Source: Anniella stebbinsi
Lineage: Eukaryota > Chordata > Lepidosauria > Squamata > Anniellidae
Direction of reading: 5' to 3'
Length of the DNA: 64,000 nt
Assembly (NCBI GenBank): GCA_029215795.1
Contig: JARDYH010000001.1
Coordinates: forward strand, 197,291,654 to 197,355,653
Positions 1 through 64,000 of the stretch are shown here, piece after piece; the stretch's first letter is position 1; each line of letters opens with the position of its first letter. Position numbers and translations under genes: made by a program. Below the pieces are notes generated by a model. That model did not search any database. It saw only the letters and a program-made list of their open reading frames with translations, and had not been told where the DNA came from.

Positions 1-687
1 CTTTTCTGCCACTTGCATTAAATGTATTATAGCATTCAATTTCTAAACCAAGGAGATTAACAGTGCAACACTATCCATTCCTCCTCCGAGTTCAACGGCT
101 TACTCCCAGGAAAGGGAGCATAGCATTACAAGACTGAATCGACTATCAAAAATTTTCATTATCAGAGGGTCAAAATATAGCCACCCCACTGCCCCAAATT
201 AGCAATTTCTTCAGTGAGAAACCACATCTCAGAGAATATCAAGAGGTTTACTGGAGCCTAAAGGTTAACTTCCAAACGGCTTAACACACATCCCTAAACT
301 CAACTAAAGAGCGTGCAGCCTGATACAGATATGCCTTGAATCTGTTCATACAAATTTCCTTCATCAAATGAATATTACAATTCATGTAGAATGTCTGTGG
401 GTCCAGCTTTAGACTGTAAGATCCTTAGGCCACATTCCTGTTCTCTTGTACCCTATAAATCACTTTGTGCACTGAGGATGCTATTTAAAAGACATAAATA
501 AGGACCAAGGCAGAAGGTAGCAATGAACAGCTCTTTGTGCTTCCGTCTCCATTCCACACAGGCTACATCCCACAAGATGGACATGGGTGGTAAGATTGAA
601 AGAACATGGGCTATAATGGAACGTAAGCGCAGAAAGATTACTGGAGGTGCCTCTCAATGGGTTTAGAACTGGGCTGCGTGTTACACT
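1..687. other. Intronic sequence, nothing recognised
   Basis: AT-rich unique-looking DNA with no long reading frame, terminal repeats or RNA gene that I can see. Confidence 0.5.
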
Positions 688-2130
688 TTTTATTTATTCA
701 GAATATTTATATACCACTCCCCATTTGGGAATTTCAGAGTGGTGGACAAATAGAATAAAAGAATAAAAACGCATTATCATACATTTTTAAAAGAAACAAA
801 GTGTAAATAAAACCACAGCTGGTCATTAAAGGAAGGCTTCTTGGAACAAGGACGTTTTCAGGAGGCGCTGGAAAGGGATACAAAGTTGGCGCCTGCCTGA
901 CCTCCAAAGGCAGGGAATTCCATAGGGTGGGGGCCACCACACTGAAGGCTCTTCTCCTGGTGGATTCCAATCAGACCATAGGTCCATGTGGAACCACCCG
1001 GAGCATGCCCTCAGATTATCTCAGTGAGCAGGCAGGTTGATAGGGGAGAAGGAACTCTCTCAGGCATCCTGGTCCCAAGTTGTTTAGGGTTTTGTACACT
1101 AGTACAAGAATCTTAAACCTGGCCCCGTAGCAAATAGGCATCTAGTGCAGTTCCCTCAGCAAAGGAGTTGCATGCTGGAAAGGGGCAGCTCCGGCCAACA
1201 GTCGAGCTGCAGCATTCTGTAGTAGCCCCAGCTTCTGGAGCAGCTTTAAGGGGAGAACCACATAGAGCGCACTGCAGTAATCCAGCCTTGAGGTTACTCA
1301 TGCCTGTACCACCATCGCCAAGCTGTCCCTCTCCAGGAGAGGCCATAGCAGGCAAACCAGGTGAAGCTGATAAAGGGCACTCTGAGCCACTGTGGCCACT
1401 TAAGCCTCTAGCGACAGGGATGGATCTAAGAGTACCCCCAAACTATGAACCTGATCTTTCAGAGGGAGTGCAACCCCATCCAGAACAGGCAATGAGCCTA
1501 ACTGCTGGACTTGGGAGCCAGTCACCCACAGGGTTTCTGTCTTGCCAGGATTCAGCTTAGTTTATTGGCCCTCATCCAGCCCATTACTGAGTTTAGGCAC
1601 CGGTCCAGGACCTGCAGAGCTTCACCTGATTCAATTGTCACAGGGAGATAGAGCTGCATGTCATCAGCATATTGATGGCATTTAGCTCCAAATCCCCTAA
1701 TGATCGTTCTCAGCAGCTTCATATAGATGTTAAACAACATTGGGGACAAGACAGTGCCCTGCAGAACCCCATACATAGCTCAATTGCTAAGGAACAGTCA
1801 CCCAATGTTACTCTCTGAAAACAACCTCATAGGTAGGACTGGAATCACCGTAGCACCGTGCCTCCAATGCCCATCCATGGAGTCGATCCAGAAAGATACC
1901 ATGGTCAGTGGTATCAAAAGCTAATGAGAGATTTAGTGGAATTAACAGGGTTGCACTCCCCCTGTCCCTCTCTCGATGAAGGTCATCCATCAGGGTAACC
2001 AAGGCTGATTCAGTCTCATAACCAGATCGAAATCCAGACTGGAATGGGCTTAGATAACCAGTATCCCTTAAGAGTGCCTGCAGTTGTTCCACCACAACTC
2101 TCTCGAGTACCTTCCCTTAAAATGTGGGGG
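688..2130 (-). mobile_element. CR1-type LINE fragment, ORF2 reverse transcriptase to 3' end
   Basis: Read on the minus strand, this is the 3' part of a non-LTR retrotransposon ORF2. Reverse-transcriptase blocks appear in order. First is LSPFQSGFR followed by a degraded motif A region (1808-2095). Next is VLSPMLFNIYMK followed by the catalytic YADD in CHQYADDMQLYL (1552-1776). A C-terminal FSVVAPTLWNSLPLEVR block follows (about 900-970). The 3' end is an AATAAA-rich tail near 688. Frames are broken by stops and frameshifts between blocks, so it is a dead 5'-truncated copy. The 1168-1560 plus-strand frame is a shadow of it. The exact CR1 versus L2/L3 clade is not resolved by eye. Confidence 0.85.
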
Positions 2131-2170
2131 CTTCTATCACACTTACTATGAGATAGAAGCCCCCACATTC
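2119..2170. repeat. Short near-perfect hairpin at the 5' edge of the LINE
   Basis: AATGTGGGGGCTTCTATC is followed after about 13 bases by GATAGAAGCCCCCACATT. This is an 18-bp inverted repeat at the broken 5' border of the 688-2130 LINE. It may be a snap-back duplication made during insertion or repair. Confidence 0.7.
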
Positions 2171-3424
2171 CAACTATTAAGGATTCTGAAGAATCCTCCC
2201 CTGACTGGCAGAGAAGAGCTAGAAGGAATCACAGCCATACTCTCAGAGAGGGAGGTGACACTGGCCAGTCTGGAGTTTGTCTCCCATTAGGAGCACATAC
2301 CTGGGCTACATCTACACTAGTGCTTTTTATCGGTACTGAAGTGCACTGATAAGTGTTGGAACACCTGATGTATTCCAAATATCACTTTTCTAGTATTATT
2401 TCCCGCTCTTTACTCCATAGTATCCAAAATACCACAACAGATTCCATTGTATGTGCTACGAGGTATTAATGTGCAAGAAAGATATAGTGCCACCATGATG
2501 GAATCATATCGATATGACACCAAGTGTAGATTTGGCAATGATGAACATAACATGTAGCCAAACTCTTTGAATAAGGGGGGGGGGAGTACATTTCTGTAAT
2601 TTGCTCACAGTACACGACTCCACTACAATTGTAGTATTATCGGATACTACAGGGAATAAGCTAGGCCTTTTCAGAGAACTTCCAGATTTCACTGGAGAAG
2701 GACAAGGAAGTCCATCTATAGCTCTTACTTACAGGGATAAAAAATATATCAAGCAATAAATAGTAAATAGAAAAATATTTATGGTAAGTAGTGAACCTGC
2801 AACTACCATCCATTTTCCAGGCCAATGATTGCAAAACAGTAAAGCACTACACCTAATTGGGAATTCTAGTCCTGCTTTTTGTTTCGTTTCACTACACTGT
2901 ATCTATTAACCAATGTTACAGAAGAAAAGCCTTTCATGCCCACCCCTTCCCCAAAGATCAATTATAGCAGCCAAGTCATCATGACTGCATGACTTTCCCG
3001 TCAGCATTCATTCTCCAAACTGGCAAGAAGGGAAAGGTATACTGATTTTCCTGGCTACACCACAAACAGGTGTGTACAACTGACACTGATTAGCTCAGTT
3101 GTAATATAACCATAATCCAGGGTTCCAGGTTCACACCTGACTAATCCTCCAAACCATGGTTTGTTGTCGGTTTATGACTTTGGCATCTTTTGTTTACACA
3201 TAACAAACTTAATAAATTTATACATAAATAAAATGAACTTGTAGGAGGAGCCTGGCTTATCATTATGTCCAAACTGGTCCATTATATTGTTTTATTCAAA
3301 TAATATTGTATTATTAATACCTACATTAAATAACTATTTTTGATGTTAAGACTACCTTAATTGATTTTTTTCTATTGTGTTGAATGCCTCCTTCAAATAC
3401 TATGGATTATCCATTTTGATGGGA
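2171..3424. other. Intronic sequence with one G-tract
   Basis: No gene seen. There is a run of ten G near 2576-2585. Around 3060-3180 some CAGGTGTG/TTCACACCTG and CCATGG-like inverted bits hint at a decayed fold-back MITE, but I cannot define its ends. Confidence 0.4.
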
Positions 3425-3672
3425 AATATGGGCCTAGTGTGGTGTAGTGGTTAGAGTGTTGGACTGCGACTCATGAGATCTGAGTTCTAGTCCCCACTCA
3501 GCCAAGAATCTCACTGAGTGACTTTGGGCCAGTTGCTGACGCTCAGCCTAACTAGCTCAAAGGGTCATTCTGAGGATAAAGTACAGAAGTGGACCATGAA
3601 AGCCGCCTTGGGTTCCTTGCAAGAGAAAAAAACAGGTAGAATAGAAATGTAATTATAAATAAAATTAGTGAC
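3425..3672 (+). mobile_element. tRNA-derived SINE
   Basis: The head is tRNA-like. It has a box A-like GTGTAGTGGTTAGAGTGTTGG and, about 40 bases on, a box B-like GAGTTCTAGTCCC. It is followed by the CACTGAGTGACTTTGGGCCAGT core common to squamate tRNA SINEs. The 3' part reads AAAGCCGCCTTGGGTTCC with an A-rich tail. No CCA end or tRNA fold is expected to be functional. The family name is not assigned. Confidence 0.8.
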
Positions 3673-3984
3673 AAAAACAAATTGCCACAAGGGGCATGAT
3701 GGACTCTAAACATTCATGGTTGAAGGAAAAACTGGTAAAGGATTAAATATACAGAATTGGAGTGCTGTTTAGCAGCGATAAATAAAACTTGTATGTCTAA
3801 AGGTTCATGTTTTGTACAAGTAAACCCAGATATGGTTTTTGAGGGTCTCTAGATGACTACATGGTCACTTCTACAGTTCTTGGTACAACAGTACATAAAT
3901 CTGAAAGAGGTTAAACTGGAGGATCTACTTATCACAGAAGTGAAAGTTTTCAACACAAAAGAATGATAAAATCTTTTTTCTCCA

Positions 3985-4024
3985 TGGCCAGAGAGCTTCG
4001 GCTATGGGGCGGTATATAAGTGTA

Positions 4025-4066
<42 letters not shown>
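3985..4066 (+). mobile_element. LINE 3' UTR scrap with (AAT)n tail
   Basis: CAGAGAGCTTCGGCTATGG followed by GCGGTATATAAGTGTAAATAAT matches the 3' end of the LINE at 57985, so this is a severely truncated copy in the plus direction. Its tail has expanded into a perfect (AAT)n microsatellite at about 4025-4065. Confidence 0.75.
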
Positions 4067-4067
<1 letters not shown>

Positions 4068-4989
4068 GCTTGAAGATTATGGTTTTTAAATTACTATACA
4101 GCTATAGGAGAAACGCAGAGGGATTACCTTAACCCACATCTGCTTTAATGCATGTAATAGTTGATTTGTAATAAAAAAAATCCAGAAAGAGTAATATAAA
4201 TAGATTGACAACATAACTTCAACTCAAGAGTTTTTACATTCAGTTGAAAAATATCCCCATATATACCATGCAGTTTTATGCCTTTCTTGATATGATGGAT
4301 AGGGACTGGTAATATAGTTTTCCTCCAGATTCAGCTATATTACTTCTCCAGTTCATGAGTGCTTTACGTTCCACAGCTGGGAATAGTGACATACCTGAAC
4401 AGGAGCAGAAAGGTGACAGGTCTGACTGCAGCATGGAGGCAGACCTATATGCCTGTCTATATTTCTAGAGCCACCTGCTTCCTGGCTTAACATACTAAAG
4501 AGAAAACCAAAGAACGGATGCTTATAAAGGCCAAAGAAGCTATATCACACTTTTAACTGCATTTGTGGCACACTTTCCGAATGCTGGCCTCCACTGCTCT
4601 AGGGAAAAGGGGAAGCATATCTGAAGATTTAAACCTGCATTCTTACTGCAGTGGTAAACTTTTATCCCTCAGACAGCAGATGGGAGAATGACTGTTTCTT
4701 CATACAAAAAATAACAATGAAAAAAATCCTTCTACACTGGGTTCTAGCTTAGCCTTTTCCCTGGCATGCTATTTATACATAAAATGGTACATTTGTTGTA
4801 TTTTTATGTTTTGTACAGAAGAGCACTGAATCACATGATTGGCCATGTGCTGCCTGAAGCGGTACAGCCCCAGATACAGGTTTACCACCTCAGAGAAAGC
4901 CAAGCCTTAGAAAGAAGGCAAGCCTACAATGACTTTACAGTCTTGTCAAACTTGACAAGAACTGGTCATGGGTCAGGAACCATACGTAC
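4067..4989. other. Intronic sequence, nothing recognised
   Basis: AT-rich, no recognisable repeat. The 4766-5113 frame shows no domain and runs into SINE-like tail sequence. Confidence 0.4.
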
Positions 4990-5075
4990 AAGTGGTTCTG
5001 TCTTAAGCGAACCATGTACTCTGCCTGAAGCTCCTTGGAGAAAGGCAGGATATAAATTCATTGCCGGGAAACCGA
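4990..5075 (+). mobile_element. Possible SINE tail fragment
   Basis: GCTCCTTGGAGAAAGGCAGG followed by ATATAAAT resembles the tail of squamate 5S/L2-tailed SINEs (compare 17740-17800). No head region is visible, so the call is weak. Confidence 0.35.
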
Positions 5076-5236
5076 TTTCAAATAGCCGAGGAAGAAACTG
5101 GTTCGTTTACTGACTGATTATGTCACACAGGAATGGGACAGCCTTAATGACGCAATGGGACAACTTTGCTATGGTGATCCCCAGGCGCATGGACATTTGT
5201 GTGTGGGGGGGGGGGGTCCTCTCCCAACTAAAGACC

Positions 5237-5585
5237 CGCACGCTCAGGTCCTCTGGGAAGAATTTACTACAGTCAACAAGAACTAGACTGACAACCGTTA
5301 CCCAAAGGACCTTCTCTTCTGCCGCTCCCAGATTGTGGAATGACCTGCCGGGAGAGATTCGCCAACTCACCAGTCTTCAGGAATTTAAAAGATCTATAAA
5401 GACTGATCTCTTCCGGCAGGCCTACCCAGATGAATTTTGAAGTGTTTTATTGGTGTTTTATTGGTGTTTTATTGGTATTTTAATGATGTATTGGTTTTAT
5501 GTGCTTTTAATCAGTTTTGTATTTTATGTTTAATGCTGTTCCCCGCCTCGATCCGTTCGGAGAGGCGGGTAATAAATAAAGATGA

Positions 5586-5625
<40 letters not shown>

Positions 5626-5630
5626 TATTC
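5237..5630 (+). mobile_element. L2/CR1-type LINE 3' end, ORF2 C-terminus plus 3' UTR
   Basis: The 5120-5440 frame ends with the ORF2 C-terminal block TFSSAAPRLWNDLPGEIRQ and then FKRSIKTDLFRQAYP and a stop. A repeated TTTTATTGGTGT UTR follows, then a terminal GAGGCGGGTAATAAATAAA and an (ATT)n microsatellite (about 5587-5627). The copy at 18990-19440 is the same family. Tails only are seen at 40110-40262 and 41440-41525. A run of twelve G at 5205-5216 lies just upstream. The asparagine-rich reading of the microsatellite on the minus strand is not a protein. Confidence 0.85.
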
Positions 5631-7235
5631 CTAAATCAGCCCATGTACGTTCCAAACCCCACTTTTCAACCATTTCTCCTCCACCTACACTAACCAAGTA
5701 GCTTAGGAGGTAATGGTGACACACAAAGGCACAGATTTATCACTGTGGATACTTACATAAATATATTAATAGTTGTAGACTTTTGAACCATGATGCTGCT
5801 TCTGATAAGTTTATATTTCTGCTTTTACAGTATGATAAATAATGATCGCACAGACATTTGTTCATGAGATCCAGAATAATGTACTCCACTGAAAGTTTCC
5901 CTACAGCTAACTGGAACTCCCAAGAAGTCAAAATTAAGCCTTTGCTGTCGTAGTTTATAGTCCCTAGTTTTTTGTGGTGGTGGTTGTTTCCACTGTTATT
6001 TCCACTGTTATTACAATAAACTTATCTAAAGTCTGTATCATAGTATCACTTTAGGGACATTCTAAGATTATTGTTCTCCTAATCTTAAACTGTGCAAAAT
6101 CCAGACAAGCTTTTATTTCCATTACAATGTATTATATCTGAACAGTTTGGGGCATTAGAGTTCATTTTTAAAAAGATGTATTTCATTTTTCTTCAAGTCC
6201 ACATATTTATGAGGATTTTTAGATCTAAAAATCTGTGGTTTACTATTAAGGGACCATATTTGTATCTTCACAGTTGTCATGGCTCAGCTTCCTAATTTTC
6301 ATGACCTCCTAATCCCCTTTTTCTCATAAATCTTGACTTGAAATAATAAACTTTGAAAATATCCTTTTAAATATCGTTCTCTAAAAATAAATATATAAAG
6401 CTAAACACACACATTTTTCTGACAATAAATAGCACATAGACCTTCTTTTCATAAGACCAAGTTTTATTTTTGATGCTTCATTTTGAACAGCTCCAGTATA
6501 CAATGAAAAATACTTGCTCTGAAGTTCATTGATGAACTTTGAAATAATGTAGTTAGTTCATGCATGGTTTGACACTAAAAGTAATAGGTTACTGCTTCAA
6601 TTAACAAAACTGTCAATTCTTTGAAAGTTTTAGATATTCATAATGCAATACTGAAATAAATACGAATAACTGCTTGTGTTTTTAATGACTTTTACGAACA
6701 TGATCTTGAACAGTGTGCGTCTCTTTTCCTTTCTCATCTATCATTTCCAAGCCAAGCCTTAAGCTTTGGGGTGCCATGCGCTCGCGGCCTGAAAGCTGAC
6801 TACCTTGAAATAATGAAAGACTCATTTTGGAACCCAAGTCATCGAAAATTTCTCCAGCTAAAGACAACTCAAGGATCTTTTATGCATCTGTTGCCTTGAC
6901 GATTTGGCTTTTTAATCAGCAACCCAAAACTGGTTTAATATTATTTTTCTGTGTTTATGCAGATGATCAAGATGCTGTGCCAATGCATTTATTTTGTATT
7001 TTAAATTATAAACATGTAACTGAGTCCTTATTTAAAAGTAAATATTCAAGAAATGGATCAAATGTTTTGTGTGGCTTTTAAAAATGTGGGCATAGGGATA
7101 TGGTGCAGGTCTTTAATCATTTTTCTCTTCCATTTGAACCATTTATATGAGACACTGACATCTTTTCAAGTGCATATCTCGACGATTTCCAACACATAAG
7201 GATTTTGCTGCACACATATATAAAGTTATTTCATT
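5631..7235. other. Intronic sequence with one unexplained reading frame
   Basis: No repeat recognised. The minus frame at 6682-6867 reads without a stop for about 60 codons and follows a CTTTAG that could serve as a splice acceptor. I do not recognise the product (it contains MAPQSLRLGLEMIDEKGKE). It could be chance, a decayed retrocopy or an alternative exon. Confidence 0.3.
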
Positions 7236-7335
7236 TGGGGGGGGGGGATTGGTATTTTATTTATTTATTTATTTATTTAAAATATTTCTTGGCTACCTTT
7301 CAGGGCAGAAGCCTTCCCAAGGCAACCTCTTCTTC
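7236..7335 (-). mobile_element. LINE 3' tail (minus), preceded by a G12 tract
   Basis: A run of twelve G is followed by (TTTA)n and AAAATATTTCTTGGCTACC. This is the reverse complement of an AAATA-tailed LINE 3' end and resembles the tail at 26470-26530. Only the last ~80 bases of the element remain. Confidence 0.6.
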
Positions 7336-7631
7336 AACAACAATGGTATAAATAGATGCAGCCTATTCTTCGCCATAAACTTCAGTTTTTCAAACTGCGA
7401 AATGAAAGTTATTTCAGCACACAGCCGATCCCATGATGGAAAACAGAAAAGTGTATTTGGTCCTGCCAGAGAGTAGTCAATGAATTCCATATAAGTGGAA
7501 AAATAAAACAGAAAAGGCAAAAGTGAAGTATAAGCTGAAGGGGCAGGACTGAAGCTTGAGATTGATAAACATATGGTCAAGGAACACCTAATTTCTTTGA
7601 ACAAGTTCAAATCCCAGAGTGCAGGACACGG

Positions 7632-7880
7632 AATAATGGGCTCAAGTTACAGGAAGCCAGATTCCGGTTGGACATCAGGAAAAACTTCCTGACTGTTAGA
7701 GCAGTACAACAATGGAACCAATTACCTAGGGAGGTCGTGGGCTCTCCTACACTAGGGCATTCAAGAGACAGCTGGACAGCCATCTGTCAGGTATGCTTTA
7801 AGGTGGATTCCTGCATTGATCAGGGGGTTGGACTCGATGGCCTTATAGGCCCCTTCCAACTCTACTAGTCTATGATTCTA
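7632..7880 (+). mobile_element. Classical CR1 LINE 3' end
   Basis: The frame LDIRKNFLTVRAVQQWNQLP is the diagnostic C-terminus of CR1 ORF2. It is followed by GGGTTGGACTCGATGGCCTT and the CR1 3' terminus with CCTTCCAACTCTA and TATGATTCTA. The element is 5'-truncated. It belongs to the classical CR1 group and is distinct from the LWNSLP-type LINEs in this window. Confidence 0.9.
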
Positions 7881-8082
7881 AGTAGTAAACAACTGCAAAA
7901 AGAGTTCTTATAAATGACAATTATAATATGTTCACACAAATGCAGATGTACCTCCCAAAAATCACATCCTTTTTTGGAGTGCACCTATAGCAAAATAGCG
8001 GCCAATGCTATAGAAACCTAATAAGCATCAAAAAGATGCAAGAAGAAGCCCACAGGACCCACGCCAGGAAGATCATATAAAC

Positions 8083-8395
8083 CAGAGATGAGAAACCTCT
8101 TTCAGCTTGAGGGCGGAGGTCTTTGGGGCTCCATTCCAGTGGTGGGTGGAGCTAAAAGCAAATGGGCTGGAGCCATAAATACCAGTAGATTTTAACTTAG
8201 AGCTCTTACTGTCAATAACTAAGCCTTAGGAGAGGCATTTCAACCGTATAAAGTTGGGTGGGTGGGAAATACACGAACTGTCAGTGGCTGGAGGAAAGGG
8301 GAAGGAAGATTGACCATTTGGGGAAGCCCAGAGGACCATATTGGGACCCCGGTTGGGCCAGACTTGGCCCCCAGGCCTGAGGTTCCACATCCCTG
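8083..8395. mobile_element. hAT (Charlie-like) MITE with perfect 8-bp TSD
   Basis: The ends are CAGAGATGAGAAACCT and AGGTTCCACATCCCTG, imperfect inverted repeats of the hAT-Charlie CAGGG...AACCT type. ATATAAAC flanks both sides (8075-8082 and 8396-8403). It is an exact 8-bp duplication that fits the hAT nTnnnnAn preference. The 313-bp element has no transposase, so it is non-autonomous. Confidence 0.88.
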
Positions 8396-8403
8396 ATATA
8401 AAC

Positions 8404-9289
8404 CACAAATTTGCTGAAAGCTAAAACTAGGCTTTACTAAACTAAACTAAAAAAAAAACTTGGGACAACAGATTAATGCCACATTCAAGACCAGAAGAAT
8501 AACTCATTGATACTAAGCACTCAGGCAGCTCGCTAATACATAAAGTTGTCCCTGTGTTCTTTCAATGCAGGTCCATTCTTTATGTATAAGTAAAACCATT
8601 ATTTTAAGCCTAACCTAAAATGTACTGTCCTGACTTGGAAGGAATTTGCTGAAAGAACACAAAGACACCCCTTCATAGGACAAGCATTTTTGTATACAAC
8701 AAAACTCAAAGACGGTAAAGAAAAACATCCAAGATAAACTATACAAAAGATGATTTTTGTGGCTGCAATGTACCCAAACTAAGGCCTTTCCTTACAACTA
8801 TTTTGGGAAAATAATGTTCAACCCATGTACTAAAACCTCTAATGTCTTCAAGAAGCCATTGATAAAAAAGACCACTCTTGCTTTTAGAAGCCTAGCTCTC
8901 AACTTTGCATCAGGGTTTCCAGTAGCAGCCCCCACTTTGCCAAAAAATAAGGGAAAGAAGAACGGGTCAGAAGCCTTGAGGGTCTGCCTTTACAAGGAAA
9001 TATTCCCCCTCCTACTGCACACAAGCAGAAGAGCTTTCTACTCACACATTGTCGTAATGTGACCAAACTGCCCAAAGAAGAAACAATCGATTTGCTGGCA
9101 AGGAGACACAAAGAATTCCCTCTCATAGCCAGGATCAGACTGAAGGTGGCAGCTGTAGACAAGAATGATTCCGCAGAAGAAGCAAGACTGTCTTATCTTC
9201 CCACCCACCTACCCCCACCCACCCACATCCCACTTTTCTGGCTTCTCTGTTCTCCCCATTCTAATCCTCTACCTGTATGTTTCCATAGG
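8404..9289. other. Intronic sequence, nothing recognised
   Basis: Short chance frames only. A pyrimidine-rich CCCACC stretch lies near 9198-9230. Confidence 0.4.
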
Positions 9290-9735
9290 TCCATTTGTTT
9301 TATTTACTTTTCAGCAAAGCTCTCAGTGCAGCTTATGGTTTACAATAAAATAATGAAGTAATGAAAACAATATTTAAGGGGACACAAGAGCCAACATGAG
9401 TTAGCCCTGAACCAGCACTTTTTTAAAAAAAAAATCGTTGAATAAACATCAAAATACAACAAGAAACAGTAGAAATAAAATAAGAAACTTTCAGAGATCT
9501 GGATCAATAAAAGTGATTCCATCCGGCACCAAAAGGAAACAAGGATGCTACCAGGCACACCTCATGGAGGAGTAAATTCCATAGATGGGGTGCCACAACA
9601 GAGGTCATTACCCACCTCACCTCAAAAATGACAGGATCGAGACTAGGGTCTCAGAGGCTGATCTTCACCCAGGCAAGTTCAATGGGGAAACAGGCAACCA
9701 TTCAAATAATTTGGTCCCAAACCTTTTCAGATTTT
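9290..9735 (-). mobile_element. LINE 3' region (CR1/L2 type), degraded
   Basis: On the minus strand this matches the 3' ORF2/UTR region seen in other copies here. GGAGTAAATTCCATAGATGG and GGGTGCCACAACAGAGG correspond to the degraded LWNxLP block, and the tail contains AATAAAAT runs. No frame is intact. Confidence 0.6.
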
Positions 9736-11916
9736 GTGGGTCAAAACCAGCGCTTTGAATTATGCAGAGAAGTGGAACTCAAGCCACATGTAACTGTTTA
9801 AATGCTGCAAATGTTCCATACATCCAGATTCAGATTTTACTTTTTAAAAAATTATTTGGGAGGTTTTATTACAGAGTTCAAAAGCTGGATTCAAATAAAT
9901 AAAAAGAAAGGCTGATCAGTAGTGAGCTAGTGTGTGGTACCAGATCAGAGTGGGAGGACCAGATCTGGGATGGTAATCACAGGGTCTGGAAATGAAGAAG
10001 GTGGAAAAGGAAGGACAGTAATTAAAACTGTTTTATGGAACAGATGTGGCTGTGGATCCAGGTAGAAGTTACTAGGTAGAAAATATGATTTGGGGGCCAT
10101 CAATGGCAAGTGCAACAGAAATACACTGCATCCACCTGAATGGATTCAATGACTTCTTCCAATCCATCTTTTTCTTTTTCATATATAATTGTATTCTGCC
10201 CAAGTCCTTAAGATAGTAATTTGTGCAAACTAATTAGCATTGAAATCTTAAAACTGGGATTCTTCATGCCAATCCAGGCCTGGGCCTATGCATTTTAAAT
10301 TCATGTATGGAAGTCTCCTAAACTCTCTACCCAAACCAACTTGTAATCATAAAGTATGTTCATATTCCAATTAAGCTATATGAAGAATTTAAATAAGTCA
10401 GCACTTAAAAATAGAATAATTAGAACTCTAAGACACTCTAGGGCAGTGTATTTCAATAAAATTATTACTTGTCTGTGGAACATTAAAGCATAAACCAAAG
10501 ACAAATTGACCTAGCCTCCTGGGAAATGCAGCATCCCCAGAAATTCTCTGTTTAAGACTCATCTTTTACTGGTATTGTGTGTGTGACCTCTTATGCTTAA
10601 AGGTCACAGTAGATGAACTCAGTGTAATTTTAAAAAAACTTGGCTTATCTCATTAAACGCTTTCTTTATTTAAAAAAAAGATAACTGCTAAATTTAGATG
10701 AAGTGCTATAGCCAATTTCAGAGCATCAGCAGTTTTATTTTTTTAGGATCCTGCTAGGACCTAGCAGCAAGGTGATATTTGCTATCAACTATCTACTTTC
10801 CATGGTGAACAAAAAAAATTCAATCCATAAAAAAATGCACTCTAAATTTAATCACCTTATTTTAGTGCAACATAAATGCAGAACTGTGAACATAGCTAAA
10901 TTTGAAGCTAATAGCTGACTTTTCACGAACCAAAAGAAGCATATATGCCCTAAAAGAAGTTTTAGCCTTAACTGAATTTTCTCTTTGCAATTTTATATGT
11001 TATGGCCTCATTTAGCATTATAGATCTATTAATCTCATAACCAGAATGTATTCTACAGTTGATAATTGTAACCATACTTAAGGAAACAAAAATAATTCTG
11101 TATTCTTTTACAACAACTTGGAGATTTGTGGTAAAGGATGATGTGTGTGTTAAAGAGCTCCACAACCAATACTTCAAAGCAGAAAATGCAACCACTCCGT
11201 TTTTACTGAATATAGCAAATGTAGCTCTAAATCATCAAATGTAGAAAATTATCATAAATATAAGGAACTCAAATATTACTTATATAACAAATACTTAGAT
11301 TTCATGAATGCAACTAATGGTTAAGACATTAATATCACACCTACCCACGTTTTTTGCAGTTGAGTTCTTAAGTTATCCTGTTTTCATAAATGGTATTCAA
11401 ACAACCCCTCCATACATATATCCAATGCGTAGAGGGAGAATGGGGCCACATCCATGAGGCCCCTGTCCCTTAACGCCCACACATTCACTATATTTAAAAG
11501 AGGTAGCCCCCATTCACCCCTTTGCACACACACACCCCGTATACCTCAAAAATGGCTTCCGTAGCATCTGTGGAGTTCGTTTGCAATCCACATTTTAGTG
11601 TATTAGGCACTCAGTAGCACCCAAAGTGTTAAATTTAGCTTGGAAACAAGATTATTTTAACCACTGTAGTGCTCTGTAGCACTATGCTACAGCAGCAAAC
11701 TGGTGATTTCATTATTGTTCTTTCAAGCGCTCAGCTGCACCCCAGAGACTATGGCTTGTGCTGGGATCTGGGATCGAAAATAGTTCGCAGATCTCCTTGC
11801 TATACATATATAGCTATGTCCACATAAGCTCTACATATAATTAGGAGCCTCATAGTGGCAACGTTGTCTGAGATGTTAATGCATGTCGTATAACATTACT
11901 CTAGTAATTAAATACA
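9736..11916. other. Intronic sequence, nothing recognised
   Basis: AT-rich DNA. No repeat with definable ends and no coding frame beyond ~75 codons. Confidence 0.45.
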
Positions 11917-11924
11917 ATTATAAT

Positions 11925-12405
11925 TAGGGCTGTGCAAGAATCCGGATCCCGAATCCGAAGCGGATCGGGCTGATCCAGACCTCCTGGATCCGGATCCAAA
12001 CCGGATCGGGCAGGGTCCAATCCGATCTGGATCATGCAGAGCCCCCCTCCCCCCACCCCTCTCCCTAATCGCCCTGCTTACCTTCTGCCTCCTTCTTGTA
12101 GTCCTAAGCGTCACCCACCCTCCTCAATGTCGGCCGTAGCTTTCCCGCTCATGTCGGGTAACATCATCACCCGGCGCAAGCAGGAAAGCGACGGCCAACA
12201 TCGAGGAGGGAGGGTGATGCCGAGGACTACGCGGAGGAGGCAGCAGGTACGCAGGGCGATTGGGGGGAGGGAGCGGGGGAGAGTGCTGTGCACGGATCCA
12301 GATCGGATCTGAGTCAAATCAGGCCCAATCCGATCTGAGTCAGATCAGACCCGATCCGAACCTGACAGATCCGGATCTGGATCCGGGGGTCCGTGCACAG
12401 CCCTA
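11925..12405. mobile_element. 481-bp palindromic hAT-like MITE, GGATC-rich subterminals
   Basis: The ends are TAGGGCTGTGCA and TGCACAGCCCTA, perfect 12-bp inverted repeats. A perfect 8-bp duplication ATTATAAT lies at 11917-11924 and 12406-12413. Behind each end is DNA packed with GGATCC/GGATCGG motifs. The GC-rich centre is itself an inverted repeat (TAGTCCTAAGCGTCACCC pairing with GGGTGATGCCGAGGACTA). There is no transposase. The ends match the 5.36-kb element at 48942-54298, which I take as the same family. The overlapping arginine-rich reading frames are not genes. Confidence 0.9.
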
Positions 12406-12413
12406 ATTATAAT

Positions 12414-14315
12414 TAGTAACTATGGTAAACTACATGCAAACAGTACTGTGGTGAGTGAAAAATTAATATCTGAAATAGGGAGCACACCTCCCAGGGGTAG
12501 CATCGGAAAAATAACCTTTTTGGTGGTGGTGAATGAGACCCAAAAACTGGAAATGTTTTCCTGAATGGGCAATTTGCCAGGATAAATATGGTGTGACAAT
12601 AATGCTCTGTCAATGATGGCAAAAAGTTTAAGTCCATGGCAAAGATTAAGGAAGTCAAGTGTTTTTACCTGGAACTGGGCAAAAACTGAGTCATCCTTAG
12701 AATGCAGCTGATCTCTTGGGAAATCCTAATAATGCAGGATTGGCAGCTGTGATGCCTATGCTTGCTTCCCATAGGCTCTGCTTATATATTTGTAAATAAA
12801 ACAAATTATTTCACTCCACAATGCTCTCTCATCTAATAGTAAAAGGTTACTATTACTGTATTGTTAGTCCTTGGCTTGCAGCTAAGGAACATTATACTGC
12901 TTTGATCTTTCTTTTTTCCCATTTTTAAGCAGTCCAATTACATTAATGCTGTAGGACAAGAATAGTGAATAGATACTGTTGGGCACACAGAAGCCTATCC
13001 ATCTCTGTATAGAGATATTGTCTTCTGCCTAAAAAGAAAAGCAAGCAATGCTTTGCAAGAACACACACTGTTAGCCAGAGATAACATATCTGGGCTATGG
13101 GGTTTCAGGAGGAGGAGTTTATATTGTTGCAACAACTAGCATTTACCCTGGATATCAGCCAAAAATACAGAATTCAAGATTAGGAGACAAAAGAAAAACA
13201 AAAAATACTGATTACATGCTTTTGTTCCATTGGCAGTGTTAAAGTCGCTATTTTCTCAACAATGGGCAACCTCATCCTATCCAGAGCTTTAGCTGCTGTG
13301 GTGAAAGCAGATGAAACCACTTCGAAAGTAACTGACTACAGCTATGAAGTATCCCTCACCTCTATTTTACCACTCTGTCACCTAAATTTGTTGGCACAAA
13401 TATGCACTAGCATTAAGGGATGGAGTTCCTCCCCAGACCATTTTGGCAAAGCTTTAAGGATGTACGAGCGAACGGACCTGGCTTTACTTGGGTTAGAATA
13501 GCCCTTCAAGCAAATGTACACAACTGTCAGAATTGAACACCCATTTGAGTGCAGACAGACCCTCAGCATGCATTCCAAGTTTCAGGTATCTAGGTTCCGT
13601 GGTTTTGGCACTATGATACGGATGGATGGACAGATGCATACAGAGAAACTTCTGCTCATCTCTTTCTTCCACCACAACCCCACTTCCAAAAGGTCTTCGA
13701 CTTGTCTTTTCTCCCCCACTACTGGCAAACCATGCTGTGAAGCATGAACTCAGACAGGAACAGGGCAAAGAAAGGCTTTGCGACAATTTCGAAGAGAGAA
13801 AGAGAAGACTGTTTGAGTAACCTTGATCTTGGAAAAAAGACTAGCTTTGACATCATGATAGCAACCTTTAGCTTTCTGCTCCACAAATCTGATTAAGTAT
13901 AATGCACATCACTGGAAATGGAAGGGACAATGGTATTTTTAAAAAATTACCAAATTTTAGTGGTACTTTGCTGGAGATATGCATTACACTTCCAACAAAA
14001 GAATGCATTTTGTAAGCAAAAATCTTTAGTACTAGTTACAACATATAATTAATATCCAACGTTTTAACAAGGCATGTGTCCTTCAGGTAACAGAATCATG
14101 CCTTTCATAATTTTAAGAGAAAATGTGTCACATTAAACTGGTTTAGGTCTCTGGAGTAGAATACAAGGGTGGAGAGATGCTGTGTTTGCCATCAGGGCTT
14201 TTATATTGCCTGACCTGCCTTGCCACACACCACAGTACTAGGAACCTTCATCAAAGGAGTTGCTGCAGGAAAGAACTGTGAAGTGACTTTCTGGCCTTTG
14301 GAGGGGGCCTCTGGG
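12414..14315. other. Intronic sequence, nothing recognised
   Basis: Several overlapping 60-97-codon frames lie at 13260-13820 on both strands. None has a recognisable domain or splice context, so I treat them as chance. Confidence 0.4.
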
Positions 14316-14323
14316 GACTAATG

Positions 14324-14442
14324 CAGGGGTCAGCAACTTGTGGCCTCCAGACGTTTTGGCCTAAAACTCCCATGATCCCTCATCATTGGCTATGCTTGCT
14401 AGGGCTGACGAAAATTGTAGGGCTACAAATTGCCCATTGCTG
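14324..14442. mobile_element. Short palindromic hAT MITE
   Basis: It starts CAGGGGTCAGCAACTTGTGG and ends TTGCCCATTGCTG, with a near-palindromic interior (AAAACTCCCATGATCCC versus the opposing AAAATTGTAG). The flanks GACTAATG (14316-14323) and GACTAAAG (14443-14450) are an 8-bp duplication with one mismatch. The length is 119 bp. It is a very common squamate MITE type. Confidence 0.8.
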
Positions 14443-15214
14443 GACTAAAGCCACCAGCCTTCTTGTTTGGTGGTAGAGCTGGAACCTCAATGAAAGGGGG
14501 GGGGGGGAATTCACCTGAGACAAACCTGGGCTTATATCTGTATATCTTGGTGAGTTCATGTATGGGGAAATAGCATACCTGGTGGAAGTCTGTCGCCAAG
14601 GGTAATTCAGTTTTGCTACTTGCATGTTTTCCCCCGTTTAGCCAGTTTTAATTTGGACTATGTATAATATTGTTAGGTCTCTTAATAGAAACTGCTGAAA
14701 GGAATTACTTACTGTGGCTACAATGTTGATATTGTATTTTATAATGTTAATTGACCTATTGATACATTTCACGCTTAAACTTTTAACATGCTTTAAAAAG
14801 AACTGTTAATGAATTGTTGAACTACTAACGTTTGATGCATTTTTAAATTATATATTACAGCTACTGTGGTTAGTGATACATGCTGTAATTGTATTTAGAT
14901 TGTTGTCACTTTATTTTCTCTGAACCACTTGTGGAAAATGCAAGATATAAATAAACTGACTACTAGAAATTATCTAGGCTGCTATGTTAGATTCTTAGGA
15001 TGTGATAATATGTATGCTTACTTTGGACTAAGCCCCAATGAAAGTATGACTTTTTTTGGAATAAATGTACACTGGCTTTTAAAGCAGAGGTATTTATTAA
15101 TTAAATATTAGTATTAGACTTCACAGCTGGCTACTAGATAATAATGCCTGGCTATTAATGGCTTATGACAGGGCATCTATGCCAGCTGTCTTAATATGTC
15201 TAGTATTCTGTTGT
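14443..15214. other. Intronic sequence with a possible LINE tail
   Basis: A run of twelve G lies near 14496-14507. The stretch 14880-14958 ends GGAAAATGCAAGATATAAAT then AAA, which looks like a plus-strand LINE 3' terminus. The rest is AT-rich and unclassified. Confidence 0.35.
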
Positions 15215-15346
15215 AATTGATTTTAGTCGTTTAAACTGTTTTAAAAGACACACACACATATGCTGTCTTCATCTGTGTATTGTTGTGAATTGCCCAGAGA
15301 GCTTCAGCAATTGGGTGGTATGAAAATTAAATAAACAAATAAAATT
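15215..15346 (+). mobile_element. LINE 3' UTR fragment
   Basis: AATTGCCCAGAGAGCTTCAG, then GGGTGGTATGAAAATTAAAT and AAACAAATAAAA, is the same 3' terminus as at 57930-57985 and 18150-18210. A short CACACACA run lies inside. Only the tail is retained. Confidence 0.75.
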
Positions 15347-16885
15347 AAGTCCACCCAGAATTTGAAGATCTCGGTCCACAAATGAAAGAACTGTGAAGCC
15401 CTGTATGTTACAGAAGTTATTTCCTGATCTATAACATTCAATTAAAAACAGTAGTCACCCCAAACAGAATAGCCAGTGCTCAATTTTTTAAAGTCTCTAA
15501 TCTTTGAGGCTTCTACAATTATCTCCTGATTGTATGCTTGAAATAACTGCATTATCAAGGTATGCCTTTGCCATGCTTTTCTTGCCATTGGAAGATTAAA
15601 GTGGGCTAGAATGAAGGGTGCCTGAAAAATCAACAGCTACTTTTGAAATTGAGCCTACTATCTGTTATTGTGCAGCTTAAAACCTATTCACATTCAGCAC
15701 AGTGAAGGAATGAGCAAGGTGAGAGTCTGGATGGAGATAACATACAAAAGAAAATATTTTCAAAGCGGGTGATACAAACAAAGGAGGGCCTTTTTAAAAA
15801 AATGGCTTGACATATTAATTCTTCGATGAACAGTAGGCTTCCTTCATCCACAAAAGACAAGCTATCTCTAGGATCAATCTTAATAGCAGTGTGTTGTAAT
15901 AAGGAATCCAGGATAGTGAAAAGCCAAGGTACTATAGACTTAAATATAGATTGGCAGAAGCCTTTGAAGTTCCCTTCTCAAGACAAATCCAAGTCTAATT
16001 TAACGGAAGCAAATCCCTAAGGAGAGAGAGAGCTTCTAATGTAACTCTTCTCAACAACTGCTAGTAACTTGGATATCAGTGCAGTTTCAACACAGGTTAC
16101 AGTTTATAGCAAACCAATTTTTAATGATGTATGGTTTAGGACTATGCTGCGAATATTAAACAAAGAGAGTGTGTGGGAAAGTATTATATAATAACAAGTG
16201 TAATGGCCATGATCCAAACAATCACAAAACTAGTTCTACAGAGCCAAGAGGGTTTGCACTTATATTTCTTGACTAGCAACCCCACTGCAACCCCCAATGG
16301 CACAACATATTTAAATAACCAGCTGAAAGGATTTTAAACAGCAGTTTGTGATATTGTATGTGGCTCTGCTGTTCAAAGAAAAACTCCCACTGAGTTTTAT
16401 CCAGGCCTGTAGAAACACCTGAAACATCTCTTTGTATCCTTGTCAAGTATGAGAACACCTTCCAAGAGAGGCCACTGTTATCATTTGCAATAATGAAAAT
16501 ATCCTCAATTTCTATCTATGCCGACTTGTTTTAAGCTGTGATAATAAAAAGTAGTTTGCTTGTTTTTAAATCCAGGACTAGAGCATCCAGCAACTTACAA
16601 GAAGTCTCTCTCTCACACACAAGAATGGCTACTTTACATGTTGCTTGAGATGGAGACAGGTATAATTTCAGCTATCAAGGAATTAAAAGGCATTACCGAC
16701 AGCTCAGAGGCTCTGAAAGGTATTTACTCCACACATCTCACTCACAAAATTCAGTTTTCCATCTTGCTTCATTTATTCAACTAGCTCTACTGTATTTCTT
16801 GCGGAGTGGAAAATACCTGAATGCTAAGATTTATGGTAAATATTTGTCCTGTACGCTATAGTCCTCTATTTTCTTGGAAAGAGTC
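15347..16885. other. Intronic sequence, nothing recognised
   Basis: No repeat ends or coding signal seen. Confidence 0.4.
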
Positions 16886-16980
16886 AAGGTTGCAATCTTA
16901 TGAACACTTACCTGGGAGTAAACCCCATTAAACATAGTTGGCCTTGCTTCCTGAATAAACATGCATAGGGTTGCACTATT
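16886..16980. repeat. Squamate dispersed repeat (CTGGGAGTAAACCCCATT type)
   Basis: CTTACCTGGGAGTAAACCCC, then AATAAACATGCATAGGGTTG, resembles a dispersed repeat I have seen widely in reptile genomes. I cannot name the family or prove its borders. Confidence 0.4.
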
Positions 16981-17639
16981 AATTCAGCTTGACAATTTGC
17001 CTTATACATGCAACTTGGGTTTTCTGCAAACCTCAAGAGAAAGGTGGTGGAAACTAACATAAACACATACTTTAGGCGATTTCGTTAGACTACATTTACT
17101 CAACTCATGAACATACTTGGAATGTAATTATATCCACGATGTCCTAGCTAGGATATTTTTATTAAAATTAGTGTATTAATGACTTCTTCTCAAAGCTTTA
17201 CTTAGTACAGTTTATGGCCTTTCCAGGGACAGATGTCAACCCAGTAGTAATTATCAGACATCTCACACCCCTGGCCTTCCTTGCAGGGCAAAAACAAAGC
17301 AAAACAAAACAAAACAAAATTAATTGGGTGGCATTGTATTTATTTGAATGCGGCATGTTCCTAACCACCTGATCTATCTCTAGGAAGAATTGTTTGTTTA
17401 TTTATTGCATGTCCATACAGCCCAATAGCCAAAGAATTAGGGGTTTTGTTTGACTGTGTTCTAAAAAAGATGGCACAGCCTGGTCCATTCATTCCTTTCT
17501 CTCTATAGTGATTAGGGTTTGTAATAGGCATGCTCAATACTAAGAGGAAATTTCTCCCTAAATAATAAAATTTATTATGGGTTCTTTACTTCAATCTCTC
17601 ATTACTGCAGAATTAGCCTTTACTGTAAACATTTTCAAT
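16981..17639. other. Intronic sequence, nothing recognised
   Basis: Contains a short (AAAAC)n stretch near 17295-17320. No gene seen. Confidence 0.4.
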
Positions 17640-17815
17640 ATGTATTTTGAAGTGAACATTAAAAAAATGTAGGGGGCAGGGCCTGAAACTAGGCAGATTT
17701 GTGACTGGATGGGTAGCCACCTGGGAAGACCTGAAGTATGTTGCCATGAGTTCCATGATAAAAGAAAGACAGGATAGAAATGCACTAAATAGAATGAATG
17801 AATAGAATGAATGAA
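17640..17815 (+). mobile_element. 5S rRNA-derived SINE, degraded
   Basis: GACTGGATGGGTAGCCACCT followed by GGGAAGACC parallels the 5S rRNA internal promoter region (TTGGATGGGAGACCGCCTGGGAATACC). Downstream, GATAAAAGAAAGACAGGATA then GAAATG resembles the tail of squamate 5S-SINEs. It is too diverged to be a 5S gene. Confidence 0.6.
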
Positions 17816-17999
17816 CGTTGTAAGGAACTTGCAAGGGTTTCAAGGTGTTTCAGACAAGGAGAAATTATCAGATGTCTGCCAAATGATATATGTATTTAAA
17901 AGGTTTCATAGCTCTTCATAAGTCAGAGTCAAGTCTAACAATGCAGAATATGTATGAAACAGAGCCAGAGCAGCTGTTCCTATTTCCATTAACAAATAT

Positions 18000-18215
18000 T
18001 TTAGTATTTTACTTCTGTTGTTTTAAATATGTTGTTGTATTTTAAATCTGTGCATTGCTGCTAAGTTTTATTCTGGTTTTACTGTTATACTGTAGTTTTA
18101 AACTTTTAAATTTTATATGGTATTGTTGCTGTATTTTGTGATTTCAATTGTTCTGAACTGCTCAGAGAACTTCGGCAATTTGGCTATGTAGAAATGTAAT
18201 AAATAAATAAATGAG
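18000..18215 (+). mobile_element. LINE 3' UTR fragment
   Basis: TTTTAAA-rich UTR ends GAACTGCTCAGAGAACTTCG, then GCAATTTGG and AATAAATAAATAAAT. It is the same family as the tail at 57985, in the plus direction and 5'-truncated. Confidence 0.75.
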
Positions 18216-18989
18216 TACCCCGAGTGGACAAGGACGTGGATGGAACTACATGATATGTGGAGTTTCATAATTCTGTTAGAGACTTTTTCTTTCTTTTACG
18301 TGATGCAGCCAATAAGGTTGTAATTTGAAAGGGGAGAGCTCAAGGGTGGGGGGGCTCTTGACGTTTTCCCCCTCATGTTATTTTCCCACTGAAGTTTACC
18401 TACCCCACCAGCTGTTTTTACACCCAGAGAGATGAGTAGCTGAATCTTTTTCCCAGCAGGGATAAAAGCAGTTGTGGGGGACGTGGGGAGAGAAAGATTT
18501 CCAGCAACAAAATGGCAAGAAAGAAAGGATTCCAGAAGCCCCTTTCCCCTTGTTGTCTCCCACTTCAGAACTGGAGCCTCAGCAGCTGCATTATGGAAAA
18601 CAACAGAATCATAAGACCATGTACCTCTAGCTTCAGTTTTACACTACTGAAATCTGATCCGTACAGTCATAGGCCACCCAAAAAAGAGGCAGGCAGATCA
18701 CACACATATACATGGCGTTCTGCTCCACCAGTGTGGGGACAGCACAAGTGTGAGACTCACTCCCGCATCACATTACGTGTAGAGCCTACAGGACAGGAGC
18801 TGCGTGAATCTGCCCCCAAGTTACAATGATTTCAGACAAAAAGTGGGGATTCATTTTGCAATGCTCTTCTTTGATCTGTTCCTACAGAATTATTTTTATT
18901 TCTGCTTTCAAAAGTAACGATACGCTTCCGCTTCACGTTGTCTATGGCTATATGCACTAAAATATTTTTAATCCAAGAGCCACTCAGTT
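18216..18989. other. Intronic sequence with an unclassified 105-codon frame
   Basis: The plus frame 18512-18829 has no domain I recognise and no splice context. GC content is slightly higher than the surroundings. Probably chance. Confidence 0.35.
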
Positions 18990-19440
18990 CTTTAGAGTTT
19001 AGGGTTTACATGTTCAGCCCTACATGGTTTGGGTCCAGGTTAGCCGCGGGATCACCTTCTCCCATACAATCTGCCCTGCATACTCAGGTCCTCTGGGAAG
19101 AACTTATTACAGTCGGCCAAGACTAGGCTGACATCTGTTACCCAGAGGACCTTCTCTCCTGCTGCTCCCAGACTGTGGAACAACCTGCCGGAAGAGATCT
19201 GCCAATTTACCAGTCTTCTAGAATTTAAGAGAGCGATAAAGACTGATCTCTTCCGGCAGGCCTATCCAGTGGAATTTTAAGACTTCGTTGATTTTAATAA
19301 TGTATTAACTTTATACGCTTTTAATCAGTTTTATGTATTTTATATGTATTTTATATTGTTTTACTGATGTTGTTCCCTGCCTCGATCCGGAGGGAGAGGC
19401 AGGTAAGAAATAAATACATTATTATGATTATGATTATTAA
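18990..19440 (+). mobile_element. L2/CR1-type LINE 3' end
   Basis: Same family as 5237-5630. It reads through the ORF2 C-terminus (TFSPAAPRLWNNLPEEI, then FKRAIKTDLFRQAYP and a stop at 19280), then a UTR ending CCTCGATCCGGAGGGAGAGG and an AT-rich tail. The homologous part starts near AGCCCTACATGGTTTGGG, so about 85 ORF2 codons survive in one frame. Confidence 0.85.
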
Positions 19441-20374
19441 CAATTTTTTAAAAAAAAAAAAAGAAGGGAAAAATAATCCTGGCACTCAAAACAGGTTGGG
19501 AGGAGTCCCTACAAACAGGTCCTGCTACCCTCAGTCAACTCTGCAGCATCTTTTCCAGCAGAATGGAAGCACACCAATAGAGGCAGAAACCCAGCCATCC
19601 ACAGAGTTCCTGCTTCTCCTTGGGCTTCACTTCTCTAGAATGCTCCTGATTGCTTCCAAGTACCATAATTAAAAGACTTGCAACTGCAGCAGACTTATTA
19701 TCCAGCTCTTCCTCCTCATCTGGCTGCTTTAGAAAACCCAATCAATTCTGCTACCCAACCCTGTGCTGGTTGAGGCATTCCTGTTCTGCATACTAGTATT
19801 CTGCTCAGAGGAGGAGGGGGCAATTGTTTTCACTAAATGCTCAGATTCTACCAAGCGTATGACACTATTAGAATATTGGCCACGCATGATTTTTTTTTTT
19901 ACGTCTCCAAGCAGTATTATTCCCCAATTAAAAAAACCCTTAAAGTATGCTAATACAACTCTTATTAAAATCAGAATTTGCGTGTAATCTTCCGCTGTAC
20001 TTCTAAGTACAAGTATCACTTTGAGGTTCTTCCTTGAATAATGTAAAATGCGGGCCATTAGCTAAGATTTGCAGTAATTTTTACTACTATGTGTTAATAA
20101 TAAATAGAACTCTTTTTAAAAATTGTACCACTCCTGAAAAAGCTGGATGAAAATGTAATGCCACACAGTTAATGTGGATTTTGAAAAGAGCTAAAAAAAA
20201 CCGCAGACATATTAACAGAATAAGCTAATTTTTTTTTCTACATCTATACTAACATCCTCCAAAATCTATTTCTTATTCTTTCCGCTTTGTTTGGATATTG
20301 AGTGGATAGATTTACAAACATTTTAGAGCTGTTTTTACTCAAAAGGTTAAACTATCAGGCCTTTATCCTGATTA
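19441..20374. other. Intronic sequence, nothing recognised
   Basis: A-rich start following the LINE tail. The rest shows no repeat or coding signal. Confidence 0.4.
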
Positions 20375-20500
20375 CTGGATTCAATCCCAATTTTACCATG
20401 ACCTTACAGGAAATGTCACACACTTAGCACCAGCTTCTTATTTGTAATATGGGAATAGAAGTGGCCTACCTCACAGGGCGATTGCTGTGATGAGACCTGT
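20375..20500 (+). mobile_element. MIR/CORE-SINE-like remnant
   Basis: ATGACCTTACAGGAAATGTC, a decayed version of GTGACCTTGGGCAAGTCACT, is followed by TTGTAATATGGGAATAGAAG and CCTACCTCACAGGGCGATTG. This order matches the core and 3' part of MIR-type SINEs. It is strongly diverged. Confidence 0.6.
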
Positions 20501-20943
20501 GATAAGGCAGTGTTGCTGCCCACATTGTGCCATCAAGAAAAGGGAATGAAATATAAACAAACAGCAGTGAAAAGTAAGTACGTAAGAACTGGAAACGTGT
20601 TGGAAATTATGCATAGTTTTGACAAGAAGATCCAAACAGCTAACTCTTGATACAACCAAATCCTGCTTTCAGCTACCATGTTAATACCTGACATATTGAT
20701 AAAGCAGTTCTGTTCTTAGCGAGTTCACTGATGTTAGTCAAACAATCTTACCTGACAAAAGATGGAATGGGATTACGTATTATGATAAAATCCTCATTAT
20801 TCTGACTCTGCAGTAAAATTTACTTTTTAAATCCCTGTGAGCATGAGGACACATTACTAATACCTATTACTATGCTGTACCTGTGGAAACATTATCCATA
20901 AGAGCAGCAAGAACCTATAAAACTGATTTCTTGTTTGTACTAT

Positions 20944-21265
20944 TTAGGAGAACCTTAGGCGTGGGGGCCAAATCCAGCCCTCCTGGGTTTTCCAGAAGGC
21001 CACGCCCCTTTCCCCTCTAACCACGCCCCTTTCCCCTCTAACCACCAATTGTTTGGTGGTTTCTCAGCTTTTGTCAGTTTCTAAAAGATTGAAATGTCCC
21101 TCCTAAGTCTTAGTTAATGGCAGTAAGAGCTTTAAATTAAAATATTCTGGCTTTTTTGGCTGAATCACTTTTGCCTTTGATACTGTCCGCCACTAGAATG
21201 TGGCCCCCAAGAGCTTTTCTAAAATGGGACCTGGCTCTCAGGCTACAAGAGGCTCAACCCTCCCC
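20944..21265. mobile_element. Probable hAT-type MITE with a 21-bp tandem duplication
   Basis: TAGGAGAACCTTAGGCGTGG begins a block of the gene-poor, GGCC-containing type common in squamate hAT MITEs (CCAAATCCAGCCCTCCTGGG, then TTTGGTGGTTTCTCAGC). Inside, CCACGCCCCTTTCCCCTCTAA is repeated twice in tandem (about 21000-21041). No target duplication was found, so borders are approximate. Confidence 0.45.
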
Positions 21266-21439
21266 ACCCCACCCCCGATTTACCACATTGTCCTTTTCTA
21301 TTAGCTAAAAACAATCTTAAGATCATATATATTTCTACAGTTTTTAAAGAAAACTGAGTTTTTCCACTGAACATACCTTTAAGAGCTATCACAAACTCTC
21401 ACATAACTAAAATATTTAGTATTCTCCTTTTTATCATTA

Positions 21440-22300
21440 TCAGCCAGTTTTATCCTGCCTCTCAACTAGAAAAGTCAACAAAGGGGCTCACAACATATAA
21501 CAGAATAAAAACCACAAACCTCCATTGAAATCAGAATAAATACAGCAATAAGCAGCATGTCAAATAAAAATCAGGTAAAAATCAGGTAAAAGAGTAGCAC
21601 CAAATGGTGCTAAAAGCAGCAGAGAAAAAGCAGTGAAGTTCTTTTCAAAAGACATCAAGATGGCAGCCTAACAAAACAAAACAAGACAGAGGATGTTCCA
21701 AAGATGAGGCACCACCACAGAAAAGGCCTTGCTTCTCGCTCTTACTCACTTCACTTCAGAATATAGCAGCATCCCCTACCCCCTCTATCAGCTTAAAAAC
21801 TGAGCAGGCAGTCCTTCAACTACTCAGGTCCCAAGGAATTTAGAGCTTTAAAGGTTAAAGCTGGCTCTACAAATTGTGCCATGAGACAAATTGGCAGCCA
21901 GTGATGTTATTTTAAAACAAGGAAGGTGTGTCCCTTGTTATTTCTTTCAAACTGCACTAGAAAGAAGGTACAGTCCAACAGCATAAATGCTGCAGAGCAG
22001 CAATCTCCCAGCAGAACACATTGAATTGACCAGCTAAATAGGAACCCAATTATGGTGCCACCCATTCCCATCTCATACCAGCAGTCTATGAAGGATACCA
22101 TGGCTGATGTTCTCAAAGCTGCTGAAAGATCCAAGAGTGTACTCTACCTGCCACTTTCGCAGGATATCCATGAGATCAACCAAGGCACTTCAGTTCTAAA
22201 CTCAGCTCAGAATCTAGATCGAAATTAGTCTAGATAATCAACTTTATCTAGGAATTCCTGGAGCTGCCTTGTCATCATCCATTCAAATACCTTGTCCCAA
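21440..22300 (-). mobile_element. LINE (CR1/L2 type) with internal deletion
   Basis: On the minus strand a degraded RT start (FEWMMTRQLQEFLDK) leads to LLDLSAALRT, the motif A region (DLSAAFDTV in intact copies), and then MGMGGTII...VLLGDCCS (21907-22134). After that the sequence jumps to the 3' part of ORF2 and an AATA-rich tail near 21440. The YADD block is missing, so the centre has been deleted. Multiple stops are present. Confidence 0.7.
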
Positions 22301-22591
22301 ACCAGAATATAAACCAGTATTAAAATTGTCTAGGTTCGATGAAGGGATTTTTCAGGAATTGCCTCATAACTGCCTTCAAGGTGGCTGGGATTATCTTCAC
22401 CACCCCAAGGAGACATTGACCTCTGAGATACAGAAGGCCATCCCCTCTTAGAAAAACGTAATGAACTATGAAGGGCAAGGAATGAGATGCTGGTCATGAA
22501 CCAAAGCACTCCTAAGCACCCTATCCATATCCTCAGGCCATAACAACCAGAAGTCATCCAAGCAACAGTGGTCAGTGATAAGGCCTTTGAC

Positions 22592-22690
22592 AGCATTTAT
22601 CCTCCATGTATTTGTCTAATCCCCTTTTGAAGCCACTGAAGCTAGTGGCAATCACTACATCTTGTGGCAGCAAATTCCAATGTTTAAAAC
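22592..22690 (-). mobile_element. CR1 fragment
   Basis: ATTTATCCTCCATGTATTTG, then AATCCCCTTTTGAAGCCACT and GGCAGCAAATTCCAATG, is the same CR1 3' segment as in 59232-59990, on the minus strand. Confidence 0.65.
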
Positions 22691-22865
22691 TGGAAGAGCG
22701 TACTTAGGAGCGTTTGTGTCGAACGCCTGGTGCATTTCCAAATTCCAGGGATCCAATATAGGTTTGACAAGAGCACCAGTCACGTCAACAGGAGGTTCCC
22801 ATAGGCCATCAGGAAACCATCTGGCCCAGTCTCCCTCCTAATAAGTCTCTACCCCATGAAGAGAC

Positions 22866-23020
22866 CATTTATTTTTATCTAGTACATTTATATCCAATCT
22901 TTCTCGGAACTCAAGGTAGTGTCCGGGGGGGGGGGGGGGGCTCCCATCCTAGCACTGACCAGATCCAGACCTGCTTAGCTTCAGCAAAATTCATGTGGTC
23001 TCAGGCCACACCCTTGTCAT
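22866..23020 (-). mobile_element. 5S-related SINE with G16 tract
   Basis: CTCCCATCCTAGCACTGACC, then AGACCTGCTTAGCTTCAGC, is the reverse complement of the 5S rRNA-like segment (GCTAAGCAGG...TACTTGGATGGGAG). It is preceded by a run of sixteen G (22925-22940) and by the tail-like ATTTATATCCAATCTTTCTC. Confidence 0.6.
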
Positions 23021-25205
23021 ATTACAGATCTGTGTAACTCTAAAACTCACCAGTTATATTCTACCTGACTGTTCCATGCCACAGATGCTAAAAAGGATGT
23101 GGGGAGATTTGTTAATGTTAAACCCCTTACATTTGTTCTAGAAATATGGTTTCTGAGATACGCAACACAATCATAGGTTTTTTTCAAGTTGTACTTATTT
23201 CAAGGGAAACGTCTACTGCCAGTTACTTGCAAAGTTTGTGATCTACAACAACTGTACCAACTGAAATCTGAAACAAGCAAAATGAAATAGAGGCCTTTGG
23301 GTTTGTGTCACTTCTAATGTGCCTGAGGAACATTATTACAAGGATTTCCATCAGAGAAATACACAACAGTCTCTGCAATCTTAAAAGTAAGGATGGGGAC
23401 GAGAGATTTGGTTTTACGTTTATACAATTAGCAAAGTTTATATATTCACATGCAGTTTTGGAACACATTCTCTGAAACAGCAAACATTACACATCGAACT
23501 ATTTATCTTTCATCAGCATTTCTCTATTAACAGTATGAGAAGAACAAAATGCAAAAGTGACATATAAGAAATTAACCATGTTCATGCTGATGGCAGTTTG
23601 CAGAGTAATAGCTAAATGTAAGAAAACTACATAAACTTCTAAGACTAAAGTCTTGCGTACATGGAGTTGTGGCAAACAGCCACAGCAGAAAAACTGACAT
23701 ACCAACTGAAATTAGCTAAAGCCAAAGTAAAAATATGTGGATGATTTTATTGTACATACAAATCAGGGACATACGCAGGAATATGTGGCAAAGCCTTTCC
23801 TCAGATTAAGAAAAGAGACTAAATATAATTTATTATTATGAAGAACCATAAAGAAATGTCAAAGCAGCCAATGGATTCCACCTGTATTTTGTCTGTAAAT
23901 TGAAGGGGGAACATTAAATGTACTACCCTCTGTCAACAAAAAGAAAAAGAAATAGCAGATCTGCTAGCTACCTTGGTAAAATGTCACAAAACTTCACAGT
24001 TACAAGATATGACATCTATTCTAAAGACATACAATTCTGTGTCAAGAAAACTAATATACTATCCCCCATATGAATCATACAAAGTTAGAAAATGCATGCA
24101 AATACACTTAAGTTTGTATAATTTAAATTTTGTTTCGGCTTCTTCCTGACATGAAGAAAGAGGCATGACTGCACAGGGAGTTAAAGACCTGTAGACCACT
24201 GGAAACCTTACGCTTCCCCCAAACTGCAAAGCAAGCCACCCATGAGTTGGCAATATGTTTTAGGCAGGGAACAGTGGCCCACCTTACGCAGAAATTTTTG
24301 GCACAGCACCAAACGGAGTCAATTATCCATGGGATACTTCATTATTTACCACCAGGGAGCATTTTGATTTTCTGCGCCAGGCATCAAAATATTAAGCTGC
24401 CTTGTTCATTCCTGCCCCATCCCTGCCTTGCTTCTGAGGAGCCACCAGCCGCTTTCCTTACAAATGAAAACTGTACTTTCACAGCTGTAAGATTTGAAAC
24501 CCGCCCACGCCCCCACCGCATTACCAAATTCTTTGCTCAGCATGAATTGCAGAGCTCTGAAGAAAAACAATTATTTCCTAGTCATAGGTATTACCAGTTC
24601 ATGCAGTAACGTGTACAAGTTATTCCTTTTCTCAGGAATACTGATTTGAGGTCATTCTGGGGGTAGTTTACTGGCCTGTTTCTTTAACGAACACATGATC
24701 AAATAGAATTGAGAAGTACTTCAAGCTTGTTCCATTTTAGACCTGCATCCTGTCTCACATAAAAATTGATTTACATTACACATACAAAAAATCAAAATAA
24801 AAGGCATGTTGCGGTCTCTTCTCTTTCCTCTTGACCCCTTTTACTTTTCTTTTAAAGAGAAAGTTTTGCAAGCTAACTTGTATTGAGCAGCTCAGAAATG
24901 TACATTGTATAATTAAAGGTACAAGGAAGTCCCATTTATTATGGCTAATGGCTTAAGTGTTCTGTCAGCTTTGTGGAATTGTCTACAATCCACCCAAATG
25001 TATGGAGATATCTGAGCGAATCTCTTTACTCAAATACTCACTAGTCTAATTAATACAACTGAATTTTGGAACTAGTCAAAAGATATTGTAATATTTTGAC
25101 CTCTCTTTAATAGGTTCAAAAATATTCCAACAAAGCAGTGATTCAATATTCTGATCTTACAAAATCAAGTACAATTTATTTTAGTCAGGTAACACAATCT
25201 TCGTA
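23021..25205. other. Intronic sequence, nothing recognised
   Basis: The 120-codon plus frame at 24247-24609 has no recognised domain. No repeat borders seen. Confidence 0.4.
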
Positions 25206-25215
25206 AGCAAGATTG

Positions 25216-25440
25216 ATCGACTGGGTTCGGATGTCAGGATGATCTACAATGGGTTAATTAATCCACAATGGCGTATTTAACCCAACATGGGTTATTGTGT
25301 TGTCTGACGGTAGTTTTTAAACTCACAATGGCTTATTTGACCAAAATAACCCACTTTGATAACCCATCGTGGCTTTATCATGTCTGGTGGTTACCATGGG
25401 TTATTTTGGCCAGCTACAGAGCTGTGTGGCAAGAGTGATC
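25216..25440. mobile_element. Fold-back MITE fragment (GGTTCGGATGTC type)
   Basis: It starts CTGGGTTCGGATGTCAGGAT and contains repeated AACCCA/TGGGTTA motifs (AACCCAACATGGGTTATTG, AACCCATCGTGG, CCATGGGTTATTTTGG). This is the style of the fold-back elements at 38522 and 55909. The second terminus was not identified. Confidence 0.4.
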
Positions 25441-26049
25441 AAACCGCTGCTGCTCCGCTCTTTGCTGCCTTAGCACTTAGGACCATGTTAAAACGACTAA
25501 GCCAGCTGAGTAAATTGCGGTCGGTGGGGAGAGCAATTTCCTTAAAGGGGGGAATTGCGCAAAGGGGAGATGATTATAATACCTCAAACACTGCCTCCTG
25601 TACTCAGGTGGCACCAGATGCACCATGGAAACCCTGCACCCTAACTCTGAAAAGAGCTAAAATTCCAGATGCACCAAAAGGGTAGTGATACCAATAACAC
25701 CTTGGGGGTGGGGGCAGGATCGGAACCAAAAATTATAGCAAAATAGGGCTATAGCAAATTTATCATAATGCATTTGGAAACTAATCCACTGTGACAGCTA
25801 AATATAGCAAAGGGTCTATTTTGTTTAGCATGCAATCATCATCATTTAGAACGCAGAAACAATGGCTGCTCATCGTTGAATTTTATTTTGTGGCTGAGTT
25901 GGGCCAAAGGTCTCTGACACGACACCACCCATTCTCCCTTTCTGTCCTGTATTCATAGAACTCTATACCTGAACAGGTTTGTCCAGAGGGAATAAGATTG
26001 TACGTGATAGGTAGGGTCACTGTGATTTTATCTGATCATGTAAATAAAA
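25441..26049. other. Intronic sequence, nothing recognised
   Basis: No repeat or gene seen. The 25356-25685 frame overlaps the fold-back fragment and is likely chance. Confidence 0.4.
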
Positions 26050-26465
26050 CATCATATGCTGAACCAGATCTGCTTCCTGAGAAGCCGGTTGGAGATGGTG
26101 CTAGGAGTGCCCTTTTCCATTTGTGATGAGTGTGGAAGCTATGTCACCTTACTGATCCATGCTTATGTAACATCCAGACTTCATTACTGCAGTGAGTTCC
26201 ATGTGGAGCTTGAAGATGACTTGGCAGTGTCAACAGATTCAGAACATGCCTTGCTCATCTCCTATAAGATGTAAAGAGAAATTCAAATATCCAGTATGTT
26301 TTGCATCAATTAACACTGGTTACCAGTGTGTTTCTAGACCTAATCTCATAGTGCTGACTTTGACTTTAAATCCTTGCTTTATCTTAAGACTTGTGTCTCC
26401 TCATACTGGTCTATCTACCAACAGGCACTGTTCGCCACCCCATCTCTGCACCAGGTCAAGTTATT
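26050..26465 (+). mobile_element. Degraded CR1-type LINE fragment
   Basis: LIHAYVTSRLHYCSEFHVEL (26150-26215) matches the post-YADD block HALVTSRLDYCNALYVGL of the better-preserved copy at 57350. Further on, HWLPVCF survives in another frame. It is heavily mutated. Confidence 0.7.
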
Positions 26466-26469
26466 AATG

Positions 26470-26775
26470 GCTAAATTTATTTATTTATTTAAAACATTTT
26501 TGGCCACCCTTCATGGCGGCCAAAAATCAAGACGGCTTACAACAATAAAATACATTAAAACGGTTAAAATATTAAAAGCAATAAAAACACGATCACAATA
26601 AAATAGCTATTAAAACAATAAAACCAACGATAAACCCAGCAAGAAATAATCATGAGAAGGCCACGTAACATAAAATGTTTTTAAGGACTTCTTAAAGGCC
26701 TGCAAGGATGGGAGTTTGTTTCAGAGGTTTGGGGGCACTGCAGAGAAGGCCCTCTCCCATGTGGATACCCTAGAA
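26470..26775 (-). mobile_element. LINE 3' end, minus strand
   Basis: (TTTA)n then AAAACATTTTTGGCCACCCT is the reverse complement of a LINE 3' terminus. Internally, TCTTAAAGGCCTGCAAGGAT and GGGGGCACTGCAGAGAAGGC correspond to the ORF2 C-terminal block. It abuts the opposite-strand fragment at 26050-26465. Confidence 0.7.
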
Positions 26776-27854
26776 GCAATACCTGTATTGTCACGGCTTT
26801 AAAGGCTTCTTCTTGAAGAAATTTGGATATCTTCCTCTTTAGTAGCTTCCTGGAACAGTTTACAAAACCTCTGTTTTCCAGCAAAGATTTGCGTGATTGT
26901 TGCTGCCACTGCTCCACCTTCCTCTCTACCCCACCCCTGCCCAATCCTGCTAGCCAATCCCAATTTGTAGTTTGTTTTTTATCTTTTATGGATTTCATTA
27001 CTTGCTTTTTATGAATGTTTTACAATTTTCTGGTCCCAATCAAAAGCATGAAGATTATATGAATAGAAGATATAGAACACACAAAAAGTTACTTAAATGT
27101 TTTGTGCAAGTCAGGTATTCTTTTGCTCATGTTAAATCAATACAATTTAGACAGACGTCAAAAAGTTAGCTACAAGCCCTTTCAGCACAAGGACCACATT
27201 ACAGCAACCACAAGCTTCTTCTAAAAATCAATTTGCAATACCAATAGCAGAAAAGAAATCTTTTTACATGCCACAACTTCTATCCACTCAATGTGACTTT
27301 GAACAAGCAGGAGAGCTAAGCCACGGCTATAATATTCAACCTTCACTTGAAATTTATCTCCAGGGCAGAAAATAATTGGATGTCGCACCTATTAACTCAG
27401 CTTCATTCTGCTAATTATCCTTTAGTAATAATCTTGGGGTTTTTTTTCCTCAGCACAGTATTTTGAGCAGGATTAATATAGGCACTGGTGAAATTATTTT
27501 GAAGGCTATCAAATAATACAGTAAATCAAACTTCTCTGGACATATCTCTTTCAGTTAGCACCAAGGACAACTTCTATATGGAATGCTTTATACTGAATTT
27601 AGAAATAAGACTGCATCTCTTCCTCCATTTTTACAAGCCTCAAATTAGACTTTTCCAATCTTCCCTTCATTGTTACATTCTGGTTTTATTTTGATAGTCC
27701 ATGATTATTAGTTGAAGGACTGTGAGTATGCATCACTTACTGAATACATTTTTTTAAAAAAATCAATTTACAACAGAGTTGTTCTGAAAAGTTTGTTTCA
27801 GCGTTTTAGATCAACTACCCCTCTGCCTCAGTAATGAAACACTGCAAACAAAGT
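26776..27854. other. Intronic sequence, nothing recognised
   Basis: AT-rich; no gene or repeat border found. Confidence 0.4.
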
Positions 27855-28396
27855 GGCTGAATTCGGACAACACATTAAGCAACTGAGGGTGGGGGAAACA
27901 AACTTCAGTTGTGTTGCTTATTGTGTTGTGTGGAGGGTAACACGCTGCTCACAAACTACTGATGGTATGCTATTCCGCCCAAATAAGCAACTGAGAGAAA
28001 CAACTGGCTTGCAAGTTGTTTAGCTCGAAGCCAGTTGTTTAAAGTGTTGTGTGGAGGGGTGAGTGTGTTAATGGCGTGTGGTGAGTGGGTTAAAACACAA
28101 GCCCATAGAGACAGGCGACAAGAGCAACCAAAGCAGCGGCTGCCACTCTGCTACAACTAGTGCAACTTGCAGAGGCTGCTGGGATAGAACTGGGAGGACT
28201 GAGGGAGGAGGGAGGGTGGGGAGAGGGGCGGGGGCTGTGTCAGTCAAATGCTGGGTTGATTATTAGTCCACTCAACGCCAGCCCCAACCACCCACAGTTG
28301 TGTAGGAATATATTGTGTGGGGAGTACCCACAAAAAAACCAACTGTGAGTTGGCTACTCAACCCACCACTGACTAATGTGTTGTCCGAATGCAGCC
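27855..28396. mobile_element. Fold-back MITE (GGCTGAATTCGGAC family), long 542-bp version
   Basis: The termini GGCTGAATTCGGACAACAC and GTGTTGTCCGAATGCAGCC are inverted repeats. Subterminal CAACTGAGGGTGGGG and GTTGTGTGGAGGG motifs recur. It shares ends with the ~225-bp copies at 31465, 43753, 47629 and 48804 but carries an extra GC-richer centre (GGGAGGACTGAGGGAGGAGG region). There is no coding capacity. Confidence 0.75.
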
Positions 28397-29286
28397 ACTG
28401 TGTGTCTACACACACAAAGTATTAGATGATGATGATGATGATGAAACTAATATATAACTCTCATGAAAACAATTAAGATTTATGTGGTACCAGGGAAAAC
28501 ACAATGTAACTTGACTGAACGCCTTGTGCTACAGAAATATAAGAATTTATTTATAAAAATTAAGAACAAAAATATGTCTAGAAATAGGGCACAAGATCCA
28601 CTTCTTTTGATTCTGAATTAATCAGTTCTCCAACTAACGAGCACCAATGAAAAAGGCAGACAAACACCATCCCACATGCCTACTGACTGACTGATATAGA
28701 GAGAAAGGGATCAGTAGGCTGATAATGCAATCTTTGTAAGTGATTTTTCGGTGGACCTAAAAACAAACCACTTCCACTCAATCTTAATCATGAAAATGTT
28801 ATGATCTCTCAAGAGCACACTATCTATATGGTATTGCTGCCAGTTGAGATCAATTGGCTGTACTGGTGTGATGGCTCAAAATGTTCACAAACATTTCAGC
28901 TGCTCAGGGAACAAATATTTGAAGTCGAACCTCTGAAAGAGAGGGGAAAGTCATCAGTTTCCCTGCGATAAAAACTTCACACATGGAAGCAGCACCAAAA
29001 GGAAGGTAAGGTAAGGGGCAGACAGCCCAGAAGGATTTAGAAACAATATCCATGGAAAGGGCCAATGGAAGAGAGGAACCAGCAAGTTGCACAGAAAGGT
29101 ATTCTGCAAGGTGTGGCTTCCAGTGTCACTTCTGCTCAGAGATGTAAACTTTCCAGAAATGTTGAGGCCACGGGGAAACCCCCCCTGTTCCCCCCCCCAA
29201 AACAATTTTTTGGGAAATTGAAAAATAAGCGATACTTATTATTTTAGCGCTCTTTACAGATCTAAGGTAATTTTGTTGCTCTAAGA
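28397..29286. other. Intronic sequence, short (GAT)n
   Basis: (GAT)n lies at 28425-28443. A poly-C stretch is near 29179-29198. No gene seen. Confidence 0.4.
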
Positions 29287-29414
29287 CAGCCTTCCCGAAC
29301 ATGGTGCCCTCTAGACATTTTGTATTTCAGCTCCGATCAGCTTCAGGCAGCATGGCCAATGGTCAGGAATGCTGGGCACTACAGTCCAAAACATCTGGAG
29401 GGCAACAGGTTAGG
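29287..29414. mobile_element. Palindromic MITE (CTGGAGGGC type)
   Basis: ATGGTGCCCTCTAGACATTT pairs with AACATCTGGAGGGCAACAGG, with GGCCAATGGTCAGG in the middle. This is the widespread ~130-bp squamate palindromic hAT MITE. No clear target duplication. Confidence 0.65.
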
Positions 29415-30295
29415 AACATAAAGCAGCCTTTCTGTGCCTAGAATTATTTTAAGTATAATTTAATTTGCACATAAAATTATCATCATATTTTAAAACTTTT
29501 AAAAGTAAACTGTTTGAATAGATTACAGCTACATTAAATGACTGCTACAGCATCAGAAACACAGGGTTCCACAGAACAAAACTCATAAGTGTCAAGAATG
29601 CACAATGATGACTCTACTCGCATGGTTGGGAAACTCAGCATAAATATCTATCCGTAAAATATACTTTAGATCAATAATTTCATTAAGGAATGAAAGAAAT
29701 GTAGGAATCTTATAGAAAGGATTAAAAAAAACAATTTCCCCCCATGGCTTTATTATTACCAGACATTTTACATCTCCAGTCTCTCTTTAAAAAGTGTACT
29801 TATATTATAGTTTTTGAAATTACTTTTGGATGAGTAAAGACTTTGTCTTAAATTCTAAAAGAAAACATTTCATAATCCAAAGCTGTTTAATTTCCAATTT
29901 TTCATTGAAAAAAACTAAAATTTTCCTCGGAAAAAAACGGGGGGGGGGGGTCCTATTTTTCCCCAGTTTTTTCAGAGGCCTTCATATCAATACTTCCACA
30001 TTGTGATCTGGGATCCCTAAAGGGGCACTGGGGGTCAATCATCAGTTGCTTATTGGAGGGGAAGTGGGGATTGGAGTGAACTACTAATCTTTAATTGAAC
30101 TAAGCTATTTTTGGCTTCTAGTCCAAATATAATGGTTTTCTGAATGTAATGCACCATATATTTACAAGTGGTACAATACCATTCTGAACAAAAAAAGATT
30201 TTTAACATACACAAATGCACTTAACCTAGTGAGTTTGCTCAATTTTTCTAAATTACATTGCATCTTTAATTTACAGAATAACATATTTAACATAC
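29415..30295. other. Intronic sequence with G12 tract
   Basis: A run of about twelve G at 29939-29950 sits between AAAACGG and TCC. No gene seen. Confidence 0.4.
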
Positions 30296-31357
30296 TTGCA
30301 AGGCCAATTCCAGAGAGTTGTATTGGGGGATTCCTGTACCACCCCATGGCTATTAAGCTGTGGGGTGCCACAGGGCTCTAGACTATCCCCCATGCTGTTC
30401 AACATCTATCTGAAGCCACTGGGTGAGATCATTAGGGGGTTGGGTGCCATCAGTATGCTGATGATACTCTACTTCTCCTTGTAGTTGGAGTCAGCTGGGG
30501 CGGTGAAGGTGCTGGACCAATGCCTGGAGGCAGTAATGGGCTGGATGAGGGCTTATAAACTGAAGCTGAATCCTGATAAGACGGTGGCTGTGTTGACTGG
30601 TGGTTCCCAAGTCCAGAAACTGGGTAAGCAACCTGTCCTGGATGGGGCTGCACTCCCTCCGAAGGAGTACTCCTAGATCCATCTTTGTCATTAGAGGCCC
30701 AAGTGGACTCCATGGTCCGGAGTACTTGGGGCCAGATTTGGCTGATCCACCAGCTATGGCTTTTCCTGGATAGGGACAACCTAGCTACAGTAGTCCATGC
30801 GCTGGTAACTTCCTGATTAGACTACTGCAATACAAGGCTGCCCTTGAAGACGACTCAGAAGTTGCAGCTAGTGCAAAATGCAGCAGCTAGTCTGCTCACT
30901 GGAATATCCAAAAAGACCATATGACACCGGTCTTAAAAGAATTGCATTGGCTGCCTATACGCTTCTAGTTGGAATTCAGGGTGTTGGCAATGACCTTTAA
31001 AGCCCTAAATGGCTTGGAACCTCGGTACTTGAGGAAGCGCCTCTCCCTATATATGCCTGCCCAAGATTTTAAATCTGTTGGAGGAGCCCACCTCTGTGCC
31101 CAACCAACACGAGACATACATTATGGTGGGACATGGGAGAGAGCTTTCTTTGTTGAGACACCCTGGTTGTGGAATACCCTTCCCTTGGAGGACCGAGCGG
31201 CACCAGCACTGGTTTCATTTCGGCGTCAAGTTAAAACATGGCTCTTTATCAAAGCCTTTACAATGTTTACATTGTTGTGATTATAGCTGTACGCTGCCTT
31301 GAGATCCCAGTGATATAGGGTGGGATACAAATGTTTTAATAAATAAATAAATAAATA
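30296..31357 (+). mobile_element. CR1-type LINE, RT to 3' end
   Basis: Plus strand. QRVVLGDSCTTPWLL, then LSPMLFNIYLKPLGEIIRGLG, precedes the YADD position, which is destroyed by a frameshift (LMILYFSL). VLDQCLEAVMGWMRAYKLKLN and NPDKT follow in the 30485-30676 frame. The C-terminus includes FKALNGLEPRYL and LWNTLPLEDR (30969-31280), and the tail is (AATA)n at about 31340-31357. It is the same family as 688-2130 and 56741-57985. It is dead: multiple stops and the catalytic motif lost. Confidence 0.88.
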
Positions 31358-31464
31358 TTGACAATCAGAATCACATTCATGTTTTCCACTGACAGAAATT
31401 TCACATCTGTTTAATACTCATGATGCTAGGGGAGCCAAGGAGAGTACAGGCTGAGCAAGTCAGT

Positions 31465-31690
31465 GGCTGAATTCGGACAACACGATAGTCAATGGTGGGG
31501 TAATAACCAACTTTACAGTTGTTCATCTAGGGGGTACTCCCCACACAACATGGTAATAAAAATCAACTGTGGTGTGGATTAGGATCAGCGCTGAGTTGAC
31601 TATGGCAGCATTCGGATGACACGATAGACAATACAACTGACGATTGTTTCCCCCACCCCCAGTTGCTTAATGTGTCGTCCGAATTCAGCC
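31465..31690. mobile_element. Fold-back MITE (GGCTGAATTCGGAC family)
   Basis: GGCTGAATTCGGACAACACG opens and CGTCCGAATTCAGCC closes it. The interior carries GTACTCCCCACACAACATGG and CAGCGCTGAGTTGACTATGG, and a second outward-like CATTCGGATGACACG. This is the 226-bp form. Confidence 0.82.
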
Positions 31691-31907
31691 AATATCTCCC
31701 TACTATTGCCACAAAGATCCAGTTGCAGGAGAAGCTTCAAATGTTACATCCACAGTAACACATGGATCTCAAGAGGTAAAAATGGACTAAAATGCTAATA
31801 AACATTATGGAATATTTAAATTAAGCACTAGGGAGATTGCTGGGAGTGGGGAAAACACAAACACTATGATTTGCTATTAGATTCAACTTCCCTAATTCTC
31901 TCTCTCT

Positions 31908-31943
<36 letters not shown>

Positions 31944-32929
31944 TCTGGAACTCTCATCAATCAGGAATGAAGGTCAGCATCCTCATGAAAGTGATATCAC
32001 AACAGCAAGGAATATCATTCAACAATCAAGAAGGGAAGCATTTGGAACTAAAGCCTTGCAATAATTGCAGAATCAGACAATTAGGAGTCATGTAATACAA
32101 ACACAGAAGGACCAAGACCTTGAATCATCCACAGATTTTACAAATTAATGTGAATGTCCATTATGAGAAAAGACCTCTCAAAAAGTTGAATAACGTTGCA
32201 CCTATCTGTCTTCCGCCCTACCTGTCCACCCAACCTCCTCCCACCATACTATTTTACAGATGGGGAACATTTGAGGATGAAGAGAAGCCTAAAAACCAGT
32301 CAACCAGCCAATGGCAGAAAATCCTTAAACATCCACAATCCCCCCACCATCCCTTTGTTCATCACAATTACGATCACTTTACTAATCTAGATTAAGGGAT
32401 CTTGAATATGCACACCTGCATCACAGACCTGTCTAGAACACCTCGTCAAGATTACCATTGTAGTATAATTAATCTCCAAGTTCCATCCTTACGCTCACCA
32501 ATGCATCCTGGTATCCACAGGTTTAACTTCACGGTAAACTACCGAACAGCTAATAGTGGTGCAGAATTCACTGAGCTTGATCTGCTTCAAGAGATGCCCA
32601 TCTCTTGTGCAACTGATGGGAAAAAGAGTATACCCAAGGGCACCCTTGTATTTAACCACTCACCTGTTTGCCATAGGCAACAAGCAGTTGCATCCAAGTG
32701 AGTGAGCAAGTTTCCATAACACTCCATCCCTTCTCCACCAGCTCCTTATGAGGCTAGAAAAAACAGGCTATTAAACATTTTTGGAGGGTAGAAAATTTCC
32801 TAGGCTTATATATATAAAGCTGCCCCAAACATTTATTCAAACAGCCTCAGTCTGGAGCTTCCCCCATCACTATAGCACTGACTGAATGAACTTGCAGAAC
32901 AGGTAATCAGCTCTGCACTTCCCCATGAC
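31691..32929. other. Intronic sequence with (CA)n microsatellite
   Basis: (CT)n/(CA)n lies at about 31898-31940. The remainder shows no recognisable gene or repeat border. Confidence 0.5.
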
Positions 32930-33209
32930 CTTGTTTGCATGACCAAAATAAACAACCATGGTCTCTTTAAATCATGGTGCATGTGGGGCGCAATTTCCAT
33001 AATCACTGCCCAGGCGCAGCTTGTCCTGTTGTCCAAACCTGGATGGCATGGCTAGCTGGAGGGAGAAATAACCTTTCAGTAACCCTTGGGCTGTTATAGG
33101 GTTATTGAATGGGTTGTTTCCCTGTCCAACAAATGGTTATGGAAATTGCACCTCACATCCACCATGATTTAAAGAAGCCATGATGGCTTCTTTTGATCAT
33201 GCGAACCAG
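32930..33209. mobile_element. Fold-back MITE (GGTTCGCATGATC type)
   Basis: The left end CCTTGTTTGCATGACCAAAA pairs with the right end TTTTGATCATGCGAACCAG. Deeper, CTTTAAATCATGGTGCATGT pairs with ACATCCACCATGATTTAAAG, and GCAATTTCCATAATC pairs with TATGGAAATTGC. Arms are ~100 bp each with a ~90-bp loop. Confidence 0.8.
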
Positions 33210-34962
33210 CTCTCTTATTTCATCAAAACATAGGAAGGATAATAGAGAAATCCAGGATTTAATTTTAGCTTAACCCTGAGACATTTTCAATGTGAAATAA
33301 TACATTGAAACAACAACAGAGAAGCTCTGACTATAGAATGCATTTTCCTTACCACTGAACTAACATGGCCTTACAGCTTCCACACAAGTTTGAGTCATCT
33401 GCAAACGCAGGTGCAAAATGGATGAGGGAACCTTACTTAATCAGAAGAAGCAGACTTTCTTGTCCTTGTCCTATGCTGCAGTTATCTCCTTAGGTCATAG
33501 GAGGATTTCATCCCAACCCTAAAACTTTCCCTTCTAGGAGGGACTGAACTCCAATATACAGGGGAAAGGAACAGGCAAGACAGAATTCTGGTTCACTTGT
33601 TTGTTCATTTTAGGCCTACATGACAACGTTCTGGAGAGATCCTCAGCTGCCATTGCCATGCTTCTCTGGCTCCTGCAATTGCTCCAAACTCTTGATGGGT
33701 AGACTTACGTCACTGATACTGCCAGGATGCCTGACAAGGCTTATACACACACACACACTTTTCCTTGCTCCAGTTCTGTTGTCAGAGGAGTCTTTGATAC
33801 CAACATCCAAGAGAGGCAGCTGAGAAGTGGTACTATCCTATAGAAATGTTGCTGGCATCTCACCGAATCCAATACCAAGTTTCTTCCACTTTTCCAGCAG
33901 CAGAGGAGCACTGGATCTGTGGCACAGACCAAGGTGAGCATTGGAATAGGCTGCCCAAAAGGGGAGCTTCATGATTGTGCCACTTCTGCTGGTAAATTTT
34001 AGGAGCAGAGTTTCGTATGCACGTCCCATTTGTTCATTTGGTCCTGTTTAGCTTCAGAACCTAGACCAATCGGGATGGAGACATCCAAGTGGCTAAACAG
34101 GTGAGGCCTAAATAGACAAACATCACCACTGACTCAGAAGTAAACTGAAATACACGAAATGCTTTATTTATGAGAATTACAAAATCTAATATTCAGTAGG
34201 GTGGCGGAACAAGCATAATTCAGAAGCTTTTCTGTGGTTATATTATCAGCAATGAGAGAAAGTGTAACAAACTTGAGATTTAAAAAAAGGAATTTCATTG
34301 ACAAAATCAACATTACGAATGTTGCAATTAAAATAACAAATTTGACTACTAGCATTGCTATTTGAATATGATTCCTTTACTACACTCTCCTGCATTCTAC
34401 TTGTGTTTCAAAGCTAAACTAAAACATCCTGAATACTCTAACTGTAACTTAATTTCCTTTTGCACATTTCTTAAAAGTAAAGATTAAGTCTGAAACGTCA
34501 ATAGCTGAGTTCCTTAACCAAAATCTCAAGGCATTTAAAGGGTTAATCAAGTTTGGTTCCAAGATAGCAAAGTTGAGGAATGATTCTAAGTTCCATCCTT
34601 CAGAAAAATTCTAAGTTCCAACTTCAGAAATAAGACTAAGTTCACAAAATGTTCTAAGTTCTAACTTCAGAAGATAAACTAAGACCTAAGGGCTAAATAA
34701 ATCCAGCATTACCAGGGTCCCAGGGCCAAATGGTCCAGAACAGTTCAGAAGCAAAGACGTGCAAGACAAAGCTGTAATTAAGGACAAGACAATACAGGAA
34801 GCTATCTGTCCAGTCAAGTGTAAGTGTATGTCAGCCTTGCCGTATGCAGTTCAATATTTTGTTCTGGTCAGAGGTGAAAGCTTACAATGTTGATGGGACC
34901 AGAGCCGTATTTCCCTCCATCCCATGTTTTACTGCAGCATTGTTCCATGCATGTCTCATTAG
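33210..34962. other. Intronic sequence, nothing recognised
   Basis: A short local duplication TTCTAAGTTC(C)AACTTCAGAA recurs at 34580-34680. No gene seen. Confidence 0.4.
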
Positions 34963-35292
34963 CTGGGTTCACACAACATGACAACTCATCCTGAAAGCTG
35001 AGTAAGGGTTGAGTGTGGATTGTCACTGAACCATAAGTTGTTGTGTTGTGTGAATCCAGCCTCGCTAAAAAAAAAAGATGTGTTAACTAGGATCAACGAA
35101 TAACTACAAACAGTTCACAAACCAACAGCAAACCATGGATCATCTTTGTGGATTGTTCATGGTTAACAAACCATGGTTTGTTAGCACACCTGGTTTCATA
35201 CAACACAACAACCAACTGTACAATAAAAAACCATGGTTCAAGGACAACCAAAACTTAATCTCGAGTGTGAGTTGCCATGTTGTGTGAACCAG
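34963..35292. mobile_element. Fold-back MITE (CTGGGTTCACACAACATG type)
   Basis: CTGGGTTCACACAACATGAC pairs with CATGTTGTGTGAACCAG. The interior holds further palindromes (CCATGGTTTGTTAGC with AACAAACCATGG). About 330 bp, no coding capacity, no certain target duplication. Confidence 0.78.
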
Positions 35293-37474
35293 TCCATACA
35301 TTCTTCAAAGTTCCTTCATCAGGACATTTGTTCCCGCTATTGTTATGGTTAAAGGCACTTTTACAGATGCAAGCTCTGGGGAGACCTTGTAAAGTAGGGG
35401 CCCACCAGGAAGAAAGTTAGCCCCCCTTCCAGTCCATAGCAGCATGTTATTGGTTTTCATGCAAGAGTTGAGAATTAGTATTCAAGACAGGTTTGAGAAC
35501 TGAATTTTGGTTAGCTCAGCCTTATTAGTAAACTCTGACTTCACCAGTGTAGGGGTTAATAAATCACCCCAGAATGTCTGACAAGAGGTCTCACAAGACA
35601 TGTCTTACAAAAAGGGTAGGCTTTTAGAACTGAAGCTATACTGAACAGAACAATCCCACTTTAGCACCTTAAAGTACAAAAACTAAATGAGCCAGAAATT
35701 AAATTTTTATAACAGCTTTTCATTATTTTAGACTGCTTCAAATTACTAGAGACTGATTCTCTCAGCCTGAATTTATTAAAATATAAGTTACATAGTATTA
35801 AGCAAGGATGTTTATTCGCTATAGTTATTCATGAAAGGCTAATTACAGTTTGAAATGTATACAGCCAGTGTCATAATTAACCACATTGTGATAGTCTAAT
35901 TAATCATTATAGTCTGAGACCTCATTTTTAATGCAGGAAATTAAGTAAAGTATTTTACAGCACAGAGAACACTTTTTGAAGCACAAGGATATGAAGACTT
36001 TTCAACTTTTGAAACATAGTCTTCAAGCTAGCCAAACACAAATCAAAATACCGTTATTGTTATCTGCAGCCATGTTGATCCTGAAAACAGCTGCAATGTT
36101 TAATAAACACAAGATGGCCGCCATGAACTTCAGAGCAATGCCACTGATAATCCAACAGAATCCCAAGTACAGGACCTATACAATACAGGGTTACATGGTG
36201 CTATTCAATAAGGCAGCTTCATATTTCAGTATTGATTGCCTGTCATTAGGGCTTAATGAGAGAGAAAAAGATTCAGAACATTCATGGGAGAAGGAATGGG
36301 TGAGAAATGCTCCTGCCTACTAATGCAATCTGAAGACTGGGATGCAATAATGAATCCAGAACACCCAATCGTTGTGGATCTACAGAGTCAAGGAAGCATC
36401 ATAGCTGCATGCTTTTCCATCTAAAATGGGGACAAGGCACCAAATGATGTAACTGGTTCATATCTTCTCTTAGTCTCTACCCCATCCAATCCCCATACAC
36501 AGACATAATTTATGCAGATTTTATTTCAAAGCAAAAGCATTCTGTTTATTGGGATGTATCTAATGCTGTGCAAGCAGAATGCCACTTATATGCAGAGAAG
36601 CTTTTCTGCCCTTTCCTCCCCACTGCAGTACCCAGTATATGCCCTCAAAGCCTCTTCTGAAGGTCAGAGAGATAGCAGGAAAGGCCTGGAATACAGTTTT
36701 AGCGGTCTGCAGTGGAACGGAGAAATTGTACAAGCTGTCTTTACCTAGCTTTGAAAAACTACTCAAAGACATTCCCAGGCCTTTCCCAAATTTCTCCCAA
36801 CCATCAGGAGAGGCCTTTTGGGGTGGTGCAGGGGGAAAAGCCACCTTGTGCAAGTAGACTTCCACTCATGCAGCACTGGATACAACCCATAAGCCCAGTT
36901 CAGATGCAACATTAAACTATAGTTTAGGCATTGCATGAATGAGCCTGCTCAAGCCTGAACCCTCTCCCCTGCTGTATGCCAGAAGAGATTAGAAGCATAC
37001 TATAAATATTACTAATAAATTAATATGGCACACCCTTCAAGGTTTAAACTAACCAAACTTTGTCTTTATGTCCAACAAGTATAAACTGTGGTTAATATAT
37101 ATTATGTTTGTGATCATGGCTTGCTTCAATAAATTAACTGCAGTTACTGGTTGGGACATAACAAATCAGATTTTCCAATCTCATCCTGTAATGTGCACCA
37201 AAGGAGAGGCACTCAACATCAAGTAGGCAGGTTCTCATAACACAAAGCATTGCATTAAAACTAGCCATTATTTCCCAAGTCATGATTTTAAAACAGTTCT
37301 CTTGCTTACTGTGCCGCTGGTCCCAATTTATATTTGAATTTAAGATCTAATAAGAACTTTAAACCTAACAAATTGAAAATCCTTATTATATAAAAACTAA
37401 TATTCCCTACATTAACACTGCAGAGTCATTTAAACCCATAACTATCTACAAAATCCAAGTCTATTTTGCTTAAG
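35293..37474. other. Intronic sequence with a possible decayed MITE
   Basis: Around 36895-37155, AGTTCAGATGCAACATTAAA and AACTGCAGTTACTGG with a TTAAACTATAGTTTA palindrome suggest another fold-back element. Borders are uncertain. The overlapping frames at 36560-36915 lack domains. Confidence 0.35.
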
Positions 37475-37680
37475 TCCTAATGGCTATGTGCTACCTCCAG
37501 TATCAGGGGCAGTATGCCTATGTACACCAGTTGCTGGGGAACATGGATGGGAGGGTGCTGTTGCACTCGTGTCCTCTTGTGGTTTCCTGGTCAACAGCTG
37601 GTTGGCCACTCTGTGAGCAGAATACTGGACTAGATGGATTGTTGTCGGATCCAGCATGGCTCTTCTTATGTTCTAAATAG
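37475..37680 (+). mobile_element. CR1 3' end
   Basis: TATCAGGGGCAGTATGCCTA, then GTTGCTGGGGAACATGG and GACTAGATGGATTG...GGCTCTTCTTATGTTCT, is the plus-strand counterpart of the CR1 3' segment at 59232-59400. Confidence 0.8.
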
Positions 37681-38521
37681 TACTCTAGCCATTCACTGCA
37701 TTAGTCTGCTGGGGCTGAAAGAAAAATACTTCAATGGTAACTATTTTTAAAAGTCTTTGATTCAAGCACTGTTAAGTTAATTTACTATAATACAAATAAT
37801 TATTCCACCGTAAATGTTAGGTGCTACCAGTGCCTCTTGCTGTCCGATCCAAAATCCTAGAGAAATTGACAGAGTTTAAGGAAAACGAAAACACATGAGA
37901 GAAAGTTAACCATAGCCACTTCAAGAAAAATCATCCAACTTGCAATTTGATTAACGGATATGCACAGCCATAAACAGGTCTAATTTCTCCACTGTGTTTT
38001 AAAGTTTTTAATGTACTTGAAATATAGTTGATGCCAAAAAATAAGCTAAGCTTATTTATTTGTTAATTGTTATAACTATTATATTAAGCATTTCCTCTGT
38101 GTTGATAAAATTTATTAACGAACTAGTACTACTAGGAACATGCATTATGCTATCAGCATTCAGAAGTTCCCAAACAATGCTTTGGCTGCAAAAGCATGAG
38201 AAGTACTTCATCATCATTAATGTTTAAAAAGCAAAAGAGGATAAAAATAAAATTCCATAGATGCAAAGAGATGGTTTTTAAAAAGTTTCCCCATCATGGC
38301 ATCACATTTAACCATCAAGTCACAGTACAGAAAAACAAGAACTAGTGAAGACATAACGCTCCTGGTTAAGGGATGGGATATGAGGACACAGAAAACAGAT
38401 ACCACCCTTCCCCTCTCAAATGACCACACTCACTCTACCTCACTCTGAAAATTAACTATGGTTAGCACTCCTGAGGATTCACTCTCATGCAAAGTTTGAA
38501 GCTGGTTAAAAGGTGTATGAC
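37681..38521. other. Intronic sequence, nothing recognised
   Basis: No gene or repeat border seen. Confidence 0.4.
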
Positions 38522-38834
38522 CTGGTTTACATATAATGACAAACCATTGGTTTTTAAACTAATGGGTTGTTTTCCACAAGTGGGTGCACTGCCTGTACTA
38601 TACAACCCAAGATCAGCTCCTTTGTAGGTTGTGAAGTGTGGCATCCAAACCCAGACCGATGGTTGTTTCGAGGCTAAATAACCCAGAGGTTAACCTATGA
38701 AGGAAGTGATCATGGATCATGCAATAAAAGTGGAAGTGGCAGGCATGCTGCAGGCAATGTGCCTGCTTCTCCTCACTCATGCATGACAACCCACGGGTCT
38801 AAAACGATGGGTTGGTATTATGTGCAAACAGACC
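38522..38834. mobile_element. Fold-back MITE (TTACATATAATGACAAACCA type)
   Basis: CTGGTTTACATATAATGACA pairs with TATTATGTGCAAACAG. AAACCATTGGTTTTTAAAC pairs with AAAACGATGGGTTGG. Internal CAACCCAAG and GGTTGT motifs resemble the elements at 25216 and 55909. Confidence 0.7.
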
Positions 38835-40109
38835 CTGTATGTCTGTGTGACAGATACATATCGAATGTACTCAAATACCATAGTCTGCTGCAAATCACTT
38901 AACCACAGTAGTGTTACATCTGCGCTAGCCCAAAATCGACCAGCAGTAAACATTTAGCATAGCACATCTACCATTCAACTGCAGCATTAAGCAGTATTTT
39001 GTATATATGTTCACAAGGCACCACAAATTTTATAGTTACACAGGGTTTGCTAAATGTACCACATACTCAGCAGGAAGTCTACAAGTAGCGAGAAATCAAA
39101 ATGTACACATTCATGTTTGACCAATCCAAACATTCCACTTCTAAATACTCTCCACTTCTAAATATAAAAGCAGATCAGAGGAGGGAAAATCATGACATAG
39201 AATGAAGCAAACTATACATTCATTGTCCCTGATTTAATAACAACTTGAGAGAGGATAGTAAATCTATTTTTTAAACATTCATACTTTATTTCTCTTTGGA
39301 AGAATTATGGCAATTGTCTACACTTCCTATTTTACACTAGCAATTTGCTGAAACAAGGTAATTAAGTTATTGCATTTCTTCACTTCTTACAACCCTAACC
39401 CCGCCCAAAACATGCTATCATAAAAATGTGCAATGCAGTTTTAGAGAACGGTAATCTACATGCACTTTTTAAAATGAAGTGTTTAAAATTCGGAAGGTAG
39501 AATTTATGCTTTTTCTACATCAGTTTCAAACATATTGCCTCAAGATGATAGCACAACAAAAGTCAATAGGATGTAAGGCTTTTTTCAACAGTTAGGGAGG
39601 GAAGAAGTTTCCAACACACAGTATCATTCATGGCTCCAGGAACATAATAAAGAGGGGCGGAAAAACCTAAGAAAATAGATCCAGTCCTCCCAATAATCCA
39701 CTGTTTCATCATTTAACCTGCTCACCCACCCCACATTTGAACTTCTGTCAGCAGTTCATTCACCTGTACGGTCTTTCCATGCTAGCCAAAAAAAATTTTC
39801 AGGATTGACAGGACAGTGAAGAAATTGAAAGAATTTCCCAAACTGTCCTTCCCATGTCCCCCCTCCCCGGTGTTACTGAAGCCACTGTCACAGGTAAAGC
39901 AAAGAGCAGGCTTATTTTGCAGATGGATCTCTGCTCCCAATCACCACTCCCCAAACCACCACTTGGAAGAGGGATACAGTATTAGAAATGTGCTGGCAAT
40001 GTTTCTGAAAAGAGGTGAAGCAATGACCACAGATTACTCCCCTTTCCCCTTCCGAAGCTTGACCTTGGCTTACGGCGTTATTGAGATCAAATACTTCCTA
40101 TATTCAGGA
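38835..40109. other. Intronic sequence, nothing recognised
   Basis: The 101-codon frame at 39816-40121 has no domain. No repeat borders. Confidence 0.4.
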
Positions 40110-40262
40110 TTTTTATCTTAAAAAACATTTTAAGATGTTTTTAATGATATATTCGTTTTTATTTCTTTTAATATTTCATCTATTTTGTGGTTCTTGTGTA
40201 TATATTTATTGTTGTTCCCCGCCTCGATCCGGAGGGAGAGGCAGGTTATAAATAAAATTATG
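40110..40262 (+). mobile_element. L2/CR1-type LINE 3' UTR fragment
   Basis: Ends GCCTCGATCCGGAGGGAGAG, then GCAGGTTATAAATAAAATT, identical in type to the tail at 19380-19410. Confidence 0.78.
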
Positions 40263-40889
40263 CTTCCCCCTCACTTTTATATAACCCCACACACCCAAAA
40301 AAACCCAAAACAAATCACAAAATCATTTACATTTCTTCATACGGCATTTGCTCCAAATCCCTGATTTTAAGCACCCCCTTCCAAGAGCCATAAGCAATAG
40401 CAGCAAATACACTCGTGCTGATTAATAAGGAGAAACTCCATAATCTGATAAATGCCCCAGAAAATTAGATTGAGAAACTACAAGTGAACAGACAGGCCCA
40501 TCTCCGAAAACAGGAGCTTTCAAGACATCGGTAAAGTAGGAACAGAAACTGAATCCAGTTCAACAACGACGGCATGCATTTGAAAGACATTCGCCAATTC
40601 ATTGCTATTGCCATGGATGATGGCATTAGTCTACCTTTTTATCTTTCCAAAATGGTTTTTTTCCCAACCATATCTTCTTCCAAGGGAGTATTCTTGGAAT
40701 GGAAGAACACTGAACTGAACTGAACACTGAACATGGAAGAACACTGAACCTACATGGAACATTCATATGTGTATTCAATGAAAATCAAACAAGGAGATAC
40801 AGTCGACAAGGATTTTCAGTTCTGATTCTGCCATAAACCTCGGTCGTTCTTCTAGTTCCCCACTGGATTCTTGCCTTGCATTTCCCAAG

Positions 40890-41003
40890 CTACTTGGGTA
40901 AAATCCAACTAAGTCCTACTTAGAGTAGACCCACTGAAATAAATGGGATTTAAGTTAATCATGCCTAACTTAAGTCCGATTCATTTCAATGAGTCTACTC
41001 TCA
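40890..41003. mobile_element. Palindromic MITE (AGAGTAGACCCACTGAAAT type)
   Basis: ACTTAGAGTAGACCCACTGA pairs with TTCAATGAGTCTACTCTCAG around a central AACTTAAG/TTAAGTTAATC palindrome. It ends immediately before the minus-strand CR1 terminus. Confidence 0.65.
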
Positions 41004-41006
41004 GGT

Positions 41007-41150
41007 TAAAATCATAGAATAGTTGGAAGGGGCCTATAAGGCCATCGAGTCCAACCCCCTGCTCAATGCAGGAATCTACTTTAAAACATTCCTGACAGAT
41101 GGTTGTCCAGCTGCCTCTTGAATACCTCTAATGTGACCCTCGATGTTTAT
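41007..41150 (-). mobile_element. Classical CR1 3' end, minus strand
   Basis: AATCATAGAATAGTTGGAAG, then GGCCTATAAGGCCATCGAGT and CCAACCCCCTG, is the reverse complement of the CR1 terminus at 7800-7880. Confidence 0.85.
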
Positions 41151-41439
41151 GTGCTCCAAATACAATGAGCAAGTTCCCAGGCTTAAACCCATTTGTAAGA
41201 GATCAATGTGCTTTGCTGCATCAAGTCCACCCTATTTAATTCTATCCCCACATTCCATTTTGTCCTATTGATTTTTTTATAGACCAATGCTTGTTTGCTG
41301 GCCCTGATCCTGCAAATAAGCACACATATCCTGCCAGTCCTAGACGTTTCATATGGTCTTAAAACATTACGCTTCTTCAGAGGAGTTAGGCTCCATCATA
41401 AAATCTGGCTGGCTTAACCTTGCTTCTGAGTGAGCCCTT

Positions 41440-41525
41440 TAGAAGTCTTTGTATTTATATTTATTGTTGTTTCCCAGAGGGAGAGGTGGGTAAGAAATAA
41501 ATATATTATTATTATTATTATTATT
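41440..41525 (+). mobile_element. LINE tail with (ATT)n
   Basis: CCAGAGGGAGAGGTGGGTAA, then GAAATAAATATATTATTATT, is the last ~80 bases of the 5237-5630 family. Confidence 0.65.
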
Positions 41526-43752
41526 GACTGATACCAACATTAACAAGCATGTCATCCAGAGCACCCTTTGGAAACTGGCAAGGCTGCAGAATTTGCAATA
41601 TACTTCTTATTTTACTTACAGGCCAAATAGGGACGAGGAAACAAGAAGGCTCAGAATGCAAACGAAAGGAGATAGTAGGCTTTATTGTCCAATTATAAAA
41701 ATATATAAAGACCTTGACGGCAGCCTATTTCTAATGTTGCATTGTCCCTTTTTGAAGTTAAGCCCACAAACACTTGTTGTCTGCAGAAATAAATAAGATC
41801 CTGGATAGTTAAAATGTCACACAATATCACGTCTGCACCATTCATGTGGATGAACTTACAAGTGTCTACAGATACTACCTAAAGAATTGTGGAAATTAAT
41901 TATAAAATTCTCACAATAGCAGCTTCTTCATCTGTATCTCCCCAATGCATTTCTACATGATCTATTAAAAATTAATTGGCAATGCTTCTGCCCGGAGACC
42001 TTGACATATCTACACATCCAAAATTCCGGATGTAATTACTCAATGCAACATTTCAAATTCATAAGAACAACAAAACACCGCTCTGCACCCCAGTGCCGCA
42101 CCCAGATAGTCTTGTATCCATGTTTTATAGCCCAAATAGTTGCACCGCAATAGCACCGTTCTAAATGCTTAAATCATATCCTCTCAAACCTCAGGTCTTG
42201 CACACTAAGTACCACTCAGGTCTTTCTCCAGCCTGCATTAAAAACAAAAAGGTAGTCCAACCAAAATCCCTCTTGTATGGCTCCCAGAGATGTGTTTATC
42301 ATAGCAGTTGACAAGGCAACCCAGGTGTTTTATAGGCACTAAGCTGTTTCTCCTATTATTAGTTTGCTGCCTGAGGACAACTGCCAATGATGTTCCTCCA
42401 CCTCCCACTGCCTCTTAGAAGAAGTGAACACCGCAGGGGTTTTTTTTCCTGTAGGGTTGTTCCTTTTACTTTTCCACAGCAGTAGGAGGCAAAATTGAAA
42501 AGAAATGCTCTGAAGAAATAAAGGCAATTCTGTAATTTTTAAATGACCACCCTTTTGCAGCCCAGTGCCTCAAGGGGCAAAAAAAGCAAAGATTACTTGA
42601 ACCTTTGCCTCCTAACCTCTCACTTTTATAAAATATTTTTATTATAGAGCACAGGATGAAGTACCAAATCTATCCATTTTCCCTCTATAGAGGTCATATT
42701 TCGAAACGCAGCAAAATCTGTTATGGGAGTAGATGTTTGCAGGCAATTACAACAAGCCAAAATGATCTGGGAAGCTAGACTGGGGGGGGGGGGGGGGGTC
42801 CTTGCCATATTTTACCCTGAGGGTATAAGTCTACTCTTCACAACCCTCAGTGAATTCTCTTAAGAAGTTGTAACAAATAGTATGAACTCCAACAGCAAAA
42901 TCTTCACCAGTAAAGTGTTTACACAACCAAACATTAAAAATGCCCAGACAACTTCCAGGGCCCATATGCACCCATTTCAAATGCTTGGGTTTTAACCTGA
43001 TCTAGGATGATAGAAGAATTCACAGGAATAAATGGGCTACATGGATCGTTAAATTTGTTATATACTGCATACAAGTTGTTGGTATATCTCTAATTTGTAC
43101 CTAGTCATCGAATATATACATAACAATACTGTCTGCCTACAGGGTTTTCAGCTTTGCAACTCTGTACAGCCATAGAAATTTGGAACATTTAGTTCAACAA
43201 TATCCATGTTACCAAAAACGGGTTGTAGCAATATGTATATATTTAAGAAATTCATTCGAAGGACATCACTATCTAAAGTGGCTTCCTCTACCAGGGTTGC
43301 ATGGAAATGGTTCGAAGATTACATTTTAATGATTTATATTCCACCTTTCCAGCAGCAAAAAAAGACAAGAGACCTACTTTCTCAGGGCAGCATTAAAAAA
43401 ACAATATAGATAAAAACACAAAATCTAACATGCCAAATGACAGAATAGCACAAAACCACTATTAGAGAGAAAAATCATACTTAAAATGCCTAAGGGGTCT
43501 TTGCTTGATCCAAGTGATGTGGGGGGTTGTTTGCTTTTGACTTAAGATCAGAGCACGGAATCTGTAGAGAAACAGAGGTTTGTATCCAATGGTGCCTGTC
43601 CACCATTGGAACAGACACCACCAGTAGAATGGATTCCCTTCTCCCTTGCAGACTCCCAAACCTGCTCTGGATGGTTGGAGAACCCTCTAGAGCAGATCTG
43701 GAGGGTGTATTGGAGGAGGAGAGCAAGGGGATGTCCCACTACACAAGTGTAA
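41526..43752. other. Intronic sequence with G17 tract
   Basis: A run of seventeen G lies at 42782-42798. No gene recognised. The overlapping frames at 43462-43844 include MITE sequence and are not coding. Confidence 0.4.
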
Positions 43753-43977
43753 GGCTGAATTCGGACAACACTATAGTCAATGGTGGGTTAATAATCAACT
43801 TTACAGTTGTTCATTTAGGGGGTACTCCCCACACAACATGGTAATAAATAATCAACTGTGGTGTGGATTAGGATCAGCACTGAGTTGACTATGGCAGCAT
43901 TCGGACAACACGATAGTCAATACAACTGACAATTGTTTCCCCCCACCAGTTGCTTATTGTGTCATCCGAATTCAGCC
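43753..43977. mobile_element. Fold-back MITE (GGCTGAATTCGGAC family) flanked by TAA
   Basis: GGCTGAATTCGGACAACAC opens and CATCCGAATTCAGCC closes. TAA flanks both sides (43750-43752, 43978-43980), a 3-bp duplication of the kind PIF/Harbinger elements make. The other copies do not show this clearly. Confidence 0.8.
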
Positions 43978-45036
43978 TAAGTCTGCTCACATAATGTTGT
44001 ATCTCAAAGACTTACTATAACCCACTGCTGTTACTGGTTTGCCCCCCTCCCAATTTCCCATACTTACCTTAGACCAAACATGGCTATAGGAACCAATCTG
44101 CTCCAGCTAAACTTTCAGTGCACACTCTTTCCACCTTTTTCATCCCCAAGTGCTTGGTCAAAAGAAATAATGGGGGTGGGACACTTCCTCTGGAGAGATT
44201 TCACTGCCCAATGTTTGCATACATTAGTTTTTAACAACCACCACCACAGGGGAGAAAAACCCAGATTGAAACAAATAAACTGGAGAATAGTCCATGAGAC
44301 TTCTATTCCTTGTGCATCAAAATATTCTAATCAACATAAAAGCATCAGTTAAGTGACAGGATGTAACATTCTAAACATAACCAAAAGAAAATTAAGTGTA
44401 AGGGTTCCACATTTTATAGAACAACAAGTCTCCCTCTCATTCATAAAAGCAGTAATCTACTTTCATTCCAACATACTTACTCAATATCAATTTGTAACCA
44501 ATATGCAAATACTTTATTTAACCCGCAGGAAGGATGCCAGTATAAAAGCTACTTGCTCCTTGTTAATGCAAAAGCTTTCTTCTCATCCCTCTCCTGCAGC
44601 AAAACATACCTAGTAGTAACTCATGAATGTTGTCTGCAGCTAAGCTTTCCTTTGAAAAAATGTTCTCTATCAAAGCTCTCTCCCTTTCACACATTTCAAC
44701 CCAATTAGAGACAAGGCAGATTAGTGTGAAAAAAGCAGCTAATTTTAGATAACGTATGGATAAAAGTCAAATGTGTTTAATTATTTCAATATTTCTGGTA
44801 TATGACAGATTTATTTTAAAAAGGCAATGAAATAATGTTTTGAAAAAATGAAATAAGGACAGATTAGCTATTATAGGTCTGTCTACTAGATGTTAACTAC
44901 ATACTGTTTTTACTGCCTGTTCATTCAAGTTCTGGATTTTACCAATAACACACCAGCAGAACTGCTAATTTTCAATCACTCTGTTTTTCCAAGTAGATGC
45001 AATGAATATTTTCAGCCATTTACAAAGTGATGGCTA
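43978..45036. other. Intronic sequence, nothing recognised
   Basis: AT-rich, short chance frames only. Confidence 0.4.
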
Positions 45037-46172
45037 TCAAACCATTTGTTTTGGAATATACAGGCTGCCAGTATATACTATCCTCACGTGAGAAACTGAA
45101 CAAGGAGCTCCCACATCTAAACAGTAGCATGAAAAAATGGTATGCAAGTTACAAACTGAGGGCTGACTCCAACGTAACTTTACACTTTCTCTCTCCATTT
45201 GGCATATATTCTCCATGTCTGCTGCCTCCAGAATTGCCAGCCCCCCACAACTTCTTCCCATCTTATGCCTCCTCACTGCATCAGTTGCGAAGGTGCTATA
45301 GCCCTGCAGCCGGATGTTACGACTTTCCTCCACACATCTCTTGGAGGAGGATAATCGGAAATTGTTGTAAATAGCCCACGAATTCTTTATCAGCTAATTT
45401 GCTAGTCCAACCAGAGACATTCCACGACACTATTTGGAGCTTATAACTAGTTGTTCCTTTAATATCCCAGCTTAGTAAATGGTTAGTTGCAATGGGAGGG
45501 GAAAGCTTAACCATTTCCCCTATGTTAGAATGGTCTATAATCGAGTGGGGGGCTAACTTGCTGTAAGTTGGATTCCCCTCTATATTAGATTTAATTTCCT
45601 CCTTTCTCTGCAGACCAAATAAAATTTCCTTCAACTGCTCTAGTTCTTCCAAAATTTTCTCTTGTGACAAAGTGTCTAACTGTTTGAAGTGCTCCACTTT
45701 GTCGGCCTCCTCCGGCAGAAGTTCTTCCGCCAACGCCTGGAGTCCTTCCCGCAAACGCGACCTATTATGTAGGGTGACCCTATGAAAAGGAGGACAGGGC
45801 TCCTGTATCTTTAACAGTTGCAAAGCACAGGGAATTTCAGCAGGTGTTGTTTGTATGCATATATAACCTGGTGAAATTCCCTCTTCATCACAACAGTTAA
45901 AGCTGCAGGAGCCCTGTCTCTTGACCATGTACAAAAGAGGGCAGGGCTTCCGCAGATTTAACTTTGTGATGAAGAGGGAATTTCACCAGGTTCTGCTTAC
46001 ATACAAATGACATCTGCTGAAATTCCCTTTTCTATGAAACTGTTAAAGATACAGGAGCCCTGTCCTCCTTTTCATATGGTCAGCCTATATTATGGCTAAT
46101 ATATAGCTCTTCCTTTTTACTTGTTCTATCTACTCTGATCCAATGTTGGCCTGACAATATTTCTTGTAACAT
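45037..46172 (-). mobile_element. Non-LTR retrotransposon 5' ORF with AP-endonuclease start, split by a MITE
   Basis: Minus strand, two parts: 46088-46172 and 45037-45769. An ATG near 46172 begins a frame running up to a 318-bp MITE. After the MITE the same frame resumes (GLQALAEELLPEEADKVEHF, then a Glu/Leu-rich helical stretch). It leads to IVSWNVSGWTSKLADKEFV and IILLQE, the opening of an APE-type endonuclease domain. After a frameshift the domain continues with GYSTFATDAVRRHKMGRSCG and GLAI (45037-45333). Clade not assigned. Reverse transcriptase is absent. The copy is inactive. Confidence 0.78.
45770..46087. mobile_element. 318-bp palindromic MITE (TAGGGTGACC...TATGAAAAGGA)
   Basis: TAGGGTGACCCTATGAAAAG and CTTTTCATATGGTCAGCCTA are terminal inverted repeats, and the two halves are mirror copies over nearly the whole length (AATTTCAGCAGGTG, TGAAATTCCCTCTTCATCAC). 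TATTATG is duplicated on both sides (45763-45769, 46088-46094). A rearranged relative sits in the loop of the giant palindrome at about 51533-51737. Confidence 0.85.
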
Positions 46173-46479
46173 GCTTAAATTAAATAGCATTACATTACAC
46201 TTTCATAGATTTCTTAATCCCATGAGTACTGCCGTATGGCTGCTACTTGTCATGGTTGGTTCCCTGAACAGGAAAGGATAAAACACACTGATAACAATGG
46301 TTACTTTTAAGTATTTCTTAAAACTGAGTCCTTTAAAACTACACAAATACTGAAGAATCGTGGTCAATAAAAATAACAATAGTGTTATTATATAGGATTA
46401 AGAGATACTTTTGAACATTTTATGAAGCGTCCACATATATTAGCACCATAACACTTGTAGCAACTTTGTGAGGGAGATT

Positions 46480-46592
46480 CAGTATTATTATCCTCATACT
46501 GTTGAGGAGTTGAGGCTAACCAAGAGTGTTTTGCCTAAGGCACCTATGTTCAAAGTGTAGGTGAATCTGAATTGGGAAACTCGCAACTTATC
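46480..46592 (-). mobile_element. MIR-like SINE remnant
   Basis: TATTATCCTCATACTGTTGA, then GGAGTTGAGGCTAACC and TTGCCTAAGGCACC, resembles the reverse complement of the MIR core (TATTATCCCCATTTTACAGA...TTGCCCAAGGTCAC). Diverged. Confidence 0.45.
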
Positions 46593-46600
46593 CCTTAACA

Positions 46601-46975
46601 CAGGGGTGAGTAACATCGGGGTATCCGGGGACCATTTTTGCACCCCTGTGGGCCACACTCCTGCTGCCACTCTGCCACCAATTTTCAGCAGTAAACTGCT
46701 ACAACAGGCTAAAACCGCCAAATTTAACTCTAAAACCAGTTAAATTTGCCCATTTTAACTTTCAATAGCTGTTTCCAGCAGGGGGGCTTTGCCGCCACCA
46801 CCAAATTCAGTAGTGTGGTGGCCGCAGGATTGCATCTCACAAGAGCCTTCAGGGCGGGGAGGCAAAAAATGGCCCTATATGTTATTTTTCCCTGCTGCAA
46901 ATGTTAGTGGGGTGGTAGCAGCTGCCAAACAGGTAGATGGCATGTAGCCCATGGGCTGCATGCTGCCCAGCCCTG
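46601..46975. mobile_element. hAT MITE with perfect 8-bp TSD
   Basis: Ends CAGGGGTGAGTAACATCGGG and GCATGCTGCCCAGCCCTG. CCTTAACA lies at 46593-46600 and again at 46976-46983. 375 bp, no transposase. Confidence 0.88.
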
Positions 46976-47084
46976 CCTTAACAACTATAATACCATACAC
47001 CGACAGCTGGGAAGTCCCTTGTAGAAATCTCACCTCAGCCTCATGTAGTGAATTCACTACATGGTCTTATGAAAAGTGTTATGT

Positions 47085-47345
47085 CCACCCTCCCATCTGT
47101 AACATAAGGATAATAATACCAGCCAGTCTTACAGCAACGGTAGGTAGAAATTATAACTTTGCATGTTTGGACTTCAACTCCAAGCATTCATCACCATTGC
47201 CCATGCTGAGAGGGGCTTCTGGGAGTTGAAGTCCCAAACATCTGGAATTCTACCTTCTGCCCACCCATCTTACAGGGATATTGTAAAGGTTACTGAGATA
47301 GTGTACAACATACTTAGCCTTTATACGATGCAATCTTGTAAATAT
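47085..47345 (+). mobile_element. MIR-like SINE remnant, apparently interrupted
   Basis: CCCATCTGTAACATAAGGAT and AATAATACCAGCCAGTC look like the MIR 3' region. After a palindromic insert (47140-47262), ATCTTACAGGGATATTGTAA, AGGTTACTGAGATAGTG continues in MIR order. Confidence 0.45.
47140..47262. mobile_element. Short palindromic MITE (GGACTTCAACTCC type)
   Basis: GTTTGGACTTCAACTCCAAG pairs with GGGAGTTGAAGTCCCAAAC, and the outer GGTAGAA pairs with TTCTACC. About 120 bp. Confidence 0.65.
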
Positions 47346-47628
47346 TATGATGACGGAGCTAAGGGGTATAACTGAGGGAGGAGCATGGAATCAGGCAACT
47401 TGACAGAGGAACATGAAAGCAGGAGCACGGAGAGTAGCATTTAGCGGTGTACTAAACGTTGAGACACATTCCTTGCCCAGTGGGCCAAACAATCTAGTCA
47501 ATATGAACAGAAGGGATGAAAGGAGAAAAGAGTTGAGAAAAAAGCAAAAAGGACACAAAAGATAAGGCAGCTTTAACTAGCAATAGATAAAGCAGAGCAG
47601 GTGGTCCAGGGTAGGCTTTGTCAACAAT

Positions 47629-47853
47629 GGCTGAATTCGGACGACACATTAAGCAACTGGTGGGGGGAAACAATCGTCAGTTGTATTGACTATCGTGTCG
47701 TCCAAATGCTGCCATAGTCAACTCAGTGCTCATCCTAATCCACACCACGGTTGATTATTTATTACCATGTTGTGTGGGGAGTACCCCATAGATGAACAAC
47801 TGTACAGTTGTTTATTACCCCACCATTGACTATTGTGTTGTCCGAATTCAGCC
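47629..47853. mobile_element. Fold-back MITE (GGCTGAATTCGGAC family), intact reference copy
   Basis: GGCTGAATTCGGACGACACA to GTTGTCCGAATTCAGCC, 225 bp. It contains GATTATTTATTACCATGTTG uninterrupted. This is the empty-site version of the position where the giant palindrome inserted in the 48804-54394 copy. Confidence 0.85.
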
Positions 47854-48803
47854 ATTGTGTGGCAGTTGCCGATTTCAGGACCTTCAAGACACTGAACTTC
47901 TTTAATTATACACAAGGGATGGGTGACCCAGGCAGCAAGAGGAAAAAGCTTCAGAAGCAGAATGGAAAGGCAGCTTGCAACACATTTTGGTTGGAGAAAC
48001 ATCTGGTTATAACATAGCCTTATAAAAGGCATACAAGAGGCAGGAGATAGAGGAAATTTAAAAGGTATGTGCTTAATTTCCTCTCTGATCAAATATCTTT
48101 ACAGTTTTCCTAAAAGCGGCAATGTACATGAATAGTTGGTTCCTCAAAAGAATAAGAAACTTAAGAGTTCCATTATACCAGAATACTTTGTTGTTTTGCT
48201 CATCATCTCCAAAGCCCACCCCATTCCTATTACCTCTAACAGCTGTTAGCCAGCTCTTCTCCGAAATCCCAACAGTTAATTAGCAACAAGACACAGTAAA
48301 CATGTACAGCCTGCCACATTTAATTATACTGTAATTTTCTTAACTTAGAAATAGTACATTATTCAAATTTGTGTCTTTTTTTAAGGAAGAGAAAGCAATT
48401 TTTTAGCTTTACATCTAAAAACATCTCCCCACGTTTCTTTGACTACTCTAAGATTGTCACACTGCTTGAAGTACCCAACATACCTTCCCTGAACACGAGT
48501 CATGTAAGAAGATAATAGGCATACTTTAAAAAAATCTCTATATTTTATTCGGCAAAATGTTAATTAGAAGTGGGTGATGCCTAATGCTTTTCTTTTCTCC
48601 CAGCCTTGAAACACTATAGAAAGATACACAACTTTAAGATAATGTATTTCAAGAATTTTTTTTTTGTCTTATCCAATCACTCTAATTCTTTCTGCAGATA
48701 CTTCCTAACTATTGGCCTACTAGAAGATGCTAGCTTTAAAATAAAAAAGATTATTTTTTCACCCTTTTAACATGTACTTCAGTTCACAGTTGACTAAGAC
48801 AAT
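47854..48803. other. Intronic sequence, nothing recognised
   Basis: AT-rich; no gene or repeat border. Confidence 0.4.
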
Positions 48804-48959
48804 GGCTGAATTCGGACGACACAATAAGCAACTGGGGGGGAGGAAACAATTGTCAGTTGTATTGACTATCGTGTCATCCGAATGCTGCCATAGTCAACTC
48901 AGTGCTGATCCTAATCCACACCACAGTTGATTGTTTATTACTAGGGATGTGCACTGACC

Positions 48960-49072
48960 CCCCGGATCGGATAGGATAGCGGATCGGAATCGGACCTGGG
49001 GGGTCGGATCGGATCAGATCGGATCGGAGGCTGGTCGGATCGGATCGGACCAGATGTCCGATCCGGATCGGA
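48960..49072. repeat. Left subterminal GGATCGG repeat block
   Basis: Dense GGATCGGATC repeats ending in the perfect palindrome TCCGATCCGGATCGGA (49057-49072). On the plus strand it reads GGATCGGAGG then CTGGTCGGATCGGATCGG. Confidence 0.85.
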
Positions 49073-49079
49073 CGCCATT

Positions 49080-50590
49080 TTGAATGCTTTTTCTCATAGC
49101 CAAGTATTGTTTTACAAAAATGCCTATAACTTTTTCATTTTTAAAGATAGAAGGATGAAACTTGGGCACATTGTAGACTGGTTATGGATAGTTATCTGTG
49201 AGAAATTTCAGAAAGATTGGTGCATGCGTTTTGTGGCAATTAATTTTTTAATAAATACCCAGGAATGCTTATAACTTTGTCATTTTTAAAGTTACAAACA
49301 TGAAACTTTGCCACATTGTAGGAGGTACCTTGGGACCTATGTGTGTGAAATTTCAGAAACATAGGTGCTTGCCTTGTGTGGCAATTAATTTTAGAAAAAT
49401 GGGTAGTAGTGGGGTAAATACAGTTACGCCTCCCACTTTTTTATTTTTAAAGATACAAACAGGAAACCTGGGCACATTACAGGTACCACTTGCCTTGATA
49501 TGTGAGTGAAATTTCAGAAACATTGGAGCTTGCCTTGTGTGGCAATTAAGTTTTGAAACAATGAGGAAAGAAACACCTATAACTTTGTCATTTTTAAAGT
49601 TACACACATGAAACTTTGCCACATTGTAGGTGGTACCTTGGGACCTATGTGTGTGAAATTTCAGAAACATAGGTGCTTGCCTTGTGTGGCAATTAATTTT
49701 AGAAAAATGGGTAGTAGTGGGGTAAATACAGTTACGCCTCCCATTTTCTTAGTTTTGAAGATACAAACAGGAAACTTGGGCACATTACAGGGAACACTTC
49801 ACTTGATATGTGTGTAAAATTTCAGAAACATTGGTGCTTGCCTGGTGTGGCAATTAATTTTTGAAACAATGAGGGATTCATTGGACAGCACTTGCCCATA
49901 GGGATTCATTGGAGAGTACTTGTCCATAGGGAATCATTGGAAAGCACTTTCCCATAGGGAATCATTGCATTGCACTTTCCCACTGAGAAATGCAGTTATG
50001 CCTCCCACATTTTTATTTTTGAAGATACAAACAGGAAACTTGGGCACATTGTAGACTGGTTAGGGATAGTTATCTGTGAGAAATTTCAGAAAGATTGGTG
50101 CATGCATTTTGTGGCAATTAATTTTTTAATAAATACGCAGGAATGCCTATAACTTTGTCATTTTTAAAGTTACACACATGAAACTTTGCCACATTGTAGG
50201 TGGTACCTTGGGACCTATGTGTGTGAAATTTCAAAAACGTAGGTGCTTGCCTTGTATGGCAATTAATTTTAGAAAAATGGGTAGTAGTGGGGTAAATACA
50301 GTGACGCCTCCCATTTTTTTATTTTTTAAGATACAAACAGGAAACATGGGCACATTACAGGGAACACTTCACTTGATATGTGTGTAAAATTTCAGAAACA
50401 TTGGAGCTTGCCTTGTGTGGCAATTAATTTTTGAAACAATGAGGAAAGAAACGCCTATAACCTTTTTATTTTAAAAGTTAGAAATCTGAACATTGCTCAC
50501 TTTGTAGATGGGTTAGGGGTAGATATGTGTCAGAAATTTCAGAATGATAGGTCCAGGCATTTGATGGCTATGGAATTTTTAGATAAAATG
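49080..50590. repeat. Left-arm array of ~150-bp monomers
   Basis: Nine degenerate units share TTTTTAAAG(T/A)TACA, GAAACTT(T/G)G(C/G)CACATT, GTGTGAAATTTCAGAAA and GTGGCAATTAATTTT. The GAAACTT landmark falls near 49157, 49300, 49460, 49608, 49769, 50034, 50178, 50340 and 50490. Two subtypes alternate (GCCACATTGTAGG and GGGCACATTACAGG), giving a ~310-bp higher-order unit. Apparent 60-69-codon proteins are just this repeat read in frame. Confidence 0.85.
49870..49985. repeat. ~28-bp minisatellite in left arm
   Basis: Four units of about 28 bp, each TTGGANAGNACTTGCCCATAGG-like in content (TCATTGGA, GCACTT, CCATAGGGA). The mirror copy is at about 53263-53378. Confidence 0.8.
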
Positions 50591-50671
50591 TTTCAAAAAA
50601 TTTTCCACAGAGGCCCGGTCTTCCCCTCTTCCCCCTCCCGCTTCCCGCGAAGAAAAGGAAACACTCTCTCG

Positions 50672-50940
50672 TCTCGATCCCTTTGATCCTGTTGCTAGTA
50701 TCCATTACAGGGCTCGTGTCTGCTTTCACTTTTTACTCAAGCAGAACGGCTGAGCCTAGCTGAGTTTTGCAGCCATGCGTGCAAGGAAGGATCTCTCTCA
50801 TCTCGATCCCTTTGATCCTGTTGCTAGTATCCATTACAGGGCTCGTGTCTGCTTTCACTTTTTACTCAAGCAGAACGGCTGAACCTAGCTCAGTTTTGCA
50901 GCCATGCATGCAAGGAAGGATCACTCTCTCTCGATCTCTT
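50672..50940. repeat. 129-bp tandem duplication in left arm
   Basis: TCTCGATCCCTTTGATCCTG recurs at 50672 and 50801, and a partial third copy begins at 50929. Each unit includes GGGCTCGTGTCTGC and AAGCAGAACGGCTGA. The mirror copy lies at about 52309-52577. Confidence 0.85.
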
Positions 50941-51292
50941 TGATCCTTTGTTCCTCCCCTTCTCCTCCCCCTCGCCGGCGTTGTGTGTGCGCCCCGCCGG
51001 TGCCCTCGCGTGCGGGCCGGTTCCTGGGCAGCAGAGGCTCTGCCTGGCTGCTGTGAGGCTCCTGAAGGGCTTGCCTAATGCGGGCTGTTGTGCTCCGCTG
51101 GGCCGCGGGGGTAGGTTGATGATGAAGAGGATGATGGGGAGGGCGTTCAATGGCCCCTCCGCTCACCAACTGACAGCGCGTGCTCCGCTCCAGACACCCG
51201 GCCTCGGCAGCCAGGAGGATACGCTGCCAAGCCCGCCGCCGCCGCCCGCGCGCGCACACACACCACCCGTCCATTATCATTTGGGCAGCCCT
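50941..51292. other. CpG-rich core of left arm
   Basis: GC- and CpG-rich DNA (GCCGCCGCCCGCGCGCGC region) in an otherwise AT-rich window, ending in CATTTGGGCAGCCCTA. Read outward on the minus strand this is TAGGGCTGCCCAAATG, which resembles a hAT terminus. The mirror copy is 51957-52308. The 116- and 132-codon frames here lack any recognisable domain. Confidence 0.7.
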
Positions 51293-51504
51293 AATTAAGG
51301 AGCGCTCAAAAAATGGCAAAACCCCCTCTCCTTTTTTCTTAATTCCTTGCAGCTCCCACGATTTAACCCTTTCCTATCAGCTACAATTAATTAATAGTAG
51401 GATGACCAGTACCAGGAGACTGGTGTGTACAAATGTTTTTTTTTTTTTAGGCTTGAGATCATAAAGAGGCAAATATTCTACCTACCGTATTGGAAGCAGT
51501 ATGT

Positions 51505-51744
51505 ATTATTACTTTTTTAAAAAATGTAATTAGTAGGATGACCATATGAAAAGGAATACAGGGCTTTAACAGTGGAATAGAAAAGGGAATTTCAGCAGGT
51601 GTCATTTGTATCCATGCGGCACCTGGTGAAATTCCCTCTTCATCACAAAAGTTAAAATTGCAGGAGCTCTGCTCTCTTTTGTATCTGGTCACTCTAGTAT
51701 AGCTCCTGCAGCTTTAACTGTCATATGGTCACCCTTGTTTCCCA
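51505..51744. mobile_element. Unpaired loop of the giant palindrome with a rearranged MITE
   Basis: Contains GGATGACCATATGAAAAGGA, AATTTCAGCAGGTGTCATTT, TGAAATTCCCTCTTCATCAC and CATATGGTCACCC. All match the 318-bp MITE at 45770-46087 but in a shortened, rearranged form. This 240-bp stretch is the only part of the element, besides the subterminal blocks, without a mirror partner. Confidence 0.8.
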
Positions 51745-52654
51745 ACATACTGCTTCCAATACTGTAGGTAGAATATTTGCCTCTTTATGATCTCAAGCCT
51801 AAAAAAAAAAAACATTTGTACACACCAGTCTCCTGGTACTGGTCATCCTACTATTAATTAATTGTAGCTGATAGGAAAGGGTTAAATCGTGGGAGCTGCA
51901 AGGAATTAAGAAAAAAGGAGAGGGGGTTTTGCCATTTTTTGAGCGCTCCTTAATTAGGGCTGCCCAAATGATAATGGACGGGTGGTGTGTGTGCGCGCGC
52001 GGGCGGCGGCGGCGGGCTTGGCAGCGTATCCTCCTGGCTGCCGAGGCCGGGTGTCTGGAGCGGAGCACGCGCTGTCAGTTGGTGAGCGGAGGGGCCATTG
52101 AACGCCCTCCCCATCATCCTCTTCATCATCAACCTACCCCCGCGGCCCAGCGGAGCACAACAGCCCGCATTAGGCAAGCCCTTCAGGAGCCTCACAGCAG
52201 CCAGGCAGAGCCTCTGCTGCCCAGGAACCGGCCCGCACGCGAGGGCACCGGCGGGGCGCACACACAACGCCGGCGAGGGGGAGGAGAAGGGGAGGAACAA
52301 AGGATCAAAGAGATCGAGAGAGAGTGATCCTTCCTTGCACGCATGGCTGCAAAACTGAGCTAGGTTCAGCCGTTCTGCTTGAGTAAAAAGTGAAAGCAGA
52401 CACGAGCCCTGTAATGGATACTAGCAACAGGATCAAAGGGATCGAGATGAGAGAGATCCTTCCTTGCACGCATGGCTGCAAAACTCAGCTAGGCTCAGCT
52501 GTTCTGCTTGAGTAAAAAGTGAAAGCAGACACGAGCCCTGTAATGGATACTAGCAACAGGATCAAAGGGATCGAGACGAGAGAGTGTTTCCTTTTCTTCG
52601 CGGGAAGCGGGAGGGGGAAGAGGGGAAGACCGGGCCTCTGTGGAAAATTTTTTG

Positions 52655-54165
52655 AAACATTTTATCTAAAAATTCCATAGCCATCAAATGCCTGGACCTA
52701 TCATTCTGAAATTTCTGACACATATCTACCCCTAACCCATCTACAAAGTGAGCAATGTTCAGACTTCTAACTTTTAAAATAAAAAGGTTATAGGCGTTTC
52801 TTTCCTCATTGTTTCAAAAATTAATTGCCACACAAGGCAAGCTCCAATGTTTCTGAAATTTTACACACATATCAAGTGAAGTGTTCCCTGTAATGTGCCC
52901 ATGTTTCCTGTTTGTATCTTAAAAAATAAAAAAATGGGAGGCGTCACTGTATTTACCCCACTACTACCCATTTTTCTAAAATTAATTGCCATACAAGGCA
53001 AGCACCTACGTTTTTGAAATTTCACACACATAGGTCCCAAGGTACCACCTACAATGTGGCAAAGTTTCATGTGTGTAACTTTAAAAATGACAAAGTTATA
53101 GGCATTCCTGCGTATTTATTAAAAAATTAATTGCCACAAAATGCATGCACCAATCTTTCTGAAATTTCTCACAGATAACTATCCCTAACCAGTCTACAAT
53201 GTGCCCAAGTTTCCTGTTTGTATCTTCAAAAATAAAAATGTGGGAGGCATAACTGCATTTCTCAGTGGGAAAGTGCAATGCAATGATTCCCTATGGGAAA
53301 GTGCTTTCCAATGATTCCCTATGGACAAGTACTCTCCAATGAATCCCTATGGGCAAGTGCTGTCCAATGAATCCCTCATTGTTTCAAAAATTAATTGCCA
53401 CACCAGGCAAGCACCAATGTTTCTGAAATTTTACACACATATCAAGTGAAGTGTTCCCTGTAATGTGCCCAAGTTTCCTGTTTGTATCTTCAAAACTAAA
53501 AAAATGGGAGGCGTAACTGTATTTACCCCACTACTACCCATTTTTCTAAAATTAATTGCCACACAAGGCAAGCACCTATGTTTCTGAAATTTCACACACA
53601 TAGGTCCCAAGGTACCACCTACAATGTGGCAAAGTTTCATGTGTGTAACTTTAAAAATGACAAAGTTATAGGTGTTTCTTTCCTCATTGTTTCAAAACTT
53701 AATTGCCACACAAGGCAAGCTCCAATGTTTCTGAAATTTCACTCACATATCAAGGCAAGTGGTACCTGTAATGTGCCCAGGTTTCCTGTTTGTATCTTTA
53801 AAAATAAAAAAATGGGAGGCGTAACTGTATTTACCCCACTACTACCCATTTTTCTAAAATTAATTGCCACACAAGGCAAGCACCTATGTTTCTGAAATTT
53901 CACACACATAGGTCCCAAGGTACCTCCTACAATGTGGCAAAGTTTCATGTTTGTAACTTTAAAAATGACAAAGTTATAAGCATTCCTGGGTATTTATTAA
54001 AAAATTAATTGCCACAAAACGCATGCACCAATCTTTCTGAAATTTCTCACAGATAACTATCCCTAACCAGTCTACAATGTGCCCAAGTTTCATCCTTTTA
54101 TCTTTAAAAATGAAAAAGTTATAGGCGTTTTTGTAAAACAATACTTGGCTATGGGAAAAAGCATT
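52655..54165. repeat. Right-arm array of ~150-bp monomers (mirror copy)
   Basis: Mirror image of the left array in the same unit order, with very few substitutions. Includes AAATTTCACACACATAGGTC and CAATGTGGCAAAGTTTCATG units. Confidence 0.85.
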
Positions 54166-54175
54166 CAAAATGGCG

Positions 54176-54290
54176 TCCAATCCGGATCGGACCTCGTCGG
54201 ATCGGATCGGAGGTTGGTCGGGTCGGATCGGATCTTCCCGATTTTGGGTCGGATCGGATTCGGATCGTGGATCGGATCCGATCCGATGCA
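54176..54290. repeat. Right subterminal GGATCGG repeat block
   Basis: Begins with TCCAATCCGGATCGGA (54176-54191) and, on the plus strand, reads GGATCGGATCGGAGGTTGG then TCGGGTCGGATCGG. This is the same direction as the left block rather than its mirror image. Confidence 0.85.
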
Positions 54291-54394
54291 CACCCCTATT
54301 TATTACCATGTTGTGTGGGGAGTACCCTCTAGATGAACAACTGTAAAGTTGATTATTACCCCACCATTGACTATCGTGTTGTCCAAATTCAGCC

Positions 54395-55416
54395 AATGTA
54401 TCTTATGGAGGATGCCAGATTGTGCTGCATATAAATTTTAAAGGCTGAATACCACAAAACACAGAGCAGCCACTTGAAAGAAATGAAATGATGTCCAAGT
54501 CAAGCAGACAACATCATGAAAACAAAGATTAAGCCATTGCAAAGATTAGTCTGACAGTTCACTCTATTGAACCGGATGAGTTATTATTATTATTATTATC
54601 ATTAAGAACAGCCCAACCATTTTTTTTCTTGATGAGAAAGAAGGGAGTCTCACAGAAGAACTCCTTCTGCGTACAGAACTCTCTTAACTCCCATTCAGAA
54701 TGGAAAACTTAAGATATAAATAAAAAGCCAATTCAATATATGCAACATGATTAACCAAGAGTTTTAAAACACCAAGGGCTGCTTCATAATATTACATTTT
54801 TCCTCCACAGGAGATAGTTGCCAGCTATAAAATGGACCTATGTTACAGTATAATAATCTGAGCATGCAGCTAAGCATTAATTCCAAGGCGTATGTGCACC
54901 TGTAGTGGAGCAAAGTTAGGGGGTGCAGAAAATTTAAATGAAAAATACACTGGTGATATCAGAGGGGTCAGGTGCATAAAACTCAGTGGTTTCAAACTGT
55001 CAGTCAATTAAAAGTTGTGTATGCACGTGTTTACTTTGTTAAAAAATAATCCGCGTACATACAATGAAGCACAGCTGACTTTCTGAAATCAAATTTGCAA
55101 GTATCAAGCCAATATACATCAAAAATCAATGCTTGCCCTCATCATCAGGTACTCTTTTTTCAGCACTGCCAAAGCAGCTAAAAATAGTGCTTTTCATTAA
55201 AGTCTGAATATGAAGGTTCAACGCTTCAGCTGTACAGTAGTACTGTACCTCAACAAAAGCCAGCCAATATGTTTAATTATTTGGGATATTCAACCCAATA
55301 TGACACTGCCATATAACTATGAAATATATTAAGCTATTTGAGGTTACAAAGTCAAATCAGACCTTAATTCAATCTGACAATTTCTAGTTAAAAATAATGT
55401 ATTATTCTCCATCAAC
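54395..55416. other. Start of intron 2 next to the exon 2 donor
   Basis: Unique-looking intronic DNA with a short (ATT)n at about 54582-54600. No repeat or gene found. Confidence 0.45.
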
Positions 55417-55518
55417 CTTATCTTTGTCTTCCACAACATCTGCCAGGGTGTCATCTGGGTCCAGGATTCCCCCATCTGTGTACTCCAGATGGTGAATATT
55501 CACCCAATAAGAAGGATC
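55417..55518 (-). CDS. PARD3B: PARD3B exon 2 (internal coding exon, 102 bp)
   Basis: On the minus strand an acceptor (TTTTATTTGCAG) opens a 34-codon frame that contains HHLEYTDGGILDPDD and ends VVEDKDK. An in-frame stop lies just beyond the splice donor. The peptide closely matches, from my knowledge of the family, the N-terminal region of PARD3B and less closely its paralogue PARD3 (YTDGGILDPDD rather than HGDGGILDLDD). PARD3 proteins are PDZ scaffolds of the PAR polarity complex at tight junctions. Their N-terminal domain self-oligomerises, and this exon supplies its second half. The exon is phase 0 at both ends, as I expect for the family. The donor is AAG|GTTGAT, weaker than GTRAGT but the only usable GT before the stop. 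Exons 1 and 3 were not found. A processed pseudogene is unlikely because homology stops at both splice sites. Confidence 0.9.
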
Positions 55519-55637
55519 CTGCAAATAAAACATAAGTAAATGTTCTCATTAATCACCATTTTAGCACACTTCAGTCAGCAGTAGGATATGAAGAGATTTA
55601 GTTAATAACTTTATTTTAATAAAGATTCCATAGAGTC

Positions 55638-55639
<2 letters not shown>

Positions 55640-55668
<29 letters not shown>
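55640..55668. repeat. (AT)n microsatellite
   Basis: Perfect AT dinucleotide run about 120 bp upstream of exon 2 in gene direction. Confidence 0.95.
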
Positions 55669-55674
<6 letters not shown>

Positions 55675-55908
55675 GCTGAACTTGATGAAGAATATTGTGG
55701 TTTTTTTATATTTAATAGTTGTAGATTAAAATTCAAACTGTGATTTTTAAATTCATATTGGGCTGGATCCAGAAATGCATTAGCAGAAGAAATTCTGGCA
55801 ATAATAATGTTCCATGAACTGTTGTGTAAGAGCTAACAGGAGACACTGTGCAACTTTATCTAAAACTTGTGCAACACCTTGTGCTAGCATGTATCTTGAC
55901 AAATTGAC

Positions 55909-56121
55909 TGAGGTCGCACGTCACAATAAGCCACTGTGGGTTAATTAACCCTTGGGGCTGCCATGGTGTGTGCCGGCCCCTATTGTGAATATACAAACCC
56001 CAGCCAGCAGTTGCTGTGGCTTGTCATGTCATGAGAACCCAGGTGGTGGGGGCCTTGCGAGGGTTGATCTGTTCTAGGGTTAATTAACCAACAGTGGCTT
56101 GACGTTACATGCGAACGGGCC
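55909..56121. mobile_element. Fold-back MITE (CACGTCACAATAAGCCACTG type)
   Basis: GGTCGCACGTCACAATAAGC, then CACTGTGGGTTAATTAACCC, pairs with GGGTTAATTAACCAACAGTG then GCTTGACGTTACATGCGAAC. Arms ~50 bp, GC-richer centre. Confidence 0.78.
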
Positions 56122-56589
56122 CACCATATAAAACCTTGTGCAAGAGATTGCACAATCTCTTGACAAACAGAAGCACATCTATATATTTACATTATCCTTT
56201 TTCACTCAAGGATCCTGCACTAGGTCAGAAGGACACCTCTGGATCCAAAGCGTTAATATATAATCACATTTTCTTCAACACATTATACAATATCCAACAC
56301 TAAGGCTCAGACTAAACCATGCACTCTTGCACAGAGACTCAGACTAAACCATGCATTCTTGCATAGCAACTTATTACATCCACAGAACTCCTCCAATATG
56401 TAGGTCCTCTCTCCAGCCTTCTTCTCTCACCCATGACAAACATTTTGCTGGCATAAGATGGGTTCCCCAACTTTTTTGGACCTGTGGACACATTTGAGAA
56501 TTTGAGAAACTGCTGCTGTGGGCACTACCACAAAATGCCTTATCAGTGGATTGTCACATCTGTGGATCTTAGGCTATGCCTTATCCAGC

Positions 56590-58250
56590 AAAAACTTTTT
56601 TTCATGTCTATTGGATATCACAATGTATTTTTAATAAAGGATTGTCTAATTCAGCTAATTGCTGGGGGTGCAATAAAGCTAATGCTTCTTTTAAACATAT
56701 ATTTTGGCAATGTCCAGTAGCCAACTTATTATTACACAGATACCATGGTATCCTTCTGGGACGACTGTCTGAGGTGGGAGTGGGAGGCACTGCATTGCAG
56801 TGGTTCCGCTCCTACTTGGGGGGTCGGCTTCAGAAGGTGGTGCTTGGGGAACATTGCTCGGCCCCATGGATTCTCCAGTATGGGATTCCACAGGGGTCCG
56901 TCTTGTCCCCCATGCTGTTTAACATCTACATGAAACCGCTGAGTGCAGTCATCCGGAGTTTTGGAGTGTGTTGTCATCAGTACGCTGATGACACGCAGCT
57001 CTACTTCTCCTTTTGATCTTCATCAGATGAGGCTGTGGATGTGCTGAACCAGTGCCTGGCTGTGACAATGGACTGGATGAGAGCTAATAAACTGAAACTC
57101 AATCCAGACAAGACTGAGACACTGTTAGTGGGTGATTCTGCTGACCGGATAGAGGGTCTTCAACCAGTTCTGGATGGGGTTGTACTCCCCTTGAAGGATC
57201 AGGTTCGTAGCTTGTGGGTTCTCCTAAAACCAACTCTGTTACTTGAGGTTCGGGTGGCCTCAGTGGCACGGAGTGCCTTCCACCAACTTCAGTTGGTGGC
57301 CCAGCTACGTCCCTATCTGGACAGGGATAACCTGGCTTCAGTTGTCCATGCTCTGGTAACCTCAAGGTTAGATTACTGCAATGCACTCTACGTGGGGCTG
57401 CCTTTGAAGAAGGTTCGGAAGTTGCAGCTTGTGCAAAATGCAGCAGCCAGATTGGTAACTGGGACCAGAAGGTTCAAGTATATAACACCTACTCTGGCCC
57501 GCTTGCATTGGCTGCCTGTATGTTTCCGAGCCCGATTCAAGGTGCTGGTTTTAACTTATAAAACTTTACACGGCTTGGGACCACAATACCTGGTGGAATG
57601 CCTCTCCCGACATGAACCTACCCGTACACTATGATCAACATCTGAGGTCCTCCTCCGAGTGCCTTCTCTGTGGTAGTCCCCCAATTGTGGAATGATCTCC
57701 CCGACAAGGCCCGCCTGGCGCCAACATTGTTATCTTTTCGACGCCAGGTCAAGACTTTCCTCTTCTCTCAGGCATTTAGCAATATCTGATGAGCCTGGGT
57801 TTGTTTTGTTTTTAGGCTTATAGCTTTTAAAAGTTATTATAGTGGTTTTAAATGTGTGTGTATATTGTATGTTTTTGCTGTTTTAATTTTTGTATATTGT
57901 TTTTAATTGTTTTAATCTTATGTGAACCGCCCAGAGAGCTTCGGCTATGGGGCAGTATACAAATGTAACAAAATAAATAAATAAATATTTTACCACTGAT
58001 GCACAACCTCTTTTAAATTATTTACCTCTTTCACTGAAACTAACAAATGGCCAATGTAAATGGATTCTCTGTGCTCTTTTGACAGCTAAAAGACTGTAAT
58101 TACAACAGTGCAAGGATCAACACTCACTTCCTATGATGCAATGGATTGAGGACCATACAACTCTTTCAATATTCAAAAAGGTGGCATATAGACTGACTTC
58201 ACCTTCAAATGGATACTTATTTGGATATTTTGTCAGGTTTTGTTGAAGTC
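56590..58250 (+). mobile_element. L1-type LINE ORF2 C-terminus, split by a CR1-type LINE
   Basis: Left part 56590-56740 encodes CWGCNKANASFKHIFWQCP, matching the conserved Cys/His block near the C-terminus of L1-group ORF2. Right part 57986-58250 resumes with LLTAKRL, QQCKDQHSLPMMQWIED and FKKVAYRL, the segment that follows in L1 proteins. The 1.24-kb CR1-type element lies between. Both pieces are mutated; inactive. Confidence 0.72.
56741..57985 (+). mobile_element. CR1-type LINE, best-preserved copy in window
   Basis: Plus strand, 5'-truncated. ILLGRLSEVGVGGTALQWF, PQGSVLSPMLFNIYMKPLSA and the catalytic YADD in CHQYADDTQLYF occur in one frame (to 57016). A frame shift and stop intervene. 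NPDKTETLLVG, then HALVTSRLDYCNALYVGL, LQLVQNAAARLVTG and LHWLPV follow in the 57035-57634 frame. The LWN-type C-terminus is frameshifted. The 3' UTR ends CAGAGAGCTTCGGCTATGGG, then (AATA)n. The reverse transcriptase copies element RNA at a nicked target; here it is inactive. Confidence 0.9.
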
Positions 58251-59231
58251 TATGTTATATGAAAGTTGTATGCATTTCATACAAATCCATGTATGTATAT
58301 TAAAAATGGGAGGGGGGATCATTGGGGACCTCTTCGCGGCCTCCATTGGAGGCGCTTGTGGGCACTGCATTGGAGATACTTAGCATACAGAAAGCATTAG
58401 CCGGGACCTCCAATACTTGCTAAATCTCCATGACAGTAATCTACTTGAGCAGACTATGCCAAATCCTCCCGAATGTAGATGAATTTTAACATGCCACTGT
58501 AACTGAAGTTGGAAGCAAAGTTGCCCGTTTCAACTGTTTGCCGCATTGCCTGGACTCAGTGAGCCTGTCTACACTGTACTGTATCACAGCTCAGTTCTGA
58601 ATAGTGCAGATTCCCAGAGCTTCAGCTGAATACTTTAACAACTTCCGTATTACAATCAGCAATATTCTGTCACGAGAGGGGACTATCCTACGTTGAAATA
58701 AAGCTGCTCCCCCTAGAAGGGCCTCTACTTTTCTGCCACTCTTCGGCCTTTTTTAAAGTATACAAATGATTTACAAAATATATACAGTTAGCAAGAACTG
58801 TACACAATAACCTTTTCTGCCAGGAAAAATGGACAAGGAATGTTACAAGACCATACAAAGTTGGCTATAATAGGTTTACCATGATAATATTACAAGTTAA
58901 TTTTTAGCTAGACTATTTCTTCAAGCCTTGCAAATTGAATCAAGTTGAGAGAGTGGCAACAGTCAGATGTTAGCAAACTGAGGCTTGGGCCTCCTGCCAC
59001 ACATGATAAAAGATTAAAAGCTTTCACTCCCAAATATGCATCAAATTACAGCTCCTGATTTGTCCGAAACAGGCAAGCTATAGTTTGCCTGCAAACCGAG
59101 ATCAGATGATAGTTTGCCATTATTTGCAACAATGATTCCTAGGCGTTTTAATACTGACAGTAATGGCTAAAATAAAACCAGTGTTTCCTTACCATAATTC
59201 AATACCATAGCAAAGCTGTATTTTTAATTGA
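58251..59231. other. Intronic sequence, nothing recognised
   Basis: A small palindrome GCCTCCATTGGAGGC at about 58339-58353. No gene seen. Confidence 0.4.
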
Positions 59232-59990
59232 AGTTAAGAACATAACAAGAGCTATGCTGGATCAGACCAAAGACTATCTAATCCAGGATTCTGTTCACAC
59301 AGTAGCCAACCAGGAAACCACAAGCAGTGCAAAAGCACCCTCCCACCCATGTTCCCTAGTAACTGGTGTACATAGGCATACTGCCTCTGATACTGCAGGT
59401 AGCATATAGCCACCAGGACTAGCATCCATTCATAGCCTTCTCCTCCAGGAATTGGTCCAATCCCCTTTTAAATACATCCAAATTGCCATATCTTGTCGCA
59501 GCGGATTCCATAGTTTAACTATGTGCTGTTTGAAGAAGTACTTCCTATTATCTGTCTTGAATCTCCCACCAATCAGCTTCAAGGGATGACCCCAGGTTCT
59601 AGTATTAAGAGAAAGAAAAATGTCTCCCTATCCGCATTCTCCACACCAAGCATAATTATGTAGATGTCTATCATGTCTCCCTTTACTAACTTCTCTTATA
59701 AACTAGGCAGTCCCAGATGTTGTAAGTTTCCCCCATGGGGGAGTTGCTCCAGCTCCTTGATCATTTTAGTTGCCTTTTTCTGCACTTTTTCCAACCCTAC
59801 AATAGCCCATTTTAGGTGCAGAGATCAGAACTATACACAGTATTCCAAGTATTATTGCACCAGTATGATATTGGCAATTTTATTTTCAATTCCTTTTCTT
59901 ATTATACCTAACATGGAATTTCCCCATTTTTTTCACTGCAACCACACATTGGGATGGCATTTAAGTAAACTTAAAAGCCCTGCTACTCAA
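59232..59990 (-). mobile_element. CR1 LINE 3' segment, minus strand
   Basis: AACATAACAAGAGCTATGCT, then GGATCAGACCAAAGACTATC, is the CR1 3' terminus. AATCCCCTTTTAAATACATC, TTAACTATGTGCTGTTTGAA and TCATGTCTCCCTTTACTAAC follow. Near 59700-59800 the minus strand encodes the CR1 ORF2 C-terminal region (HGGNLQHLGLPSL, MIKELEQLP). Broken by stops. Confidence 0.8.
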
Positions 59991-60484
59991 GTAACAGCAG
60001 CAGTTAGTTAAATTCACAATAAACTATCTGAATATGGATAGTAACTAGTAACATTAACACCACTTCAAAGTGGTCACCCAAACCTACCACTTCACATCTA
60101 CTCAGCACAAATAACTTGACATTGCAAGTGACTGACGTAGGTTTAAAGTTGGACTGTGGTCGTAATGTCATGCATAGAACTGCCCCTTCGCTGAGAAAAC
60201 CTCCCACTTTTTGGTTTAGTTTCCTTTCCTCTCTCCTCCTGGCAACTTCCTCCTTGTACTCCATCTCTCTGGATGGAAGCTCCAAGAAGAGGTGACCCAA
60301 TGTGAACCAAAAATAAAGTTTCTTTGAAGTACCCTGATGAAATATTTTTAACATGGAGACACGGGGCCAAATGGAGGTGGTTTTATGAGAAGTAAAGGGA
60401 TAGGAAGGATATGTGGATGTGCGTATAATTAGCCATCAGCAGACATAACTTCCCCTCGCTTCTTGCTGGGTTCCTGAGCTGAGG
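59991..60484. other. Intronic sequence, nothing recognised
   Basis: Overlapping minus frames at 60004-60370 have no domain. Confidence 0.4.
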
Positions 60485-60608
60485 TGTGTGTGTGTGTGTG
60501 TGTGTGTGTATGTTTTACAATTGTTGAGCTCGCTGGGAAGTGGAGGGGGAAGGAACGAAGAAGCATCCCCCTGTCTGTTTTGGTGTGTGTATGTGTGTGT
60601 GTGTGCGC
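60485..60608. repeat. Two (TG)n microsatellites
   Basis: TG runs at about 60485-60511 and 60582-60605, separated by ~70 bp of GA-rich sequence. Confidence 0.95.
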
Positions 60609-60734
60609 GAGACACATTCCCATTTACATGTTAATCAGCTCATTCCTTTCAGGTAACCTAGGAAACCAAAGGCGGGAGATTCTGGTGGGCGGGGAGAATA
60701 AAAGGAGAGAACCGGTTTGGGGAGTTTCTCTGGG

Positions 60735-60924
60735 ACAAAGCGCATTACTTTCAGCAACATTTGCATGCGATTCTCAGCATGTCAAAAACTTTAAAATGCC
60801 TTTCATACAGCTGGTAATGCGCTTCAACGCCTCCCATGTATAGCGATTAGGCGTAAAAGCGCTTCAGAGAAGATGTGCATAATCAGGGAACCAGGCGTCA
60901 AACCGAAATCTTGTAGAAGGGGGC
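60735..60924 (-). mobile_element. TIR element, copy A (partial)
   Basis: Its right end reads CTTGTAGAAGGGGGC. Read on the minus strand it begins GCCCCCTTCTACAAGATTTC, then GATTATGCACATCTTCTCTG and CGCTTTTACGCCTAATCG, and matches copy B at 61652 for ~190 bp. The distal end is missing. Confidence 0.75.
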
Positions 60925-61651
60925 GTATACTGGTTGTGCAACTAATTTGCTTCAATTTCTGCCAGGCAGTCCAGAAAATGTCTCAGGCAAAAGCCAAACT
61001 TATTTATGGTACAAACACCTTTTGGTTTCAAATGTTCTCATGGTGCAACATTCCAGTTTTCCCTGCACATTACTGTATAGTCTGGTAACTACTTCCTTTT
61101 TCAAAGTTTCTGTAGAGAACTGGGTTTTACACCTATCTGATAACATGCAAGCACTCATTAAGAAACCAGCCAATTCTGCTCTTTTACCCTTTTTTTCCTA
61201 CAAGTTGTAAACTAGACTAATTTTAACCAATTCAGTTTACAAACATAGGAGAATATGCTTTGTTAAAAACAAACTGAGAGGCCATGCTTAATTTCTCCTA
61301 CAACAGTTCAAACATTTACTATACCCCATCTCAAATTATTTCAGCTTTTAGCAACACCTGGGGTAAATTGATGGGGGTATCATTTCACATTTAACTCAGA
61401 TTAATATGTCAACAGGAAGCTAACACCTGCTCTGCTGCTGAGTTTTCAGAGACACAGGCGCAATCCTGTTGTCCTTTTGCTGAACACTATACACACACTT
61501 CATGCGGTACCTAATAAATTCCAAAACCTTATGTGCTGGAAAAGGTCCATCAGAATTCAATCAAACAGTGATACAGCTGCATATATCAGATATAACCACA
61601 CAGTAGTATGGATCAGTTGTGTATGTACCAGACACTGCCTAAATCACCAAG
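60925..61651. other. Spacer between two inverted TIR elements
   Basis: AT-rich DNA, no domain in its short frames. Confidence 0.4.
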
Positions 61652-61995
61652 GCCCCCTCTACAAGAATTCGGCTTGATGCCCGGTTGCCCGATTATGCGC
61701 ATCTTCTCACAATCGCTTTTACACCTAATTCAGATAAACGACAGGTGGTGAAGCGTATTACCGGCTGTGTGAAACACGCTTTAAAATTGTTGAGATGCAG
61801 AGAATCGCTTGTTTACATGGTCATAATGCGCTTTAACGGCCGCGGTAAATTAAAACTCGTTATTTAACGCAAATGCGAAGATGCGCATAATCGGAGAGAA
61901 AACATGCCTCAACCCCCAATTTGCGCTCTGTTCATGTGGAGGTAAAAAATTTAATGTGCCTTGAAAGAGCTTTAAATCGCTCTTGTAGAGGCACC
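61652..61995 (+). mobile_element. TIR element, copy B (344 bp, complete)
   Basis: Ends GCCCCCTCTACAAGAATTC and GCTCTTGTAGAGGCACC, sharing CCTCTACAAGA inverted. CCAAG flanks both sides (61647-61651, 61996-62000), a likely 5-bp duplication. The interior is rich in GCGCATAATCGG/GCGCTTTAA motifs (GATTATGCGCATCTTCTC near the left, GATGCGCATAATCGGAGAG near the right). No transposase. Superfamily not assigned. Confidence 0.75.
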
Positions 61996-62084
61996 CCAAG
62001 TAAAAAATATTTCTCAAACAGTTCCAAAAACCCTCCTGAATAACTATACCAAAAAGGTAAGGACAGAACTCACCAGACCCTCAA

Positions 62085-62489
62085 TTAAGCATAGTTTCCC
62101 GTTAAACCTTCACATTTGTATCCCTCCCTTTTCCCAATCAGCTCAGGCATACATGGATGAGGGTTAGCACATCTTATTCCAACAACTCTGCTTGTGTTCT
62201 TAGGACAGTCGTACATGTGACATGGCTGAAACTTGGCACTGAAAAATAATTTGAAATTTTCGCTCTGGAGAGCATCTTTCTGATGCCTTAGCCACACTGT
62301 ATGGACAAAAGCTGTGCATACAACACCTATCAGATGCCTGCACTGGGATACATCTCTGAAGTCCTTCTTGTGAAGGACATAGCTTTTGAAAAGGACCTGC
62401 TCTGCAAGGGGAGTTGTTGGGCGGGAAGCAGGAAGCGGGAACCTTGGAGCTCGAGGGAGGAGGGTGATGGAGGAACAGAATGTTGACAT
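62085..62489 (-). other. Unclassified 134-codon reading frame
   Basis: The minus frame has several Cys and Pro residues (CHMYDCPKNTS, RCANPHPCMPEL) but no family I recognise. No splice evidence. It may be part of the adjoining LTR-like block, a decayed gene fragment, or chance. Confidence 0.25.
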
Positions 62490-63100
62490 AGTTTCTGGAC
62501 TCGTTATCTCAAGCCGTACCAGCCAAGGTTAAGCAGGTGGATGTTGTTAACGAACTTCAGCTGGAAGGAATTAGGGAGGGCTATTTTCCTTGGCGAGGAG
62601 ACCCGCCCGAGAGAAGATAGAAAAACGACGGTTTGGGCGAGGTTCGGCATCTCTTCGGGGCAGAGGCTTGGCTCGAAGGTGATCTCCGTCCAGCCAGATC
62701 AAGTCAGGTGTTAGTTAGAATTTTACTGTTTTATAAGCCCGCTCGGTTTGGGGTTGCTTAGCACTTTTAAGAGTGTGTTTGATTGATTGGGGTCCTAATT
62801 GTTTTATGGCTTTTGCTTGTTTGTGCTGCTAATACCAAACCTACCTCATTCCTTTCTAAAAAAAAAAAACTCTTCCTTTCCCTCCCAACCACCTAACCCT
62901 TATTTTGCTATTTTACGTGTATAATGTCTTCTGTTTTGACCAAGGCCTTAACTTAGAGTGTGAATAAACTTGCTTTGGTCCCTAAATTCTGTGTGGTTAT
63001 TTCCAGCGCTGGCTCAAGCCAGCTTTGGCTGGGGAACTGGGTGGCGGGAAGGGAAACACCCTGCCACGGCAAGGTAACGGTTCCCGTTGCCTTGACACTT
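62480..63100 (+). mobile_element. Possible solo LTR or promoter-bearing repeat
   Basis: GC-richer block (GAGGAGACCCGCCCGAGAG) followed by a TATA-like TTTTATAAGCCCGC (about 62730), a T-rich stretch, a poly-A signal AATAAA in GTGAATAAACTTGCTTTGG (about 62964) and a GTGTGGTTATTTCCAGCGC segment ending near TTGACA. This U3-R-U5-like order suggests an LTR. No target duplication or second LTR was found. Confidence 0.35.
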
Positions 63101-64000
63101 CTTATTTGGAAGAACCAAACCCTCTTCTTTCAACCAATGCATCCTTTAAAAGATCAGTTGGAGATAAAACTGGACTGGATTTTTTTACCTCATGTGAGAT
63201 TATTATTTAGGCCACAAATAAACAAACCTATCTTCTTTGGAGTAAAATCGCCTTACTTTAATTCAAAGCATAATATAGAAACAGACATGGAGAAGTGTGG
63301 CAAAATATGAAACTTGTGTATTGTGCAGATTGGAATATCCATTTCTTCACACAAGATGATAGATTAAACAGACGCTGTGCCAACATGAACAGTGTAAGTG
63401 CTCAAAATTCACATTTTCCAATTATTTTAGCATTTGCTAGAATTACCTCAGGCAATGAATTAAAGAGAAATAAACTGGAGGAAGAGCTTTTCAACAACAG
63501 AGAAGTTCTGTCTGTTGGGAAACAGTAAATAGCATTTCCTCCTACATTGAAAAGATTCAAAATTATACTGTACTGTAATATTGATCCTTTATGTGTTAAT
63601 CATAAAACTTGAAATCTTGATGGTATTCTAAAATCTAAACTGAAGAGATTTACAATCGAACTGAAGGGGGAATTTTCTTTTTTTTTTTCTTTCTTCTCCT
63701 TTATTTTTAAAGAAAAAAACCACCCAAATGGAAACGCTCGGATAGGGGTCTGCAAGGAAATCTATAGGCTCAAAGAAATAAATAGAAATAAACAAGGCGT
63801 GTGCTTTAACTGATAATTTTAAGGCAATTTCACAGATGTTTGAACATTTGGGAACTAATCAAATGACTGCAAATCGAGGCAGCCAAGAACAAAGCTCCCA
63901 CTCAGTGGTTCAGGGTCAGAACTAGGGATGCCAAAATTGAAGGCCTTTTCCTTTCAAGACCAAAGCCTGTACAAAACATTCAGCAACTTTAATGGCCTCA
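63101..64000. other. Intronic sequence to window edge
   Basis: The 116-codon frame at 62960-63310 starts in the LTR-like block and has no recognised domain. The ACTAGGGATGCC near 63922 could begin another TAGGG-ended MITE but is cut by the window edge. Confidence 0.35.

Follow-up and report, generated by a model that had tools for sequence, protein, structure and literature searches.

Known fold-back systems

Modular fold-back arms with tandem units are found in the sea urchin TU elements and in Drosophila FB, as in the Anniella element described here. Inversions, cruciform breaks and double-stranded RNA can all originate from long fold-back elements.

According to the excerpts of published accounts used for comparison, most fold-back elements seem to belong to the Mutator superfamily (PMC4079207). 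Tetris, from Drosophila virilis, resembles the Anniella element in being non-autonomous, with modular arms of up to 1,735 bp and ~220-bp tandem units; its target-site duplications are 8-10 bp long and its ends are in common with those of the short MITE DAIBAM, but it is an insect element, assigned by its authors to Mutator (PMC4079207). Galileo, a Drosophila element of the P superfamily, is described as having kb-long arms, both with foreign TE pieces, and ~140-bp tandem repeats within the arms; its longest copy (112) measures 9,021 bp, of which the arms take up 4,246 and 4,680 bp, and has the same target duplication on both sides. It differs from the Anniella element by its P-type transposase, its 7-8-bp duplications (consensus GTATTAC) and its insect host (PMC4168063). 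The hAT-derived palindromic MITE of Atlantic cod, gadMor-hAT-1784, is likewise a vertebrate, hAT-assigned element without ORF and with two long inverted arms of tandem units. These units are 167-169 bp long, versus ~133 bp at mostly 145-161-bp spacing in the Anniella element, and the arms ~600 bp versus 2449 bp; the excerpted account, compared by description only, mentions neither unmirrored ends nor a CpG-rich insert (PMC12368964).

A preliminary description of the locus had called a fold-back element of this size unusual. Large elements with tandem-repeat arms have, however, been published (Galileo, 9,021 bp; PMC4168063), and so has a palindromic vertebrate hAT MITE, though with ~600-bp arms (PMC12368964). 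No vertebrate hAT fold-back element with kb-long arms was found in titles or abstract openings among the matches listed, which covered few subscription papers and are no proof of absence. The 5.4-kb Anniella element is a large and young variant of the fold-back class.

Insertion unit and target site

Within the window (the whole stretch of 64,000 nucleotides analysed), positions 48942-54298 form a single insertion unit of 5357 bp, with the boundaries that had been proposed. The 8-bp target duplication TTTATTAC is exact, with a left copy at 48934-48941 and a right copy at 54299-54306, also as previously described. The host of the element is a ~235-bp repeat, whose two halves make up the two flanks. 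One TTTATTAC was present at the insertion point in all three aligned, uninterrupted copies of this repeat in the window (3/3), which are ready-made empty sites; the copy at 47.6 kb has an extra, separate TTTATTAC 53 bp downstream, and an older, interrupted copy (about 27847-28404) was left out of the count. The 5.4-kb element is thus, beyond reasonable doubt, a TE insertion with an 8-bp duplication, as the duplication demonstrates together with the empty sites and the mirror arms, the short terminal repeats alone being weak proof.

Terminal regions

The expected terminal inverted repeats were present at both ends: TAGGGATGTGCA on the left (48942-48953, plus strand) and TAGGGGTGTGCA on the right (54287-54298, minus strand), each 12 bp long and 11/12 alike, with the consensus TAGGG[A/G]TGTGCA. 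Exact matches to TAGGGRTGTGCA numbered two in the window, corresponding to the two element ends. When up to two mismatches were allowed, 13 matches were obtained against a shuffle mean of 9.9, with at least 13 in 17 of 100 shuffles; since the pattern is then no rarer than expected by chance, such repeats alone prove little. A further match with one mismatch was observed at 63743.

The left terminal block (48942-49055, plus strand) contains GGATCGGATC-type repeats without a mirror on the right, and the right block (54193-54298, minus strand) contains repeats of the same type that run in the same direction as those on the left. Apart from the 12-bp repeats, the outer 114 bp on the left have no mirror copy in the outer 106 bp on the right. 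With the 12-bp repeats left out, the two blocks scored 33 in direct and 20 in inverted comparison, while 500 mononucleotide shuffles reached a maximum of 17. As the direct score exceeds the inverted one, the ends do not look as if one had been mirrored from the other. The inverted score was also above every shuffle, so that some mirror likeness is left, as GATC-motif repeats produce.

Palindrome arms

The left arm (49056-51504, plus strand) and the right arm (51744-54192, minus strand) are each 2449 bp long, and 2437 of 2450 columns were identical after reverse complementation of the right arm, which bears out the near absence of divergence reported before. Self-BLAST gave a minus-strand alignment of 96.8% over 5208 columns. 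The mirror arms are therefore real, but 2.45 kb long rather than the ~2.55 kb first given, and the "near-perfect palindrome" holds for the arms as inverted copies but not for the whole element, since it ends 114 and 106 bp short of the element ends. The two arms represent 91% of the 5357 bp; as in FB-like elements, they are long and inverted, with tandem units, and are flanked by target duplications, whereas FB-like arms would also reach the element ends, and here the outer 114/106 bp are unmirrored beyond 12 bp. It is because the arms stop before the ends that we call the element a variant. No 16-mer of the arms was found elsewhere in the window.

The mirror arms start, within 3 bp, at the self-complementary 18-mer GTCCGATCCGGATCGGAC (49056-49073), whose counterpart at 54175-54192 carries one mismatch. 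If one (TA)n run is left aside, the window contains five perfect self-complementary stretches that reach 18 nt or more, this one included; since GATC motifs make up the terminal blocks, finding such a stretch where an arm starts is less remarkable than the plain count implies.

Divergence between the arms was 0.5% (12 differences), with 7 differences in the inner 2314 bp (0.30%) and 5 of the 12 in the outermost 135 bp (3.7%). This outer clustering had a permutation p of 0.012, a Kolmogorov-Smirnov (KS) p of 0.06 and a binomial value of 3e-4, the cut being chosen post hoc. The seven inner differences fitted a uniform spread (KS p 0.58), and no gradient of divergence was seen over the full arm. 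CpG sites held 5 of the 11 substitutions, four of these five being transitions.

Old arms kept alike by gene conversion would be expected to show such clustering if tracts of conversion stop where the non-homologous terminal blocks start, and the permutation and binomial values speak for it. However, the KS test does not, the CpG substitutions look like plain decay after one recent duplication, and the much shorter arms of a relative in the same window are 78% alike and so were not kept alike; we consider gene conversion rather improbable. Where the preliminary description left the choice between recent origin and conversion, a recent duplication alone explains the inner differences, and the outer clustering is weak evidence for conversion.

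Arm contents and coding potential

Nine satellite-like units of ~133 bp, mostly at 145-161-bp spacing, occupy 49118-50581 (plus strand) in the order A-B-C-B-C-[28-bp array]-A-B-C-D, the class letters being our own. The 28-bp tandem array comprises four copies (49872-49982, plus strand), and a 129-bp array of 2.2 copies follows at 50664-50947 (plus strand). Divergence inside classes A, B and C was 5-11%, ungapped over 133 nt; as the arms differ by 0.5%, either the palindrome arose after the tandem units were amplified or it was homogenised at a later time. A CpG-rich stretch at 50950-51270 (plus strand; GC 0.70, CpG o/e 0.79 versus 0.30 for the window) is possibly captured host DNA. The ORF of this stretch matched one metagenomic protein of unknown kind, P0001 (53% over 59% of the query, E 1.4e-12), a match that we tentatively read as relatedness at the DNA level, within a stretch that is non-coding or repeated.

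The Pfam search of nine arm and centre ORFs gave no significant domain (one zinc finger match at E=0.72), the protein search with the tandem-unit ORF found no relatives, and the left half contained 42 stops in the one frame tried. The arm peptides reported earlier are indeed alike, but merely as a by-product of the palindrome, with no sign of coding function. Such a function was rejected, given that neither the nine element ORFs nor the one of the relative had a significant Pfam domain. No structured RNA or tRNA was found in the window. Three scans for exact patterns found no match in viral contigs, which is what a eukaryotic element would lead one to expect.

Palindrome centre

The unpaired centre (51505-51743, 239 bp) holds a smaller fold-back MITE, TAGGATGACC...GGTCACCCTT (51534-51736, plus strand), related to 45770-46085. 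No target duplication of this MITE was recognisable (best 5/8 in the stretch tried), and its insertion into a finished palindrome is disfavoured for that reason. The missing duplication also counts against the model that we favour below, which explains it only loosely.

Missed hairpin adapters and whole-genome amplification are known to generate long perfect palindromes, and the locus could in principle be such an inverted chimera of assembly or library origin. A chimera would mirror the flanks too, whereas here these are two halves of one repeat; moreover, the two ends are distinct, the centre lacks symmetry and the arms have 12 internal differences, which makes an artefact very improbable. 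Even less probable is the head-to-head insertion of two separate elements, a reading to which an end-like stretch in the left arm (the inverse of TAGGGCTGCCCA, at 51282-51293, with its mirror at 51955) could point. This stretch differs from TAGGGATGTGCA at three positions and then shows ATTAAGGA instead of TTTATTAC, the mirror runs ~210 bp beyond it, to 51504, and a single duplication flanks the whole element. Both explanations were rejected on these grounds.

A 481-bp relative at 12 kb

A relative of 481 bp with the same layout was found 37 kb away, at 11925-12405 (plus strand), with TAGGGCTGTGCA ends (12/12), GATCC-rich terminal blocks and its own duplication, ATTATAAT, at 11917-11924 and 12406-12413. 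Its inner palindrome (12020-12308) is 78% alike, and thus more diverged than the arms of the 5.4-kb element. The ORF of the relative had no significant Pfam domain and no protein-search match. Across both elements, left-to-right pairing of the ends scored 86 versus 70 for left-to-left, and right-to-left 59 versus 55 for right-to-right, so that the polarity of the ends is weak, a point against the reading favoured below.

The relative bears on whether a shorter hAT-type MITE inserted and the palindrome was then made in place, never moving itself. The very similar arms would agree with this, as would the central MITE without target duplication, as at a rearrangement junction; the location of all features inside one target duplication fits either order of events. 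Against it, a relative with the same type of ends is also a palindrome within its own duplication; this fits recurrent palindrome formation in the family, and each could still have formed in place. We judge an origin in place to be unlikely.

Superfamily assignment

Terminal repeats of hAT elements usually start with C/TAGNG, and the Ac-type target duplication has the consensus nTnnnnAn. Both elements start with TAGGG and have 8-bp duplications, TTTATTAC and ATTATAAT, which both fit the Ac-type consensus and neither of which fits nnnTAnnn, with n=2 only. The latter is the target consensus given for Buster in the excerpted source, where hAT terminal inverted repeats are described as short, 5-27 bp (PMC3517528); those found here are 12 bp, 11/12 alike. 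The same source describes an overall hAT length below 4 kb, as a description and not a strict criterion (PMC3517528); the relative measures 481 bp, but the 5.4-kb element, at 5357 bp, exceeds this length, hence our wording "hAT-type".

The 8-bp duplication would also fit the 8-10 bp of Tetris-like Mutator elements, with no transposase in the ORFs, and it resembles the GTATTAC consensus of Galileo in the P superfamily, the TAGGG ends being hAT-like. TAGGG ends and nTnnnnAn duplications favour hAT over Mutator, and the 5.4-kb element is probably hAT-type. The assignment rests on the ends and target duplication, no transposase having been seen; with the in-window empty sites, they agree with what the preliminary description had proposed. 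The lack of a transposase in the nine arm and centre ORFs (Pfam) and of a second full copy both count against the reading favoured below.

Proposed origin of the palindrome

The most probable reading, in our view, is a non-autonomous hAT-type fold-back element in which the interior, but not the ends, was recently inverse-duplicated. This duplication arose probably by template switching during repair, and quite likely kept both ends. The process would have begun when a shorter ancestor was excised or broken, after which the end with the right terminal block would be repaired by DNA synthesis. Synthesis may have changed template at GTCCGATCCGGATCGGAC, a self-complementary motif that lies in both terminal regions (with one change on the right), so that an inverse copy of the left interior was made and its junction came to lie close to the central MITE. 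The outcome would be lengthened mirror arms with both transposase-required ends kept, in an element moved in trans by the transposase of another; we infer that it moved as a palindrome, the mobilisation as one unit that the preliminary description had stated being only a probable one.

A switch at the GATCCGGATC motif itself is proposed tentatively. It would be quite doubtful to go further and regard the GATCCGGATC-rich, self-complementary terminal blocks as a template-switch site through which the family repeatedly mirrors the DNA it carries while keeping both transposition ends. If true, a vertebrate would harbour a transposon family that makes palindromes, even CpG-island-like host sequence being turned into long inserts with mirror symmetry. 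As the arms end at a self-complementary motif just before distinguishable ends and differ by 0.5%, the palindrome joint can be read almost unmutated.

Insertion site and target repeat

The large element, a fold-back hAT-type transposable element at 48942-54298 (5357 bp), ends in TAGGGATGTGCA on the left and in the inverse of TAGGGGTGTGCA on the right, and TTTATTAC flanks it on either side. Both flanks are parts of a single repeat of about 235 bp, with GGCTGAATTCGGA-type inverted ends, of which five copies were found in the window (31461-31691, 43753-43977, 47624-47857, the interrupted copy at about 48797-54399, and an older one at 27847-28404). All three uninterrupted copies that were aligned (at 47.6, 43.8, and 31.5 kb; 3/3) had one TTTATTAC at the insertion place, a count that excludes the older copy, itself interrupted (27.8-28.4 kb). 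Because TTTATTAC lies on both flanks and once in the unbroken copies, the large element was inserted by a transposition-type event that duplicated 8 bp, as claimed in the preliminary description. An extra TTTATTAC was observed in the 47.6-kb copy, 53 bp downstream and not adjoining the insertion site.

We take this target repeat to be possibly a PIF/Harbinger-like MITE. TAA was observed on both sides of one copy and AAT on both sides of the interrupted copy; the middle of the oldest copy (27930-28309) was about 315 bp longer than in the 47.6-kb copy.

Classification of the large element

Most of the features tested agree with a putative non-autonomous hAT-type element with Ac-like target choice and fold-back architecture. 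A search of nine ORFs found no transposase domain, so the hAT label comes only from the ends and the duplication. The element departs from the type in two ways: its arms stop short of its ends and its 5357 bp exceed the hAT length range, which is under 4 kb in the section cited of PMC3517528. Most fold-back elements appear to be Mutator-like, according to a passage of PMC4079207.

Palindromic arms

The arms (49056-51504 and 51744-54192) were identical in 2437 of 2450 columns. The near-perfect palindrome described earlier holds for the arms; 114 bp at the left end and 106 bp at the right end lie outside the mirror. One of the 13 differing columns was at the inner edge; the others were one homopolymer indel and 11 substitutions. 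CpG sites accounted for five of these substitutions, four of them transitions; the left arm contains 58 CpG. The outer 135 bp held 5 of the 12 differences (3.7%), versus 7 in the remaining 2314 bp (0.30%). A permutation on the tightest five gave p = 0.012 but a KS test p = 0.06; this outward clustering is therefore suggestive only.

From the outer to the inner side, each arm was composed of units of about 133 bp (A-B-C-B-C, a 28-bp array, then A-B-C-D; nine units, three recurring classes), followed by a 129-bp unit repeated 2.2 times, a CpG-rich stretch, and an AT-richer stretch. In ungapped comparison, the 133-bp units were 89-95% alike within a class and 59-78% between classes. Divergence among the tandem units far exceeds that between the arms, so the tandem growth preceded the inverse duplication (or the final homogenisation). 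The CpG-rich stretch (50950-51270; GC 0.70) may be captured host DNA, and one of its frames was matched in a protein search by P0001, a metagenomic protein of unknown kind (53% over 59% of the query). A CpG-island-like interior was observed in both palindromic TAGGG-ended elements, with a CpG o/e of 0.79 in this stretch and 0.77 at 12060-12290, versus 0.30 for the window.

In the material cited, the Galileo and Tetris fold-back elements have arms of tandem units that are comparable to or longer than those of the large element, and a palindromic hAT MITE of Atlantic cod has 167-169-bp units in arms of about 600 bp. The large element is a longer example, probably of vertebrate origin, and a variant of this known fold-back kind, in which the arms are nearly identical and the ends are not mirrored.

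Terminal blocks and arm edge

Both terminal blocks contain GGATCGGATC-like repeats, which are mostly oriented alike in the two blocks and are scarce elsewhere. With at most one mismatch, 22 such repeats were found in the window (shuffle mean 1.2), including 18 in the large element and 3 in its 481-bp relative. Aligned without the 12-bp terminal repeats, the two blocks scored 33 in direct and 20 in inverted orientation, versus at most 17 in 500 mononucleotide shuffles. As the inverted score also exceeds all shuffles, the same-strand polarity is a preference and not absolute. The large element appears to have two distinguishable ends, which would not be products of inverse duplication.

The mirror starts within 3 bp of GTCCGATCCGGATCGGAC (49056-49073), a sequence identical to its reverse complement. 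Excluding one (TA)n run, the window contains five perfectly self-complementary stretches of 18 nt or more, this one included. The right-hand counterpart of this 18-mer shows one change.

Centre and proposed origin

The unpaired centre (239 bp) contains a 203-bp fold-back MITE (51534-51736), separated from the arms by 29 bp and 7 bp of unlike sequence and 80-81% alike to pieces of a MITE at 45770-46085. A search of its flanks found no target duplication (best, 5/8). We infer that the centre, with its MITE, is the joint of the rearrangement. The large element is best used as a nearly unmutated view of the joint of a palindrome-forming event.

The palindrome probably originated by repair synthesis with a template switch: after excision or breakage of an element, synthesis would have switched template, possibly at the self-complementary motif near both terminal blocks, so that an inverse copy of the left interior was added to the right end while both ends stayed intact. 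The palindrome may have moved as one unit. A part of PMC4168063 proposes that defective copies stem from abortion, slippage, or template switching in transposition and gap repair; it also describes Galileo arms that recruit internal and foreign DNA. Re-replication by maize Ac ends, described in PMC4270019, is a further way in which hAT ends can give rise to composite insertions, but the term 'inverted' does not occur in that paper's text.

Related elements in the window

Three palindromic elements were found within the 64-kb window: the large element, its relative, and the 45.8-kb MITE. The relative (11925-12405) carries TAGGGCTGTGCA at each end (12/12) and is flanked by the duplication ATTATAAT. 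Its terminal blocks are GATCC-rich, and the palindrome inside it is 78% alike over 291 columns; its single strand folded much better than did 100 shuffles (z = -20.7). For the large element's left block, the best match was the relative's right block (score of 86, versus 70 for the left); the large element's right block scored 59 with the left and 55 with the right, which is not decisive; shuffles keeping the 12-mer scored at most 45. Near the window end, 63743-63754 matched the terminal repeat with one mismatch (TAGGGGTCTGCA).

The window appears eukaryotic: reverse-transcriptase relics (Pfam RVT_1) were identified at 56573-57013 (E = 2.7e-11, the only one above Pfam's cut-off), 57017-57631 (E = 0.025), and 1811-2116 (E = 1.4e-4). 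The palindromic MITE at 45770-46085 (316 bp, TAGGGTGACC...GGTCAGCCTA) has TATTATG on each side, and its halves mirror each other (84% over 334 columns).
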